Below, piece after piece: positions 1-64,000 of a stretch of 64,000 bases of DNA. Both the position numbers and the translations under genes were made by a program. The number at the start of each line of letters is the position of its first letter. Positions within the stretch are counted from its first letter, which is position 1. The notes beneath the pieces are model-generated. The model made no database searches and was not told the DNA's origin. It saw nothing but the letters and a program-made list of their open reading frames with translations. Origin of the DNA: Mycolicibacter virginiensis (GTDB lineage Bacteria > Actinomycetota > Actinomycetes > Mycobacteriales > Mycobacteriaceae). The stretch is taken from NCBI RefSeq assembly GCF_022374935.2, contig NZ_CP092430.2, positions 3,658,001-3,722,000 on the forward strand, in the 5' to 3' direction.

Positions 1-732
1 CGGGTCGACGGTGATGTCGTCGGTGATGCGCACCCCGTGCCCGAGCCGGTCGGCCCCGCAGAATGCGATCGCCTCGTGAATAGAGGGCAGCCCAAATGCC
101 TCGCCGGCGTGAATGGTGAAGCGCGCGTTGTGGTCACGCATGTACTCGAACGCGTCCAGATGCCGGCTCGGCGGATAGCCGGCTTCGGCGCCGGCGATAT
201 CGAAACCGACCACACCCTTGTCGCGGAACCGGATGGCCAGCTCGGCGATCTCGCGGGACAGCGCCGCGTGGCGCATGGCGGTGACCAGGCAGCGCACCGT
301 GATCTCCCGGCCAGCTGCCGCGGCATCGCGCTCGCCGTCGGCGAAACCGGCCAGCACCGCGTCGGTCACCTCGTCGAACGACAACCCGCCCTCGATGTGC
401 AGTTCGGGCGCGAATCGCACCTCGGCGTAGACGACGGTGTCGGCGGCCAGATCCTCGACGCATTCGCGAGCGACCCGATACAGCGCGTCGGGGGTCTGCA
501 TCACGGCCACGGTGTGGCTGAACGGTTCGAGATAACGCTCCAGCGAGCCGCTGTGGGAGCGCGTTCGGAACCAGGTCGCCAGTTCCTCGGGATCGGTCTC
601 CGGCAGGTCGTCGTAGCCGACCTGGCCGGCGATGTCGACGACGGTGGCCGGGCGCAGGCCGCCGTCCAGGTGATCGTGCAGCAGCGCCTTGGGGACCCGC
701 CCCACGGTCTCCAGGCTCACCGGTGTGCTCAT
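1..732 (-). CDS. add: Adenosine deaminase (3' part cut by window edge)
   Basis: Reading the minus strand from ATG at 732 gives an open frame of 244 codons that runs off the left edge without a stop. It deaminates adenosine or deoxyadenosine to inosine in purine salvage. Visible family marks are the N-terminal metal-site HDHLDG segment, VRFAPELH, the FDIAGAE stretch, HAGEAFG with the substrate/zinc histidine, and LGHGVRI near the cut end. The C-terminal part (SLNTDDP region) is missing only because of the window. It follows deoA by 7 bases in the order cdd-deoA-add, matching the M. tuberculosis block Rv3315c-Rv3313c, so the three probably share one transcript. Confidence 0.93.
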
Positions 733-739
733 GGCTTCA

Positions 740-2041
740 TCATGGGGTCGCCTCGATGATCAACGGACGCGGCAGCGGCGGTGTGTCGCCGACGCAGTAG
801 CCGCCGCCGAGCTCGGCCAGCGCGGGGGCGATCCGCTCGGGGGTATCGGTGTACAGCGTGAACAGGGTGTCGCCGGGCGCCACCGGGTCGCCCGGCCGGC
901 GGTGAATCCGCACCCCCGCGCCGTGCTGCACCCGCTCCCCCGGCCGGGACCGGCCGGCGCCGAGACGCCATGCCGCCAGGGCCACCGCCATCGCGTCGAT
1001 GTCACCCATCAGGCCGCCGCGCTGCGCAGTCACGGTCTCGGTGCACGCTCCCACCGGCAAGGGCATCCCCAGATCCCCGCCCTGGGCGGCGACCATCGCG
1101 CTGAATCGGTCCATCGCGGTACCGTCACGCAGGGTCTGCGCCGGGTCGACACCGTCGATTCCGGCCAGGGTCAGCATCTCTTCGGCCAGCCGCACCGTCA
1201 GCGCCACCACATCGGCCGGGCCGCCGCCGGCCAGCACCTCGAGGGCTTCGGCCACCTCGATGGCGTTACCGACCGCGCACCCCAGCGGCGTGCTCATGTC
1301 GGTGAGTAGGGCTCGGGTGGCGACCCCGTGCGCCGCGCCCAGTCCGACCATCATCTGGGCCAGTTCCCCGGCCTGCTCAGCGGAGCGCATGAACGCACCC
1401 GACCCGACCTTGACGTCCAAGACCAGGGCCGCGGTGCCCTCGGCGAGCTTCTTGCTCATCACCGAGCTGGCGATCAGCGGCAGCGATTCGACGGTGGCGG
1501 TGACGTCACGCAGCGCGTAGAGCTTGGCGTCGGCCGGTGCCAGAGCGCCGGCGGCGAAGACCGCTGCGCCGACGCGGGCCAATTGCTCGCGCAGCCGTGC
1601 CGTGGACAGCGCCACCTCGAAGCCCGGTATCGACTCCAGCTTGTCCAAGGTGCCGCCGGTGTGACCCAGGCCGCGCCCCGAGGCGCTCGGTACCGCAGCT
1701 CCGCAGGCGGCAACGACGGCGACCAGCGGCAGGGTGATCTTGTCGCCGACGCCGCCGGTGGAGTGCTTGTCCACCGTTTTCAGGGGCTTTCCGTCGCGGC
1801 TTAAGTCGGTGAAGACCATCCGCTCCCCCGAGGCGATCATCGCCGAGGTCCAGCGCACGGTTTCGGCCGCGTCCATCCCGCGCAGGTAGATGGCCATCAG
1901 CAGCGCCGACATCTGCTCTTCGGCGACCAGTCCGGCGGTGTAGCCGTCGATCAGCCAGTCGATCCCGGCGTCGGGCAGCCGGTGGCCGTCACGCTTGGTT
2001 GCGATCAGCGTCGGGGCGTCGAAAGAGGCGAGCAGCGTCAT
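740..2041 (-). CDS. deoA: Thymidine/pyrimidine-nucleoside phosphorylase
   Basis: The 433-residue product cleaves thymidine or uridine with phosphate, yielding base and (deoxy)ribose-1-phosphate. The start ATG at 2041 begins [19 protein letters not shown] and overlaps the cdd stop (ATGA), which indicates translational coupling. A longer open frame upstream is only cdd read in another frame. Family marks are the N-terminal helical dimer domain with [10 protein letters not shown], the phosphate-loop signature around [11 protein letters not shown], and the [14 protein letters not shown] segment. Length and motif order fit the family. Cytosolic; the middle gene of the cdd-deoA-add salvage operon. 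Confidence 0.93.
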
Positions 2042-2445
2042 GGCAGCGCGGTTCTCGGCAAGGAGTCGGGCCCGAAAGCGTCCGGCAGCAGCTCGGCCAA
2101 CGGCCGCGCACCTGCCGGGTGGTCGATGAGCAGCTCGGAACCGCCGTGTTCGAGCAGGACCTGACGGCAGCGGCCGCACGGCATCAGCAGGTTTCCGTCG
2201 GAGTTGCTGCACGACAGCGCCACCAGTCGTCCGCCGCCGGCGGCGTAGAGTCCGCAGACCACCGCGCACTCAGCGCACAGGCCCAGCCCATATGAGACAT
2301 TTTCCACATTGCAGCCGGTGACGACCCGGCCGTCGTCGGTCAGTCCCGCCGCTCCGACGCGCAGCCCGGAGTACGGCGCGTAGGCATTAGCTGAAACGTT
2401 GATTGCATTGCGCCGCAACATATCCCAGTCAATTTCGCGGGACAT
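2038..2445 (-). CDS. cdd: Cytidine deaminase
   Basis: A 135-residue zinc enzyme converting cytidine/deoxycytidine to uridine/deoxyuridine. The substrate loop NVENVSYG is followed by the catalytic CAEC motif, where Glu is the proton shuttle and the first Cys a zinc ligand; PCGRCRQ provides the other two zinc cysteines. Length is normal for the homotetrameric type. It is the first gene of the minus-strand salvage operon, transcribed divergently from sdhC. The 242-base divergent gap (2446-2687) must hold both promoters, but I cannot place a convincing -10/-35 pair or operator there. Confidence 0.94.
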   Translation of the reverse strand: MSREIDWDMLRRNAINVSANAYAPYSGLRVGAAGLTDDGRVVTGCNVENVSYGLGLCAECAVVCGLYAAGGGRLVALSCSNSDGNLLMPCGRCRQVLLEHGGSELLIDHPAGARPLAELLPDAFGPDSLPRTALP

Positions 2446-2687
2446 TCAATAGGTCTCCGCTTCACCTGCGCGCACCACATCACCTCGCCCATCCGTCGGC
2501 AACGATCGAATTTCAGCGTAGTCGCAGGCCCTGGCTACTCGTCAGTAACTCCTTCGTGGTCGTTTCGGACCTGTTGTTGGGTTTAGAGTCCTTGCCGAGG
2601 TTTATTGATAGCGATGGCGTTGCGGAGCGACCGTACGCACGGTATAGCCGGGCGCAGCGGGCCGCTGCAGAAAATTTGGAGGCGCTG

Positions 2688-3122
2688 ATGACGGCGACAT
2701 CCGCCGATGCGACTGCGGTGCCGGGGCCGCGGTCGGATGCGACGCGATTCCGGCGGCAGAGTCTGTACAAAGGCGACCCGGGAATGTGGGCGTTCGCGCT
2801 GCACCGGATCACCGGTGCGACGATCTTCTTCTTCTTGTTTGTCCACGTGCTCGACACGGCCCTGGTGCGGGTGAGCCCGGAGGCCTACACCGAGGTGATC
2901 GCCACCTACAAGACCCCGCTGGTCGGCCTGATGGAGCTGGGCCTGGTGGCCGCGGTGCTGTTCCACGGTCTCAACGGGGTCCGGCTGATCCTGATCGACT
3001 TCTGGTGGCAGGGCACCCGATACCACCGCCAGATGCTGGTGGCCGTCGGCGTCATCTGGCTGGTGGTAATGGTCCCGGTCGTGGTTCGGATCGGCATGCA
3101 CATGGTGGAGCGGTTCCTATGA
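2688..3122 (+). CDS. sdhC: Succinate dehydrogenase cytochrome b556 subunit
   Basis: A 144-residue membrane anchor with three predicted transmembrane helices (roughly residues 45-65, 80-105, 115-140). The ATG at 2688 is preceded by a GGAGG-like ribosome site (ttggaggcg). The open frame continues upstream, but those codons lie in the divergent gap and are not protein-like. ALHRITG and the LFHGLNGVRLI segment, with its histidine, are typical of the haem/quinone-binding region of SdhC. The roughly 25-residue polar N-terminal extension is longer than I recall for the M. tuberculosis protein. First gene of sdhCDAB, of the Rv3316-Rv3319 type; its stop overlaps the sdhD start. Confidence 0.92.
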   Translation: MTATSADATAVPGPRSDATRFRRQSLYKGDPGMWAFALHRITGATIFFFLFVHVLDTALVRVSPEAYTEVIATYKTPLVGLMELGLVAAVLFHGLNGVRLILIDFWWQGTRYHRQMLVAVGVIWLVVMVPVVVRIGMHMVERFL

Positions 3123-3586
3123 GCACAACTGACGTACAAGGCAGCCGGGGCCCGATAGCCCCGGTTCGCGGCCTGGACCGCGACCGCCCCGCCAGCCTCG
3201 GCGACCCCCGTGCGCCGCAACGGCACAGCGGGATGCCCAACTTCGAGAAGTACACCTGGCTGTTCATGCGGTTCTCCGGCGCCGTGCTGATCTTCCTGGT
3301 GCTCGGGCACCTGTTCGTGATGCTGATGTGGCAGGAAGGCGTCTACCGCATCGACTTCAACTACGTGGCGGAGCGCTGGCACCATCCGTACTGGCAGGTC
3401 TGGGACCTGTGCCTGCTGTGGCTGGCCGAACTGCACGGCGGCAACGGCCTGCGCACGATCATCGGTGACTACACCCGCAGCGCCCGCAGCCGGTTCTGGC
3501 TGATGACGCTGCTGGCGGTGTCGATCATCTTCACGCTGGTGCTGGGCAGCTACGTGCTGCTGAGCTTCGACGCGAACATTTCTTGA
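3119..3586 (+). CDS. sdhD: Succinate dehydrogenase hydrophobic anchor subunit
   Basis: A 155-residue second membrane anchor. Its ATG overlaps the sdhC stop (ATGA). After a hydrophilic N-terminus of about 45 residues come three transmembrane segments (about 50-75, 95-115, 130-152). The conserved AELHGGNGLRTIIGDY segment between helices two and three is typical of the actinobacterial SdhD that pairs with this SdhC. With SdhC it forms the quinone site and anchors SdhAB to the inner membrane. A 33-base gap separates it from sdhA. Confidence 0.92.
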   Translation: MSTTDVQGSRGPIAPVRGLDRDRPASLGDPRAPQRHSGMPNFEKYTWLFMRFSGAVLIFLVLGHLFVMLMWQEGVYRIDFNYVAERWHHPYWQVWDLCLLWLAELHGGNGLRTIIGDYTRSARSRFWLMTLLAVSIIFTLVLGSYVLLSFDANIS

Positions 3587-3619
3587 CGGCAGATTCGGTA
3601 GCGAACGGGTGATATCGCG

Positions 3620-5374
3620 GTGATTCAAGAACATCGATACGACGTGGTGATCGTCGGTGCCGGCGGCGCCGGGATGCGCGCGGCCGTCGAGGCGGCCCCG
3701 CGGGCCCGCACCGCGGTGCTGACCAAGCTCTACCCCACGCGCAGCCACACCGGCGCGGCCCAGGGCGGCATGTGCGCCGCACTGGCCAACGTCGAGGACG
3801 ACAACTGGGAGTGGCACGCCTTCGACACCGTCAAGGGCGGCGACTACCTGGCCGACCAGGACGCGGTGGAGATCATGGCCAAGGAGGCCATCGACGCGGT
3901 GCTGGACCTGGAGAACATGGGCATGCCGTTCTCCCGGACCCCGGAAGGCCGCATCGACCAGCGCCGGTTCGGCGGGCACACCCGCGATCACGGCAAGGCC
4001 CCGGTGCGTCGCGCGTGCTACGCCGCCGACCGGACCGGCCACATGATCCTGCAGACGCTCTACCAAAACTGCGTCAAGCACGGCGTGGAGTTCTTCAACG
4101 AGTTCTACGCGCTGGACCTGGTGCTCACCGAGACGCCGTCGGGCCCGGTGGCGACCGGCATCGTTGCCTACGAGTTGGCGACCGGTGACATCCACGTCTT
4201 CCACGCCAAGGCCATCGTGTTCGCCACCGGCGGCTCGGGCCGGATGTACAAGACCACCTCGAACGCGCACACCCTGACCGGCGACGGCCTGGGCATCGTG
4301 TTCCGCAAGGGTCTGCCGCTCGAAGACATGGAGTTCCACCAGTTCCACCCGACCGGTCTGGCCGGCCTGGGCATCCTGATCTCCGAGGCCGTGCGCGGCG
4401 AGGGTGGCCGGTTGCTCAACGCCGACGGTGAGCGGTTCATGGAGCGCTACGCCCCGACGATCGTCGACCTGGCCCCGCGCGACATCGTGGCCCGCTCGAT
4501 GGTGCTCGAGGTGCTCGAGGGCCGCGGCGCCGGACCGAACAAGGACTACGTCTACATCGACGTGCGCCACCTGGGCGAAGAGGTGCTCGAGGAGAAGCTG
4601 CCCGACATCACCGAGTTCGCCCGCACCTACCTGGGCGTGGACCCGGTCAAGGAACTGGTGCCGGTCTACCCGACCTGCCACTACGTGATGGGCGGCATTC
4701 CGACCACGAACACCGGGCAGGTGCTGCGCGACAACACCAACACCGTGCCGGGCCTCTACGCCGCCGGCGAATGCGCCTGCGTGTCGGTGCACGGCGCCAA
4801 CCGGCTCGGCACCAACTCGCTGCTGGACATCAACGTGTTCGGCCGCCGTGCGGGCATCGCCGCCGCCGAGTACGCCAACGCGCACGACTTCGTCGATATG
4901 CCGGAGAACCCTGCCGACATGGTGACCGGCTGGGTGGCCGACATCCTCTCCGAACACGGCAACGAGCGGGTGGCCGACATCCGTGGCGCGCTGCAGCAGT
5001 CGATGGACAACAACGCCGCGGTGTTCCGCACCGAGAAGACCCTCAAGCAGGCGCTGAGCGACATCCACGCGCTCAAGGAGCGCTACGCCCGGATCACCGT
5101 GCACGACAAGGGCAAGCGCTTCAACTCCGACCTGTTGGAGGCGATCGAGCTGGGCTTCCTGCTGGAGCTCGCCGAGGTCACCGTGCTGGGTGCGTTGAAC
5201 CGCCAGGAGTCGCGCGGCGGGCACGCCCGCGAGGACTACCCCAACCGGGACGACGTCAACTACATGCGCCACACCATGGCCTACAAGCAGGGCTCCGAAC
5301 TGATCGCCGACATCCGGCTGGACTACAAGCCGGTGGTGCAGACCCGCTACGAACCGAAGGAACGGAAGTACTGA
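3620..5374 (+). CDS. sdhA: Succinate dehydrogenase flavoprotein subunit
   Basis: A 584-residue catalytic subunit oxidising succinate to fumarate with covalently bound FAD. It starts at GTG 3620. The Rossmann motif VIVGAGGAGMRAA lies at about residues 10-22, and SHTGAAQGG contains the histidine that carries the flavin. HQFHPTG and the RGEGG stretch belong to the dicarboxylate pocket, and GANRLGTNSLLD to the C-terminal FAD-binding part. Length matches the family. It sits between sdhD and sdhB, its stop sharing a base with the sdhB ATG, so A and B are translated together. Confidence 0.96.
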   Translation: MIQEHRYDVVIVGAGGAGMRAAVEAAPRARTAVLTKLYPTRSHTGAAQGGMCAALANVEDDNWEWHAFDTVKGGDYLADQDAVEIMAKEAIDAVLDLENMGMPFSRTPEGRIDQRRFGGHTRDHGKAPVRRACYAADRTGHMILQTLYQNCVKHGVEFFNEFYALDLVLTETPSGPVATGIVAYELATGDIHVFHAKAIVFATGGSGRMYKTTSNAHTLTGDGLGIVFRKGLPLEDMEFHQFHPTGLAGLGILISEAVRGEGGRLLNADGERFMERYAPTIVDLAPRDIVARSMVLEVLEGRGAGPNKDYVYIDVRHLGEEVLEEKLPDITEFARTYLGVDPVKELVPVYPTCHYVMGGIPTTNTGQVLRDNTNTVPGLYAAGECACVSVHGANRLGTNSLLDINVFGRRAGIAAAEYANAHDFVDMPENPADMVTGWVADILSEHGNERVADIRGALQQSMDNNAAVFRTEKTLKQALSDIHALKERYARITVHDKGKRFNSDLLEAIELGFLLELAEVTVLGALNRQESRGGHAREDYPNRDDVNYMRHTMAYKQGSELIADIRLDYKPVVQTRYEPKERKY

Positions 5375-6243
5375 TGTCCTCCTCAGCTGACTCCGGTTGC
5401 TGCTCGTCCGAGGGCGGTTGCTGCTCCCCCGGGTCGTCGAGCGCTGCACCGGCGGCGTTGGTCGACTCTGCGCCCGCCGGTGACCCGCCGCTGCCCCCGG
5501 TTCCCGAGGGCGCGCAGATGGTCACGCTCAAGATCGCCCGCTACAACCCGGAGAACCCGGACGCCTACGCCGCCACCGGCGGCTGGCAGAGCTTCCGGGT
5601 TCCGGCACTGCCGACTGACCGGTTGCTCAATCTGCTGATCTACGTGAAGAGCTACCTGGACGGCACGCTGACCTTCCGCCGGTCCTGCGCGCACGGCGTG
5701 TGTGGTTCCGACGGGGTGCGGGTCAACGGCAACAACAAGCTGGCCTGCAAGCTGCTGATGCGCGACATCCTGCCCAAGAAGCCGGGCAAGGAACTGACGC
5801 TGACCATCGAACCGCTGCGCGGGCTGCCGGTGGAAAAAGACCTCGTGGTCAACATGGAACCGTTCATGGATGCCTACAAGGCGGTCAAGCCGTACCTGAT
5901 CACCTCGGGCAACCACCCCACCCGCGAGCACATCCAGAGCCAGACCGACCGTGCGCGCTACGACGACACCACCAAGTGCATCCTGTGCGCCATCTGCACC
6001 ACGAGTTGCCCGGTGTACTGGAGCGAGGGTGCCTACTTCGGGCCGGCCGCGATCGTCAACGCGCACCGGTTCATCTTCGACAGCCGCGATGAGGCCGCCG
6101 CCGAGCGCCTGGACATCCTCAACGAGGTCGACGGGGTGTGGCGCTGCCGCACCACGTTCAACTGCACGGATGCCTGCCCTCGCGGCATCGAGATCACCAA
6201 GGCGATCCAGGAGGTCAAGCGGGCGCTGATGTTCGCTCGCTGA
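5374..6243 (+). CDS. sdhB: Succinate dehydrogenase iron-sulfur subunit with Cys-rich N-terminus
   Basis: A 289-residue subunit passing electrons from FAD to quinone through three Fe-S centres. The plant-type 2Fe-2S domain shows SCAHGVCGSDGV and the later LACK cysteine; the C-terminal half has CILCAICTTSCPVYW and NCTDACPRGI for the 4Fe-4S and 3Fe-4S centres. Starting at ATG 5374 (overlapping the sdhA stop), the first 45 or so residues are a Ser/Gly/Pro-rich leader with two Cys-Cys pairs (GCCSSEGGCCS) before the conserved PPLPPVP. I do not recall those pairs in the 263-residue M. tuberculosis protein. A later in-frame start (Met at VPEGAQM) would remove the pairs but also lose conserved residues. 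Confidence 0.94.
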   Translation: MSSSADSGCCSSEGGCCSPGSSSAAPAALVDSAPAGDPPLPPVPEGAQMVTLKIARYNPENPDAYAATGGWQSFRVPALPTDRLLNLLIYVKSYLDGTLTFRRSCAHGVCGSDGVRVNGNNKLACKLLMRDILPKKPGKELTLTIEPLRGLPVEKDLVVNMEPFMDAYKAVKPYLITSGNHPTREHIQSQTDRARYDDTTKCILCAICTTSCPVYWSEGAYFGPAAIVNAHRFIFDSRDEAAAERLDILNEVDGVWRCRTTFNCTDACPRGIEITKAIQEVKRALMFAR

Positions 6244-6254
6244 CCCTCCGCGAC

Positions 6255-6304
6255 CAGACGCGAAAGCCCCCTATTCCGCCGCGAAATGGGGGCTTTGGCG
6301 TCTG
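6255..6304. terminator. Two-step hairpin after sdhB
   Basis: An outer arm cagacgc (6255-6261) pairs with gcgtctg (6298-6304), and an inner perfect arm aaagccccc (6263-6271) pairs with gggggcttt (6288-6296). The stem is long and symmetrical and lies 12 bases after the sdhB stop. No clear U-run follows, as is usual in mycobacteria. It probably ends the sdh transcript. Confidence 0.75.
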
Positions 6305-6342
6305 CTCGCCAGCTAGATCCGACGGCGTGATAGGACACAGGG

Positions 6343-7134
6343 ATGCACTGGTACACCGGCAACACCGTCTACGACACCGTCCTGACCGCAGCGTTCGCCT
6401 TCGCGGCGTTCGTGATCGTCGGCGGCTTCTTCGGCCAGAGCTCCTACGGCCGGTTCTCGACGACCAAGCTCGGCTTGAACCTGAACCCCAAGTTCGGCTG
6501 GTGGCTGATGGAGATCCCGGCGACCGTGGTGTTCCTGGTCGCCTACCTCAGCGGGCCGGCCCGCTTCGAGCCGACGTCGCTGGTGCTGGCCGGGATCTGG
6601 GCGCTGCACTACGCCAACCGCGGCTGGTTCTTCCCGCTGGCGATCCGCCAGGTGCCCGGCAAGCGCAGCACCTTCAACATCTCGGTGGTGGTGATGGGCA
6701 TGCTCGTCACCTCCATGCACGGCTACCTCAACGGTGCGCTGTTCAGCCACGACTACTTTCACACCTACGGCACCGGCTGGCTGACCGACCCGCGGTTCCT
6801 GGTGGGCCTGGCGGTCTACCTGTGCGGGTTCGCGCTGCTGGTCAACTCCGAGTCGATCGTGCGCAACCTGCGCGACAAGAACAACCCCGGCGGCGCGGAG
6901 TACCGGATTCCGTTCGGCGGCGGCTTCCGCTTCGTCACCAGCCCGGCCTACCTGGGCGAGATGATGGCGTGGGCCGGTTTCGCGATCTTGACCTGGGCGC
7001 TGCCCGGCGTCGCCATCCTGCTGATCACCGCCGGCAACCTGATCCCCCGGGCGCTGGGCACCCACAAGTGGTACCAGGAGAAGTTCGTCGACTACCCGAC
7101 CGACCGCAAGGCGCTGGTCCCCTTCCTGATCTGA
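6343..7134 (+). CDS. Steroid 5-alpha-reductase family membrane protein
   Basis: A 263-residue polytopic protein with six to seven hydrophobic segments. Family signatures are NRGWFFPLAIR, the PFGGGFRFVTSPAYLGE stretch, and the C-terminal HKWYQEKFVDYP..RKALVPFLI. These match the 3-oxo-5-alpha-steroid 4-dehydrogenase C-terminal family, which reduces a C=C bond conjugated to a carbonyl using NADPH. The physiological substrate in mycobacteria cannot be told from sequence; a steroid or polyprenoid-like lipid is the family expectation. It stands alone after the sdh terminator and before an unrelated AhpD-like gene. Confidence 0.85.
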   Translation: MHWYTGNTVYDTVLTAAFAFAAFVIVGGFFGQSSYGRFSTTKLGLNLNPKFGWWLMEIPATVVFLVAYLSGPARFEPTSLVLAGIWALHYANRGWFFPLAIRQVPGKRSTFNISVVVMGMLVTSMHGYLNGALFSHDYFHTYGTGWLTDPRFLVGLAVYLCGFALLVNSESIVRNLRDKNNPGGAEYRIPFGGGFRFVTSPAYLGEMMAWAGFAILTWALPGVAILLITAGNLIPRALGTHKWYQEKFVDYPTDRKALVPFLI

Positions 7135-7183
7135 GGGCCGCGTCTGCTCGTCACACTTTCCCGGGCTGTCCCGTCTAAGGGGT

Positions 7184-7777
7184 ATGACTACCAAACCTCG
7201 CATCGACCCACTGCCGCCGAAACGCACCAACATGCTGGTGCGTGCCATGTACCGCTACGCCAAGCGACGCTTCGGTGAAGTTCCTGAACCCTTCGCCGTC
7301 GCCGCGCATCATCCGCGACTGCTGGTGGCCAACGCGGTGCACGAGGGCCTGCTGCAGTCCGCGTCGCGCAAGCTGCCGGCCGGCCCGCGGGATCTGGCGG
7401 TGTTCTGGACCGCCCGCACCGTCGGTTGCTCGTGGTGCGTGGACTTCGGGTCCATGCTGCAACGCCTGGAAGGCATCGACACCGACCGGCTGAAGCACAT
7501 CGATGACTACGCGACCTCCCCGCTCTACAGCGACGACGAGCGGGCCGCGATCGCCTACGCCGACGCGATGACCACCGATCCGCATTCGGTCACCGATGAA
7601 CAGGTCGCCGATCTGCAACACCGCTTCGGCGATGCCGGCGTGATCGAGCTGACCTACCAGATCGGCGTGGAGAACATGCGATCCCGGATGTACTCGGCGC
7701 TGGGCATCACCGAGCAGGGCTTCAACTCCGGAGACGCCTGCCGGGTGCCGTGGGCCACCGAGGATCAACGAGGCTGA
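7184..7777 (+). CDS. Carboxymuconolactone decarboxylase/AhpD-like protein
   Basis: A 197-residue all-helical protein of the AhpD-like superfamily. The redox motif is GCSWC, with cysteines at about residues 82 and 85 followed by the usual acidic residue, and the long helix typical of the fold follows. Members act as alkylhydroperoxidases or decarboxylases; the CxxC favours a peroxidase/thiol role but does not prove it. The 3' end overlaps the convergent split-barrel gene by 13 bases. A second, shorter AhpD-like protein is encoded at 20853-21308. Confidence 0.8.
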   Translation: MTTKPRIDPLPPKRTNMLVRAMYRYAKRRFGEVPEPFAVAAHHPRLLVANAVHEGLLQSASRKLPAGPRDLAVFWTARTVGCSWCVDFGSMLQRLEGIDTDRLKHIDDYATSPLYSDDERAAIAYADAMTTDPHSVTDEQVADLQHRFGDAGVIELTYQIGVENMRSRMYSALGITEQGFNSGDACRVPWATEDQRG

Positions 7778-8256
7778 CTCGCCGGGGTGATCTCGATGTA
7801 GGCGATCGGGAGGCCCGCTGCCGCACTGCCCTTGTCCAGACCGCGCTCGAAGATCCGCATCACCGGACTCCAGTTGGCGGCGATCGCACGTTCGGCGAGC
7901 GCATGGTCGGACTCGGGCAGAATCCGGGCGATCGCGGCCACCGGTTGTCCTTCGGGTTTGCCGCGCAGGCTGCTGGGGACCACGACGACGTTCGGGTTGT
8001 TGCGGATTCGCTTGACCTTGCCGGTGGACGCGTCGGTGCGGACGTAGAGCTTTCCGGCATCGACGCCGTGATTGATCGGGCTCGGCATCGCCTCGCCCGA
8101 CCGTTTGAACGTGACCAGCAGGATCTGGCGGTACTTGTCGAAGCCGGTGAAGTCCGTTCCGGTGGGGTCGGCGATGTCAAAGGCATCGCGGTGGCGCATC
8201 TTGTCCATGGCGCGAAACATCAACGCGCCCATTTTCTTTGAGATGCTATTGGCCAC
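7765..8256 (-). CDS. PPOX-class F420-type split-barrel oxidoreductase
   Basis: A 163-residue single-domain split-barrel protein of the actinobacterial F420/FMN-dependent family. The pattern LVTFKRSGEAMPSPIN, the LYVRTDASTGKVKRIRNNP block and NVVVVPSS is typical of members that bind the deazaflavin tail with basic residues. The reaction is unknown; relatives reduce quinones, biliverdin-like or other conjugated substrates. Its ATG lies inside the end of sigJ (11-base overlap), so it is almost surely co-translated with that sigma factor and may serve the same stress response. Confidence 0.82.
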   Translation of the reverse strand: MANSISKKMGALMFRAMDKMRHRDAFDIADPTGTDFTGFDKYRQILLVTFKRSGEAMPSPINHGVDAGKLYVRTDASTGKVKRIRNNPNVVVVPSSLRGKPEGQPVAAIARILPESDHALAERAIAANWSPVMRIFERGLDKGSAAAGLPIAYIEITPASQPR

Positions 8257-9175
8257 GTTCTTCCTCCGATCGGTTGGCGGGGCGCAGCGGGGATCCGGTG
8301 AACTTGTCCGGGTTGGCGATATCCCAGATCGCCACTACTCGCCCGTCGCGCACCGTCATCGCGGTGACGCGCGGCATCAGCTCGGGGAACCCGTCCGCGC
8401 CGGGCGCCCCTGGGGTGTAGGCGCCGAGTTCGCCGTTGACCAGGGCCAGCTGGTTCGCGGTGATCAGGGTCGGGCCGTAGCGGCGGGCCAGGCCGAGCAG
8501 GAACCGCGCCACCTTCTTATGCCCGCGAATGACCCGCGGGGCGGTCGGCGCCCGGCGGTTCGCGTCGCCGGTGAACGTCACGTCAGGGTGCAGCAGCGCC
8601 ACCACGGCCGCCAGATCGCCGGACGCCATCGCGGCCATCAGTGAGCCGACCGCCTCCTCGTGGCGCGGATCGGGCCGCGGCGGCGGATCAGCGGTGACGG
8701 CCTTGCGGGCACGCGATGCCAGCTGGCGGGCTGCGGCTTCGGTGGTGTTGAGCACCCCGGCCACCTCGCCGAACGGCACCGCGAACCCGTCGTGCAGCAC
8801 AAACGCCACTCGCTGATCGGGAGTCAGCCGCTCCAGCACCACCATGGCGGCGAACCGGGCGTCTTCACCGGCCACCACCGACGACAACGGATCGGCGTCG
8901 TCGTCGATGGTGGTCACCACCGGTTCGGGCAGCCACTCGCCGACATAGGACTCACGACGCCGCGCCGCCGAACGCAGCCGGTCCAGGCCGAGGCGACTCA
9001 CCACCGTGGTCAGCCACGCCCGCGGGTCGACGATGTGGTCACGTTCGGCGGCGTCGAACCGCAGCCAGGCGTCCTGCACGATGTCCTCGGCATCGGCGAA
9101 CATGCCGGTGAGCCGGTAGGCCACCGCCAACAGGTGAGGCCGCAGCGCCTCGAAATCCTCCACCGATGCGGTCAT
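8246..9175 (-). CDS. sigJ: ECF sigma factor SigJ-type with C-terminal SnoaL domain
   Basis: A 309-residue sigma-70 family regulator. Region 2 is at about residues 10-75 (ADAEDIVQDAWLRF), region 4 at about 110-170 (VFVLHDGFAVPFGEVAGVL, EAAARQLASRARKA), followed by a SnoaL/NTF2-like tail at about 185-300. That architecture and length match M. tuberculosis SigJ (312 residues, from memory), and the nearby dacB1-sugI-nagA order agrees. I chose ATG at 9175 because the preceding frame reads antisense to the neighbouring lactonase-like gene. SigJ-type factors carry no anti-sigma neighbour; the fused tail is thought to regulate them. Confidence 0.9.
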   Translation of the reverse strand: MTASVEDFEALRPHLLAVAYRLTGMFADAEDIVQDAWLRFDAAERDHIVDPRAWLTTVVSRLGLDRLRSAARRRESYVGEWLPEPVVTTIDDDADPLSSVVAGEDARFAAMVVLERLTPDQRVAFVLHDGFAVPFGEVAGVLNTTEAAARQLASRARKAVTADPPPRPDPRHEEAVGSLMAAMASGDLAAVVALLHPDVTFTGDANRRAPTAPRVIRGHKKVARFLLGLARRYGPTLITANQLALVNGELGAYTPGAPGADGFPELMPRVTAMTVRDGRVVAIWDIANPDKFTGSPLRPANRSEEERGQ

Positions 9176-9209
9176 CGCCACCAGCCTAGGCCTGCCTCGA
9201 CTAAGGGCG

Positions 9210-10220
9210 TTGCGACACAATGCAGGAGTGTCCAAGCCGCGCATCGACCCCGTCCGCTGGCAGCCACCGGGATCACGGCCGTTGCCCCCGCCGGATTCCA
9301 CCCCGACACTGACCCTCATCGATATACCCGGTACCGCGCCCGAGGACGTAGTCGCCGCGGCCGACGGCAGCATCTGGACCGGGGTCGAGGACGGCCGCAT
9401 CATCGCCGTCGACTCGGCAGGCGGCGCACCACGGGTGGTGACCGACACCGGCGGGCGCCCGCTGGGCCTGGCCTTCACCCGCGATCACCGACTGCTGATC
9501 TGTGACAGCCACCGCGGCCTGCTGCGTTATGACCCGCAGACCCAGCAGCTGGAGACCCTGGTCAGCGAGGTGGGTGGCCGGCCGCTGACGTTCTGCTCCA
9601 ATGCCGTCGAATCAGCCGATGGCACAATCTATTTCACCGAGTCCACCAGCCGGTTCCGCTACGAGCATTACAAGGGCTCGGTGATCGAGGCACGCGGCAG
9701 CGGGTCACTAATGCAGCGGAGTCCCGACGGCACGGTGAGCGTGCTGGCGACGGGGTTGCACTTCGCCAACGGTGTGACGCTGACTGCCGACGAATCGGCC
9801 GTGGTGTTCGCCGAGAGCACCGGCCGGCGACTGTCCAAGTACTGGCTGACCGGCCCGCACCGCGGTTCGATCACGCCGCTGGTGCAGGAGCTGCCCGGTC
9901 ATCCCGACAACATCTCGACCGGGCCCGACGGACGGATCTGGGTCGCGATGGTCTCCGATCGCAACGCCCTGTCGGACTGGCTGAGCCCTCGTGCGCCGGT
10001 CCTGCGTCGGCTGTTGTGGCGACTGCTGCCCTATCGCTGGCTGCCCGACCCGAAGTCAGTGGTGTGGGTGGTCGGCTTCGACGCCGACGACGGGCGGGTG
10101 CTGGCCCAGTACCGCACCGAACACCCCGACTTCGGGCTGGCCACCGGAGTGGTGGAGGCCGACGGCCGGCTGTGGATGGGCCGGATCGCCGGGCCGGGCC
10201 TGGCGTATTTCCGGCTGTAG
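9210..10220 (+). CDS. SMP-30/gluconolactonase-like beta-propeller protein
   Basis: A protein of up to 336 residues with repeated propeller blades; visible repeats include GTAPEDVVAAADGSIWTG, LPGHPDNISTGPDGRIWVA and GVVEADGRLWMG. The family hydrolyses lactones or related esters at a single divalent metal; the strictosidine-synthase-like subgroup is also possible. No clear signal peptide is visible. The start is uncertain: TTG at 9210 gives the longest frame, while GTG at 9228 would start VSKPRIDPVRW. Only 34 bases separate it from the divergent sigJ start, so the two promoters must overlap. Confidence 0.78.
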   Translation: MRHNAGVSKPRIDPVRWQPPGSRPLPPPDSTPTLTLIDIPGTAPEDVVAAADGSIWTGVEDGRIIAVDSAGGAPRVVTDTGGRPLGLAFTRDHRLLICDSHRGLLRYDPQTQQLETLVSEVGGRPLTFCSNAVESADGTIYFTESTSRFRYEHYKGSVIEARGSGSLMQRSPDGTVSVLATGLHFANGVTLTADESAVVFAESTGRRLSKYWLTGPHRGSITPLVQELPGHPDNISTGPDGRIWVAMVSDRNALSDWLSPRAPVLRRLLWRLLPYRWLPDPKSVVWVVGFDADDGRVLAQYRTEHPDFGLATGVVEADGRLWMGRIAGPGLAYFRL

Positions 10221-10246
10221 CCTCCCGCTGTAACTTCCGTCCCACC

Positions 10247-10261
10247 AGCCACAGCGTGGCT
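10247..10261. terminator. Short hairpin between lactonase-like gene and dacB1
   Basis: Perfect arms agccac (10247-10252) and gtggct (10256-10261) with a three-base loop, 27 bases after the upstream stop. Short and without a U-run, so it could be a weak terminator or chance. Confidence 0.35.
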
Positions 10262-10301
10262 CCCCATATTTGCCCTGCCCTTGCCCTACCCTGCACACAC
10301 G

Positions 10302-11534
10302 ATGACTTCTCTGCGCTCGGTGTCAGCCCTGGTGGCGGCGGGTTTTCTCGCCACGGCTCCCCTGGTCGCCCCTGCCGCCGGGGCGGATCCCACCCCCGGC
10401 CTGAACGCGGGAACGGTCGGCTGCCCGTATCAGGTCAACACCCCGCCCGCGGTAGACGCCTCCGAAGTGCCCCAAGCCGGCGCGCCCCCGCTGCCACTGC
10501 CCGTGCCGGCCACCCCGGTCGGCGGCGAGGCCCTGTCCGGCTGCGGGATCGTGGCCGCACCCGACACCCCGCCAGTGCCCAGCGAGGTCTCCGCCGAATC
10601 CTGGCTGGTGGCAGACCTGGACAGCGGCGCGGTAATCGCGGCCCGCGATCCGCACGGCCGGCACCGGCCCGCCAGTGTGATCAAGGTGCTGACCGCGATG
10701 GCGGCACTGAACGAGCTGGACCCCAACATGGTGGTTCTCGGCACCCAGGAAGACGCCAACGCCGAAGGCACCCGCGTCGGCGTCGGCCCCGGCGGCCGCT
10801 TCACCGTCGACCAATTGCTGCACGGCCTGCTGATGGGATCGGGCAACGACGCCGCGCACGCCCTGGCCATGCAACTCGGCGGCTGGGATGTGGCGCTGCA
10901 CAAGATCAATACCCTGGCCGCGCGGCTCGGCGGCCGCGACACCCGTGCCGCCACCCCGTCCGGGCTGGACGGGCCCGGCATGAGCACCTCGGCCTACGAC
11001 ATCGGACTGTTCTACCGCTACGCCTGGAACAACCCGGCGTTCACCAACATCGTCGCGACCCGCACCTTCGACTTCCCGGGCTACGGCGACACACCCGGCT
11101 ACCAGCTGGAGAACGACAACCAGCTGCTCTACAACTACCCAGGCGCGCTGGGCGGCAAGACCGGCTACACCGATGACGCCGGGCAGACGTTCGTCGGGGC
11201 CGCGACCCGGGACGGACGCCGGCTGGTGGCAGTACTGCTGCGCGGCACCCGGCAGCCGATCCCGCCCTGGCAGCAGGCCGCGCAGCTGCTCGACTACGGC
11301 TTCTCCGTCCCGGCCGGCACCCGAGTCGGGACGCTGATCGAGCCCGACCCGTCGCTGGTGGCGGCCCGAGGCCCGGCCGACGCCCCGAACCCGCAGGCCA
11401 TGCTGTTGCCGCCGTCCGACGACACGGTGCCGGTACGCGTCGGGGTGGCCATCTTCGGAACGATCGTCGTATTCGGACTCATCATGGGCGCCCGGGCGGT
11501 GAACCGCCGCCCCGGAAGGGGCTCGGCATGGTGA
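10302..11534 (+). CDS. dacB1: D-alanyl-D-alanine carboxypeptidase, membrane-anchored
   Basis: A 410-residue penicillin-binding protein of the peptidase S11 family that trims the terminal D-Ala of peptidoglycan stem peptides. From ATG 10302 it has a signal peptide (about 1-28, ending AAGADP), then a Pro-rich linker. The active-site triad of motifs is SVIK (Ser125, Lys128), SGN (180-182) and KTG (286-288). A C-terminal transmembrane helix (about 375-398) ends in basic residues, placing the enzyme outside the membrane. Matches M. tuberculosis Rv3330 in context. The next gene overlaps its end by 7 bases. Confidence 0.92.
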
Positions 11535-11917
11535 TCAAGTCCCTGCGCGCCTTCGGCTGGCTCACCGGGCTGCTGCTGATCGCGCTGGGGATCAGCCGGA
11601 TGGCGTTCTCGCTGGACTCCATTCCGGACGGCCAGGCCGTCAACGCGACGGTGGACAGTGAGGCCCGCGCAGCCGGCGCCCTGCTGATCGGCTTCGGAGT
11701 CGGCTACCTCGAAGCCTTTCGACGCTCCCCGATCCCGGCCGGAGCCGTACGCCTGCTGGCCGCCACCATGGCGTTGCTCGGAGTCTCCCGGCTGATGTCC
11801 ATGGCCGACGTCGGCATGCCGCATCCGGCCTTCACCGCGGCGTGCGCCGTCGAATTCGTCGCGGCCGGGCTGACCTATTGGTACGCGACCCTGGCCGAGC
11901 ACCCCTTACGGCGTTGA
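11528..11917 (+). CDS. Small four-helix membrane protein (DUF4345-like)
   Basis: A 129-residue hydrophobic protein with about four transmembrane segments (10-30, 50-68, 75-95, 100-120). The arrangement, with a short conserved [16 protein letters not shown] stretch in helix two, resembles DUF4345 proteins, whose function is unknown. It overlaps the end of dacB1, so it is probably co-expressed with that peptidoglycan enzyme. No catalytic motif seen. Confidence 0.75.
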
Positions 11918-11921
11918 CCGA

Positions 11922-13037
11922 TCACGCTCCGGAGTGCAGCACGATTCCGCGAATGTTCTTGCCGTCCCGCAGATCCTGATACCCCTGGTTCACGTCCTCG
12001 AGCCGGTAGCGAGCAGTCACCAACTCGTCCAGGTTGAGTTGTCCGGCGTCATAGAGCCGCAGCAGCCGCACGATGTCGTACTGCGGGTTGGCCGAGCCGA
12101 ACAGTGATCCCTTGATGGTCTTCTCCATCAGCGTCAGCATCATGCCCGAGACGTGGACCGTCAGCTTCTCCGGGCTGGCAAGCCCGACCACGATCACGGT
12201 CCCACCCTTGCCCACGACGTCGAACGCCGCCGAGATCACTTCCTCCTCGACGGTGCCGACAGTAACGATCGCCTGGTCCGCACCCTGCCCCCAGGACAGT
12301 TCGTGGACCTTCTCGGCGGCCTCGCTCGCCGATGAGAATGCATGGCTGGCACCGAATTTCAGCGCAGTCTCCCGCTTGAACTCCACCGGGTCGACCACGA
12401 TCACATACTTGGCGCCCGAGTGCAGTGCGCCCTGCACGGCGTTGATGCCGATACCGCCGACCCCATAGATGACCGCGATGTCCCCGGGCCGGACGTTGCC
12501 GGCGTAGGTGGCCGCACCCCAGCCGGTGGGGACCCCGCAGCCGACCAGCACCGCGGTCTCCAGCGGCAGCCAGTCATCGATCTTGACCACCGAATGTTCA
12601 GAGATCACGGCACGCTCGGAGAACGTGCCCAGCATGCACATGGCGCCGAATTCCTTGCCGGCGCCCCGGAATCGGAACGTTCCGTCCGGCATGCAGCCGT
12701 CCAGGATGGTAGCGCCCATGTCGCACAGGCTTTGGCGGCCAGTGGCACAGTAGCGGCATTTCCCGCAGCTGGGGATGAACGAGCACACCACGTGATCACC
12801 GGGGGCTACCTTCGTCACCCCGGGACCGACATCCTCGATGATCCCCGCGCCCTCATGTCCGCCGACGATCGGATACCGCGGTGGCAGATCACCGTCGGTC
12901 AGGTGCAGATCCGAATGGCACAGTCCAGCAGCGACATACCGGATCAATACCTCCCCGGGGCCGGGGCCGTCGAGATCGAGTTCCATGATCTCGAACGGCT
13001 TGCCCGGCTCCAGCAATACCGCCGCAGTGGTTTTCAC
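11922..13037 (-). CDS. NDMA-dependent-type zinc alcohol dehydrogenase
   Basis: A 371-residue class III-like medium-chain dehydrogenase. GLCHSDLHL and GGHEGAGII supply catalytic zinc ligands, CGKCRYCATGRQSLC binds the structural zinc, and VIYGVGGIGINAVQGA is the NAD-binding Rossmann turn. The sequence type is that of actinobacterial nicotinoprotein alcohol dehydrogenases (AdhD-like), which keep NAD bound and use an external acceptor. GTG at 13037 overlaps the stop of the upstream secreted-protein gene (GTGA), so the two are coupled. Operon context with a MymA-like monooxygenase recalls Rv3083-Rv3086. Confidence 0.87.
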   Translation of the reverse strand: MKTTAAVLLEPGKPFEIMELDLDGPGPGEVLIRYVAAGLCHSDLHLTDGDLPPRYPIVGGHEGAGIIEDVGPGVTKVAPGDHVVCSFIPSCGKCRYCATGRQSLCDMGATILDGCMPDGTFRFRGAGKEFGAMCMLGTFSERAVISEHSVVKIDDWLPLETAVLVGCGVPTGWGAATYAGNVRPGDIAVIYGVGGIGINAVQGALHSGAKYVIVVDPVEFKRETALKFGASHAFSSASEAAEKVHELSWGQGADQAIVTVGTVEEEVISAAFDVVGKGGTVIVVGLASPEKLTVHVSGMMLTLMEKTIKGSLFGSANPQYDIVRLLRLYDAGQLNLDELVTARYRLEDVNQGYQDLRDGKNIRGIVLHSGA

Positions 13038-15013
13038 AGCGCCATACCGCCGAGTGCCTGCGCCAGCGTGTCGTTGAGCTCTGACAGCTGCGCCCACAGG
13101 GTGTTGGTCAGCTCGGTGTCGTCAGTGGCGTTGAGCAGCCCCACCGACAAGTCATCGCGCGCGTTGAGGAAGGCGGCGGTGATGCTGGTGGCCGGGTCGA
13201 ACAGTGCGTCGTTGATGACGGTGCCGAAAGCGTTGAAGCTGGACAGCAGGTTCGACGAGTCCGACCAGTACTCGCCAGTCTGCATCGCCGCCAACGTCTG
13301 CTCGGTGAGGTGCTGCAGTTGCAGCCCGGCCAGCACGCTCGGCAACTCGATGTCCTTGATGGCCAGCGGCAGGTTGTTGATCAGCGCGTTGAAGGCGCCT
13401 TCGGGGTGGGCCAGCACGTTGTTGAACACGTTGCCCCAGTTGGGCCCGAGGTCGGTCGACACCATCCGGTCGAAGACCGACGGCACATCGCCCTGGCCGC
13501 CGAACAGCTGGTCGAAGGTGTCCGAGCCGATCGCGGCCTTGATCTGGCCGATCTGCAGGTTGTCCCAGAGCCAGTTGATATTCGACGACTGGTGGAAGGA
13601 GTAGCCGTACTCCAGCAGTCGCTCCTGGGCGAGGGTGGCGTACTCCTCGGGGGTGACCGTCGGCATGTCCGCCGGCAGGTAGTCCTTGACGTCGGAGATC
13701 GGCACCACGGTGGTCTCGATATTGGGGTTGGTGATCGTCCCGCTGACGTCCTGCCAGCGCAGGATAACGCCGCCGTTGGTCAGGTCGCCGATGTTCACCC
13801 AGTTCGCGTAACCGGGGTTCTGGTTGCTGAGGATGTAGTAGGTGTAGCCGTCGTTGCCCTGGAATATCTGGGTGTTGTTCAGGCTGCCGGTCGCGCTGGC
13901 AAACGGAACGTATTGTCCCCATTCGTTGGTGACCTGCAGACCGTGGTAGCCGGCCTCGAGCTCGGGCACCTTGAGCACCAGTGCCTGACCGGGCTCCAGC
14001 GCGAAGTTGCCCAGGCTGGTGACCTGGCCCGGCAAGGTCAGCCCGGGGACGTTGGCGGAGGTGTCGCCGAGCTTGCTGAACTCGTTCGGGTCGTTCAGCA
14101 GCGGGTACTGGATCTGGTGGTAGTAGGTGTCTGACATATTCGCCAGTGGCAGCACCTTGCCGGTGATGCCCAGGATCGTGGCGATCTGGTCGTCGTTGAG
14201 CCACGGAACACTCTGGTCCGCACCGTCTTTGACGATGTGGACGTCGTTGTGGATCTGGCCCCAGTCACCGACGGTGTCGCGCACCAGCAGCGAGGTCGCC
14301 CCGGCACTGCTGAACCAGTTGGCGCCGTTGCCCGGGTCGGTGGGGCTGACGATGATGGTGTAGCTGCCGTCGGCGTTGGGGGTCGCATTGGCGAAGCTGA
14401 AGCTCTCCATCGGGGCGAAGTTCGAGTTCACCACGCTGCCCGAGTAGGTGGCCAGCCCGCCGCCGATGGAACCGTCACCGGGGTGCACCGTGATGGTGTA
14501 GCTGGCGTTCGGGTCCAGCGGCATCAGACCGTACTGGTTGTCCGGGTTGCCGTAGATCAGGTACGACTGCGGGTCGGCGGCCGAGGCGTTCCACATGAAC
14601 GGGGCGGCAAGATAGCCGGCGCCGTTGAGGACGGGCAGTTCGCCCAGGCCGGGGAATTTGAGCATGCCGGTGTTGTACTGGGCGAGCAGCAGTGCCAGGG
14701 TGGTCGACGACATGTTCTGCACGTACTGCGGCAGCATGGAATCCGACGCCCCGTGATTGATGAAGTCGAACAGCGGATCGTTGGCGTCGAAGTCGGCGAT
14801 GCTGGCCTGCGCCTGCTCCAGGGCCGCCACGGCGCCCTGCAGGGCGGCGGCCTCGGCGGCCGCGTGCGGCGCCGTCAGCGCCATGGCCAGCCCGCCGGCG
14901 GCCATGCTGCCGGCCACGCTGGCGACGCGAACCAGCCGACGAGAGAGCCGACGGCGCTCCTCCCGGTTGGCAGTGGTGAAGGTTGGACGGTTGGTGACTG
15001 CGACGTGGGCCAT
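13034..15013 (-). CDS. Exported protein of unknown function, DUF1214-like patches
   Basis: A 659-residue protein with a long basic N-terminus (RRRLSRRLVRVAS) and a hydrophobic stretch ending PHAAAEA, consistent with Tat or Sec export. Two regions (about 150-240 and 330-420) have the cadence YTITVHPGDG / ADGSYTIIVSPTDPGNGANW, resembling DUF1214-type beta domains that end in NW-rich loops. The C-terminal 170 residues look helical. ATG at 15013 has a good ribosome site (ctggaga). It lies between the monooxygenase and the alcohol dehydrogenase, all one direction, so it probably acts on or delivers the same lipid substrate. I cannot assign a reaction. Confidence 0.7.
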   Translation of the reverse strand: MAHVAVTNRPTFTTANREERRRLSRRLVRVASVAGSMAAGGLAMALTAPHAAAEAAALQGAVAALEQAQASIADFDANDPLFDFINHGASDSMLPQYVQNMSSTTLALLLAQYNTGMLKFPGLGELPVLNGAGYLAAPFMWNASAADPQSYLIYGNPDNQYGLMPLDPNASYTITVHPGDGSIGGGLATYSGSVVNSNFAPMESFSFANATPNADGSYTIIVSPTDPGNGANWFSSAGATSLLVRDTVGDWGQIHNDVHIVKDGADQSVPWLNDDQIATILGITGKVLPLANMSDTYYHQIQYPLLNDPNEFSKLGDTSANVPGLTLPGQVTSLGNFALEPGQALVLKVPELEAGYHGLQVTNEWGQYVPFASATGSLNNTQIFQGNDGYTYYILSNQNPGYANWVNIGDLTNGGVILRWQDVSGTITNPNIETTVVPISDVKDYLPADMPTVTPEEYATLAQERLLEYGYSFHQSSNINWLWDNLQIGQIKAAIGSDTFDQLFGGQGDVPSVFDRMVSTDLGPNWGNVFNNVLAHPEGAFNALINNLPLAIKDIELPSVLAGLQLQHLTEQTLAAMQTGEYWSDSSNLLSSFNAFGTVINDALFDPATSITAAFLNARDDLSVGLLNATDDTELTNTLWAQLSELNDTLAQALGGMAL

Positions 15014-15083
15014 GAGATTCTCCAGAAAGTGATGAAAGGTATTTGCTGAGTTGTTGTTTGGGGTCTGTGATGTGGCGATAGGA

Positions 15084-16595
15084 CTACCTCGCTACCGATG
15101 CCCGCACGGCAGGCCTGTCGGCGCTGAAGCGCAGCGCACTGTCTTCAACCGGCCCCGCACGTAGCCGTTCGACGTCTTTTTCGTAGGCCATGTCGGCCGT
15201 CCACGGCCCGGTTGTGCCGGCGCGCGGGAACTGTGCGACGCCGCGCTGCACGTAGCCCGACCCCAGATCGAGCAGTGGCACCCGCGGCATGCCCGGATCG
15301 TCGAGAACCGGCTCGACGCGCTGGTGTCCGTGGGCGTCCATGTAGTCGAGCAACCGGCAGAAGTGTTCGCAGACCAAGTCGACTTTGAGGGTCCAGGAGA
15401 TGTTGGTGTAGCCGAAGGCGAACACCAGATTCGGCACCCCGGACAGCATCATCGACTTGTAGACCGTGGTGTCCGCGGGATTCACCGGTGCACCGTCGAT
15501 GCGCAGCGCGATCTTGCCGAAGGCCGACATGGTGAGCCCGGTGGCGGTCACGACGAGGTCGGCGGCCAGCTCCCGGCCCGAGGCCAGCCGGATGCCGGTC
15601 GGGGTGAACTTCTCGATCACATCGGTGACCACGCTGGCCTGCCCGGATGAGATCGCCTTGAACAGGTCACCGTCGGGCACCATGCACAGCCGCTGGTCCC
15701 ACGGGTCGTAGCGCGGGGTGAAGTGGGTGTCGACGTCGAAGTTCTTCGGCAGTTGGCGACGCACATTGGCGATGAGCAGCCGGCGCATCAGCTCCGGCGC
15801 GCGCTTGCAGGCCTTGAAGATTCCGCGGTTGAGCACGATGTTCTTGCGGCGGATGATCGGGTTGGCGCGCTGCGGGCCCAGCACCTTGTTCAAGATGTTG
15901 GCAATGGGGTCCTCGGCCGGGGTCGAGAACACGTAGCTCGGCGAGCGCTGCAGCATGGTGATGTGACCGGCCTTGGGAGCCATCGCGGGGATCAGCGTGA
16001 CCGCCGTTGCGCCACTGCCGATCACGACCACCCGCTTGCCGGTGTAGTCCAGATCCTGTGGCCAGTGCTGCGGGTGGATGACCTGGCCGCCGAACTCCTC
16101 GACCCCGGCGAACTCCGGCGTGAAGCCCGCGTCGTAGTCGTAGTAGCCGGTGCCCAGGAACAGGAATCGTGCGGTGAACCGCGCCGTGGCGCGGCTGCCG
16201 GTGTGCTCGGCGGTGACGCTCCAGCGGCCGAGTTCCCGGGAGAAGTCCGCGGTCAGCACCCGGTAGCCGAACCGGATGTGTTCGGTCAGCTCGTTGTCGG
16301 CGACCACCTGACGCAGGTAGTCCATGATGATCGGCCCGTCGGCGATCGCCTTGCGGTGCGTCCAGGGCGCGAAACCGAAGCCGAAGGTGGCCATGTCGGA
16401 GTCGGAACGAATCCCGGGATACCGGAACAGATCCCACGTGCCACCGATGGAGTCCCGGCCATCGAGGACTGCGAACGACGTACCCGGCCGGCGGGCCTTG
16501 AGGTGATAGGCCGCGCCGATCCCGGAGATGCCGGCGCCGACGATGAGGACATCGAAGTCCGTGGTCTGCGTCTGGCTGGGGGCCGTGATTGTCAC
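15084..16595 (-). CDS. FAD-dependent Baeyer-Villiger-type monooxygenase (EthA/MymA-like)
   Basis: A 503-residue flavoprotein. The N-terminal FAD motif is LIVGAGISGIGAA, followed by GGTWDLFRYPGIRSDSDM, typical of the EthA/MymA group. The Baeyer-Villiger fingerprint is intact (FGGQVIHPQHWP), and VVVIGSGATAVTL forms the NADPH site. These enzymes insert oxygen next to a ketone or oxidise sulfur compounds such as thioamides. First gene of a three-gene minus-strand set with an exported protein and an alcohol dehydrogenase, facing a PucR-type regulator. By gene company it resembles the MymA locus more than the ethA locus, but orthology is not provable here. Confidence 0.88.
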   Translation of the reverse strand: MTITAPSQTQTTDFDVLIVGAGISGIGAAYHLKARRPGTSFAVLDGRDSIGGTWDLFRYPGIRSDSDMATFGFGFAPWTHRKAIADGPIIMDYLRQVVADNELTEHIRFGYRVLTADFSRELGRWSVTAEHTGSRATARFTARFLFLGTGYYDYDAGFTPEFAGVEEFGGQVIHPQHWPQDLDYTGKRVVVIGSGATAVTLIPAMAPKAGHITMLQRSPSYVFSTPAEDPIANILNKVLGPQRANPIIRRKNIVLNRGIFKACKRAPELMRRLLIANVRRQLPKNFDVDTHFTPRYDPWDQRLCMVPDGDLFKAISSGQASVVTDVIEKFTPTGIRLASGRELAADLVVTATGLTMSAFGKIALRIDGAPVNPADTTVYKSMMLSGVPNLVFAFGYTNISWTLKVDLVCEHFCRLLDYMDAHGHQRVEPVLDDPGMPRVPLLDLGSGYVQRGVAQFPRAGTTGPWTADMAYEKDVERLRAGPVEDSALRFSADRPAVRASVAR

Positions 16596-16691
16596 GCAAA
16601 TCTCCTCTGAGCACCGGGTGTGGCGTGGTTCACGTTAAAGTCGCGACGAGCGGGTGCGGTATGTCTGTTCGCTCAGATCTTTTGCAGATAT

Positions 16692-16707
16692 GTGTGCGAT
16701 GGCACAC
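16692..16707. promoter_or_regulatory. Inverted repeat between monooxygenase and PucR regulator
   Basis: gtgtgc (16692-16697) and gcacac (16702-16707) form a perfect 6-4-6 inverted repeat in the 119-base divergent gap, ending 7 bases before the regulator start. Position and symmetry fit an operator shared by both directions, most simply autoregulation by the PucR protein. Confidence 0.45.
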
Positions 16708-16714
16708 TCATCGG

Positions 16715-17962
16715 ATGGATGTCCTGCCGCCGCCCTCCGACGTCGTCGCGCTGATGGGCGACGTGGCCGAACTGATGCTGACCGAGATCGATGAGCTGGT
16801 CGCGGAGATGGACGCGGCCGAGATCGAGCTGAGCCCGTTTCTGGGTGCCGATGCGGCGCTGACCGCGGAGATGTCGGCGAGTAACCGCGCCAACCTGGCC
16901 CGGGTGATGACCATGTTCGCCCGCCGCGACGACCGGCCGGTCCCCTTCAACGTCCCACCCGAGGCCCTGGACGTCGCCCGGACCATCGCGCGGCGCGGGA
17001 TCGGCCTCGACGTGCTATTCCAGTCCTACCGCCGCGGACAGAATGTCGGCTGGCAACGCTACATGGCGCATGCGGCCCGGATGGTCCCGCCGGGCCCGCT
17101 GCTGTTGCAGCTGCTGGAGGTCTCCTCACAACGCATGTTCGAGTACGTCGATCACGTGGTCAGCCAGGTGATCGCCGAGGCGCAGCGGGAACGCGAGGAG
17201 GTGCTCGGCGGTGCGCTGGCACGCCGCGCCGAGACCATCCGGCTGATCCTCGACGACGCCCCGATCGACAGTCGGCGGGCCAGCGAACAGCTGGGCTACG
17301 AGTTGGGCCGGCACCACACCGCGCTGGTGCTGTGGGCTCCCCCGCTCGGCGAGATCCAGGGCGCGTTGGAATCGGCCGCCGGGGTGCTGGCGCAGGCCGC
17401 CGGTGCGCGGCGCCCCCTGACGCTCCCTGCCGGAACGTCCACGTTGTGGGCGTGGCTGGGCAGTGAGGCCGCCCCGGCCCTGGATGCCCTGCGGGAGGCG
17501 ACCAATCGCATCCACCCCACTATCCGCGTCGCGGTGGGTCCCGCCCGGCGCGGTATCGGCGGCTTCCGCCGCACCCACACCGCGGCCTTGGCCGTCCAGC
17601 GGGTGCTGGCCGCGCACCCGGCCGGGGCCCGGATCGGGCTCTACGATGAGCTGGAGGTCACCGAACTGGCCACCCAGAACCTGGACCGCGCAGCCGAATT
17701 CGTGGCCACCACATTGGGGCCGTTGGCTGCCGACAATTCCAGCGCGGAGCGGCTGCGCGAGACCTTGCGGGTGTTCCTCGACGAGGCCGAGAACGCGCCG
17801 CGCGCCGCGGCCCGCCTCCATGCTCATCGGAACACGGTGCTGCAGCGAGTGGCGCGCGCCACCGAGCTGCTGGGTCACCCGCCCAGCGCGCGACGGTTGG
17901 CGGTCGAGCTCGCGCTCGAACTCGCCCACCAGATCGGCCCCCGGGTTCTCACCCGAGCCTGA
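16715..17962 (+). CDS. PucR-family transcriptional regulator
   Basis: A 415-residue regulator. The C-terminal PucR-type HTH is clear at about 370-410 (AARLHAHRNTVLQRVARATELLG), preceded by a GGDEF-like central domain (about 225-340). The N-terminal 160 residues are helical, of the kind common in mycobacterial PucR proteins (LDVLFQSYRRGQNVGW). ATG at 16715 fits the first conserved residues; the frame is open further upstream into the divergent promoter. It faces the monooxygenase operon and is the likely regulator of it, probably sensing a substrate or product. Ligand unknown. Confidence 0.85.
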   Translation: MDVLPPPSDVVALMGDVAELMLTEIDELVAEMDAAEIELSPFLGADAALTAEMSASNRANLARVMTMFARRDDRPVPFNVPPEALDVARTIARRGIGLDVLFQSYRRGQNVGWQRYMAHAARMVPPGPLLLQLLEVSSQRMFEYVDHVVSQVIAEAQREREEVLGGALARRAETIRLILDDAPIDSRRASEQLGYELGRHHTALVLWAPPLGEIQGALESAAGVLAQAAGARRPLTLPAGTSTLWAWLGSEAAPALDALREATNRIHPTIRVAVGPARRGIGGFRRTHTAALAVQRVLAAHPAGARIGLYDELEVTELATQNLDRAAEFVATTLGPLAADNSSAERLRETLRVFLDEAENAPRAAARLHAHRNTVLQRVARATELLGHPPSARRLAVELALELAHQIGPRVLTRA

Positions 17963-17986
17963 TCGGCTGGATTCATATCCCCTACG

Positions 17987-19432
17987 GTGAGCCAGATGGG
18001 CCGATTCGCCGAACTGCGCCGCTCCTCGCCGCTGGCGCTGCTGGTGGGCGTGGCCGCCGCCAGTGTCGGCGTCATCTACGGCTACGACCTGTCCAACATC
18101 GCCGGCGCGCTGTTGTTCATCGAGCGCGACTTCGGGCTGACCGAGTCCCAGCAGGAGATGATCGCCACCGCGACGGTGATCGGCGAGATCGTCGGCGCCA
18201 TGGCCGGCGGGTGGCTGGCCAACGCGATCGGCCGGAAACGCTCGATGGTGTCGGTGGCGCTGGGCTACGCGGTATTCGCGGTGCTGGGAGCGGCGGCGAC
18301 GTCGGTGTCGACGCTGACCGTGGCGCGGCTGCTGCTGGGCATCACCATCGGCGTATCGGTAGTGGTGGTTCCGGTGTTCGTGGCCGAGTCGGCGCCGGCT
18401 CACGCCCGGGGCGCACTGCTGGTCACCTACGGGGTGGCCACGGTGATCGGGATCATCGCCGGCTATCTGTTCGCCTACCTGCTGGCCGGCACCGGCAATT
18501 GGCGGGCGATGCTGGGTCTGGCCGCGGTCCCGGCGGTGCTGGTTGCCCTACTGCTGGCACGCGTCCCCGACACCGCGCGCTGGTATCTGCTCAAGGGCCG
18601 CGTCGACGACGCGGAACGCACCCTGCGGCGGATCGAACCCGGCGCCGACGCGCAGCGCGAGCTGGCCGAGATCGGCCGCACGCTGACCGAGGAGCAGGCC
18701 GGCGGCGTCGGCGTGCTGCGCGAGATGCTGCGGCCGCCCTACCTGCGGGCGACGCTGTTCGTGGTGACACTGGGCTTCTTCATCCAGATCACCGGGATCA
18801 ACGCGATCGTCTACTACAGCCCCCGACTGTTCGAGAAGATGGGCTTCGAAGGCGATTTCGCGTTGCTGGTCCTGCCGGCGCTGGTGCAGGTCGCCGCCCT
18901 GGCCGCGATGGTCGTCTCACTGCTGATCATCGACCGTGTCGGCCGGCGGCCGATCCTGCTGTCGGGGATCGCCGCGATGGTCGCCGCCAACCTGCTGCTG
19001 GTCGCGGTGTTCGCCGCCGGCGAGACGTTCGGTGACGCGCTGGCGGCGGTCAAGTTCGGTGGGGTGCTGCTGTTCACCGTCGGCTACACCTTCGGGTTCG
19101 GCTCCCTGGTGTGGGTGTACGCCGGCGAGAGCCTGCCGGCCAGGATGAGAGCAATGGGGTCCTCGGCGATGCTGACCTCCGACCTGGTGGCCAATGCGAT
19201 CGTCGCCGCGGTCTTCCTGACGATGCTCACCTCGTTGGGCGGCGCCGGGACGTTCGCGGTGTTCGGCGTGCTGGCGATGCTGAGCCTGGGCTTCGTGTAC
19301 CGCTACGCCCCGGAGACCAAGGGCCGCCAACTGGAAGACATCCGGCACTTCTGGGAGAACGGCGGACGCTGGCCCGCCGACGAAGGCCGGGACACCGGAG
19401 CGCTGGTTGCTGACAGCGAGGCCTCGGCATGA
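17987..19432 (+). CDS. sugI: MFS sugar transporter
   Basis: A 481-residue major facilitator superfamily sugar porter with 12 predicted transmembrane helices. Signatures are YGYDLSNIAGALLF in helix 1, GRKRSM after helix 2, VPVFVAESAPAHARGALL, the central cytoplasmic loop, and DRVGRRPILL in the second half with APETKGRQLE at the C-terminus. Corresponds in place to Rv3331. GTG 17987 and ATG 17996 are both possible starts. The stop overlaps the nagA start (ATGA), suggesting its sugar feeds the amino-sugar pathway, though the substrate is not proven. Confidence 0.9.
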   Translation: MSQMGRFAELRRSSPLALLVGVAAASVGVIYGYDLSNIAGALLFIERDFGLTESQQEMIATATVIGEIVGAMAGGWLANAIGRKRSMVSVALGYAVFAVLGAAATSVSTLTVARLLLGITIGVSVVVVPVFVAESAPAHARGALLVTYGVATVIGIIAGYLFAYLLAGTGNWRAMLGLAAVPAVLVALLLARVPDTARWYLLKGRVDDAERTLRRIEPGADAQRELAEIGRTLTEEQAGGVGVLREMLRPPYLRATLFVVTLGFFIQITGINAIVYYSPRLFEKMGFEGDFALLVLPALVQVAALAAMVVSLLIIDRVGRRPILLSGIAAMVAANLLLVAVFAAGETFGDALAAVKFGGVLLFTVGYTFGFGSLVWVYAGESLPARMRAMGSSAMLTSDLVANAIVAAVFLTMLTSLGGAGTFAVFGVLAMLSLGFVYRYAPETKGRQLEDIRHFWENGGRWPADEGRDTGALVADSEASA

Positions 19433-20553
19433 CCGTCATCGCCGCGGGCGCCGTCGTGCTCGACGGCCAGGTGCACCGGCCCGGCTGGGTGTCGGTGGCC
19501 CAGGGGCGCATTGCCGATTGCGGGGCCGGGCCACCTCCGACTCGGCCAGACACCGATTTTGGTGACTGCGTGCTGGTGCCCGGCTTCGTCGATATGCACT
19601 CCCACGGCGGCGCCGGCGTCTCCTACGCCGACGATCCGGACCGCGCGGCGGCGCTGCACGCCTCGCACGGCACCACCGGCGGCCTGGCCAGCTTGGTGAC
19701 CGCGTCACCGGAAACCCTGCTGGCGCAGGTGCACACACTGGCTGCCGCGACCCGGCGGGGTGTGGTGGACGGCATCCACCTGGAGGGGCCGTGGCTGAGC
19801 CGGCTGCACTGCGGCGCACACGACAGCGGACAACTGCGCGCCCCCGCGGACGCCGAGGTCGACGCGCTGCTGGTCGCCGGCGCCGGCACAATCCGGATGG
19901 TGACGCTGGCACCCGAGCTGCCCGGCTCCATCGCAACCATCCGGCGCTTGGTGGATGCGGGAATCGTTGTGGCCGTCGGACATACCGACGCGAGCTACGA
20001 ACTGACGCAGCAGGCCGTCGACGCCGGAGCGAGGGTCGGCACGCACCTGTTCAACGCGATGCGGGCACTGCATCATCGCGAGCCGGGACCGGTTCCGGCG
20101 CTGCTGTCCGATCCACGGGTGACCGTCGAGCTGATCGCCGACGGCGTGCATCTGCACCCGGGGGTGATCCGGCACGTGGTGGCCGCCGCCGGCCCGGACC
20201 GGGTCGCACTGGTCACCGATGCGATGGCCGCCGCCGGAGTCGGCGACGGTGCGTTCCGTCTCGGCGGGCTCGACGTCGATGTCGCCGACGGAGTGGCCCG
20301 CCTGCGCGGTACGGCGACGATCGCCGGCAGCACCGCCACCATGGACCGGCTGTTCGCGACCGCGGTGCGCCTGCTCGGGGCAGACGATGCGGCCCTGGTC
20401 GATGCCGTGCGCATGACCTCGTCCACGCCGGCGCGCATCCTCGGGCTGCACCGGGGCGGCGTTCTGGCCGTCGGGCGTGACGCCGACCTGGTTGTGCTGG
20501 ATCGGGATTGGCGGGTCTCGCGAGTAATGCGGCGCGGCGCCTGGCTCGGATAG
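19429..20553 (+). CDS. nagA: N-acetylglucosamine-6-phosphate deacetylase
   Basis: A 374-residue amidohydrolase removing acetate from GlcNAc-6-phosphate, so that amino sugars recycled from the wall can re-enter metabolism. Metal and catalytic motifs are in order: MHSHGG (His57, His59), GIHLEGPWL with the metal glutamate, VGHTDASY and GTHLFNAM with metal histidines, and LVTDAMAAAG with the catalytic aspartate. Translationally coupled to sugI by ATGA. Counterpart of Rv3332. Confidence 0.93.
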   Translation: MTVIAAGAVVLDGQVHRPGWVSVAQGRIADCGAGPPPTRPDTDFGDCVLVPGFVDMHSHGGAGVSYADDPDRAAALHASHGTTGGLASLVTASPETLLAQVHTLAAATRRGVVDGIHLEGPWLSRLHCGAHDSGQLRAPADAEVDALLVAGAGTIRMVTLAPELPGSIATIRRLVDAGIVVAVGHTDASYELTQQAVDAGARVGTHLFNAMRALHHREPGPVPALLSDPRVTVELIADGVHLHPGVIRHVVAAAGPDRVALVTDAMAAAGVGDGAFRLGGLDVDVADGVARLRGTATIAGSTATMDRLFATAVRLLGADDAALVDAVRMTSSTPARILGLHRGGVLAVGRDADLVVLDRDWRVSRVMRRGAWLG

Positions 20554-20562
20554 GCTGCAAAG

Positions 20563-20850
20563 ATGAGCGAACCGACCGTCACCCACGACAACGGGCAGTA
20601 CAAGATCACCGTCGACGGCGAGCAGGCCGGGTTCGCCGACTACCTCGAACGCGGCGATCAGCGGGTCTTCCACCACACCGTGATCGACAAGGCGTTCGGC
20701 GGGCGTGGCCTGGCCAGCACGCTGATCGGTGCAGCCCTGGCCGACACCCGCGCGGCGGGTAAACGCGTCGTACCGACCTGCTCGTTCGTCGAGGCCTACA
20801 TCACCAAACACCCGGAGTTCGCCGACCTCGTCGACCCGGCCGGCGACTGA
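20563..20850 (+). CDS. YjdJ-type small GNAT-like acetyltransferase
   Basis: A 95-residue minimal GNAT domain. The acetyl-CoA pyrophosphate loop is FGGRGLASTLIGAAL, followed by the family C-terminus VPTCSFVEAYITKHPEFADL. This N-acetyltransferase subgroup (YjdJ-like) is short and has no known substrate in most organisms. It starts 9 bases after nagA, so it is probably in the same transcript, with a second small gene following after 2 bases. Confidence 0.82.
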   Translation: MSEPTVTHDNGQYKITVDGEQAGFADYLERGDQRVFHHTVIDKAFGGRGLASTLIGAALADTRAAGKRVVPTCSFVEAYITKHPEFADLVDPAGD

Positions 20851-20852
20851 TC

Positions 20853-21308
20853 GTGACGCGGATTCCCGTCAACAAGCAGTCCGCGTCGGTCTACCGGTCC
20901 TACCTGGACGCCGCAGCCGAGGTGCGAGCACGCGCCGAAGAAGCCGGATTGTCGCGGACCGTCCTGGAGCTGGTGAATCTGCGGGTGTCGCAGATCAATG
21001 GGTGCGCGTTCTGCCTGAACCTGCACAGCAAGGCCCTACTGGAGACCGGTGACACCGTGCAGCGGATCGCGGTGCTGCCGGCCTGGCGAGACACCCAGCT
21101 GTTCTCCGACACCGAGCGGGCCGCCCTGGAGATCGCCGAAGCGGTCACCTGGATCTCCGACACCCACCTGGATGACGACGAGTACACGTTGCTGCGCGAG
21201 CACCTCACCGACGATCAGGTTTCGCTGTTGATCTGGTCGGCGATCACGATCAACGCGTTCAACCGCGTGTCGATCATGAGCCGCTACCCGGTGCGCGCCG
21301 AGAAGTAA
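20853..21308 (+). CDS. AhpD-like carboxymuconolactone decarboxylase family protein
   Basis: A 151-residue helical protein with the full AhpD-like redox motif: Cys51-x-x-Cys54 followed by a histidine at 58 (GCAFCLNLH). That arrangement supports thiol-dependent alkylhydroperoxide reduction. GTG start at 20853, two bases after the acetyltransferase stop. Last gene of the sugI-nagA-acetyltransferase run. Distinct from the longer homologue at 7184. Confidence 0.84.
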   Translation: MTRIPVNKQSASVYRSYLDAAAEVRARAEEAGLSRTVLELVNLRVSQINGCAFCLNLHSKALLETGDTVQRIAVLPAWRDTQLFSDTERAALEIAEAVTWISDTHLDDDEYTLLREHLTDDQVSLLIWSAITINAFNRVSIMSRYPVRAEK

Positions 21309-21405
21309 GAAACCGCCTACCCCGCCGGGGTGAAGCGCGGCCCAGCTTGGCCACATAGTTCAAATTTGTATTACTTGGTTGGTGTAGCTATGGTGGTGAC
21401 ATACA

Positions 21406-21427
21406 GCCGCTTAGTAGCTACAGCGGC
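21406..21427. promoter_or_regulatory. Inverted repeat upstream of marR-type gene
   Basis: gccgct (21406-21411) and agcggc (21422-21427) flank tagtagctac. The heptamer gtagcta also occurs 30 bases upstream (21384-21390), again at 21414-21420. The 178-base gap is AT-richer than its surroundings around 21355-21390 and probably holds the MarR promoter; the repeats are candidate operator sites for autoregulation. Confidence 0.4.
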
Positions 21428-21486
21428 CCCGATAGTCGCCCGTTAGTCAAAAGACGTACGACTTTCCCCTGGAGACGAGGTGCGCA

Positions 21487-21972
21487 GTGCCCGACCACAA
21501 GTTGTCCGACCACAAGTTGTCCGACCGACAGGCGCAGGCCTGGGGCGCCTATATCGCGAGCAGCATCGAACTCGAGACCCGGCTCGACGAGCTGCTGCGC
21601 GAGCGGACCGGCCTGACGCTGATCGACTATCACCTGCTGATGCTGCTCGCCGCGGCACCCGAACAGCGCATGCGCATGAGCGAACTCGCCGACCGGATGG
21701 TCTTCTCCCGCAGCCGGATCACCTACCAGATCGATTCGATGACCAAACGTGGGCTGACCGTACGGGAATCGGCCCCCGACGACCGGCGGGGCTACCGCGC
21801 CGTGCTCACCGCCACCGGCCTGAAGACCCTCCAGCAGGCGATGCCTCAGCACGCCCATTCGGTTCGCGAGCTGTTCCTCGATGACTTGGACGCCGAGGAA
21901 TTGGCTTGCGTCGAACGCATCTTCAGCCGGCTACGCAACCGGCTCAGCGACGAACGAAAGGCGCGCGCATGA
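21487..21972 (+). CDS. MarR-family transcriptional regulator
   Basis: A 161-residue winged-helix regulator: MSELADRMVFSRSRITYQIDSM is the recognition-helix region (about 60-82) and DDRRGYRAVLTATG the wing. GTG start at 21487. The N-terminus carries an exact 15-base tandem duplication (21491-21520) that repeats DHKLS. Its stop overlaps the next start (ATGA), and that gene overlaps a methyltransferase, so it heads a three-gene operon that it probably represses. Ligand unknown. Confidence 0.87.
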   Translation: MPDHKLSDHKLSDRQAQAWGAYIASSIELETRLDELLRERTGLTLIDYHLLMLLAAAPEQRMRMSELADRMVFSRSRITYQIDSMTKRGLTVRESAPDDRRGYRAVLTATGLKTLQQAMPQHAHSVRELFLDDLDAEELACVERIFSRLRNRLSDERKARA

Positions 21973-22385
21973 CATTCACCCCCGCCGAGCTGGCCTACCT
22001 ACGCGACGAACCGATCGGCCGATTGGCCACCCTCGGCCCCGGCGGCGACCCGCAGATCAGGCCGGTCGGTGTCCACCTCGGTCCGGACGAGACCACGATC
22101 GACATCGTCGGCCATGCACTCTCGCAAACCCAGAAGTGGCGCAACGTGCTCCGGGAACCCCAGGTGGCCTTCATCGTCGACACCGTGATCTCGGTACAAC
22201 CGCCGCAAGCCCGTGGCATCGAGATCCGCGGCATCGGTACCGCGCTGCTCGGCGCGGGAAGCACCGAAGGCGGGCTGTCCGGCGACATCATCCGGATCAC
22301 CCCGCGGCGGATCGTGGCCTGGGGCCTCGACTCGCCGGGCACCACCGCCCGCGATGTGACCGACAACGAAAGGAACACACCATGA
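21969..22385 (+). CDS. PPOX-class F420-dependent oxidoreductase
   Basis: A 138-residue split-barrel protein: FTPAELAYLRDEPIGRLATLGPGGDPQIRPVGVH is read here as the family N-terminal block, with TQKWRNVLREPQVAFIVD as the second strand cluster. C-terminal DIIRITPRRIVAWGL is typical. Coupled at both ends (ATGA with marR, ATGA with the methyltransferase). The operon composition suggests modification or detoxification of a small aromatic compound, but this is inference only. Confidence 0.83.
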   Translation: MTFTPAELAYLRDEPIGRLATLGPGGDPQIRPVGVHLGPDETTIDIVGHALSQTQKWRNVLREPQVAFIVDTVISVQPPQARGIEIRGIGTALLGAGSTEGGLSGDIIRITPRRIVAWGLDSPGTTARDVTDNERNTP

Positions 22386-22987
22386 CACACAAGATCGACT
22401 GGGATGACGCCTACCGGCAAGAGCTGACACCTGCGTGGAACATCGGTGCGCCGCAACCGGAATACGCGGCCTTGATCGCGCGGCCGGGCACGGTGCGCGA
22501 CGACGTGCTCGACGCCGGCTGCGGCCACTCCGAACTGTCCCTGGCACTGGCCGCACGCGGTCACACGGTGGTCGGCATCGACCTGTCCCCCACCGCGGTC
22601 GCGGCCGCCACCGCTGCCGCCGCCGAGCGCGGCCTGAGCACCGCCACTTTCGCCGCGGCCGACATCACCGCATTGACCGGGTACGACGGCCGGTTCTCCA
22701 CCATCTTCGACAGCGGGCTGCTCCACGCCCTGCCCGACGAGCTGCGGGAGAACTATCTGCGGGCCATGCATCGCTCGGCGGCTCCGGGAGCGAGGTTCTA
22801 CATTCTGGCCTTCGGCGTCGGCGCCTTCGCCGACCATGAGGGTCCGACACCCACCCAGTTCACCGAAGAGCAGCTACGCGAAGAGGTTTCGGCGTGCTGG
22901 GTCGTCGATGAGGTTCGCCCTGCTCCACTGTTCGCCACGTTCGGTCAGATGCCCGGTTTCCTGCTGACCGCGCACCGCCCGGAGTGA
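22382..22987 (+). CDS. Class I SAM-dependent methyltransferase
   Basis: A 201-residue methyltransferase of the TehB/thiopurine-like size class. Motif I is VLDAGCGHSELSLALAARGH, here followed by VVGIDLSP (motif II acidic residue) and AAADITALTG; the later SGLLHALPDELRENYLRAM is the characteristic post-motif helix. Small-molecule substrate likely, identity unknown. Last gene of the MarR operon; its stop is 21 bases from the convergent DUF5996 gene. Confidence 0.85.
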   Translation: MTHKIDWDDAYRQELTPAWNIGAPQPEYAALIARPGTVRDDVLDAGCGHSELSLALAARGHTVVGIDLSPTAVAAATAAAAERGLSTATFAAADITALTGYDGRFSTIFDSGLLHALPDELRENYLRAMHRSAAPGARFYILAFGVGAFADHEGPTPTQFTEEQLREEVSACWVVDEVRPAPLFATFGQMPGFLLTAHRPE

Positions 22988-23008
22988 TCTGAGCCTGGCG
23001 GGAGCCGC

Positions 23009-23944
23009 TCACCCACGGGATTGCACCCGCCAACGGTCCGGGTCCGCTTCCAGGGCAGCGCGATCCCAGTTGCCGCGCACCGCCGCCGCTTCATAGGTGT
23101 CTTGCAGGAACTCCAGCAGGACCCGGTCCGGGTCGGGCGCTTGCCGCACCGCCTCGTAGGGCAGCACGAACTCGCCCATCTGCTTGCTGTAGAACGCGTC
23201 GGCGGGGCGGACCGGATGATCGGCGAAGCCATCGGGTTCGGGGTAGGCGTACGCATAGAAGCCACCTTCGGCGCCGCCGCCCGGCCAGAACCCGCAGCTG
23301 CTGAGTTCGTGTGAGTAGCCTTCCACCATCACCCAGTCGCCGCAGTTGGGTGCGCCCCCGGGGTGCGTCGGGGCGCTTCGGCCCGAGAACCGGGTACAGG
23401 CAAGATCCATTGCCCCCCAAAAGAAATGCACGGGGCTGACTTTGCCGATGAACCGGGATCGGAATCGTCCCAGCACTCGGTGCGCCTGCACCAGTTGCCG
23501 CCAGAACAGGTGGGCGGCCTGCGGGTCATAGGAGGCGTGCTCGACGTCGTCGGCGAACGGTACGGCGGGCTCGACCTCGTTGGGGTGCGACTGAATATGC
23601 GTCTGGAGGCCCAATTCGGCCAGCATGGACATGACCGTGGTGTAGAACTCCGCCACCGACTGCTCCCGCAGCGGAGTGGCCCGGGTGGCACCGGAGCTGC
23701 TTCGGATCACCAACCGGTGGTCGATGAAGTCGAATTCGATGTCGAAAACATCGCTGCCGTAGGGGATCGCCGAGGTGGTCAACCCTCGCGCGGTGACATA
23801 CATCGTCACCTGCCACCAGTGGTTCACCAAGGGCGCGTGCGCCAGGCGGATCTTGCCGATGATCTGGGTCCACATGTGCAGGGTGTCCCGAGTCGGACCC
23901 CAGTCCTCGACGCGAAGACTCGGCCAGGTGGATTCGCGCGTCAT
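23009..23944 (-). CDS. DUF5996 family protein
   Basis: A 311-residue cytosolic protein of the DUF5996 type. Recognisable blocks are WPSLRVEDWGPTRDTLHMW, INHWWQVTMYV-like NHWWQVTMYVTARGL, KVSPVHFFWGAMDLACTRF and the GFYAYAYPEPDGF segment, ending with a FLQDTYEAAA helix. No enzymatic function is established. No signal peptide or membrane segment. It stands alone, convergent with the methyltransferase and 37 bases downstream of the yihY stop in the same direction. Confidence 0.82.
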   Translation of the reverse strand: MTRESTWPSLRVEDWGPTRDTLHMWTQIIGKIRLAHAPLVNHWWQVTMYVTARGLTTSAIPYGSDVFDIEFDFIDHRLVIRSSSGATRATPLREQSVAEFYTTVMSMLAELGLQTHIQSHPNEVEPAVPFADDVEHASYDPQAAHLFWRQLVQAHRVLGRFRSRFIGKVSPVHFFWGAMDLACTRFSGRSAPTHPGGAPNCGDWVMVEGYSHELSSCGFWPGGGAEGGFYAYAYPEPDGFADHPVRPADAFYSKQMGEFVLPYEAVRQAPDPDRVLLEFLQDTYEAAAVRGNWDRAALEADPDRWRVQSRG

Positions 23945-23981
23945 GGTCCCCTACTACCCGTTTCGGGGGCTGGTCACACCG

Positions 23982-25918
<1,937 letters not shown>

Positions 25919-25947
25919 TCACGCCGGAGTCCGGATGACCGCACCTG

Positions 25948-25971
25948 GTAACAGAGCACTTGCTCTGTTAC
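25948..25971. promoter_or_regulatory. Perfect palindromic TetR-type operator
   Basis: gtaacagagca (25948-25958) and tgctctgttac (25961-25971) are exact reverse complements separated by ct. The 24-base site ends 10 bases before the TetR start and 45 bases upstream of trpS. This is a textbook TetR-family operator, most likely autoregulatory and controlling the TetR-crotonase operon. Confidence 0.8.
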
Positions 25972-25981
25972 GGTGACGGCC

Positions 25982-26647
25982 ATGCCCCGCCCGCGCGTGT
26001 ACGACCCCGAGCAGGTGCTCGACGCCGTCGAGACGCTTGCCGCACGGTCCGGCCCCTCCGCGGTGACCATTCGCGCCATCGGGGAGGCCACCGGCGCCTC
26101 CAACGGTGCGGTCTACCACGGGTTCGGCTCGCGGGCCGGGCTGGTCGCCGCCGCGTGGCTGCGGGCCACCCGGCGCTTCCTGGCGGTGCAGGGCGAGCTG
26201 GTGGACGCGGTCTGCGACCCACTCGAGGCCGTGGTTGCCGCCGCCGACGCGCCAGTGGTGTTCGCGCAGCGTCATCCCGACGCCTGCAAGCTGCTGTTCG
26301 CGATCCAGCGCGACGAACTGCCCGACGACGACCTGTCTCCGGAACTGGCCGAGCAGCTCCGCGGCGCCGACGCCATGCTGATCGGCTTGCTCATCCGGCT
26401 CGCGGACGCCCTGTGGCAGCGCCACGACGCCGCCGCCGTCGACACCATCACCACCTGCGTCGTCGATCTACCCACCGCTATCGTGCTCAGCCGAAACCGG
26501 TTGGGCAGCACCATCGCCCGTGCCCACCTACACGCGGCGGTCCGCGCCGTGTTGTCGGTCGGGCCACCCCTGGCGGTTCAGCGAGGCTCGACGGAGGAGA
26601 GCCGAAGCTGGGACCGCCGCATGAATCAGAAAGGATCCACCCCATGA
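25982..26647 (+). CDS. TetR-family transcriptional repressor
   Basis: A 221-residue regulator with the HTH at about 28-60 (TIRAIGEATGASNGAVYHGFGSRAGLV). I chose ATG 25982 over an in-frame GTG three codons upstream because it gives the usual short arm MPRPRVYD and leaves the operator intact. The last 25 residues (from about RGSTEESRSWDRR) are encoded by a dispersed palindromic repeat, so the C-terminus is not conserved protein sequence. Its stop overlaps the crotonase start. The ligand is probably the acyl-CoA or related substrate of that enzyme. Confidence 0.87.
   Translation: MPRPRVYDPEQVLDAVETLAARSGPSAVTIRAIGEATGASNGAVYHGFGSRAGLVAAAWLRATRRFLAVQGELVDAVCDPLEAVVAAADAPVVFAQRHPDACKLLFAIQRDELPDDDLSPELAEQLRGADAMLIGLLIRLADALWQRHDAAAVDTITTCVVDLPTAIVLSRNRLGSTIARAHLHAAVRAVLSVGPPLAVQRGSTEESRSWDRRMNQKGSTP
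26572..26618. repeat. Dispersed palindromic repeat, copy inside TetR 3' end
   Basis: A 47-base copy of the element also seen twice at 55853-55953. Outer arms ggcggt/accgcc and an inner gctc/gagc pair make a hairpin around gacggagga. Here the inner stem is fully paired (ggctc/gagcc); the other copies have gactc/gagcc. It lies inside the coding region and adds the TetR C-terminus. Confidence 0.7.
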
Positions 26648-27303
26648 ACCTGACCTATGACGACACGATCGCCGTGCTGGACCTCGGCGACGACGAGAAC
26701 CGGTTCTCCCCCGACTTCCTCGACGAGATCAACGGGGTGCTCGACGACGTGCTGGCCGCCAACGCCGAGGGGAAGGCACACGGCCTGGTCACCACCGCGG
26801 GCGGCAAGTTCTACACCAACGGCCTGGACCTCGACTGGCTGATGGCCAACGGCGACCGCACCGACTGGTACGTCGGCCGGGTGCACGCCCTGCTCGCGCG
26901 GGTGCTGACCCTGCCGATTCCCACCGCAGCGGCCGTGGTCGGACACGCGTTCGGGGCCGGCGCGATGCTGGCGCTGGCCCACGACTTCCGGGTGATGCGC
27001 GCCGACCGCGGTTTCTTCTGCCTGCCCGAGGTCGACATCCGGATTCCGTTCACGCCGGGGATGGCGGCGCTGATCCAGGCCAAGCTCACCCCGCAGGCTC
27101 AGGTGGCGTCGATGACCACCGGCCGCCGGTTCGGCGGCGTGGACGCCGCGACCTTCGGCATCGTGGACAGCACCGCCGCCGAGGGCGCGGTCACCCCGGC
27201 CGCGACCGAGTTTCTGCGGCCGCTGGCCGGCAAGGATTCGGGCACCCTGGGCGCGATCAAGGACACCATGTTCGGGCCGGCGGTGGCGGCGCTCGGCGGG
27301 TAA
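26644..27303 (+). CDS. Enoyl-CoA hydratase/isomerase (crotonase) family protein
   Basis: A 219-residue short crotonase. The oxyanion-hole region GGKFYTNGLDLDWL and the second block VVGHAFGAGAMLALAHDFRVM are present; the FCLPEVDIRIPFTPGM segment follows. The C-terminal domain is shorter than in typical 255-residue hydratases. It acts on an acyl-CoA; hydratase versus isomerase cannot be decided. Coupled to the TetR gene by ATGA and presumably repressed by it. Confidence 0.84.
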   Translation: MNLTYDDTIAVLDLGDDENRFSPDFLDEINGVLDDVLAANAEGKAHGLVTTAGGKFYTNGLDLDWLMANGDRTDWYVGRVHALLARVLTLPIPTAAAVVGHAFGAGAMLALAHDFRVMRADRGFFCLPEVDIRIPFTPGMAALIQAKLTPQAQVASMTTGRRFGGVDAATFGIVDSTAAEGAVTPAATEFLRPLAGKDSGTLGAIKDTMFGPAVAALGG

Positions 27304-27359
27304 TCCCCATGAGTCCCAGCCGTCAACGGAGGGCAGGCGCATGATGGTTGCCCGCCTCT

Positions 27360-27440
27360 GAGCGACAATCAGGCGGTGCACCCACACGCACGCACCGGCG
27401 CGAACCGGACTCGTTGCGAACCGCACTCGTCTTGTCGCTC
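27360..27440 (+). ncRNA. Structured leader upstream of cobG (candidate degenerate cobalamin aptamer)
   Basis: A perfect 9-base helix (gagcgacaa 27360-27368 with ttgtcgctc 27432-27440) encloses a hairpin (cggtgc 27374-27379 with gcaccg 27392-27397). Inside it also lie two tandem 15-base near-repeats, gcgaaccggactcgt (27400-27414) and gcgaaccgcactcgt (27416-27430), one mismatch apart. Just after, agccgggcaactac (27442-27455) resembles a B12 box. The canonical GGAA and CCGCCACUG cores are absent, so this is either a diverged riboswitch or a different leader RNA. It lies in the 186-base gap before cobG. Confidence 0.4.
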
Positions 27441-27489
27441 CAAGCCGGGCAACTACGGTATGCCGTCCCCCACGTGGCGGGTGTGACCG

Positions 27490-28332
27490 ATGAGAGCTAG
27501 AGCCGACCGATGCCCAGGCGTGCTACGCCCCTGGGCGGCCGACGACGGACTGCTGGTGCGGCTACGCCTGATCGGGGGCCGGCTACCGGCCGCCTCACTG
27601 GCCCGGCTGCTGCAGGTCAGCGCCGAGTTCGCCGACGGCTCGGTGTACCTGACCAAGCGGGCCAACCTGCAGTTGCGCGGGTTGGCCGATAACGCTGGCG
27701 CGCTGGCCCCCGACGCGGTGGCCGCCCTGGAATCAACCGGGCTGTTGCCGTCGCGCAGCCATGAGCTGGTCCGCAACATCCTGGTCTCGCCGCAGACCGG
27801 CTATGCCGGCGGACGGGCGGACCTGCGCCCGGTGGCGACCGGGCTGGATGCGCTGCTGTGCGCCGATCCGCGACTCGCCAGGCTGTCCGGCCGCTTCCTG
27901 TTCGTGCTCGACGACGGCCGCGGCGACCTGATCGATCGGCAGAGCGACGCGGGCCTGGTGGCGCTCAGTGACGCCGAAGCCCAGCTGCGAATCGGTGACG
28001 ACTGGGGTGCCGTGATCGGTCTCGATGGCGCCGCTGCCCGGCTCGCCGAGCTGGCGGCTGCATTCCAGGAAGCACGCGGCGAGCAGCCGGACGCGCCGTG
28101 GCACGTCCGCGAACTCGGTCGGCCTCTGCAACGTGCCCTCGCCGCCGACCCGCGCGTCCCGGCCCCGTCGGGTCCGTTACCGTTTGGCAGCGTGCCCGGC
28201 GGCACCCACGTGCACGTCCCCGACGGCGTGCTCACGCCGGACCACGGGCGATCGCTGATGGAGCACACCGAGCTCGTGGTGACGCCGTGGCAGGGTGTCT
28301 TCATCCCCCAAGCCCAGGAGGCGAACCCGTGA
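27490..28332 (+). CDS. cobG: Precorrin-3B synthase-like protein CobG (short)
   Basis: A 280-residue sirohaem/nitrite-reductase-like protein. In the aerobic pathway CobG hydroxylates precorrin-3A to precorrin-3B, preparing ring contraction. Recognisable are CPGVLRPW at the N-terminus, the VYLTKRANLQLRGL half-domain motif and the LVRNILVSPQTG segment, plus a C-terminal VTPWQGVFIP. The start is fixed by a stop two codons upstream. It is shorter than the roughly 363-residue M. tuberculosis CobG I recall, and only two cysteines (about 8 and 126) are present. A four-cysteine cluster site is therefore not visible. Its stop overlaps the cobH start. Confidence 0.85.
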   Translation: MRARADRCPGVLRPWAADDGLLVRLRLIGGRLPAASLARLLQVSAEFADGSVYLTKRANLQLRGLADNAGALAPDAVAALESTGLLPSRSHELVRNILVSPQTGYAGGRADLRPVATGLDALLCADPRLARLSGRFLFVLDDGRGDLIDRQSDAGLVALSDAEAQLRIGDDWGAVIGLDGAAARLAELAAAFQEARGEQPDAPWHVRELGRPLQRALAADPRVPAPSGPLPFGSVPGGTHVHVPDGVLTPDHGRSLMEHTELVVTPWQGVFIPQAQEANP

Positions 28333-28994
28333 GCAGGCCCACGCGCCCGTCTCGGCATTACGACTACATTGCCGACGGTCCGGCCATCTACGTCGAATCG
28401 TTCGCGACCATCCGCCGCGAGTCCGACCTGTCGCACATCCCGGCGACCGCCGAGCGGCTCGCGGTGCGCATGATCCATGGTGCCGGGCAGACCGACGTCG
28501 CCAAGGACTTGCTGATTCACCCGGACGCGGTGCCGGCCGGGCGGGCCGCACTCGACGGCGGCGCGCCGATCCTCTGCGATGCCCGGATGGTGGCGGTCGG
28601 CGTCACCGCCGGGCGGCTGCCCGCCGGAAACGAGGTGCGTTGCTACCTGCGCGATGAGCGGGTGCCAGAGCTGGCGAAGGAATGGGGTACCACCCGTTCG
28701 GCGGCGGCCGTCTCGTTGTGGGAACCCGAGCTGGCCGGTGCCGTCGTAGCGATCGGCAACGCGCCGACCGCGTTGTTCCACCTGCTGGAGACGATCATCG
28801 ACGGCGGGCCGCGCCCCGCGGTGATCGTCGGCTGCCCGGTGGGGTTCATCGGCGCCGCGGAGTCCAAGGAGGCGTTGGCCGCACTGCACCGCGACCACGG
28901 CATCGACATCCCGTTCGTGACCGTGCGCGGTCGGCGCGGCGGGTCGGCGATCACCTCGTCGGCATTGAACGCACTCGCCTCGGATACCGAATGA
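28329..28994 (+). CDS. cobH: Precorrin-8X methylmutase
   Basis: A 221-residue mutase moving the C11 methyl to C12 of precorrin-8X to give hydrogenobyrinic acid. The catalytic histidine is His50 in RMIHGAGQTDVA. Conserved family segments include PILCDARMVAVGV, AVVAIGNAPTALFHLLE and VIVGCPVGFIGAAESKEAL. GTG at 28329 overlaps the cobG stop. The C-terminus (TVRGRRGGSAITSSALNAL) is typical and intact. Confidence 0.94.
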   Translation: MSRPTRPSRHYDYIADGPAIYVESFATIRRESDLSHIPATAERLAVRMIHGAGQTDVAKDLLIHPDAVPAGRAALDGGAPILCDARMVAVGVTAGRLPAGNEVRCYLRDERVPELAKEWGTTRSAAAVSLWEPELAGAVVAIGNAPTALFHLLETIIDGGPRPAVIVGCPVGFIGAAESKEALAALHRDHGIDIPFVTVRGRRGGSAITSSALNALASDTE

Positions 28995-29004
28995 AAGACA
29001 GAGC

Positions 29005-30516
29005 ATGACCGGCCGTTTTTATGGCGTGGGCCTGGGCCCCGGTGACCCCGAGCTGATCACCCGCAAGGCGGCCCGGATCATCGCCGACGCCGACGTGGTG
29101 GCCTACCACGCCGGGGTCAACAAGGCGTCGTATGCGCGCACCATCGCCGCCGACCTGATCCGGCCCGGTGTTCTCGAGGAAGAGTTGCGCTATCCGGTCA
29201 CCACCGGTGTCACCGATCATCCCGGCGGCTACGCCGGAGCGCTCGCCGACTTCTACGAGGCCTCGGCATCGAGGCTGGCCGCCCACCTGGATGCGGGTCG
29301 CACGGTGGCGCTGCTGACCGAGGGCGATCCGCTGTTCTACGGCTCGTTCATGTACATGCACGACCGGCTTTCGGCGCGCTTCGACACCGAGATCATTCCC
29401 GGCGTGCCGGCGTTCAGCGCCGCCACCGCAGCGCTCGGGATGCCGCTGGTGCGCCAGACCGACGTGCTGACCGTGCTGCCGGGCACCCTGGGCGAGCATG
29501 AGCTGGCGATGCGGCTGGCCGACACCGACGGCGCCATCATCATGAAGCTGGGCCGCACCTTCCCGGCCGTACGCCGGGCCCTGGCCGCCGCGGGCCGGTT
29601 GGAGCACGCGTACTACGTCGAGCGGGCCAGTCACCCGCAGCAGCGTTGGCTGCCCGTCGCCGACGTGGATGAAGCGAGCGTTCCCTACCTGTCGCTGATC
29701 GTGGTGGACGGGGACTCCCGCAACGGGCAGCGTTCTCGGACGCCGCGCGACCAGACCACTGCGATCGTTGAGCGGGTGCCTGCCGCCGCTGAACTGCTGG
29801 TGATCGGGCTGGGCCCGGGACCCGAGGGCTGGTTGACCAGCGAGGCCACCGAGGCGTTGGCCACCGTCGATCACGTGGTGGGCTACGGCCCGTACGTCGC
29901 GCGGGTTCCGCAACGCGAGGGCTTGCAGCGACACACCTCGGGGAACACCGTCGAGCTGGACCGGGCCCGTTTTGCGCTGGATCTGGCCGCCCGGGGCGAG
30001 AAGGTGGCGGTGGTTTCCGGCGGAGATGCCGGGGTGTTCGGGATGGCATCCGCAGTGTTCGAGGCGGCCTCCGATGTTCAGTATCAACATGTTTCGGTGC
30101 GGGTGCTGCCCGGGGTCTCTGCGGTGCAGGCGGTGGCTGCGGCGGCCGGGGCCCCGATCGGGGCCGACTTCGCGGTGCTGAGCCTGTCGGATCGGCTCAA
30201 GCCGTGGACGGTGATCGAGTCGCGGCTGCGGGCGATCGCCGAAGCCGATCTGGTGCTGGCGATCTACAACCCGGCGTCGCGCGCGCGGCCCGACCAGATC
30301 GCGATCGCGCGCAAAGTGCTGCTGGAACACCGGGATGCGCACACGGTGGTGGTCATCGGACGCGATATCGGACGGGAGTCCGAGGAGCTCACTGTGACCA
30401 CCTTGGGCGAGCTGGACACCGACACCATCGATATGAAATGTCTTGTCCTGGTGGGGGCCTCGTCGACGCGGGTGACGGCGACTGGACGGGTTTGGACGCC
30501 GCGATGGGTGCGTTAG
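29005..30516 (+). CDS. cobIJ: Fused precorrin-2 C20- and precorrin-3B C17-methyltransferase
   Basis: A 503-residue fusion. Residues about 1-245 form CobI (GVGLGPGDPELITRKA, LTEGDPLFYGSFMYMH), adding a methyl at C20. Residues about 262-503 form CobJ (LLVIGLGPGPEGWLTSEA, VSGGDAGVFGMASAV, LVLAIYNPASRARPDQI), adding a methyl at C17 during ring contraction. The same fusion is known in M. tuberculosis Rv2066. Starts 10 bases after cobH; its end overlaps cobM by 13 bases. Confidence 0.94.
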   Translation: MTGRFYGVGLGPGDPELITRKAARIIADADVVAYHAGVNKASYARTIAADLIRPGVLEEELRYPVTTGVTDHPGGYAGALADFYEASASRLAAHLDAGRTVALLTEGDPLFYGSFMYMHDRLSARFDTEIIPGVPAFSAATAALGMPLVRQTDVLTVLPGTLGEHELAMRLADTDGAIIMKLGRTFPAVRRALAAAGRLEHAYYVERASHPQQRWLPVADVDEASVPYLSLIVVDGDSRNGQRSRTPRDQTTAIVERVPAAAELLVIGLGPGPEGWLTSEATEALATVDHVVGYGPYVARVPQREGLQRHTSGNTVELDRARFALDLAARGEKVAVVSGGDAGVFGMASAVFEAASDVQYQHVSVRVLPGVSAVQAVAAAAGAPIGADFAVLSLSDRLKPWTVIESRLRAIAEADLVLAIYNPASRARPDQIAIARKVLLEHRDAHTVVVIGRDIGRESEELTVTTLGELDTDTIDMKCLVLVGASSTRVTATGRVWTPRWVR

Positions 30517-31274
30517 CGGTCCAGTTCGTCGGGGCCGGCCCGGGCGCGGCAGATCTGCTGACGGTGCGGGCCGCCCGGCTGCTGGCCGCCGCCGATGTGG
30601 TGCTCTACCCGGGCAGCTACCTGGACCCGCAGGTGCTCGCGCACTGCTCGCAGGCCGCCGACCTCGTCGACACCGCCAATCTGGATCTGGATGCGATCAC
30701 CGACCGGCTGGTCACCGCGCATCGGGCGGGTCGCGCGGTGGTGCGGCTGGTCTCCGGGGATCCGTCGCTGTACAGCGCGGTCTTCGAGCAGACTCGCCGT
30801 CTCGATGCCGCCGGGGTGCCGTGGAAGGTGACCCCCGGAGTGCCGGCCTATGCGGCGGCCGCGGCGGTGCTCGGCCGTGAGCTCACGGTGCCACTGGTGA
30901 CGCAGTCGGTGGTGCTGACCCGTACGCAGGCCGCCTCCACCGCAATGCCGCAACGCGAAGCGCTCTCCGCATTCGCCGCGACCGGGGCCACGTTGGTGCT
31001 GCACCTGGCGATCACCCGCATCCGGGCGCTGATGGCCGAGCTGGCGCCCGAGTACGGCGCGGACTGCCCGGTCGCGGTGGTCTATCGCGCGTCCCAGCCC
31101 GAGGAACTGGTGCTGCGCGGGACCATCACCGACATCGCCGACGCGGTCGAGGCGGCGGGCTTGCGGTCGGCCGCGGTCATCCTGGTCGGCCGCGCGGTAG
31201 CCGATCGGCCTGATCCGTGCGCCGGCGAGAGCCATCTCTATGACCCGGCACGAGACCGCTCAGGACCGGGTTAA
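30504..31274 (+). CDS. cobM: Precorrin-4 C11-methyltransferase
   Basis: A 256-residue SAM-dependent tetrapyrrole methylase. VQFVGAGPGAADLLTVRAA is the N-terminal glycine-rich block, VRLVSGDPSLYSAVFEQ the second, and TPGVPAYAAAAAVLGRELTVP the third, all typical of CobM/CbiF. It methylates C11 of precorrin-4. Start chosen at ATG 30504, inside the end of cobIJ. The 3' end overlaps the convergent cobL by 15 bases, closing the cobG-H-IJ-M run. Confidence 0.93.
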   Translation: MGALAVQFVGAGPGAADLLTVRAARLLAAADVVLYPGSYLDPQVLAHCSQAADLVDTANLDLDAITDRLVTAHRAGRAVVRLVSGDPSLYSAVFEQTRRLDAAGVPWKVTPGVPAYAAAAAVLGRELTVPLVTQSVVLTRTQAASTAMPQREALSAFAATGATLVLHLAITRIRALMAELAPEYGADCPVAVVYRASQPEELVLRGTITDIADAVEAAGLRSAAVILVGRAVADRPDPCAGESHLYDPARDRSGPG

Positions 31275-32471
31275 CGCCCACTGGGTGACCGCCCGGCCCG
31301 GCGTCCAGCCGGTGAGGGACCCCAGCGGCGCTGCGTGCTCCACCTGGATGCGGGTCAGCTCGCCGCCGTGTTCGCGGTAGGCCGCCGCCAACAGCGCCTC
31401 GGTCTCCAGCGTGACGCCGTGGGCCACCACCCGGCCCCCCGGCGCCAGCGCGGCCAGGCAGGCCGCCAGCACCCCATCGCGGCTCAGACCGCCGCCGATG
31501 AACACCGCATCCGGGGCGGGCAGGTCCGCCAACGCGTGCGGGGCCGCGCCACGAACGACCTGCAACGCGGGCACACCGAGGTTGCGGGCATTGTCCGAGA
31601 TACGTTGCGCCCTAGCGTCGTTCGCCTCGATTGCGATGGCACGGCAGGCCGGATGCGAGCGCATCCATTCGATGCCCACCGAGCCGGCACCGGCACCGAC
31701 GTCCCACAGCAACTGCCCGGGAGCCGGGGCCAGTCGCGCCAGCGCGGCGGCCCGCAGGTCACGTTTGGTGAGCTGCCCGTCGTGGTCGTAGGCGTCATCG
31801 GGCAGGCCGGCCGCCCAGCCGTACGCCGGCGGGCCGGCCAATTCCAGCCCGACGATATTGAGCCGCGGGGCCGAACCGGCAAAGCTGGCGGCGGTGGTCT
31901 CCACTCGCGATTCGGCGGCTCCCCCGAGATCGCCGAGCACCACCATCCGGCTGGCTCCGTAGCCACGCTCGGTCAGCAGGGCGGCCAGCTGCCCCGGGGT
32001 GCTCTCATCGGACGACAGCACCAGCACCCGCCGCCCCGGCGCCAACTCCCGCAGCACCGCATTCACGTCGGCGGACCTGATCACCGCCGCGGACTCCGCG
32101 GACCAGCCCAACCGGGCCCGGGCCAGCGTGACCGACGAAACCGCCGGAATCACCGTGACCCGCTGCGCTCCGAACAACTCGATGAGCGTGCTGCCCACAC
32201 CGGACAACAGCGGATCACCCGAGGCCAGCGCCACCACGCGCTGCCCGTCCAGCGCGTCGAGCAGCGCGGGCAGCCCGGCGCGCAGCGGCGACGGCCAGGT
32301 GTGGCGCTGTTGACCGTCGACCGCGGGCAGCAGGTCCAGGTGACGCGGCCCGCCGATCACGACGTCGGCCGCCAGCACCGTCTGCCTCGCCGGCTCGCCC
32401 AGCCCGGCCCAGCCGTCGGCACCGATGCCCACTACGGCGATGCGTTCGGCGGGGCGGGGCTGGGCTGGCAC
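31260..32471 (-). CDS. cobL: Precorrin-6Y C5,15-methyltransferase (decarboxylating)
   Basis: A 403-residue bifunctional enzyme: an N-terminal CbiE-like tetrapyrrole methylase (about 1-205, VVGIGADGWAGL, LASGDPLLSGVG) and a C-terminal CbiT-like class I methyltransferase (about 215-403, LLWDVGAGAGSVGIEWM, FIGGGLSRDGVLAAC). It methylates C5 and C15 and removes the C12 acetate carboxyl. GTG start at 32471. Oriented against cobM, so it is probably transcribed with the dienelactone-hydrolase-like gene 14 bases upstream. Confidence 0.94.
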   Translation of the reverse strand: MPAQPRPAERIAVVGIGADGWAGLGEPARQTVLAADVVIGGPRHLDLLPAVDGQQRHTWPSPLRAGLPALLDALDGQRVVALASGDPLLSGVGSTLIELFGAQRVTVIPAVSSVTLARARLGWSAESAAVIRSADVNAVLRELAPGRRVLVLSSDESTPGQLAALLTERGYGASRMVVLGDLGGAAESRVETTAASFAGSAPRLNIVGLELAGPPAYGWAAGLPDDAYDHDGQLTKRDLRAAALARLAPAPGQLLWDVGAGAGSVGIEWMRSHPACRAIAIEANDARAQRISDNARNLGVPALQVVRGAAPHALADLPAPDAVFIGGGLSRDGVLAACLAALAPGGRVVAHGVTLETEALLAAAYREHGGELTRIQVEHAAPLGSLTGWTPGRAVTQWALTRS

Positions 32472-32485
32472 AGCGGCGATCGTAG

Positions 32486-33283
32486 CTAGGTCAATCGCTG
32501 CGTGAGGAATTCCACCACCCGCTTGCGCGCCTCGTAGGCGGGGTGGCCGTCGACCTCGCGGACCTGGTCGGTGAGCACCGAGTGCGCCATCCGGGACAGA
32601 CCGTGCGCGTTGCCCGACGAGGAATCGATCTCGATGACCTCGAAGGCGTCCCCGAGCCGTGCCTTGAGCGTCGCGAAGCGGTCACCGGGGGCCATCTTGT
32701 CCTCGCTGAACCGCAGGCCCAGAGCGCACAGGCCGTCGGTGGCGGCCCGGTCGGCGACGACACCGAGCTCGACCTCGGAGAGACCCGGGTCGCGGCGCTG
32801 CTTGAGCGTGAGCGGGATCGGGACCGACGGCTGGCTCAGCACCGGCGCCAGCACCGCATCGTCGACGGCCGCGGCCAGCGCGAAACCGCCGGTGAAGCAC
32901 TGACCGATCACCCCGACGCCCTTGCCGGGCGTCTTCTCGTTGAGGTCGCGGGCCAGCGCCCGCAGGAACTGGGTGACCGGGCGCTGCTTGTCGGTGGCGA
33001 ACGCGGCGAACTCGCGGGTCACGCAGGCCCGAGCGATCGTGGTCGCGGCGTAGCCCGGCGTGATCGCCTTACCCGGCTCGCCGAACAACGAAGGAATCGC
33101 CACGGTGAACCCGTTGTCCACCAGGTGATTTCCCAGCGCCAGCACTCCGGGGTGTATCCCCGGGATCTCCGGGATCAGCACCACACCAGGACCCTCGCCC
33201 TTGCGGTACACGTCGTGGGTGAACTCGCCACCGGTGAACGGTTCGGCGACCCATCCGGTCAAGTCTGCTTCAGGTGCACTCAC
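32486..33283 (-). CDS. Dienelactone hydrolase family protein
   Basis: A 265-residue alpha/beta hydrolase. The nucleophile elbow is GVIGQCFTGG (cysteine nucleophile, as in dienelactone hydrolases); VVLIPEIPGIHPGVL is the oxyanion region and GNAHGLS carries the likely catalytic histidine. GTG start at 33283. No link to cobalamin chemistry is evident apart from its position upstream of cobL. It is transcribed divergently from the chelatase operon, with its promoter in the same 199-base gap as that operon's riboswitch. Confidence 0.84.
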   Translation of the reverse strand: MSAPEADLTGWVAEPFTGGEFTHDVYRKGEGPGVVLIPEIPGIHPGVLALGNHLVDNGFTVAIPSLFGEPGKAITPGYAATTIARACVTREFAAFATDKQRPVTQFLRALARDLNEKTPGKGVGVIGQCFTGGFALAAAVDDAVLAPVLSQPSVPIPLTLKQRRDPGLSEVELGVVADRAATDGLCALGLRFSEDKMAPGDRFATLKARLGDAFEVIEIDSSSGNAHGLSRMAHSVLTDQVREVDGHPAYEARKRVVEFLTQRLT

Positions 33284-33325
33284 TGGTCGTGTGCCCTTTC
33301 TCTCGGTCGGCGTCTGCGGCCCCGA

Positions 33326-33476
33326 GTGTTAGGGTATCGGCGCGAAGCGCCAGGGAAGTCGGTGTGACTCCGACGCAGGCCCGCTACGGTGTTCCGCGGC
33401 GCATTTCGGTGCGCCACGGTCAGTCCGAATACCGGCTTCGCGTCGCCAACACACAGGTGTTGGCCACACGAGCGGA
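33326..33476 (+). promoter_or_regulatory. Cobalamin riboswitch before chelatase-cobO-cobBC-cobD
   Basis: Core pieces in order: cgccagggaa (33349-33358), the P5-type hairpin gtcggtgtgactccgac, then gcaggcccgctacggt, a ggcgcatttcggtgcgcc hairpin, and a B12-box-like cagtccgaataccggc (33421-33436). A perfect 8-base hairpin (gccaacac with gtgttggc, 33444-33463) follows and precedes the ribosome site gcggag. This suggests control of translation initiation at 33483. The peripheral domain is compact compared with the importer riboswitch at 51065. Confidence 0.88.
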
Positions 33477-33482
33477 GCCTCA

Positions 33483-35471
33483 ATGCAACAGCTGTACCCC
33501 TTTCCCGCTGTCCTCGGCGGCGACCCGGATGCCCCGGGCGGCCTCGACGACATGGCGCTGGCGCTTGTCCTGAGCGCGATCTCCCCCGGTATCGGCGGGG
33601 TGCTGATCCGCGGCGAGAAGGGCACCGCCAAGTCGACGCTGGTTCGCGCGCTTGCCCAGGTGCTGCCGCCCATCGACGTGGTGGCCGGTGACCGGTTCTC
33701 TTCCGATCCCGCTGAGGCGAACCCGCTCTCCCCCGACGGCCCGTTCCCCAGCGACGCGGCCACCGAGACCCGCCCGGTGCGGCTGGTGGAGCTGCCGGTG
33801 GGCGCCACCGAGGACCGGGTGGTGGGTTCCATCCACCTGGAGCGCGCGCTGAGCGCCGGCACGGTCGACTTCGAACCCGGGCTGTTGGCGCGCGCCAATC
33901 GCGGCATCCTCTACGTCGACGAGGTCAACCTGCTGGCCGACCACCTGGTGGACCTGCTGCTGGACGCCGCGGCAATGGGGCGGCTGACGGTCGAGCGCGA
34001 CGCGGTCTCGGTCACCCACGCCGCCCGGTTCGTGATCGTCGGGACGATGAATCCCGAGGAGGGCGAGCTGCGCCCCCAACTGCTTGACCGGTTCGGTCTG
34101 ACCGTCGAGGTGTCTGCCCCGCGCGATCCGGTGCTGCGGGCCGAGGCGGTGCGGCGGCGGCTGGCGTTCGACGCCGACCCGGATGGCTTCGCCGCGACGT
34201 ATGCCGCGGCCGAAGATCGGCTGCGCGCCCGGATCCATCAAGCCCAGGAACTGCTGCCGCAGGTGGCACTGACCGACGCTGCGCTGGTCAAGATCGGCGA
34301 GATCTGCGCGGCGTTCGACGTCGATGGCCTGCGCGGCGACATCGTCTGTGCCCGCACCGCGGTAGCTCACGCGGCCTGGCAGGGGCGCGACGCGGTCAAT
34401 ATCGAGGACTTGCGGGTGGCCGCCCGGTTGGCCCTGCCGCATCGGCGGCGACGCAAGCCGTTCGACGCACCGGGTCTCGATGAGGCCGAACTCGACGAAC
34501 TGCTGCCACCCGAGGAGCCCGAGCCCGACCCGGACGGTCCGGGACCCGACGGGCCCGAGCCCGATGGTCCGCCGGAAGGTGGTTCGCCGCCGCCGGAACA
34601 ACAGCGCGGGCCCGCACCGACCGGGCACCCTGGGCCGGGCTCCACCTCGACCGTGGGCGCCGACTCCCCGTACCGCGCCAAGCTTTTCGCGGTCGACGGC
34701 GTGGGCGAAGGACGCGCCGGCCGGCGCAGCCGGGCCCGCACCAGCTCCGGACGCCGGGTGGGCGCCACCGCATCCGGCAACGCCGGCGGATTGCACCTGT
34801 TCGAGACGCTGCGCGCCGCTGCGCCGCATCAGGGCGCCCGGGGCCGTGCTGAAGGTCGGATGATCCTGCAGGCGACCGATCTTCGACGCGCCGTCCGGGA
34901 AGGCCAGGAGGCCAACCTGGTGTTGTTCGTGGTCGACACGTCCGGGTCGATGGCCGCCATCGAGCGGATGCGCCATGTCAAGACCGCGATCTTGTCCTTG
35001 CTGCTCGACGCCTACCGTCGCCGGGACCGGGTGGCGGTGGTGACGTTTCGGGACACCAAGGCGGAGTTGGTGTTGCCCGCGACCGGATCGGTAGAGATCG
35101 CCGCCGTGCGGCTCGACGAGTTGCCTGCCGGTGGCCGCACCCCGCTGGCCGAGGGCCTGCTGGAGGCCGCGGAGGTGATCCGCCGGGAGCGGCTGCGCGA
35201 GCCGGCCTGCCGCCCGCTGCTGGTGGTGCTGACCGATGGGCGGGCCACCGCCGGAGCCGAACCGGTGGAGCGCTCCCTTCTGGCCGCCGACCAGCTTGCC
35301 GGACAAGGATATTCGGCCGTCGTGGTCGATTGCGAGAACGGCCGGATGCGACTCGGCTTGGCCCGGATGCTGGCCGAGCACTTGCGGGCCGAATACGTGC
35401 CGCTGCCGCAGGTCAGCGCCGAGGCATTGACCGACGTCGTCCGCGATGCCACCGGAAGAGGAGCCGCCTGA
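33483..35471 (+). CDS. Magnesium/cobalt chelatase-type AAA-VWA subunit
   Basis: A 662-residue fusion of a ChlI-like AAA+ ATPase and a ChlD-like integrin domain. Walker A is GEKGTAKST (44-52), GILYVDEVNLLADHLVD is Walker B, and the VWA metal site is DTSGSM (485-490). A long acidic Pro/Asp/Glu-rich linker (about 335-395) separates the halves. With CobN it is expected to drive ATP-dependent cobalt insertion into hydrogenobyrinate diamide. It resembles Rv2850c, and the following cobO and cobB match that locus. It sits behind a cobalamin riboswitch, so B12 should repress it. Confidence 0.9.
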   Translation: MQQLYPFPAVLGGDPDAPGGLDDMALALVLSAISPGIGGVLIRGEKGTAKSTLVRALAQVLPPIDVVAGDRFSSDPAEANPLSPDGPFPSDAATETRPVRLVELPVGATEDRVVGSIHLERALSAGTVDFEPGLLARANRGILYVDEVNLLADHLVDLLLDAAAMGRLTVERDAVSVTHAARFVIVGTMNPEEGELRPQLLDRFGLTVEVSAPRDPVLRAEAVRRRLAFDADPDGFAATYAAAEDRLRARIHQAQELLPQVALTDAALVKIGEICAAFDVDGLRGDIVCARTAVAHAAWQGRDAVNIEDLRVAARLALPHRRRRKPFDAPGLDEAELDELLPPEEPEPDPDGPGPDGPEPDGPPEGGSPPPEQQRGPAPTGHPGPGSTSTVGADSPYRAKLFAVDGVGEGRAGRRSRARTSSGRRVGATASGNAGGLHLFETLRAAAPHQGARGRAEGRMILQATDLRRAVREGQEANLVLFVVDTSGSMAAIERMRHVKTAILSLLLDAYRRRDRVAVVTFRDTKAELVLPATGSVEIAAVRLDELPAGGRTPLAEGLLEAAEVIRRERLREPACRPLLVVLTDGRATAGAEPVERSLLAADQLAGQGYSAVVVDCENGRMRLGLARMLAEHLRAEYVPLPQVSAEALTDVVRDATGRGAA

Positions 35472-36085
35472 TGCCCCAGGGACAACCATTGACGGTGCCC
35501 GACGACAACCTGACCACCCGCCAGCGCCGCAACCGGCCGCTGCTGATGGTGCACACCGGCGACGGCAAGGGGAAGTCCACTGCCGCATTCGGATTGGCGC
35601 TGCGCGGTTGGAATCAGGGCTTCAATATCGGGGTCTTCCAGTTCGTGAAGTCCGCGAAGTGGCGGGTCGGCGAACAGACCGTGCTCGAGCGGTTGGGCGA
35701 GCTGCACGCCGAGACCGGTGAGGGCGGCCCGGTGCAGTGGCACAAGATGGGCTCGGGCTGGTCGTGGAGCCGCAAGGCCGGCGGCGTGGAGGATCACGCC
35801 GGCGCCGCCGCGGAGGGCTGGGCCCAGATCAAGGAACGCCTGGCGGCACAGACCCACGACCTGTACATCCTCGACGAGTTCACCTACCCGATGGGTTGGG
35901 GCTGGGTGGACGTCGAGGACGTGGTGGAGACCTTGGCCAACCGTCCGGGCCACCAGCACGTCGTGATCACCGGCCGGCGCGCCGATCCGCGGTTGATCGA
36001 GGTCGCCGACCTGGTCACCGAGATGACCAACATCAAGCACCCGATGGACGCCGGCCAGAAGGGCCAGCGCGGCATCGAATGGTGA
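35471..36085 (+). CDS. cobO: Cob(I)alamin/cobyrinate adenosyltransferase
   Basis: A 204-residue CobA/CobO-type ATP:corrinoid adenosyltransferase. The P-loop is GDGKGKST (30-37), with AFGLALRGWNQGF after it, and YILDEFTYPMGWGWV and HVVITGRRADPRL are the later conserved blocks. It transfers the 5'-deoxyadenosyl group to Co(I). The ATG shares a base with the chelatase stop, and the next gene starts before its stop, so the operon is tightly coupled. Confidence 0.94.
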   Translation: MPQGQPLTVPDDNLTTRQRRNRPLLMVHTGDGKGKSTAAFGLALRGWNQGFNIGVFQFVKSAKWRVGEQTVLERLGELHAETGEGGPVQWHKMGSGWSWSRKAGGVEDHAGAAAEGWAQIKERLAAQTHDLYILDEFTYPMGWGWVDVEDVVETLANRPGHQHVVITGRRADPRLIEVADLVTEMTNIKHPMDAGQKGQRGIEW

Positions 36086-38445
36086 GCGTGGTGGGCGTTC
36101 CCCTACCCCGGCTGGTCATCGCCGCACCCGCATCCGGGCACGGCAAGACCACGGTGGCGGTCGGAGTAATGGCCGCGCTGGCCGCCCGCGGCGTGCAGGT
36201 CAGCGGACACAAGGTCGGCCCGGACTACATCGATCCCGGCTATCACGCGCTGGCCACCGGCCGGCCGGCCCGCAACCTGGATCCGTATCTGGTCGGCCCC
36301 GACCGGATCGTGCCGTTGCTGCTACACGGCGCCGCGGGCGCGGACGTCGCCGTGATCGAAGGCGTGATGGGGCTTTTCGACGGGCGCCTGGGCACCGACG
36401 GTGAGGCCTCCACCGCGCACGTCGCGGCGTTGACGGCAACGCCGGTAGTACTGGTCGTCGACGTCTCGCATGCCTCCCGGACACATGCCGCGGTCGTAGC
36501 GGGCCTGGCCGGTTTCGATCCGGCGGTGCGCATCGCCGGGGTGGTGCTCAACAAGGCCGGCAGCGCGCGGCACGCCGATGAAGTCGTTGCCGCGTTGCGC
36601 CCCAGCGGTATTCCGGTGCTCGGGGTGTTGCCCCGCGACGCGGGCGTGCAGACGCCGTCGCGGCATCTCGGGCTGGTGCCGGCGGCCGAGCGCGACGAAT
36701 CGGCCGCCATGACCGCTCGACTTGCCGAGCTGATGGAGCAGCACGTGGACGTGGACACGCTACTGGCGGTGGCCCGCCAGGCTCCGGAATTGACCGGCAA
36801 CGCCTGGGAGCCGGCCGCCGAGGTCCGTGCCGCCTCGGGGCGCCGGCCGGTGGTGGCGGTCGCCGCCGGACGCGCCTTCACCTTCGGCTACACCGAGACC
36901 TTCGAGCTGCTGCGCGCCGCCGGTTGCGAGGTGGTCAGCTTCGACCCCCTCACCGACAGATGTCTGCCGACCGGCACCGCCGGGATCTATCTGGGCGGCG
37001 GGTTTCCGGAGGTCTACGCAGAACCGTTGGGCGCCAACACCGCCCTGCTGGGTGCGCTGCGGGCGGCGATCGCGGCGGGCGTGCCGACCGTCGCGGAGTG
37101 CGGCGGGCTGGCGTATCTGTGCCGTCGGGTGGGTGATGACGCCGGGGTCGGCGCGCTGCCGGGTGATGCGGCGATGACCCCGCGCCTGACGTTGGGCTAT
37201 CGGGAAGCCACGGCGGCGGCCGACAACCTGCTGGCGCGGGCGGGAGATCGGGCCAACGGACACGAATTCCACCGCACCCAGGTCGTTTTCGATCACGCTG
37301 TGAGCGCGGCCTGGCAGCTTCCCGACGGCCCGGACGGTTTTGGCTCGACGAGCCTGCATGCGTCCTACCTGCACACCCATTGGGCCGGACATCCCGGGTT
37401 GGCGCAGCGGTTCGCGAACGCGGTACACGGTTTCAGCGGCCCGGATCTGCACCATCACGGCGATGTCGAGGCCGCACCCGGGCTGCTCGATTTCGCGGTC
37501 AACGTCTACGCCGGGCCACGACCGGACTGGCTCGAGCGCGCCCTGCATGCCTCCCTCGACGACGCCGTGGCCTACCCCGAGGCGTCGGCGGCCCGCGCCG
37601 CGTTGGCCGCCCGGCACGGTCGCACCGCTACGGAGGTACTGCCCACAGCGGGCGCGTCGGAGGCCTTCGACCTGGTGGCTCGCATGCGGCCGTGGCGCTC
37701 CCCGGTGGTGGTGCATCCGCAGTACACCGGCCCGCATGCCGCATTGACCGCCGCGGGCCACAGCGTCGGTACAGTGCTGTGCACGGCCGACGACGGCTTC
37801 GCGCTGCACCCGGATGCGGTGCCCGAGGACGCCGACCTCGTCGTCGTCGGTAATCCGACCAATCCCACCGGGGTGTTGCATCCGGCGCAGACGCTGCGTC
37901 AGTTGTTGCGTCCGGGCCGGGTGGTGCTGATCGACGAGGCGTTCCTCGATGCCATTCCCGGTGAGCCGGAAACCCTGTCCGGAGAGCGTCATTCGGGGCT
38001 GTTGGTGAGCCGCAGCCTGACCAAGCACTGGTCGATACCCGGGGTACGCGCGGGATACCTGCTCGGCGATCCCGCGCTGCTCGCCGAGGCCGCACGACTG
38101 CAGATCCCCTGGTCAGTGTCCGCATCGGCGTTGGCCGCCATGCTGGCCTGCTCGGATGAGCGAGCGTTGTGCGAAAGTGAGCTGCGGGCTCGGCAATTGA
38201 CGTCGTGGCGGGCGCACCTGGATGAGGGGCTCGCCGCGCGCGAGGTGCGGTTCGTCGCGGGCTTGGCCCCGTTCGTTCTTGCCCAGGTCGGCCGTGGGGT
38301 GCATACGGCGTTGCGCGAGCGCGGAATTGCCGTGCGACGCGCCGATACTTTTCCCGGCCTGGATGACAGCTGGGTGCGGATAGCGGTACGGCCCCCGGAC
38401 CTGACCGACCAGCTGCTGGCCGCACTCGACCGGATTCGGCGGTGA
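36079..38445 (+). CDS. cobB-cobC: Fused CobB a,c-diamide synthase and CobC aminotransferase
   Basis: A 788-residue fusion. Residues 1 to about 452 are cobyrinic acid a,c-diamide synthase: P-loop ASGHGKTT (18-25), KVGPDYIDPG, VMGLFDG, and a class I glutamine amidotransferase with Cys341 in VAECGGLAYL. Residues about 455-788 are a fold-type I PLP enzyme of the CobC/threonine-phosphate-decarboxylase group: VGNPTNPTGVL and Lys649 in SRSLTKHW. One chain thus amidates the ring and makes the aminopropanol arm. In M. tuberculosis the two are separate genes (Rv2848c, Rv2231c). ATG 36079 overlaps cobO; GTG 36082 is an alternative. Confidence 0.92.
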   Translation: MVSVVGVPLPRLVIAAPASGHGKTTVAVGVMAALAARGVQVSGHKVGPDYIDPGYHALATGRPARNLDPYLVGPDRIVPLLLHGAAGADVAVIEGVMGLFDGRLGTDGEASTAHVAALTATPVVLVVDVSHASRTHAAVVAGLAGFDPAVRIAGVVLNKAGSARHADEVVAALRPSGIPVLGVLPRDAGVQTPSRHLGLVPAAERDESAAMTARLAELMEQHVDVDTLLAVARQAPELTGNAWEPAAEVRAASGRRPVVAVAAGRAFTFGYTETFELLRAAGCEVVSFDPLTDRCLPTGTAGIYLGGGFPEVYAEPLGANTALLGALRAAIAAGVPTVAECGGLAYLCRRVGDDAGVGALPGDAAMTPRLTLGYREATAAADNLLARAGDRANGHEFHRTQVVFDHAVSAAWQLPDGPDGFGSTSLHASYLHTHWAGHPGLAQRFANAVHGFSGPDLHHHGDVEAAPGLLDFAVNVYAGPRPDWLERALHASLDDAVAYPEASAARAALAARHGRTATEVLPTAGASEAFDLVARMRPWRSPVVVHPQYTGPHAALTAAGHSVGTVLCTADDGFALHPDAVPEDADLVVVGNPTNPTGVLHPAQTLRQLLRPGRVVLIDEAFLDAIPGEPETLSGERHSGLLVSRSLTKHWSIPGVRAGYLLGDPALLAEAARLQIPWSVSASALAAMLACSDERALCESELRARQLTSWRAHLDEGLAAREVRFVAGLAPFVLAQVGRGVHTALRERGIAVRRADTFPGLDDSWVRIAVRPPDLTDQLLAALDRIRR

Positions 38446-39362
38446 TTGCTTCCCGGACACTCGGGCTGGCGCTCGGCTACGCCGCCGACCGCGCCTGGGG
38501 CGATCCACGGCGGCTGCATCCGGTCGCCGGATTCGGGACGTGCGCGCTGGCGTTGGAGCGGCGGCTTTACCGCGATGATCGGGCAAGCGGGGTCGCCCAC
38601 ATCTTGGTCTTGGTCGGGAGCGTCATCGGGCTGGCCTACGCGGGTGAGCGTTCAGCCCGCAATCCGTTGGCCCGCACGGCACTGACTGCGGCCGTCACCT
38701 GGGCGGTGCTCGGCGGCCGGTCACTGGAACGCGAAGCCGAGACCGTGCACGCCTTCCTGGCCGCCGGCGACCTGGAGTCCGCCCGGACCCGGGTGCGCAA
38801 CCTGGTCGGTCGTGATACGACCGCGTTGGGTCCAGACGAGGTCGCGCGTGCCGTCGTCGAATCCGTGGCGGAGAACACCTCCGACGCGGTGGTGGCATCG
38901 CTGGTGTGGGGTGCGGTGGCGGGCATTCCGGGCCTGGTCGCACACCGCGCCGCCAACACACTGGATGCCATGATCGGGCACCGCAACGCCCGCTACGACC
39001 GGTTCGGCTGGGCGGCAGCACGATTGGATGACCTGCTGGGATTGCCGGCTTCCCGGTTGAGCGGTGTCCTGGCAGCTGCCCTGGGCCCTGATCCCGCCGG
39101 AGCGCTGCGGGCATGGCACCGCGACGCCCGACAGCACCCCAGCCCCAACGCCGGGGTGGTCGAGGCCGCCTTCGCCGGGGCGCTGGGGCTGCAACTCGGC
39201 GGGGTCAACACCTACTACGGAAATCGGCGCGAGGATCGCGCCCGGATGGGCTACGGTCGGGCGCCTGCGCCATCCGACATTCCGCGGACGACGCGGCTGG
39301 CCCGGCGGGTGGGCGTGGGCGCCCTGCTCACCGCGGTGGCGTGGTGTCTGACCCGAGGCTGA
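38442..39362 (+). CDS. cobD: Adenosylcobinamide-phosphate synthase
   Basis: A 306-residue membrane protein of the CobD/CbiB family joining the aminopropanol(-phosphate) arm to adenosylcobyric acid. AYAADRAWGDPRRLHPVAGFG is the N-terminal family block split across helix one; VVESVAENTSDAVVASLVW and YRAANTLDAMIGHRN-like HRAANTLDAMIGHRN follow, then PSPNAGVVEAAFAGAL and NTYYGNRREDR. GTG start at 38442 overlaps the CobC stop, so the arm-making and arm-joining enzymes are translated in sequence. Confidence 0.94.
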   Translation: MIASRTLGLALGYAADRAWGDPRRLHPVAGFGTCALALERRLYRDDRASGVAHILVLVGSVIGLAYAGERSARNPLARTALTAAVTWAVLGGRSLEREAETVHAFLAAGDLESARTRVRNLVGRDTTALGPDEVARAVVESVAENTSDAVVASLVWGAVAGIPGLVAHRAANTLDAMIGHRNARYDRFGWAAARLDDLLGLPASRLSGVLAAALGPDPAGALRAWHRDARQHPSPNAGVVEAAFAGALGLQLGGVNTYYGNRREDRARMGYGRAPAPSDIPRTTRLARRVGVGALLTAVAWCLTRG

Positions 39363-39375
39363 TGAGGAGGTAGCG

Positions 39376-39813
39376 GTGGCGACCCTCGACGGTGTTGAGT
39401 TCTCAACCGATGCTGCGCGCGTCGATCGAGATTGGCTCTGGAACGAGCTGGTCGAGCACACCTACTGGGCGAAGTACCGCACCCGCGCCATGTTCGACCG
39501 TCAGCTGGACAGCGCGTGGCGCATGGTGGGCGCCTACCGGGCCGACGACGGCGCGATGATCGGTTTCTGCCGCGCCGTGTCCGACGGTGCGGCCTTCGCC
39601 TACCTCGCGGACGTCTATGTCGCGCGCGATCAACGGGGCCGCGAGATCGGCAAAGGCCTGCTGCGGAAGATGATCGACGAAGGCCCCGGTCGGGATTTCC
39701 GGTGGACGTTGCACACCGCTGACGCACACGGCTTGTACGAGCAATTCGGCTTCGCTGTGCCTGACGCGACGTATATGGAGCGGCCGTCGCGGCTGGCGCA
39801 TATCCGGGACTGA
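39376..39813 (+). CDS. GNAT-family acetyltransferase
   Basis: A 145-residue acetyltransferase. The CoA-binding stretch is YVARDQRGREIGKGLLRKMID, preceded by the AYLADVY strand; the C-terminal TADAHGLYEQFGF is common in small GNAT proteins. GTG start with a good ribosome site (aggaggtag) 13 bases after cobD, so it may ride on the cobalamin operon without being part of the pathway. Substrate unknown. Confidence 0.85.
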   Translation: MATLDGVEFSTDAARVDRDWLWNELVEHTYWAKYRTRAMFDRQLDSAWRMVGAYRADDGAMIGFCRAVSDGAAFAYLADVYVARDQRGREIGKGLLRKMIDEGPGRDFRWTLHTADAHGLYEQFGFAVPDATYMERPSRLAHIRD

Positions 39814-39818
39814 GGCCG

Positions 39819-40181
39819 TCAGGCGTGCGTCAGGTCCGCTGCGTGGATCTTCTCACTCTGCTGGATATCGCTGGCATTCGTCGATTTCAGCCGCCAGATG
39901 CTGACCAACCCGTCGGGGCCGGTGAGCTCGCCGGCAGCGAGCGCTTCACCGATCAGGTTTCGCACGCGTGGCTCGTCGGCGGCTTCCGCGGCGAACAGCA
40001 CCCGCAATACCAGTTCGTCGCCGACAACACGGTGGGCGACGTGGTGCGGCGCTAGGGGGCACGGCGGCGGGTGATCCCAACTGCCGCACAGCGCTTGGGC
40101 GATGGCTCCGCCGGGCGCGTTCGGACTACCGCCGGGCTCCATCACCACGACCGCGTCGTGGGCGTACGCATGGCGAACCAT
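39819..40181 (-). CDS. Conserved hypothetical protein
   Basis: A 120-residue soluble protein, no signal or membrane segment. It begins MVRHAYAHDAVVVMEPGG, contains LCGSWDHPPPCPLAPHH with two Cys and three His close together (a possible metal or redox site), and ends in a short helical FAAEAADEPRVRNLIGEAL block. I do not recognise a family. Convergent with the acetyltransferase, 5 bases apart. Confidence 0.6.
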   Translation of the reverse strand: MVRHAYAHDAVVVMEPGGSPNAPGGAIAQALCGSWDHPPPCPLAPHHVAHRVVGDELVLRVLFAAEAADEPRVRNLIGEALAAGELTGPDGLVSIWRLKSTNASDIQQSEKIHAADLTHA

Positions 40182-40201
40182 GGGTCGCGATGCTACGGGA
40201 T

Positions 40202-40228
40202 TTATCCACAGTTTCGGGTTGATCCACA
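40202..40228 (+). promoter_or_regulatory. Two DnaA-box-like sites
   Basis: ttatccaca (40202-40210) matches the general DnaA box exactly, and tgatccaca (40220-40228) differs by one base, same orientation, 18 bases apart. They lie in the 109-base gap upstream of the DUF222 gene. Possible DnaA-regulated promoter or chance. Confidence 0.35.
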
Positions 40229-40527
40229 GGGTGGCCTTTCCCGGGCTGTCTTCCGGTGTTGTTGTCGGGGGTGGTTTTTAGCGTCGGGGTATGGCAACGG
40301 TGTTGGGTGCGGTGGCGGCGCGGGAGCAGGTCTGCGCTGCACTCGATGCCATTGACGCCGCCCAGGCGGTGTTGCGGGCGACCCCGACGGATCTGGTGGG
40401 CAACGACTTTCGCATCGATATCGCCGACCGCTTGGAGACCCAAGAACGCATCAATCGCGGATTGATGTATCGGATCTTCGGCGAACTCGCCGACCCGCCC
40501 GATGGCTGCGGTTCGATCGCCGCAGCA

Positions 40528-41989
40528 GAGCGTGTCAAGTTTTCTGTGTAAGTCGTCTGCCTGAATAGTTCGGTTGTGGTGCTTACAGATACGGATCGAT
40601 GCGATCTGGGTAGACCAGCGTGAGCTGTTCGAGGGCCTTCTTCCAGTTGGTGACCACCTGTCCTTCCACGAGCCGTCCGGGGGCTGTTCGGCAACGTTTC
40701 TGGCCGCGTTCCTTGGCCCGATCAGCGGCCCGTTTGTCCTCGATGTTGCAGATCGCCAACCAGAGCAACTTCACCACGGCGGCGTCGTTGGGGAACTGGC
40801 CGCGAGTCTTGATGACTTTGCGCATCTGGTAGTTCAGCGACTCGATCGAGTTCGTCGTGTAGATCACCCGCCGCAGCTCAGGTGGGAATGCCAGGAACGG
40901 AATGAACTGCTCCCAGGCCCGATCGAAGACCCTGGTCACCGTCGGGTTCTTGGAGCCCAATTCCGATGCCCCGAAGGCATCAAGCTCGGCGCGGGCAGCG
41001 TCGGCGTCGACCGCGGTGTACACGGGTTTGAGGGCGTTGGCTACGGCCTTGCGGTCGCTGTAGGACACGAATCGCAGCGCGTTGCGGATTAAGTGCACCA
41101 CACACGTCTGCACGGTGGCCTGTGACCAGGTGGCCGCGATCGCCTCGGGGAACCCGGTCAACCCGTCGCAGCACACGATCAGCACGTCCTTGATCCCGCG
41201 GTTAGCCAGGTCAGCACACACCGACGCCCAGAACGCCGCTCCTTCGTTGTTCTGGACCCAGATGCCCAGAACATGCTTGATCCCGGCCATATCGACGCCT
41301 ACGGCGATGTGAGCGGCCTTGTTGCGGGTATGGCCGCCGTCTTTGACCTTCACGATCATCGCGTCGAGGTAGATCACCGGGTACAGCGACTCCAGCGGCC
41401 GGCGCTGCCAGCTCAAAACCTCATCGGAGATCTCGTCGACGATCTTGGAGATCGTCTCATGGGAGACCTCGGTGCCGATCGTGGAGGCCAGGTGAAATTG
41501 GATGTCTCGCAATGTCATTCCACCGGCATACAGGGAGATGATCATGTCATCGAGGCCCCCGATGCGGCGTTGGCCCTTGGGCACCAGCCGCGGGGTGAAC
41601 GAACCGTCCCGGTCCCGAGGCACATCCAAAGGCACCGGGCCCGCCTCAGTTAGCACCGTCTTGGGTGACGCGCCGTTACGGGCATTGGGCAGCTCCCGGC
41701 CGACCGGATCACCCTTCTCATAGCCCAGGTGATCAGTCAGCTCGGCCGCCAGCCCCCGCTCCAAGGCGAGCTTGATCAAGCCGGGCAACAAGCCGCCCTC
41801 ACCGGTCAGCGCAACCTGTCCGGTATCGATCTGAGCCAGCAGCTCATCCACCGTGCCCGAGGCCCGAAGCGCCTCGGCCATCTCCACCGTGGAGCCAACC
41901 TCAACCAACTGCGAGTCCACATCCCTGTCTGTCGTCACGTCCTGAGATCCTTCCGCTTCCCGGACCTACACAGACCATCTGACACCCCC
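40528..41989 (-). mobile_element. Intact IS256-family insertion sequence, about 1462 bp
   Basis: Terminal inverted repeats of about 27 bases (40528-40554 and 41963-41989) agree at about 20 positions; the shared core is gtgtca....t..tctgtgta.gtc. The direct repeat ccgcagca flanks the element exactly (40520-40527 and 41990-41997), the 8-base target duplication expected of IS256 elements. One complete transposase gene fills it. The clean duplication and intact open frame indicate a recent insertion. Confidence 0.92.
40583..41938 (-). CDS. IS256-family (Mutator-type) transposase
   Basis: A 451-residue DDE transposase. The catalytic residues lie in YLDAMIVKV (first Asp), IVCCDGLTGFPEAI (second Asp) and YTTNSIESLNYQMRK (Glu). 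The N-terminal region has LAAELTDHLGYEKGDP and NARNGASPKTVLTE, normal for the family, and CVVHLIRNALRFVSYSDRK is the conserved C/H block. No frameshift or internal stop, so the element could be active. Confidence 0.95.
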   Translation of the reverse strand: MTTDRDVDSQLVEVGSTVEMAEALRASGTVDELLAQIDTGQVALTGEGGLLPGLIKLALERGLAAELTDHLGYEKGDPVGRELPNARNGASPKTVLTEAGPVPLDVPRDRDGSFTPRLVPKGQRRIGGLDDMIISLYAGGMTLRDIQFHLASTIGTEVSHETISKIVDEISDEVLSWQRRPLESLYPVIYLDAMIVKVKDGGHTRNKAAHIAVGVDMAGIKHVLGIWVQNNEGAAFWASVCADLANRGIKDVLIVCCDGLTGFPEAIAATWSQATVQTCVVHLIRNALRFVSYSDRKAVANALKPVYTAVDADAARAELDAFGASELGSKNPTVTRVFDRAWEQFIPFLAFPPELRRVIYTTNSIESLNYQMRKVIKTRGQFPNDAAVVKLLWLAICNIEDKRAADRAKERGQKRCRTAPGRLVEGQVVTNWKKALEQLTLVYPDRIDPYL

Positions 41990-43152
41990 CCGCAGCACGG
42001 ACCGCCCTATGGAAACGGCTGCGGATCACCCCCCGCGAGATCACCCGCCGCTGCCGCCTGGCCGCCCGCATCCGACCCCGACGCTCCCTGACCGGAGCCG
42101 TTTTGCCTCCTGAACTCCCGGCCCTAGCCAGCGCAGTGGCCGCCGGCTCTATTGGGGAAGACCACATCCGCGCGATCTGCCAAGCCGTCGACGTCCTACC
42201 CACCTCAGTAGCCCCACCCCAGATCAGTGCGGCTGAGGCCGCCCTGGTCTCCCACGCCACCGCAGTCGACGCCGGGGTGCTCACCAAAATCGGGCAACGC
42301 ATCGCCGATCACCTCAACCCCGACGGCCTATTCAGCGACCACGACCGCGCACGCCGCCGCAGCCTGACACTGGGCCGCCAAGGCCCCGACGGCATGTCCA
42401 AACTCACCGGACTCCTCGACCCCCAAACCCGCGCCTACTTCGAAGCCATCGCCGCCGCGGTACGCCCCGGACGCCACCAGCCCGATCCCAGCGACCCCGC
42501 CGCCGGTGATGACCGCACCGCCGCGCAGCGCTGCCACGACGCCCTGCGCCTAGCCCTATCCACCGCCATCGGCTCGGGCAAACTCGGCACCCACCGCGGC
42601 CACCCCGTCACCGTCATCGTCACCACCACCCTCGCCGAACTCAACCAAGCCGCCCACGCCGCCGCCGACCCCACCATCGCCATGCCACCGCCGGCACTGA
42701 CCGGCGGCGGATCCCGACTACCGATGCGCGACCTGATCACCATGGCCGCCCAAGCGATTCACTACCTGGCCGTCTTCGACGACCACACCAAACGCCCGCT
42801 CTACCTCGGCCGACAAAAACGCATCGCCACCGCCGATCAACGCCTCATCTGCCACGCCCGCGACCGCGGCTGCACCCGACCAAACTGCCTGGAACCGGGC
42901 TACCACTGCGAAGTGCACCACTCCCAACCCTGGGCACACGGCGGCCACACCAACGCCGACGAACTGTTCTTCGCCTGCGGCTGCGACCACACCGACACCA
43001 CCGACGGCCACCAACAAACCATCCCCACCACCACCGGACGCCTCGCCTGGACCGACGGAACCGGACCACCCCAAATCAACCACGCCCACCACCCCGACGA
43101 ACTCCTCAAAGGCGACCCAGACCCACCCGGCGACGAAGCCGCCTAGCAGGCG

Positions 43153-43578
43153 TCAGGCGTCGGTTCTGATCAGCTCCACCACCGGGATGACCCGCTGGGT
43201 GCGTTCGCGGTAGGTGGCGAAGCCCGGGTAGCGCTCGGCCTGGATCCCGTAGAGCCGATCATGTTCGGCACCGGTGATCTCGGTGGCGGTGACCGCAAAG
43301 GTGTCGGTGCCGAGTTCGACAGTCGCCGAGGGGTTCGCTCGCAGGTTGTAGTACCAGCTCGGATGGTTGTCCTTGCCCTCGTTGGAGGCGAAAACGATGA
43401 TCCGGTCGCCCTCGGGGAGGTACATCATCGGGCTGGTGCGCTGCTGTCCGGATTTGGCCCCAGTGGTAGTCAGTAACAGGACCGGGGCCCCTTCGAACCG
43501 TCCGCCCAATTTCCCACCGCTGCTACGGAACTCCGCGATATTACGGGCGTTGAACTCCAGGGTGCGCTGTGCGTCCAC
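43153..43578 (-). CDS. Deazaflavin (F420)-dependent nitroreductase-like protein
   Basis: A 141-residue protein of the Ddn-like family. FRSSGGKLGGRFEGAPVLLLTTTGAKSG is the characteristic N-terminal block, and VFASNEGKDNHPSWYYNLRANP the second. Relatives use reduced F420 on quinones or nitro compounds. GTG at 43578 is chosen because it follows aaggaga and gives the usual short N-terminus; a longer frame begins with Arg-rich non-conserved residues. Only 14 bases downstream of the monooxygenase-fold gene, so probably co-transcribed. Confidence 0.85.
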   Translation of the reverse strand: MDAQRTLEFNARNIAEFRSSGGKLGGRFEGAPVLLLTTTGAKSGQQRTSPMMYLPEGDRIIVFASNEGKDNHPSWYYNLRANPSATVELGTDTFAVTATEITGAEHDRLYGIQAERYPGFATYRERTQRVIPVVELIRTDA

Positions 43579-43592
43579 GGGCGGCCATCTCC

Positions 43593-43883
43593 TTAGTCGA
43601 TGCCGACGAAGTGCTCGATCACCGGTGGTGAGTCGTAGAAGCCGTGCAGCAATGCGCGCCACTGCTCGAATTCCGGCGACTTCCGAAATCCCTCGGTGTG
43701 CGCCTCAATGTTCTCCCACTGCACCAATAACAAGTAGAGGTTCGGCGATTCGACCGACCGGGACATCGAAATCCCCAGGAATCCGGGCTGGGCGGCGATC
43801 AACGGCCGCGCCTTGGCGAACGCTGCTTCGAAGTCGGCTTCGCTGCCGGGCCGGATGGGCAGTACTCCATGTTCCACAATCAC
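43593..43883 (-). CDS. Antibiotic-biosynthesis-monooxygenase (ABM) domain protein
   Basis: A 96-residue single ABM ferredoxin-like domain: IVEHGVLPIRPGSEADFEAAFAKA, FLGISMSRSVESPNLYLLLVQW and HTEGFRKSPEFEQWRALL are the expected strand-helix pattern. Such proteins act as small oxygenases or haem-degrading enzymes; no haem ligand can be assigned. GTG start at 43883. Divergent from a membrane protein gene across a repeat-rich 123-base gap. Confidence 0.8.
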   Translation of the reverse strand: MIVEHGVLPIRPGSEADFEAAFAKARPLIAAQPGFLGISMSRSVESPNLYLLLVQWENIEAHTEGFRKSPEFEQWRALLHGFYDSPPVIEHFVGID

Positions 43884-43940
43884 GCCTGTCAGTGTGCCCG
43901 ACGATGTGTGGCCTGAATTACCGCCTAAAGACTCTTGTCT

Positions 43941-43988
43941 GTTACCGAATGACACAGATACGTTACCTGCAACTGACAGACACAGATA
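43941..43988. promoter_or_regulatory. Paired direct repeats in divergent promoter
   Basis: gttacc occurs at 43941-43946 and 43962-43967, and gacacagata at 43951-43960 and 43979-43988, giving two similar gttacc...tgaca...cagata units about 21-28 bases apart. They lie 19 bases before the membrane-protein start and about 58 before the ABM start, consistent with tandem regulator sites. Confidence 0.45.
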
Positions 43989-44006
43989 TCTGGAGGAGGT
44001 GACGGG

Positions 44007-44453
44007 ATGAGCGCTCTCGCAGCGGCAGTCGTCTTTGCCTGGTTGGGCATGGTGTTGGCGATCTCATTCCTCGAAGCACCCCTGAAGTTCCGCGCGCCGG
44101 GAATCACCATCCCACTGGGCTTGGGTATCGGCAGATTGGTGTTCCGGGCGCTCAACGCGGTGGAGATCGTGCTGGCGACGGTGGTGGTGTTAGCGGTGGC
44201 CACCAGCGCCCCGGGACGGATCTCGCTGGTCGGGGTCTGCGCTGCGGTGGCAGTGCTGAGCGTGCAGATACTTGTGGTCCGGCCCCGGCTGCGCCGCCGC
44301 TCGGATGCGGTGCTGGCGGCACAGACCGCCCCGCCCGGCGGGATCATCGAGCGCTCCCGCGCCCACTACGCCTACGCGGGACTGGAAGTGGTCAAGGTCG
44401 GTGCACTGCTGACCGCAGGTGCCGCTCTGCAGCTCGCCTCATTCGCCGGTTAG
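44007..44453 (+). CDS. Four-helix membrane protein of unknown function
   Basis: A 148-residue hydrophobic protein with four predicted transmembrane helices (about 3-22, 40-68, 72-92, 123-145). SFLEAPLKFRAPGITIPLGLGIGRLVFRALN is the only obviously conserved-looking stretch, between helices one and two. A strong ribosome site (ctggaggaggtg) precedes ATG 44007. The 3' end overlaps convergent cobK by 15 bases. No function assigned. Confidence 0.72.
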   Translation: MSALAAAVVFAWLGMVLAISFLEAPLKFRAPGITIPLGLGIGRLVFRALNAVEIVLATVVVLAVATSAPGRISLVGVCAAVAVLSVQILVVRPRLRRRSDAVLAAQTAPPGGIIERSRAHYAYAGLEVVKVGALLTAGAALQLASFAG

Positions 44454-45173
44454 CACCCAGGCCAACGCGCGCTCGACCTCGTTCACCGTGGTCACGCCCG
44501 CCGGCCGGGCCGGGCGGCGCACGACGACCACCGGCAGGCCGAGTTCCTCGGCGGCCAGCATCTTGGGCCAGGTGTATTCCCCACCGGAGTCTTTCGTGAC
44601 GATGATGTCGGCGCGATGCTCGCGCAACAGCGCGAGTTCTCCGGGCAGCGCGTAGGGTCCGCGATCCCTGATCACCGACCAGCTGGGCGGCAGGCTGATC
44701 GACGGCGGCTCGACCACGCGCGCCAGCACCGCAGCGTCGGCCAGCGCCGGCAGGTAGGACGCCAACTGCTGACGCCCGATGGTCAGCACCGGCCGCCGCC
44801 CCAACCGGGCCGCGATCTGTGCGGCCTGCTCGTGTGAGTCGGCCCAATGCCACGCCTGCCCGGCCCGCTGCGACCAGCCGGGCCGCTCCAGCCGCAGCAG
44901 CGGCCGGCCGGCCGCGGCACAGGCGGCGGCCGCATTGGCCGCCATCGTCGTCGCGAACGGATGGGTGGCGTCCACGACCACGTCGTAGTCGGACAATGCC
45001 GTTCGCAAACCGTCGATTCCGCCGAATCCGCCGATCCGCACCGCCCCGACCGGCAACCGTGGATCGGCCACGCGGCCGGCCAGCGACGTCGTGACTTCGA
45101 TTCCCGCAGCGACCAGCCGATCGGCAAGGGCGCGGGCTTCGGCGGTGCCGCCGAGCAGCAGCACGCGCGTCAC
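44439..45173 (-). CDS. cobK: Precorrin-6A reductase
   Basis: A 244-residue NADPH-dependent reductase of the CobK/CbiJ family, converting precorrin-6A to dihydro-precorrin-6. Family marks are VLLLGGTAEARALADRL at the N-terminus, VVDATHPFATTMAANA in the middle, and IIVTKDSGGEYTWPKMLAAEELGLPVVVVRRP near the C-terminus. GTG at 45173 overlaps the cobQ stop. Last gene of the cobN-F-Q-K operon, which supplies the step missing from the cobG-H-IJ-M cluster. Confidence 0.93.
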   Translation of the reverse strand: MTRVLLLGGTAEARALADRLVAAGIEVTTSLAGRVADPRLPVGAVRIGGFGGIDGLRTALSDYDVVVDATHPFATTMAANAAAACAAAGRPLLRLERPGWSQRAGQAWHWADSHEQAAQIAARLGRRPVLTIGRQQLASYLPALADAAVLARVVEPPSISLPPSWSVIRDRGPYALPGELALLREHRADIIVTKDSGGEYTWPKMLAAEELGLPVVVVRRPARPAGVTTVNEVERALAWVLTGE

Positions 45174-46621
45174 GGTGCCCCCGGTGGCAGAAACGGCAAC
45201 TCAGACGGGGGCCCGCCGCCCGCCAGCTCCAGCAGGGCGTCGACGTCCAGGTGCTCTTCGATCAGATCCCCGAGCAGGTCGAGCCGACGCTCCCGGGCGG
45301 CCGGAAACGACACCTGCGACGGCGCCAGCCCGAGGGTGTCGGCCAGGAACGCCGCACGCAACGCGTCGACCTCCAAGCACCCGTGCCGCATGGTGCCGAA
45401 AACCTGGCCGGCGCGGACACCGCCGGGAAACGCATCGGCGACGTCTCCGCGGCTGATCCGGCCATGGTGGATCTCGTAGCCGCCATCGGACAGCCGCAGT
45501 ATTTTCTCTGCCGCGAAACATGTTTCGACATCCAATAGGCCCAGCCCGGGCACCTCGCCGGGCGCTCCCTCGATTCCCTCGGGATCGCGGATCAACTGGC
45601 CCAGCATCTGGAATCCCCCGCAGATCCCTAGTACGGGCTTGCCGGCGGCGGCGTGGGAGGCGATCGCAGCATCGATCCCGCGTGAACGCAGCCAGGCCAG
45701 GTCGCTGATGGTTGCCCGGGTTCCGGGCAGCACCACCAGATCCGCGTCGGACACCCCACGCGGGTCGGCGGCGAACACCACGTCCAGATCGGGTTCCAAG
45801 CCGAGGGCGTCCAGGTCGGTGAAGTTGCTGATCCGCGGGAACCGAATTACCGCGACCCGGCGTGCCCCGGTGCGCCCCGAGCGCCGGCCGTCCAGATCCA
45901 GCGCGTCCTCGGAGTCCAGCCACAGCTCCGGATGCCACGGCAGGGTGCCGAACACCCGACGACCGGTGAGGCGCTCCAGGTCGGCCAGCCCGGGCTCCAG
46001 CAACCGCAGCTGCCCGCGGAACTTGTTCACGATGAACCCCGCCACCAATGCCTGGTCCTCTTCCGACAGCAGCGCGACGGTGCCGAAGAACGCCGCGAAC
46101 ACCCCGCCGCGGTCGACGTCACCGACGACCACCACCGGCAGGCCGGCGTGGCGCGCCAGGCCCATGTTCACGTAATCGCCGGCGCGCAAATTGATCTCGG
46201 TCGGGCTGCCGGCCCCCTCGGCGACGATCACGTCATAGCGCCCGGCGAGATCGTCGTAAGCACGGTGCGCGGCCGCAGCCAACTCCGCGCGGCCGTGCAT
46301 CCAGTTCGACGACGACAGCGCCCCCCACGGCCGGCCCATGAGCACCACATGACTCTGCTGGTCACTGCCGGGCTTGAGCAGAACCGGATTCATCGCCGGC
46401 TCCGGGTCAACGCGCGCAGCGCAGGCCTGAATCCATTGCGCCCGACCGATTTCAGTCGTCACGCCGCCGGCACCGACGCACACCATGGAGTTGTTCGACA
46501 TGTTCTGCGCCTTGTACGGCGCCACCCGCACACCGCGGCGCGCCAGCGCCCGGCACACACCGGTGGCCACCACCGTCTTGCCGGCGTCGCTGGTGGTTCC
46601 GGCGATCAGGATGCCCGCCAT
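45170..46621 (-). CDS. cobQ: Cobyric acid synthase
   Basis: A 483-residue glutamine-dependent amidase adding four amides (b, d, e, g) to adenosylcobyrinic a,c-diamide. The N-terminal P-loop-like domain has ILIAGTTSDAGKTVVATG, YKAQNMSNNSMV and EGAGSPTEINL; the C-terminal glutaminase shows GICGGFQMLGQL with the nucleophilic cysteine and the GYEIHHGRI histidine block. ATG 46621 overlaps the cobF stop; a longer frame upstream is cobF sequence. In M. tuberculosis cobQ1 sits with ppe2 and cobU, a different arrangement. Confidence 0.95.
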   Translation of the reverse strand: MAGILIAGTTSDAGKTVVATGVCRALARRGVRVAPYKAQNMSNNSMVCVGAGGVTTEIGRAQWIQACAARVDPEPAMNPVLLKPGSDQQSHVVLMGRPWGALSSSNWMHGRAELAAAAHRAYDDLAGRYDVIVAEGAGSPTEINLRAGDYVNMGLARHAGLPVVVVGDVDRGGVFAAFFGTVALLSEEDQALVAGFIVNKFRGQLRLLEPGLADLERLTGRRVFGTLPWHPELWLDSEDALDLDGRRSGRTGARRVAVIRFPRISNFTDLDALGLEPDLDVVFAADPRGVSDADLVVLPGTRATISDLAWLRSRGIDAAIASHAAAGKPVLGICGGFQMLGQLIRDPEGIEGAPGEVPGLGLLDVETCFAAEKILRLSDGGYEIHHGRISRGDVADAFPGGVRAGQVFGTMRHGCLEVDALRAAFLADTLGLAPSQVSFPAARERRLDLLGDLIEEHLDVDALLELAGGGPPSELPFLPPGAP

Positions 46622-47358
46622 CAGGTTCGCCGCACCAGGAACACATCCATCACCCAACCCGCCTCGGCACGGGCCGCATCGCGGGCGGCCGTGATCTCCT
46701 CGACGACGTCACAAACCCGTCCGGTGACCAGCCGCTCCCCCGACGCACCGAGGTTGGCGCCCCACCAGATCGTCCAATCGGCCACCGCAGAAAGATCGAG
46801 CCGGTCCGGGTTGAGCATCGCCACGATGTTGTCCTGACCCGCGGCGACCGCCTCCGCCAGCCGCCGGCCGGTGGTGATGTGCACCGGACTGCCCACTTCA
46901 TGCAGCACGATCCGATGCCGGGCTGCCAGCAGTTGCGGGGCGCTTATCCCAGGCAGCACGTCGTAATCCAGCTCGACCCCAAGGGCTTTCACCCGCTCGA
47001 CGATGCGGATTGTCGAGTCGTACAGTGCCGGGTCGCCCCAGACCAGGAAGGCGGCGGTGCCGCCGCGGGACCGCAGCACGTCGGCGTAGCGCTGCGCCCG
47101 GGCCGCGTGCCAGTCCGCCACGGCGTGGGCATAGCCGGGCTCGGTCAGCCCCGGGGAGCGGTCGCGGGCCGGGTCGGCAACCGCGACGATAGGGATCGAG
47201 GGGGCGTAGGTGTCGACGATGGTGCGCCGCAATGCCAAAAGACCGTCGTCGGAGGACTTCTCGGATGCCACTACGTAGTCGGCTGACCGCAGTGCGCTGG
47301 CGACCTCGGCGGTGACGTGCGCAGGTCCCATGCCGATTCCGAGAATCCAGACTTTCAC
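46621..47358 (-). CDS. cobF: Precorrin-6A synthase (deacetylating)
   Basis: A 245-residue methyltransferase that methylates C1 and releases acetate to give precorrin-6A. VWILGIGMGPAHVTAEVASAL is the N-terminal block, AFLVWGDPALYDSTIRIVE and YDVLPGISAPQLLAARH follow, and LNPDRLDLSAVADWTIWWGANLG is split from WVMDVFLVRR at the end. GTG 47358 has ribosome site ctggagga and overlaps the cobN stop. M. tuberculosis has lost this gene, so its intact presence shows the full aerobic ring pathway is kept here. Confidence 0.94.
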   Translation of the reverse strand: MKVWILGIGMGPAHVTAEVASALRSADYVVASEKSSDDGLLALRRTIVDTYAPSIPIVAVADPARDRSPGLTEPGYAHAVADWHAARAQRYADVLRSRGGTAAFLVWGDPALYDSTIRIVERVKALGVELDYDVLPGISAPQLLAARHRIVLHEVGSPVHITTGRRLAEAVAAGQDNIVAMLNPDRLDLSAVADWTIWWGANLGASGERLVTGRVCDVVEEITAARDAARAEAGWVMDVFLVRRT

Positions 47359-50300
47359 CGATCCTCCAGGTCGCCTTCTACGTCCAGGTAAGCCTGCCGC
47401 AACGCCGCCATGGTCTCGGGGTCGGGGTGCTCCCACAGGCCGCGGTCGGCGGCCTCGGTCAACCGTTCCACAATGCCGTGGAGCGCCCACGGGTTGGACT
47501 TGTCGAGGAACTCGCGGGTCTGCGGGTCCAAGACATACTCGGCCGCGAGCTTTTCGTACATCCAGTCGTGCACCACGCCGGCGGTGGCGTCGAACCCGAA
47601 CAGGTAGTCGACGGTGGCGGCCAATTCGAATGCACCCTTGTAACCGTGGCGGCGCATCGCGGAGATCCAGCGCGGATTGACCACCCGCGCGCGGAACACC
47701 CGGGCGGTCTCTTCGGCCAGCGTGCGGGTGCGGATGGCGTCCGGCGAGGTTGAGTCGCCCACATAGGCTTTCGGGTCGGCGCCAGTCAGCGCCCGCACGG
47801 TCGCGATCATGCCGCCGTGATAGACGAAGTAGTCATCGGAGTCGGCGATGTCATGCTCGCGGGTGTCGATGTTCTTGGCGGCCACCTTGATCCGGCGGTA
47901 GTTGGTGCGCATGTCGTCGGCCGCCGGCGCGCCACCGAGCCCGCGACCGTAGGCGAACCCACCCCAGGTGGTGTAGACCTCCGCCAGGTCCTTGTCGTCA
48001 CGCCACGTCCCGGATTCGATGACCTGCAGGATTCCCGCCCCGTACGACCCGGGCGCCGAACCGAAGATCCGGGTGGTGGCGCGGCGCAGATCGCCGTGTT
48101 CGATCAAGTCGGCGCGAGCATGCGCCGCCACGAAGTTCGTGTCGTCGGGCTCGTCGAGGGTGGCGACCATCTGCACGGCATCGTCGAGCATCGACACCAC
48201 GTGCGGGAAGGCGTCCCGGAAGAACCCCGAGATGCGCACCGTCACGTCGATTCTGGGCCGGCCGAGCTCCTCGGGTGAGATGACCGCCAGCCCGGACACC
48301 CGCCGCGACGCCTCGTCCCACTCGGGTCGCACGCCGAGCAGGGCCAGCACTTCGGCAATGTCGTCGCCGGAGGTGCGCATCGCCGAGGTGCCCCACACCG
48401 ACAGCCCGACCGATTCCGGGTAGCCGCCGGTGTCATCGAGGTAGCGCCGCACCAACGAGTCGGCCATCGCCTGCCCGGTCTGCCACGCCAGCCGGGACGG
48501 CACCGCGCGGGGGTCGACGGTGTAGAAGTTGCGTCCGGTGGGCAACACGTTGACCAGGCCACGCAACGGCGACCCCGACGGCCCCGGCCGTACGAACCCG
48601 CCGGACAGCGCGTGCAGCACCGCGTCCAACTCGGCCGACGTGCCGGCCAGCCGCGGAACCACCTCGGTGGCAGCGAATCTCAACACCCGACATACCTCGG
48701 GGTCAGGATGCAGCGTGTCAGCCAGGCCGGTCTCCCAACCGCCAGCCTCCATGGCTTCGACCAACGCGCGAGCGCGGCCCTCGATCTCGTCGACGACCGT
48801 CGCAGCGGCGTCTTCCTTGAGCCCCAGCGCGGCCCGCAGGCCCGGTACCGCATGGTCTACCCCGCCCCACACCTGCGGAGCCCGCAGGATCGCCAGCACC
48901 AGGTTCACCCGCTCCGGTCCGGTCGGAGCGCCGCCAAGCACGTGCAGGCCGTCCCGGATCTGGGCGTCCTTGATCTCACAGAGCCAGCCGTCGACATGCA
49001 GCAGGAAGTCGTCGAACTCCTCATCCTCGGGCCGCTCCTCCAGGCCCAGGTCGCGGTGCATCTCCGCGGCCCGCATCAGATTCCAGATCTCACCGCGGAT
49101 CGCCGGCAGCTTGGCCGGGTCCATGGACGCGATGTTGCCGTACTCGTCGAGCAGTTGCTCGAGGCGCGCGATGTCGCCGTAGGACTCCGCGCGTGCCATC
49201 GGCGGGATCAGGTGGTCGACGATCGTGGCGTGCGCCCGCCGCTTGGCCTGGGCGCCCTCGCCGGGGTCGTTCACCAGGAACGGATAGATCAACGGCAGGT
49301 CGGCGATCATCGCGTCGGTGGCGCACGCGGAAGACAACGCCGCGGTCTTACCGGGCAGCCATTCCATCGATCCGTGCTTGCCCAGGTGTATCACCGCGTG
49401 CGCGCCGAAACCATGTGCCAGCCAACGGTATGCGGCCAGGTAGTGGTGGCTGGGCGGCAATTCCGGGTCGTGGTAGATCGCCACCGGATTCTCCCCGAAG
49501 CCTCGGGGCGGCTGGATCATCAGCACGACATTGCCGGATTGCAGTGCGGCCAAAACGATCTCGCCGGCGTCGTTGACGAACAACTTGCCCGGCGCCGGAC
49601 CCCACGCCGTCGTCATCGCATTGCGCAGGTCGTCGGGCAACTCGGCGGTCCACTGCGCATACTGCTGCGCGGTGACCCGCACCTGGGCGCCGGCCAGCTG
49701 CGCAGCGGACAGCCAGTCCTCGTCCTGACCACCGGCCTCGATCAGGGTGTGGATGAGGCGATCCCCTGCCTGCGTCTCGTCAGCGACGTCGAGCACGCCG
49801 AAGCCGTCTCCGACGTCGTAGCCCTCCGCCGCCAGCCGCTGAAGCAACCGCACCGCCGACACCGGGGTGTCCAGACCAACGGCGTTGCCCACCCGGGAGT
49901 GCTTGGTGGGATAGGCCGACAGCACCAGCGCCAGCTTCTTCTGCGCGTTCGGGATACGGCGCAGCACCGCGTGATTCACCGCGACCCCGGCCACCCGGGC
50001 GCACCGCTCGGGATCGGCAGCGTAGTGCGGCAGCCCGTCGTCGTCGATCTCCTTGAAGGAAAACGGGACGGTGATGATCCGGCCGTCGAATTCCGGGATG
50101 GCGATCTGGGTGGCCGAATCCAACGGGGTCACGCCGTCGTCGTTGGCCTCCCAGTCCGCGCGCGAGGACGCCAGGCACAGTCCCTGGAACACCGGGATGT
50201 CCAGCGCCGCGATCTGTTCGATGTCCCACGCGCCGTCGTCGTCACCGGCACTGACCCCGGCGGTGGCGTTCATCGCCCCACCGGCGGCCAGCATGCAGAC

Positions 50301-50927
50301 CACCAGCGCATCGAGCTGACCCAGCGCGGCGAAGAGCTCGTTGGGGGCGTTGCGCAGCGAGGCGGCGAAGATCGGCACCCCGACCGCCCTGCCGGTGGCA
50401 TCGATGGCATCGGCCAAAGCGTGGGCGAATCCGGCGTTGCCGCTGACCTCGTGGGCGCGGTAGTACAGCACCCCGATCCGTACCGGGTTCGCAGCCTCGA
50501 CGCCTTCCCGCTGGGCGAACCCCCATTCCGGGATCACCGCCGGCTCCTCGAAACCCTCACCGGTGAGCAGCACCGTGTCGCACAGGAACGCGTGCAGCTG
50601 GGCGAGGTTGGCCGGCCCGCCCTCGGCGAGGTAGGCGTGCGCCTGGGCGGCCAGGCCGATCGGGACCGTGGAGCACTCCATCAGCTCGGCGTTGGGCGAG
50701 CGCTCCCCGCCGAGCACCACCAGCGGCAGGCCGGTCGCGCGCAGCAGCTTCAGTTCCTCGGCGATCTCGGCCGATGACCCCAGGATGCGCAGCACCACGA
50801 CATCGGCGCCGTTGACCAGCGGTTCGATGTCGTGGCGTGCGGGGTTCCCGAGCCGGTATGCCGCGCCGCTGGCCCGCGCGGACAGCAGGTCGGTGTCAGA
50901 GGTGGAGAGCAGGGCGATACGCCGCAT
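47355..50927 (-). CDS. cobN: Cobaltochelatase subunit CobN
   Basis: A 1190-residue catalytic chelatase subunit inserting cobalt into hydrogenobyrinic acid a,c-diamide, using the AAA/VWA partner encoded at 33483. ATG 50927 (MRRIALLSTSDTDLLSARA) follows a strong ribosome site (gggaggaacc); the open frame continues 82 codons upstream, but only through the leader and riboswitch DNA. Family blocks include VLSAYPTKHSRVGNAVGLDTP, HLGKHGSMEWLPGK, YRWLAHGFGAHAVIHLG-type metal-site histidines, and a C-terminal NPWALHGIVERL. Length matches Rv2062c. First gene of cobN-F-Q-K. Confidence 0.95.
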   Translation of the reverse strand: MRRIALLSTSDTDLLSARASGAAYRLGNPARHDIEPLVNGADVVVLRILGSSAEIAEELKLLRATGLPLVVLGGERSPNAELMECSTVPIGLAAQAHAYLAEGGPANLAQLHAFLCDTVLLTGEGFEEPAVIPEWGFAQREGVEAANPVRIGVLYYRAHEVSGNAGFAHALADAIDATGRAVGVPIFAASLRNAPNELFAALGQLDALVVCMLAAGGAMNATAGVSAGDDDGAWDIEQIAALDIPVFQGLCLASSRADWEANDDGVTPLDSATQIAIPEFDGRIITVPFSFKEIDDDGLPHYAADPERCARVAGVAVNHAVLRRIPNAQKKLALVLSAYPTKHSRVGNAVGLDTPVSAVRLLQRLAAEGYDVGDGFGVLDVADETQAGDRLIHTLIEAGGQDEDWLSAAQLAGAQVRVTAQQYAQWTAELPDDLRNAMTTAWGPAPGKLFVNDAGEIVLAALQSGNVVLMIQPPRGFGENPVAIYHDPELPPSHHYLAAYRWLAHGFGAHAVIHLGKHGSMEWLPGKTAALSSACATDAMIADLPLIYPFLVNDPGEGAQAKRRAHATIVDHLIPPMARAESYGDIARLEQLLDEYGNIASMDPAKLPAIRGEIWNLMRAAEMHRDLGLEERPEDEEFDDFLLHVDGWLCEIKDAQIRDGLHVLGGAPTGPERVNLVLAILRAPQVWGGVDHAVPGLRAALGLKEDAAATVVDEIEGRARALVEAMEAGGWETGLADTLHPDPEVCRVLRFAATEVVPRLAGTSAELDAVLHALSGGFVRPGPSGSPLRGLVNVLPTGRNFYTVDPRAVPSRLAWQTGQAMADSLVRRYLDDTGGYPESVGLSVWGTSAMRTSGDDIAEVLALLGVRPEWDEASRRVSGLAVISPEELGRPRIDVTVRISGFFRDAFPHVVSMLDDAVQMVATLDEPDDTNFVAAHARADLIEHGDLRRATTRIFGSAPGSYGAGILQVIESGTWRDDKDLAEVYTTWGGFAYGRGLGGAPAADDMRTNYRRIKVAAKNIDTREHDIADSDDYFVYHGGMIATVRALTGADPKAYVGDSTSPDAIRTRTLAEETARVFRARVVNPRWISAMRRHGYKGAFELAATVDYLFGFDATAGVVHDWMYEKLAAEYVLDPQTREFLDKSNPWALHGIVERLTEAADRGLWEHPDPETMAALRQAYLDVEGDLEDR

Positions 50928-50940
50928 AATCGGTTCCTCC

Positions 50941-51055
50941 CGGGGGTTCGCGCCCCGCATAGTCGGATGCCCCGCGGCCAGTATCTGGCTAACACAGTGG
51001 CGGAACCGCGCCGGAATTTGAGTACCGGACTTCCTGACGCCACGAGACGGCGGCC
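50941..51055 (-). promoter_or_regulatory. Compact cobalamin riboswitch before cobN
   Basis: Read on the minus strand: gcgtcaggaag (51042-51032), a P5-type hairpin ccggtactcaaattccgg (51028-51011), cgcggttccgccactgtg (51010-50993), then the B12 box agccagatactggc (50990-50977) only two bases later. This lacks the long peripheral arm of the importer riboswitch. A G/C hairpin (gggg...cccc) near 50965-50941 sits beside the ribosome site aggagg-like ggaggaacc, pointing to translational control of cobN. Confidence 0.85.
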
Positions 51056-51064
51056 AGCCTAACG

Positions 51065-51275
51065 CAGCGCGGCATGCAACAATGTCGCCGGTAAGGCGAT
51101 GACGAATGAGGAAGCCGGTGCGAATCCGGCGCGGTCCCGCCACTGTCATCGGGGAGCGACCCTCATCAGCCACGGCCCGCCACTTGTGGGGTTGGAAGGC
51201 GAGGCGAGCAGTGATCCGAGAGCCAGGAGACTCACGTCAACGCGTCCTGCGTACCGGGGCGGTGTACCCCGAGGA
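51065..51275 (+). promoter_or_regulatory. Cobalamin riboswitch before corrinoid importer operon
   Basis: Canonical core: gaggaagccggtgcgaatcc begins at 51108, then gcgcggtcccgccactgtc (51130-51148), a full peripheral arm, and the B12 box gagccaggagactcac (51220-51235). The expression platform hairpin cgggg...ccccg (51254-51271) precedes gaggaagc, the ribosome site of the ATG at 51291, so B12 binding should block translation. The same hairpin sequence recurs before both PPE genes. Its 5' end lies about 10 bases from that of the divergent cobN riboswitch. Confidence 0.93.
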
Positions 51276-51290
51276 AGCTGACTCACGCTC

Positions 51291-52487
51291 ATGTCCCGTG
51301 CGTTGCGGGTAGTTGCTGCGCTCCTGGTAGCGCTGGCCACCGCGCTGTCGTTGGCCGGCTGCTCCGGCGAACCCGCTTCCCGCACACTGCAAGCGCGTTC
51401 CGGCTGCATCACCGGCTTCGATCCGGCCGCCGACTACTTCCCGGACAAGTCGACGCTGACCGAGGCCACCAACTTCGCCATCACCTACCACGGCAGCTAC
51501 CAGGTTCTTACGGTCAAGCGGCCCTACCTCGGCGGCAAGCCGATGTCGTGGGTGTTGGTGCGCTGCGGTGCGCCCGCGCCGACGCTGACCGGGGAGCTGG
51601 CGAACGCCCAGCGGATCACCGTGCCGGTGCAGAGCCTCTACTCGGGTTCGACGACGCATCTGGCGATGATCACCGAACTCGGCCAAGCGGGCGTGGTCAC
51701 CGGAGTGGCGAGCCCGGCAGCCGTCGCCGACCCCCAGATCCGTGCGCGCATCGACACCGGTGAGATCGTCGGCTACGCGCCCGGCGGGCAGATCAATATC
51801 GAGCGCGTGATCGGTGCGGGCCCCGACCTGCTGGTCACCGAGGGCATCGACGACCCCGGCTATCCGAAGCTGCGCGAAGCCGGTACCCCGGTGCTGGCCG
51901 ACGCCGAATGGCTGGAACCGACCCCGCTGGGCCGCGCCGAGTGGATCAAGGTGTTCGCCGCGCTGACCGGGACCGAACGCCAAGCCGCGCAGGCCTACCG
52001 GTCCATCCGCGACCGTTACCGTGCCTTGGCGGCTCAAGCCGCCGCGACCAAGCCCGTCGAGGTCTTGGTCGGCACCATGTACTCGGGCAGCTGGTCGATG
52101 CCCACCGGCGAGAGCTACTCGGGACGTCTGGTCGCCGACGCCGGCGGCACCTATCCCTGGCTGTCGGAGACCGGCGCCGAGAACCGGCAACTGAACTTCG
52201 AGTCGGTGTACGCCCGTGCCGGTACAGCGCCGGTCTGGCTGATCACCGACGACTGGCACACCCTGGGCGATGCGGTGGCCCGTGACAGCCGCTATGGCGA
52301 GCTGACCGCGCTGCGGACCGGCCACGTCTGGTCGGCGACCAAGGCAATGACATCCCTTGGCGGCAACCTCTATTGGGAACGCGGCACGGCCCGACCGGAT
52401 CTGCTACTCGGCGACTTGGTCGCGATCCTGCATCCCGAGCTCGCCACCGACCACGCGTTCGAGTTCTACCGGCGGGTGCCGCGATGA
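51291..52487 (+). CDS. btuF-like: Lipoprotein substrate-binding component of a BtuF/FecB-like importer
   Basis: A 398-residue exported lipoprotein: signal peptide 1-23, lipobox LAGC with lipidated Cys24, then a class III periplasmic-binding fold (VGAGPDLLVTEGIDDPGY and PVLADAEWLEPTPLGRAEWIKVFAAL are typical helical-linker and lobe-two signatures). Such proteins capture corrinoids, haem or siderophores. The upstream cobalamin riboswitch argues for a corrinoid (or a B12-precursor) ligand. It is coupled to the permease by ATGA. I use btuF-like only for context; the ligand is inferred. Confidence 0.87.
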   Translation: MSRALRVVAALLVALATALSLAGCSGEPASRTLQARSGCITGFDPAADYFPDKSTLTEATNFAITYHGSYQVLTVKRPYLGGKPMSWVLVRCGAPAPTLTGELANAQRITVPVQSLYSGSTTHLAMITELGQAGVVTGVASPAAVADPQIRARIDTGEIVGYAPGGQINIERVIGAGPDLLVTEGIDDPGYPKLREAGTPVLADAEWLEPTPLGRAEWIKVFAALTGTERQAAQAYRSIRDRYRALAAQAAATKPVEVLVGTMYSGSWSMPTGESYSGRLVADAGGTYPWLSETGAENRQLNFESVYARAGTAPVWLITDDWHTLGDAVARDSRYGELTALRTGHVWSATKAMTSLGGNLYWERGTARPDLLLGDLVAILHPELATDHAFEFYRRVPR

Positions 52488-53524
52488 AGCCGCGTATCGC
52501 CCTGGTGCTGACCGCGCTGAGCGCCGCGGTGGTCCTGCTGGCCGTGCTCGGGCTGGTGCTCGGACCGGTGCGGGTGCCGGTGCTCGACACCGTGCAGGTG
52601 CTGTTCGGCGCCGAACCCTCCGACCCGCGCTGGCAGGTGATCGTGTGGAACATGCGGTTGCCGCGGGTGCTGACCGCGCTGGCCGCCGGGTCCGCGCTGG
52701 GCGTCGCCGGCCTGCAGCTGCAAACCCTGTTCCGCAACACCCTCGCCGATCCCTACATTCTGGGCGTGAGCTCCGGGGCGAGCCTGGGCGTCGCGGTGGT
52801 GGTGCTGCTCGGCGGGGCGGCCGGCGGCGGTTTCACCACCGCGGTGGCCGGTGCCAGCCGCGCCGCGGAAGTGATCGCAGCGGCGCTGGGTGCGGCGGCC
52901 ATGCTGACGCTGGTTCTGGTGCTGTCGCGATGGACCCGCTCGGCGGCGACGCTGCTGCTGATCGGTGTGATGATCGGCGCGGCCAGCACCGCGCTGGTGA
53001 GCTTGGCGCTGGTCTACTCCGATCCGCAGCGGGTGCAGCAGTACCTGTTGTGGGGCCTGGGCAGCTTCGCCGGAACCGGTTGGGCCGATTTGGAGTTGCT
53101 GCTGCCGCTGGTGGCCGTCGGGCTGTTGACCGCGGCGATGACGATCCGGCCGCTCAACGCCCTGCTGCTCGGCGAGAGTTACGCGGCGACCATGGGCATC
53201 AACGTGCACCGGGCCCGGATCGTCACGGTCGTCTCTGCGTCACTGCTGGCCGGCGTGACGACCGCGTTCTGCGGCCCGATCGCATTCCTCGGGCTGGTGG
53301 TGCCGCACGTGGCCCGCATCGTGGTGGGTACCTCCGATCACCGGGTGGTGGTCCCGGCGGTGGTCTTGCTGGGCGCGGTCGCCGCGCTGGGCTGCGGCGT
53401 TGTCAGTCAGGTGCCCGGCAGCGATCTGGTCATCCCGATCAACGCGGTCACCGCGCTGGTGGGGGCACCGGTGGTGATCGCCGTGCTGCTGCGGGCCCGG
53501 CGAGGATCGGGGTTGCCGTCATGA
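52484..53524 (+). CDS. btuC-like: FecCD/BtuC-family ABC permease
   Basis: A 346-residue permease with about ten transmembrane helices. VIVWNMRLPRVLTALAAGSALGVAGLQLQTLFRNTLADPYILGVSSGASLG-type family blocks are present (start RLPRVLTAL, end GVSSGASLG), and the ATPase-contact loop is LGESYAATMGINVHRARI; the C-terminal part has FCGPIAFLGLVVPHVAR. It works as a homodimer with the following ATPase. Starts inside the upstream stop and ends overlapping the ATPase start, so the three components are translated in ratio. Confidence 0.92.
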   Translation: MKPRIALVLTALSAAVVLLAVLGLVLGPVRVPVLDTVQVLFGAEPSDPRWQVIVWNMRLPRVLTALAAGSALGVAGLQLQTLFRNTLADPYILGVSSGASLGVAVVVLLGGAAGGGFTTAVAGASRAAEVIAAALGAAAMLTLVLVLSRWTRSAATLLLIGVMIGAASTALVSLALVYSDPQRVQQYLLWGLGSFAGTGWADLELLLPLVAVGLLTAAMTIRPLNALLLGESYAATMGINVHRARIVTVVSASLLAGVTTAFCGPIAFLGLVVPHVARIVVGTSDHRVVVPAVVLLGAVAALGCGVVSQVPGSDLVIPINAVTALVGAPVVIAVLLRARRGSGLPS

Positions 53525-55269
53525 CGCCACCGGCCGTCGAGCTGGCCGGCCTGGCCATCGGCTACCGCAGCCGGCGCCGGTCGACGACAGTGGCGACCGG
53601 ACTGGCCGCTCAGGCTCGCCGCGGCGAACTGACCGTGCTGATCGGGCCCAACGGAGCCGGCAAGTCCACCCTGATCCGCACCCTGGCGGGTTTGCAGCCC
53701 GCGCTCGGTGGACGTGTCCTGTTGGACGGCGCCGACCTGACCGCTCTCCCCCGCGACGAGCTGGCCCGCCGAGTCGCGGTGGTGCTGACCGAACGCGTCG
53801 ACCCGGGCTTGTTGTCGGCGCGCGAACTCGTCGGATTGGGCCGCATCCCCCACCTGGGGCTGGGTGCCCGCCTGCGCCCGGTCGACGAGGAGATCATCGA
53901 CTGGGCGCTGGCGGCGACCGGCGCACAGCATCTGGCGTCGCGACCGGCTGCCGAACTGTCCGACGGCGAAAGCCAGCGGGTTCTGACCGCGCGGGCACTG
54001 GCCCAGCAGCCGGGCCTGCTGATCCTCGACGAGCCGACCGCGTTTCTGGACGTGTCGTCGCGAGCCGCACTGTTCGGCCTGCTGCGTGAGCTCGCCCGCG
54101 ACCAGCAGTTGGCGGTGGTGCTGAGCACCCACGATCTGGAATTGGCGCTGCGGGTGGCAGATCGGGTGTGGCTGATGGATCCGGCGGGCACCCTGATGGA
54201 CACCGTGGGCGAAGAGCTGATGTTGTCCGGGCGCATCGGGGACATGTTCGGCAACGACACCCTGCGTTTCGACCCGGCCAGCGGCATGTTCGAGCTCAGT
54301 ACCCGCGCCGACAGCGATGGCGCGGCACGCACCGCACGCGTCGACGCTGAAGAGCCGTTGCACTCCGCACTGACGCGGGTGCTGTCGCGGGAGGGCTGGA
54401 GTATCGGCGATTCTGCCGAAATCGTGCTCACAGCAACCGATCCCGGTGCCATCACGCTGCGTACCGCCGGCGACAACCACGTCGTTGCGCTGCGCGACCT
54501 GCCGCAGCGACTGCGTACCCTGCCCGCGACCCCGCATCGCTGCGCGCCCCAGACTCGGACGTTCGCGGCACTGGCCGAGTTATCCACTGTGAGCTCCTAT
54601 TTCGCGGTCTCGACCGGGACCGCTGACGACACCGGCTGGCGTCCGGTGACGCAGCTCTACACCGACACCGACCTGCTGGCCGGCGCGGTTGCCGGCGTGC
54701 AGGATCGCATCGGGGCGTCGGATCTACGCGTGGCGGTATCCACCTTCTACCTCGGATATGCGGCGCGGCTGTGGTCGATCGGACTCGGCGGGCTCGCCGA
54801 GCACGGGTTGCTGATCGATCTGGACCCCGATCAACTCTGGTACTCCGACTGCGGCGGCAGCGTCCGGCTTCACCTGCCGAATCCGGTGGCCTGGCAGACA
54901 CCGTCAGCCAATGCGGATCTGGAGCCGATGCTGGCCGAGATGGTCCTGACCGAACACCTGACGCCGTTGGCCGCCGCGGTGCGTCGGCTCGGTCCGATCT
55001 CGCAGCGACTGCTGGACGGCAATGCCGCCTCCGCAGCTCTGGGCGCCGCCCGCGCCCTGTGCTGGCATCACGGTGGAAGTCTCGCGGACGAACCGAGCTG
55101 GGAACTCGCACGAAACATCTGCGAAGGCGAATATCTCAACGGCACAGTGTGTTTCGACGCCTCCAGCACGGATTATCGCCGGACCAGCTGCTGCCTGTTC
55201 TATCGCACGCCGGGCGGCGGCCTGTGCGGCGACTGCGCACTGACCCACAAACCTTGTCTGGACCGATGA
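53521..55269 (+). CDS. btuD-fhuF fusion: ABC importer ATPase fused to a C-terminal FhuF-like 2Fe-2S reductase domain
   Basis: A 582-residue two-domain protein. Residues 1 to about 255 are a FecE/BtuD ATPase: Walker A GPNGAGKST (42-50), signature LSDGESQ (146-152, a variant of LSGGQ), Walker B LLILDEPTAFLD and the H-loop VLSTHDLELAL. Residues about 285-582 resemble ferric-siderophore reductase FhuF, ending in Cys557-Cys558-x10-Cys569-x2-Cys572, the unusual spacing that binds FhuF's 2Fe-2S centre. Under a cobalamin riboswitch, the reductase half could release imported corrinoid by reducing Co(III). A siderophore role is the alternative. No stop or frameshift separates the halves. Confidence 0.9.
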   Translation: MTPPAVELAGLAIGYRSRRRSTTVATGLAAQARRGELTVLIGPNGAGKSTLIRTLAGLQPALGGRVLLDGADLTALPRDELARRVAVVLTERVDPGLLSARELVGLGRIPHLGLGARLRPVDEEIIDWALAATGAQHLASRPAAELSDGESQRVLTARALAQQPGLLILDEPTAFLDVSSRAALFGLLRELARDQQLAVVLSTHDLELALRVADRVWLMDPAGTLMDTVGEELMLSGRIGDMFGNDTLRFDPASGMFELSTRADSDGAARTARVDAEEPLHSALTRVLSREGWSIGDSAEIVLTATDPGAITLRTAGDNHVVALRDLPQRLRTLPATPHRCAPQTRTFAALAELSTVSSYFAVSTGTADDTGWRPVTQLYTDTDLLAGAVAGVQDRIGASDLRVAVSTFYLGYAARLWSIGLGGLAEHGLLIDLDPDQLWYSDCGGSVRLHLPNPVAWQTPSANADLEPMLAEMVLTEHLTPLAAAVRRLGPISQRLLDGNAASAALGAARALCWHHGGSLADEPSWELARNICEGEYLNGTVCFDASSTDYRRTSCCLFYRTPGGGLCGDCALTHKPCLDR

Positions 55270-55282
55270 AAGAAGGATTCCC

Positions 55283-55861
55283 ATGACCGAGAACACCGGC
55301 ACCGTCGTCGCCGATCCTCCCATCGTCGACACCGAAGACCGCGGTCGCGAACAACGCTGGCCGCTGCCGACCGATCAGCAGAGCCTGCTGGATCTGCTGC
55401 ACCTGTGCTTCGACGAGTACTGGAACGAGATCTGGTTCGGCATCATCATGGAAGGCGCGGCCTGGGAGGTGGCCGCCCCCAACGCGCCGCGCAAGATCGG
55501 CATGCTCGACGGCTACGCCACCATCGACTTCGGCCGCTGGCACTTTCACCTCTGCATCGGCAAGCATCGGGCCAGCGGCTCGGAGCTGGGCCGCATCCGG
55601 CGCTGTAGCCGGGCCGAGCTGTACCGCCGAATCGGCAAGGACGGCAACCCGCAGTCGTGGGGTGTGCGCCTGTTCAACGGGCGCGACGAGCAGATGATGA
55701 CCGTGATGCTGCCGAACCCATTCCTGACCAACGACCAGCAGATGCGCGACGAGCCCGAGTGGGGCCAGCTGGAGTTGTGGGACAAGCTGCGCGACAAGTA
55801 CCTGGGTCTGGGGCCCGACCCGTTGGACCGCGGCGGAAACCGGATCCGCTGCGGCGGTTAG
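55283..55861 (+). CDS. Conserved protein of unknown function in the importer operon
   Basis: A 192-residue soluble protein, start ATG 55283, 13 bases after the importer ATPase with an aaggat ribosome site. Blocks that look conserved are FDEYWNEIWFGIIMEGAAWE, split here by no gap, then LDGYATIDFGRWHFHLCIGKH (with a His-x-His-x-Cys cluster), CSRAELYRRIG, and MLPNPFLTNDQQM near the C-terminus. No signal peptide or membrane helix. I do not recognise a named family with confidence. Position in a B12-riboswitch operon suggests a cytosolic corrinoid or metal handler acting after import. The last codons and stop lie in a repeat element. Confidence 0.75.
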   Translation: MTENTGTVVADPPIVDTEDRGREQRWPLPTDQQSLLDLLHLCFDEYWNEIWFGIIMEGAAWEVAAPNAPRKIGMLDGYATIDFGRWHFHLCIGKHRASGSELGRIRRCSRAELYRRIGKDGNPQSWGVRLFNGRDEQMMTVMLPNPFLTNDQQMRDEPEWGQLELWDKLRDKYLGLGPDPLDRGGNRIRCGG

Positions 55862-55966
55862 CGAGACTCGACGAAGGAGAGCCGAAGCTGGACCGCCGCA
55901 ACAAACCCGGCGGTTAGCGAGACTCGACGAAGGAGAGCCGAAGCTGGACCGCCCCAACAAACCCGG
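55853..55966. repeat. Tandem copies of the dispersed palindromic repeat
   Basis: Two copies of the element at 26572-26618, 57 bases apart (55853-55897 and 55910-55953), each followed by a caacaaaccc spacer, with a partial third start at about 55965. Each folds by ggcggt/accgcc outer arms. The first copy contains the stop codon of the preceding gene. Confidence 0.8.
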
Positions 55967-55994
55967 CGGTTAGCCCCGCGGTTAGGCAGGAGAC

Positions 55995-56055
55995 GTTGAT
56001 TCTGCGTCCAGGGCTGTGCGCGGAGGCTGGGAACAGCCCTGGACGCAGTTTCAAC
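55995..56055. terminator. Long perfect hairpin between convergent operons
   Basis: Perfect 16-base arms ctgcgtccagggctgt (56002-56017) and acagccctggacgcag (56033-56048), extended by gttga (55995-55999) with tcaac (56051-56055). It lies between the importer operon and the convergent PPE gene and is almost surely a bidirectional terminator. Confidence 0.88.
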
Positions 56056-56068
56056 GCGCCCGGTCCGG

Positions 56069-57805
56069 CTAGTCCGGTTCGGCCGGCCAGGTGTTGGGCA
56101 TCATCGGGCTGATCGCCCCACCGCCGAACCCGTCGTCGGCCAGGGCGGTCAGTCCGCTCGGCCGTGCGCTGGCCACCCGGTGAGTGCCACCGGTGAAGCC
56201 CTGCGAGCCGGTACCTCTACTCGAGGCGAGTGCCCCGGCAAATTCCGGCATCGGGTCCGGCTCCAAGTCCATGTACTCGTAGCCGCGACCGCGCATCCCA
56301 GCCTTGGCCCGGCGCCGACGTCGCTGCGGCGCAGCCTCTTCCGCCGCGGCGGCCTCGGGAACATCTGCACTGTCCGGTTTCGGCGCCGCCTTCTTCCGCG
56401 TGCTGGTGCCCGATCCCCGGCGAGCCCCCATGTCGAGGCCCCCCACCATGTACATGTAGGCCGGCATCGTGACCGACGGGGGCCCCGCCGGGGTCGGCGG
56501 CGGTGCGCCGGGCGGCGGCGGGGCAGCCGCGGCCGGTGCGCTCGCAGGGGCGGGCGCGGGAGCCGGAGCAGGAGCCGGAGCGGGAGCCGGTGCCGGCGGC
56601 GAAGCCATCGCCAGCCCGGGCGGCGGCGGGGCAGGCGGCGGCACCGCTGCTGCCACCGCATGATGCGCCAGAGCCCCGATGCCCAGACCGCCGATCACCC
56701 CGGCGGGCGCCAGCACGGTCGTGGCGGCGAGCGCCGGCAACAGCGCCGGCAGCAGCGCCGTCTGGGTGATCAGGTAGTTGAGCGCCTGGATGGTGTTGCC
56801 GATCGTCGAGGTGACGATCTCGACCATCGCCAACGGCACGACCAGGCCAAGGCCCTGGGGATTGAACAGCGCGGTGTACATGATCGCGATCAGGTCGTCG
56901 ATGATGACGATGCTGGTGAACGCGAAGTAGGAGCCCGGGTCCAGCGGCACCGAGAAGATGTAGGCCAGGTTTCCCGGGTTGAAGAAGCTCAGCGGGTTGC
57001 CCGTCCAGCCCAGCCACGACCCGGGGACGCCCCACGGCGGCAGCAACGACGAACCGTTCTGCAGACTGGCGAAGAATTCGGCGAGCGGGTCCGCGAGACC
57101 GGTGAAGCCGATCTTGTTGAAGAACTCCTGCAGCTCGGCATACAGCGGGTACTGACCGCTGTCGGGATAAGGCGGATGCGGGACCAGGCTCTCGAGCCAT
57201 TTGGCGAAGTCCAGAAACCACTGCGGTGGCTCCGGCGCGGTGTCGGCCGCGCTGCCGGGCGTCTTGAGCACGGCCGGCGCCGGTTCGATCTGAGCTGTCG
57301 CCGCGGTCGCTACCGCCGCGCCGGCCACCGCCTGGTAGGTGGTCATCACGGCTGCCGCCTGCGCCCACATCCGCGCATAGTCGGCCTCGTTCAACGCGAT
57401 CGGAATCGTGTTGACACCAAAGAAGTTTGTACCCACCAGCACCGCGTGGGTGACGTGGTTGGCGACCAACTCGGCCATGGTCGGCATCGCCGCCAACGCA
57501 GCGGTGTAGGCCGCCGCCGCGGTCTGCTGCTGCGCGGCCGTCACCGTCGCATCGCCACCGGCGCGCAGTAGCCAGGCCAGATACGGGGCATTAGCGGCCA
57601 CGAACTCCTCAGCGGACGGGCCCTGCCACGCCCCGGCTTGCACTGCACCCAGCACCGCCGTCAATTCGTCGGCGACCGCGTGGTATTCAGTGCTCAGCGC
57701 GCTCCACGCGGCGGCCGATGACAATAGCGGACCAGCCCCCGGGCCGGCCGACAGTGACGTTGAATGGACTTCTGGCGGTGAGGCCATCCAGATGGGTGCG
57801 GTCAT
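56069..57805 (-). CDS. PPE protein of the PPW subfamily, PPE2-like
   Basis: A 578-residue PPE protein. The N-terminal 180-residue PPE domain starts [15 protein letters not shown] and has [12 protein letters not shown] and [17 protein letters not shown] hydrophobic central region follows (about 260-390), then a (Pro-Ala)n tract, a basic cluster [21 protein letters not shown], and the PPW signature PMMPNTW. The basic cluster and B12-riboswitch leader match what is reported for M. tuberculosis PPE2. PPE proteins sit in or outside the mycobacterial outer membrane; a channel for corrinoid or cobalt is the best inference. Its start overlaps the stop of a 13-codon leader ORF. Confidence 0.92.
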
Positions 57806-57843
57806 CGCACACCGCCGGATGCCACCCGAAAAGGGCGCAACAT
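57802..57843 (-). CDS. Leader ORF coupled to the PPE start (13 codons)
   Basis: ATG at 57843 encodes [13 protein letters not shown] and its TGA (57804-57802) overlaps the PPE ATG at 57805 (ATGA). The only ribosome-site-like sequence released by the riboswitch, gagagagctg (about 57864-57855), lies upstream of this ORF, not next to the PPE start. Translation of the small ORF therefore probably delivers ribosomes to the PPE gene. From memory, a comparable upstream ORF was reported for M. tuberculosis ppe2. Too short to judge by coding statistics. Confidence 0.6.
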
Positions 57844-57859
57844 AAGGGTTTTTCAGCTC

Positions 57860-58051
57860 TCTCGGGGTACACCGCCCCGGGTCGCAGGATGCGACGATGT
57901 GAGTGTCCTGACTCTCGGATCAACGCTCGCCTCGCCTTCCAGCTCCATCAGAGCCGTGGCAGTTGAGGGTCGCTCCCCGATCACAGTGGCGGGACCGTGC
58001 CGGATTCACACCGGCTTCCTGCACCATCGTTGCCGTACCCGGGCATTATCG
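57860..58051 (-). promoter_or_regulatory. Cobalamin riboswitch before PPE gene (first)
   Basis: On the minus strand: gcaggaagccggtgtgaatcc (about 58024-58004, given in part), gcacggtcccgccactgtg, a full peripheral arm, then B12 box agtcaggacactcac (57912-57898). The platform hairpin cgggg...ccccg (57879-57863) and gagagagctg repeat the importer arrangement nearly base for base, so both genes should respond to the same ligand. Confidence 0.93.
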
Positions 58052-58084
58052 CACGCTGCGGCGCGCGACGCCCGGAAAGCGCGA

Positions 58085-59401
58085 CTACACGCTGGCCCGG
58101 CCTGAGCCGCGCACCGCAGCGGCGACCGCATCGGCCAGCGCGTCGACGTCGGTGGGAGCCAACTCGGCGATGGTGATCCGCAGGCCCGCAGTGCCCCGGA
58201 TCCGGAACCGCGCCCCCGGCGCCGCAGCCCAGCCTGCGGCGAACAACGCCGTCATCGCCACCGCCTCGTCGGGCACCGGGATCCATACGTTGAGCCCGGA
58301 CCGGCCGTGCGCGATCACGCCCCGGTCGGCCAGCGCCGCGCACAGCCCGAGGCGGGCCGCGCGGTAGGCGGCTTCGGCCTCGGCCACCCGCCGCGTCGCC
58401 GCGTCGTCGCGCCACAGGTCTACCGCCAGGTTCTGCAGCAGGTGGCTGACCCAGCCCGGCCCGAGCCGCTGGCGACCCTGCACCCGTTCGACGGTGCGCT
58501 GGTCACCGGCCAGCACCGCCAGCCGCAGGTCCGGGCCATACGCCTTCGCCGCCGACCGAACGAACGCCCAGTGCCGGGTCACGCCCGCCAGCGGATGCAG
58601 CGGCACCCCGGCGATCGCCGCACCGTGGTCGTCTTCGACGACCAGCACATCGGCTGCGTCCAGCAGAGCCCGCAGGGCATCGGCTCGTTCGGCGGAAACC
58701 GCGGCGCCGGTGGGATTTTGGGCGCGACTGGTCACCACCACAGCACGCACCCCCCGTTGCAGCGCGCGGTCCAGGTCGGCAGGCAGCGGGCCGTCGTCAT
58801 CGACTCCGACCGGCTCCGGTGTCAGCCCCAGCGCGCCGAGCAGATCGAGCAGGTTGGGCCACCCCGGATCTTCGACGGCCACCCGGTCACCGGGACGCAG
58901 GTGGGCGCTGAGCACCCGCTCGATTCCGTCCAGGGCCCCGGAGGTGACCGCGAGGTGGTCGGCCGGTACACCGTCGGCGGCCAGCTCGGCCGCGGCATGC
59001 TCGGCCAGTGCCGACGCGATCGGCGGATGCCCGTAGAGCACCACCGGCCCGGGGTGCGCCGGCACAGCGGCGATAGCGGGCAGCAGCGCCGGGTTGGGGT
59101 TTCCGGTGGACAGATCCCGCACGTCCGGCGGCACGGCCAGCCCGCGCAGCGAGCGCGGTGTGGTCGCCGGCCGATCTCGCACCCGGGTGCCACGGCGACC
59201 GGAGCTTTCGACCGCGCCGCGGTCGCGCAGCAGCCGGTAGGCGGCGGCGACGGTGTTCGGGTTCACCCCGAGTTGCTGGGCCAGCCCGCGTATCGGCGGC
59301 AGCGCGGCCCCGGGTGCCAACGCGCCGCGCGCGATGCCTTCCTCGACGCTCGCCGCGATGGCCTCGGCTCCCCCGCCGGTAATGCTGTATTGTACTGGCA
59401 C
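58085..59401 (-). CDS. MocR-type GntR/aminotransferase regulator
   Basis: A 438-residue regulator: winged-helix GntR domain at about 10-75 (PPIRGLAQQLGVNPNTVAAAYRLL) and a fold-type I aminotransferase-like effector domain (about 95-435) with the PLP-binding lysine in RSAAKAYGPDL. These proteins sense PLP or an amino compound and usually control a neighbouring vitamin B6 or amine gene. GTG 59401 appears leaderless, since an operator repeat overlaps the start. It faces a split-barrel gene of the PNP-oxidase superfamily. Both are enclosed between the two B12-controlled PPE genes. Confidence 0.9.
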   Translation of the reverse strand: MPVQYSITGGGAEAIAASVEEGIARGALAPGAALPPIRGLAQQLGVNPNTVAAAYRLLRDRGAVESSGRRGTRVRDRPATTPRSLRGLAVPPDVRDLSTGNPNPALLPAIAAVPAHPGPVVLYGHPPIASALAEHAAAELAADGVPADHLAVTSGALDGIERVLSAHLRPGDRVAVEDPGWPNLLDLLGALGLTPEPVGVDDDGPLPADLDRALQRGVRAVVVTSRAQNPTGAAVSAERADALRALLDAADVLVVEDDHGAAIAGVPLHPLAGVTRHWAFVRSAAKAYGPDLRLAVLAGDQRTVERVQGRQRLGPGWVSHLLQNLAVDLWRDDAATRRVAEAEAAYRAARLGLCAALADRGVIAHGRSGLNVWIPVPDEAVAMTALFAAGWAAAPGARFRIRGTAGLRITIAELAPTDVDALADAVAAAVRGSGRASV

Positions 59402-59420
59402 ATCTCCAATATTGCACTAG
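59388..59420. promoter_or_regulatory. Direct-repeat operator for the MocR regulator
   Basis: tattgtactgg (59388-59398) and tattgcactag (59410-59420) are direct repeats exactly 22 bases apart, two helical turns, in the divergent MocR/split-barrel promoter. Direct repeats with this spacing are typical of MocR regulators such as PdxR/GabR. A tacatt -10-like hexamer follows at 59421. Confidence 0.6.
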
Positions 59421-59441
59421 TACATTAATGGAGGCAACCCC

Positions 59442-60098
59442 GTGTCCTACGCACCGACACCCCAGACCACCCCCACCCGGTATCGGGAACGGGCTCGCTA
59501 CGACCGCGACACCGTGCACCGCATCCTGGACGAGGCGCTGATCTGCCACCTGGGATACACCCGCGACGGCCATCCGGTGGTGCTGCCGACCACGCACGCC
59601 CGGGTCGACGAGACGCTGTATCTGCACGGCTCCACCGGCAGCGGCCCGGTGCTGGCCGCCGGCCCGGGCGGTCTGCCGGTCTGCGTCACCGCCACCCTGG
59701 TCGACGGGCTGGTGCTGGCCCGCTCGGCGCTGCATCATTCGATGGCCTACCGCTCGGTGGTCGTCATCGGCGCCGCCCGCCTGGTCGACGACGAGGCCGA
59801 GAAGCGGCTCGGGCTGGACGCACTGCTCGATCACGTCGCACCCGGCCGGGCCGCCGACGCCCGGCCGCCCAACCGCCGGGAACTGGCGGCCACTGCGGTG
59901 CTGGCGCTCGACCTGGTGAAGGTGTCCGCCTCGGTGCGCGACGGCGGCCCCAACGACGAACCCGAGGACGTCACTCTGCCGCACTGGGCGGGAGTGGTCC
60001 CGCTGCGGATGGTCGCCGGACGCCCGGAACCGGCCGCCGACCTCGACCCGGCCATCGCGCTGCCGTCTTACCTGGAGTCTTACCGCAGACCGCGCTGA
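59442..60098 (+). CDS. Pyridoxamine-5'-phosphate-oxidase-like split-barrel protein
   Basis: A 218-residue FMN-binding split-barrel protein: [41 protein letters not shown] covers the family N-terminus (start YDRDTVHRI, end PVVLPTTHA), [29 protein letters not shown] the second block, and [11 protein letters not shown] the C-terminal strand. GTG start with ribosome site ggagg. Members are often annotated as PNPOx-like and are common next to MocR regulators; true PNP oxidase activity is not shown. The 3' end overlaps the convergent PPE gene by 19 bases. Confidence 0.86.
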
Positions 60099-61678
60099 TA
60101 CTCCGGCATCCAGGTGCCCGGCGTCATCGGAGTGGTGGCACCGCCGCCGAAGGCGTCGGCCGCCAGGGCGGTGAGTCCACTCGGCAGCACGGCATCCGAG
60201 GCGTCGTCTAAGTCCATGTATTCGTACCCGCGGCCGAGCATGTCGGCCTTTGCGCGCCGCCGCCGGCGGGACTTGACCTTCTCCTCGGCGACCACGGCGT
60301 CCACCGGCGCCGCGGCGGCCTCGGGCTCCGCGGCCTTGCGTCGGCGAGCACTGGTGCCCGCGGCCCGACGGGCCTGCTGGCTCGCGCCGGCGACCAGATA
60401 CATCGCGGCCAGACTGTCCCCCGGGGACAGCGGTGGTGCGGGCGGCGGAGGGGGCGCCGGCGGCGCTGCGGGCGGCGGCGGTGCAAGAGCGGGCGCCGGA
60501 GCGAGGGCCGGGGCCGGAGCGGGAACCGGCGGCGTCGGAGCGACCGTCAGGCCGGCGAACGGCGGGGGCATGACCGGAACCACCGGAACCGGAACCGCAT
60601 GCAGCGCAGCCAGGCCGGACAACCCCGCCAATCCGGCCAACGGCGCCGCGGCCAGTGGCGCCAATGCGGCGGTCAGCATCGGCAGCACAACCGGAATCAG
60701 CACCAGAGCCTGCTCCAGCAGCGTCTTGAGCAGGGCGATCACGTCGGTGATGATGGTGCCGATCGCCTGTACGGCGGTGAACATCAGCGTCGCGGCGATG
60801 GTGGCCGGATTACCGGAGGCGAAGGCCGCGGCCAGATCCGCGGCGATGAACGCGAACGTCTGCGACAGATAGGCCGCGAACGAGCCGAAGTCCATCGGGT
60901 AGCCGAGCGCGAACGCGATGTTGAACGGGTGCAGAAAGCTCAGCGGATTGCCGGTGATGCTCAGCCAGGGGTCGAACCCGCCGAACATCGACTGGAGGAA
61001 CGGGTTGCTCGCCAGCTCATCGATCATCGGCTGCAGCACCTTGTTGTAGAAATCGGTGTAGCCGCTGTTCTGCAGCCATTCCATGATCTCGTTCTGTCGA
61101 TCCGGCGGAAGCTGCGGCTGGCTGGCGTCCGCGGACTGGGCTTTGGCGATCTGTGGCGCCGCCGACGTCTGCGGGCTCGACGCCACCGCGGTGCCCGCTA
61201 CGGCCTGATAGGTAGCCATCACGGTGGCGGCCTGCAACCACATCCGGCCGTAGTCGGCCTCATTGAGCGTGATCGGGATGGTGTTGACACCGAAGAAGTT
61301 GGTGGCCACCAGCACCGCGTGGGTGGCGTGATTGGCCGCAAGTTCACCCAGCGTCGGCATCGCGGCCAGTGCGGTGCTGTAGGCGGTGGCCGCGGCCTGC
61401 TGGGCGGTGGCGGTCAGGGCGCTGGCGACCCCGGCCTGGATCAGCCACGCCAGATACGGCAGATTCGCCGCCACATACGCTTCGGCGCTGGGACCCTGCC
61501 ACGCCCCGGCCTGCACTGCCCCCAGCAGTGCCGTCAACTCGTCGGCGACCGCACTGTATTCGGCGCTCAGCGTGTTCCATGCGGCAGCCGACGCCAACAG
61601 CGGACCAGCCCCGGGGCCCGCCGACAGCAATGTCGAGTGGACTTCGGGTGGAGACGCGATCCAGATCGGCGCGGTCAC
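60080..61678 (-). CDS. PPE protein of the PPW subfamily (second paralogue)
   Basis: A 532-residue paralogue of the PPE at 56069. It shares [28 protein letters not shown] and [19 protein letters not shown] in the PPE domain, a hydrophobic middle, a Pro/Ala tract, the basic cluster [21 protein letters not shown] and the PMTPGTW signature. Unlike the first copy, its GTG start (61678) lies about 12 bases after the riboswitch-linked gagagagctg, with no intervening small ORF. Same likely role: envelope passage of corrinoid or cobalt. Probably arose by local duplication, leaving the MocR pair between the copies. Confidence 0.92.
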
Positions 61679-61689
61679 GGTCGTCAGCT

Positions 61690-61845
61690 CTCTCGGGTTA
61701 CCCGCCCCGAATCGGAGGTTGCGACGACGTGAGTGTCTGGCTCTCGGGTGAGGTCACTCCCCCGATGACAGTGGCGGGACCGCTCCGGATTAACACCGGA
61801 TTCCTACATCGTCATCGCCTTACCGGCGAATTGTCGCACGTTGAG
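61690..61845 (-). promoter_or_regulatory. Shortened cobalamin riboswitch before PPE gene (second)
   Basis: On the minus strand: taggaatccggtgttaatcc (61806-61787), ggagcggtcccgccactgtc, then a short connector of about 30 bases to B12 box agccagacactcac (61745-61732). The first PPE riboswitch has about 65 bases there, so the peripheral arm has been trimmed. The platform (cggggcgggtaacccg, then gagagagctg) is retained. The L5 loop reads ggtgttaa instead of ggtgcgaa, another departure. Confidence 0.88.
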
Positions 61846-61859
61846 CGTCGCCGGCACCC

Positions 61860-61917
61860 CCGAGTGGGAAATCCACGACGACTCCGTCGGCGTGTCCGTC
61901 GGGAGATCCCCACTCGG
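61860..61917. terminator. Hairpin after icd2
   Basis: Arms ccgagtggg (61860-61868) and cccactcgg (61909-61917) are perfect, with further partial pairing (gaaatcc/ggagatc) inside. It lies 32 bases beyond the icd2 stop on the minus strand and just upstream of the PPE riboswitch, so it probably separates the two transcripts. Confidence 0.65.
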
Positions 61918-61948
61918 CGGGGCCGAGGCGGCAGGGAGCCGCCCGACC

Positions 61949-64000
<2,052 letters not shown>

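Follow-up and report, generated by a model that had tools for sequence, protein, structure and literature searches.

The locus described here raises the question of why the ATPase of an ABC importer, encoded behind a cobalamin riboswitch in the environmental-type mycobacterium Mycolicibacter virginiensis, should carry a domain of the FhuF type. The role described for FhuF, the ferric-siderophore reductase of E. coli, is reductive metal release from chelators, and its potential is approximately -0.36 V at pH 7.4 (sections of PMC8068687). In the corresponding sections of a 2025 review, Rv1819c is the sole assigned mycobacterial B12 importer and no outer-membrane route is known (PMC12713380), and decyanation and reduction are supposed, in part of an M. 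smegmatis study, to need no dedicated enzyme (PMC8088520). Our analysis points to a chemical reduction of B12 on its arrival, as the pairing of an importer ATPase with a FhuF-type domain behind a B12 switch recurs in relatives.

An importer ATPase continuous with a FhuF-type domain

The window, the whole 64,000-nucleotide stretch of DNA that was analysed, holds the features collected in Table 1. Translation of the stop-free frame at 53521-55269 (+) yielded 582 aa, in which we read the ATPase motifs GPNGAGKST (Walker A), LSDGE (signature), LLILDEP (Walker B), and STHD (H-loop). The original prediction of a complete ATPase running unbroken into a Cys-Cys-x10-Cys-x2-Cys end was borne out by this frame together with the matches to ABC_tran (94.8 bits) and FhuF_C (PF11575, residues 554-574; 34.1 bits, above the cut-off of 20.5), and the continuation of the ATPase part into a FhuF-type domain is confirmed as real at the sequence level. 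The assignment of the C-terminal part to FhuF held for FhuF_C and not for the body of the domain, in which the protein departs from the FhuF family: PF06276 scored 17.0 bits at residues 436-513, under its cut-off of 25.2. A six-frame search of the same genome returned zero PF06276 matches at E ≤ 0.001, and the single PF11575 match in the genome was the C-terminus of the fusion. The FhuF-type domain alone had no sequence relative among solved structures.

Table 1. Features of the locus, numbered from the first letter of the window
Feature	Position	Strand	Evidence
Divergent cobN-like gene	47355..51173	-	ORF listing
Cobalamin riboswitch aptamer at operon head	51066..51252	+	Rfam RF00174, 94.4 bits, E 3.3e-22, model 1-189
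Putative expression platform CGGGGCGGTGTACCCCGAG and Shine-Dalgarno-like stretch	51255..51277	+	Three-leader alignment; predicted function
Substrate-binding lipoprotein, BtuF-like	51291..52487	+	PF01497, 72.5 bits
FecCD-type permease, BtuC-like	52484..53524	+	PF01032, 255.9 bits
Fusion protein (ABC ATPase, linker segment, FhuF-type 2Fe-2S domain), 582 aa	53521..55269	+	
ATPase domain, ~residues 1-250	53521..54270	+	PF00005 (ABC_tran), residues 29-174, 94.8 bits
Walker A	53644-53670	+	Within ATPase domain
Linker segment, ~residues 251-345, boundaries approximate	54271..54555	+	Sequence comparison with short fusions
FhuF-type domain, ~residues 346-582	54556..55266	+	E. coli FhuF alignment; PF06276 in relatives
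Predicted 2Fe-2S cluster motif, Cys557, Cys558, Cys569, Cys572	55180..55242	+	PF11575, residues 554-574
DUF7676 protein, 192 aa	55283..55861	+	PF24724, 238.5 bits
PPE gene (PPE-PPW), convergent with operon	56069..57805	-	PF00823 199.3 bits, PF18878 47.3 bits
Cobalamin riboswitch of convergent PPE gene	57881..58063	-	RF00174, 89.7 bits
Second PPE gene with own riboswitch	60080..61678	-	PF00823 200.0 bits, PF18878 27.8 bits
Cobalamin riboswitch of second PPE gene	61711..61865	-	RF00174, 50.2 bits

Alignment placed the four cysteines of the fusion on C244, C245, C256, and C259 of E. coli FhuF, with the Arg ahead of them and the Tyr among them on R241 and Y248; equivalents of Ser93 and Asn186 are also kept. 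These cysteines, the Arg, and the Tyr were identical in 89/89 aligned actinomycete rows of a 90-row conservation table, from which 7 of 97 rows (96 FhuF-domain copies from the family plus E. coli FhuF) had been omitted as shorter than 190 aa. The spacing within the cluster motif was exact in 85 of the 95 family copies scored and 11-14 in the other 10. Among 56 aligned relatives, FhuF_C was found in all 56, ABC_tran in 54, and PF06276 at E ≤ 0.01 in 39 (best E, 4.8e-8). An extra segment between the ATPase and FhuF-type domains (~251-345), which the original prediction had not foreseen, is mostly missing from P0088 and P0089, the two shorter fusions that were read.

A cobalamin riboswitch heads the operon

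The canonical cobalamin aptamer claimed for the operon head matched RF00174 over its full length (94.4 bits, gathering score 31.5), and the gene order proposed behind it was likewise recovered: lipoprotein, FecCD permease, fusion, and a 192-residue protein, now matched to DUF7676. ATGA overlaps at 52484-52487 and 53521-53524 mark a tight operon. An IdeR-type iron box was absent from the 64-kb window at ≤3 mismatches to the consensus, and ordinary iron regulation was tentatively rejected on this ground. For DUF7676, a sequence search at E up to 10 recovered no relative among solved structures; tried as a phylum-wide marker, it turned up in just 3 of 396 genomes, with a weak match in one.

On the opposite strand, the ORF that we take to be a cobN-like gene overlaps the operon riboswitch as listed (47355..51173), and its true start is probably near 50930. 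A further cobalamin riboswitch at 33307 heads an operon of a chelatase-like gene and cobO. With these two genes behind a riboswitch and the cobN-like gene adjoining, the host genome probably makes B12.

Recurrence among relatives

Across 401 family genomes, 14 of the 96 FhuF-domain copies are intact fusions (own genome included), with Walker A and the cluster motif within one stop-free frame in each of the 14 genomes, and the frame of a fused copy at a related locus (L052) was confirmed intact. All 14 share the order riboswitch, binding protein, permease, fusion, DUF7676. The same order occurs unfused at eight loci of a Rhodococcus-type group (g28), and in full at one locus (L174) of another actinomycete family. 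Eight loci of the Mycolicibacter genus group show riboswitch, permease, ATPase, and FhuF without a DUF7676 match, and at six loci a lone FhuF gene stands directly behind a riboswitch. Second importer operons without a FhuF match are visible beside several of the g28 loci. In a quick tree of 93 rows (four rows shorter than 150 aa omitted; 37 of 90 inner branches starred), the fused rows sit in two parts, among unfused ones, a pattern that fits either two fusion events or one event followed by later splitting.

A same-strand cobalamin-riboswitch core lay within 5 kb upstream of 51/96 copies, against approximately 0.27% expected per random point; the core pattern, run on 95 loci, gave 95 matches in 1.53 Mb, whereas the reversed control gave none. 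Rfam places alone put a riboswitch within 6 kb of at least 34 of the 96 copies. Because of the 51 copies with a core and the unfused order elsewhere, part of the FhuF family is tied to B12 regulation. The tie is not universal, since 43/96 family copies, including five of the 11 in group g10 (L060-L064), had no upstream riboswitch core and no importer genes within the scored range, and 51 of the 60 loci examined outside the family, a subset of the listed FhuF_C places, had no same-strand upstream core. A CbiC gene was kept in 79/80 related genomes tested (drawn from 86 genomes with a relative; a sample apart from the present genome), so corrinoid import would be salvage rather than necessity; for the same reason, CbiC presence cannot separate corrinoid from cobalt import.

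Proposed role in corrinoid import and reduction

We consider it fairly probable, judging from sequence, that the system imports corrinoids and that, once they reach the cytosolic side, their Co(III) is reduced to Co(II) by the FhuF domain. The operon would encode a type-II (BtuCD/FecCD-type) ABC importer made at low cellular cobalamin, in which a corrinoid captured by the lipoprotein would be passed by the permease in a step driven by the ATPase dimer. The FhuF-type domains, one per ATPase chain, would be placed at the cytosolic mouth, where the 2Fe-2S cluster, supplied by a cellular electron donor, may reduce the arriving Co(III) corrinoid to Co(II). Such reduction would weaken the axial ligand and trap the corrinoid inside, and the Co(II) form could then be passed on to the adenosyltransferase, the cobO product. 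The original prediction held that reduction would free the upper ligand of cob(III)alamin, a proposal that needs narrowing: when the FhuF potential of about -0.36 V is set against the redox potentials of corrinoids, it is a better fit for aquo/hydroxo-corrinoids than for cyano- or alkyl-cobalamins, and the preferred substrates would most plausibly be aquo/hydroxo or nitrogen/thiol-ligated Co(III) corrinoids.

The importer itself has the same three-part type-II architecture (PF01497, PF01032, and PF00005) as BtuFCD of E. coli and the predicted mycobacterial btuFCD, from which it differs in the predicted 2Fe-2S domain borne by the ATPase and in the adjoining DUF7676 gene. While the BtuFCD-type route claimed for the operon therefore stands in its architecture, it is not new, having been predicted for M. 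smegmatis (MSMEG_4560-4558; PMC8088520) and for M. smegmatis and M. abscessus (PMC12713380); FhuF is unmentioned in the text searched of these two papers, and our literature search found no paper linking FhuF to the predicted mycobacterial BtuFCD. The interpretation was upheld in the identity of the domain and its tie to cobalamin regulation, both strengthened by recurrence in many genomes in fused and unfused form; the corrinoid cargo and the reduction of cob(III)alamin are putative. In the curated NCBIfam assignments, the scores lay under the cut-offs for BtuF (14.9 against 234 bits), BtuC (PRK03784; 194.6 against 334), and BtuD (106.8 against 281). For the ATPase part, the NCBIfam model that came closest was the F420-0 ABC transporter ATPase (TIGR03873), at 187.9 bits under a cut-off of 372.4.

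Incoming Co(III) corrinoids are handled reductively by CblC/MMACHC and by flavin-dependent cobalamin reductases. The job proposed here is analogous, and those enzymes belong to other protein families; here a predicted iron-sulphur domain is part of the importer or encoded beside it. The arrangement also differs from E. coli FhuF, in that an importer ATPase behind a cobalamin riboswitch either carries the FhuF-type domain or is encoded alongside it. If true, the coupling of a reductase to an importer under a riboswitch would extend FhuF proteins to a second class of substrate and would supply the reduction step.

Alternative explanations

Among other explanations, the cargo could be a Co(III)-metallophore, with FhuF reducing Co(III) to Co(II) and thereby freeing cobalt for the cobaltochelatase. 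Repression by B12 would follow from an importer serving B12 synthesis, cobalt transporters are known within cobalamin-riboswitch regulons (sections of PMC3766115), and known FhuF work concerns metal release from chelators. The probable B12 production of the host and the retention of CbiC also agree with such a cargo, as does the best solved relative of the lipoprotein, a putative iron-compound-binding protein. The lipoprotein is distant from all solved relatives (E 7.9e-5 for this best match), a point against the corrinoid reading, and its homology does not discriminate cargo. Against a metallophore, the permease matches BtuC best among the NCBIfam models, although under its cut-off, and not a siderophore permease, and we regard this explanation as unlikely.

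Still less likely, in our judgment, is that the FhuF-type domain is no catalyst and serves as a regulatory or electron-sensing appendage, acting through trans-inhibition by bound corrinoid or through the redox state of the cluster. C-terminal regulatory domains are a known theme among ABC ATPases, and fusion would fix the places of the two domains on the ATPase dimer; however, relatives also encode the domain as a protein of its own, either next to the importer or by itself behind a riboswitch, which would be unexpected of a pure ATPase regulator. Acquisition of a cobalamin riboswitch by the operon of a conventional ferric-siderophore or haem importer would agree with the FhuF_C family identity and with a haem oxygenase gene near L052, but the riboswitch accompanies 14/14 intact fusions as well as several FhuF loci with other gene orders, and the window has no IdeR-type box, leaving this a very improbable account. 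Finally, the unfused order in relatives might suggest that a frameshift or misassembly had joined two adjacent genes, a possibility we consider negligible and refuted by recurrence, given 14 intact fusions among the 96 copies and the co-occurrence of PF00005 and PF11575 in 96 of the 105 database homologues listed, for which length limits favoured long proteins.

PPE genes and a possible wider uptake route

In a three-leader alignment, the putative expression platform is near-identical between the operon leader and the leaders of the two PPE genes. With so similar a leader, btuF and the PPE genes would belong to the same uptake regulon. A broader proposal, on which our expectation is evenly balanced, is that one actinomycete branch of the FhuF family consists of reductases dedicated to corrinoid Co(III) and controlled as members of the B12 regulon; in certain lineages, fusion with the importer ATPase would have made uptake and reduction the work of a single machine. 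With the PPE proteins as possible components of the outer membrane and DUF7676 as a putative carrier, such reductases may give non-tuberculous mycobacteria a full route for taking up and activating B12. Another cobalamin riboswitch of the genome heads a gene that is presumably metE-like.

Fusion protein and operon

The predicted unbroken run from an ATPase into a FhuF-like domain was borne out by our profile searches: a single open frame of 582 residues carries an ABC_tran match at residues 29-174 (94.8 bits) and a FhuF_C match at residues 554-574 (34.1 bits; cut-off, 20.5), although the FhuF body, PF06276, remained below its cut-off at residues 436-513 (17.0 against 25.2 bits). FhuF_C was found in all 56 aligned relatives and PF06276 (E ≤ 0.01) in 39 of them. 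Alignment with Escherichia coli FhuF revealed conservation of the four cluster cysteines, R241, S93, N186, and Y248, and Cys557, Cys558, Cys569, Cys572, Arg554, and Tyr561 of the fusion were invariant across all 89 aligned actinomycete rows. The source genome is a single contig of 4.98 Mb, and fusions with 85-93% identity in the best segment occur in named records of M. heraklionensis (two), M. icosiumassiliensis, and a Mycobacterium sp. Records of fusion homologues came from Mycolicibacter species, M. branderi, M. kyorinense, M. shimoidei, and M. xenopi, among others, and records of the separate form, annotated either "(2Fe-2S)-binding protein" or "iron reductase," from M. celeriflavum and M. 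intracellulare, among others. A 411-residue protein of the same set (P0085) represents another type of fusion: its FhuF-type domain is linked directly to DUF7676.

As originally predicted, a cobalamin riboswitch heads the operon, followed by a lipoprotein (PF01497), a permease (PF01032), the fusion, and a 192-residue protein, here assigned to DUF7676, with ATGA overlaps at the lipoprotein/permease and permease/fusion junctions. Judged by sequence, the subunits plainly belong with the type-II importers; the proposed BtuFCD-type route held to that extent, but none reached the NCBIfam cut-offs (BtuF, 14.9 of 234 bits; BtuC, 194.6 of 334; BtuD, 106.8 of 281), and "BtuFCD" therefore denotes a likeness. 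It is the recurrent riboswitch on which the B12 assignment is based. A Co(III)-metallophore as cargo instead of a corrinoid appears rather unlikely.

Features of the fusion operon and its surroundings (window positions)
Feature	Position	Strand	Remark
Riboswitch of cobO operon	33307-33454		
Cobalamin riboswitch, operon leader	51066-51252		94.4 bits
Fusion gene	53521-55269	+	582 residues
Tandem repeat	55852-55974		56 bp, 2.2 copies; just 3' of DUF7676 gene
PPE-PPW gene	56069-57805	-	
Its cobalamin riboswitch	57881-58063	-	89.7 bits
PPE-PPW gene	60080-61678	-	
Its cobalamin riboswitch	61711-61865	-	50.2 bits

Recurrence of the riboswitch-linked locus

A search of 401 genomes of the same family with the C-terminal 310 residues of the fusion identified a relative in 86. 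From these, 96 copies were taken with flanks of up to 8 kb per side; tblastn served to mark importer genes, and riboswitch cores were located with a pattern that matched 95 times in 1.53 Mb and 0 times in the reversed control. Intact fusions, with Walker A and the cluster motif in one stop-free frame, accounted for 14 of the 96 copies: seven in the window's genus group, five in group g10 (probably Prescottella), one in g4, and one in g28, probably Rhodococcus judging by the names of its DUF7676 relatives. Riboswitch, binding protein, permease, and DUF7676 surrounded all 14 in identical order, and a fifteenth fusion (L058) had a frame apparently broken in the ATPase part. Eight g28 loci likewise kept the fusion-locus order, there with an ATPase gene distinct from the FhuF gene; in the window's genus group, eight loci had the riboswitch ahead of permease, ATPase, and FhuF, with no DUF7676 match. 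At six further loci (L070, L071, L072, L074, L076, and L078), it lay immediately 5' of a lone FhuF-type gene (48-56 nt from the aligned stretch in the five measured from Rfam places), with no importer match within 7 kb.

Overall, 51 of the 96 copies, which are related and thus not 51 independent events, had a same-strand riboswitch core within 5 kb upstream; the random-point expectation was 0.27%, based on 108 riboswitch matches across some 100 Mb. These copies were spread over several separate branches of the tree. Another 43, perhaps ordinary FhuF or copies that became detached, had neither an upstream core nor importer genes in the scored range.

At class level, 113 of 296 genomes contain FhuF_C, and 9 of 60 loci examined outside the family had a same-strand core within 6 kb upstream (one match in the reversed control). 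One of these outside loci, L174, showed riboswitch, binding protein, permease, ATPase, FhuF, and DUF7676 in full order, unfused. Because this unfused order and upstream cores recur outside the family, the riboswitch/importer/FhuF unit is wider than the fusion; the simplest view of the latter is that two neighbouring genes were joined later.

Several related loci showed features of their own. A divergent FhuF-like branch (L125, L132, L134, L137, L138, and the second L052 copy), with the motif (S/T)CCHWYAAPDGxxCSWC, carried the upstream-riboswitch label on four of six copies. L052 has a haem oxygenase gene at 2897-3562 (-), close to its fused operon. At L045, L046, L047, L049, and L050, a minus-strand cobalamin riboswitch lay 5' of the divergent cobN-like gene, some 3.8 kb upstream of the FhuF domain; none was called at the corresponding place in the window. 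L079 has a stop in the FhuF-type frame close to where the aligned stretch begins, no riboswitch core, and a weak ATPase match 5.7 kb off; its genome (G068) was the only one of 80 tested without a CbiC match.

Proposed mechanism and literature

The importer would capture a corrinoid and bring it into the cell, where the FhuF-type domain, positioned in the cytosol, would reduce its Co(III) to Co(II); this is probably the working mode. A regulatory role for the FhuF-type domain seems quite improbable beside such a reductive one. E. coli FhuF has a pH-dependent potential of -0.36 V at pH 7.4, according to PMC8068687. The Co(II) product would fit the needs of the adenosyltransferase CobO; the cobO operon has its own riboswitch in the window. 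Set against corrinoid potentials, -0.36 V amply suffices for aquo/hydroxocobalamin and falls short for alkylcobalamins; that it is enough for cyanocobalamin is doubtful, except where the lower ligand is displaced.

The open-licence literature searched yielded no link between FhuF and B12 uptake and nothing pairing FhuF with BtuD; absence there is not proof. The FhuF passages of PMC7689651 and PMC4531530 draw no connection with B12 uptake, the mycobacterial B12 papers PMC12713380, PMC8088520, and PMC3603451 contain no occurrence of FhuF, and the main text of the riboswitch-regulon paper PMC3766115 contains none of "reductase."

Neighbouring PPE genes

Two PPE-PPW genes follow the operon, each with its own cobalamin riboswitch, and the stretch 3' of the aptamer, CGGGGCGGTGTACCCCGAG, a putative expression platform, is nearly identical in both PPE leaders and the btuF leader. 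The ppe2 gene of M. tuberculosis is under riboswitch control, according to PMC12713380. By inference only, the two riboswitch-led PPE proteins of the window are candidates for moving corrinoids across the outer membrane. All seven Mycolicibacter-type loci had a PPE match convergent to the operon; at six a riboswitch core lies behind that match, and the seventh runs off its contig.
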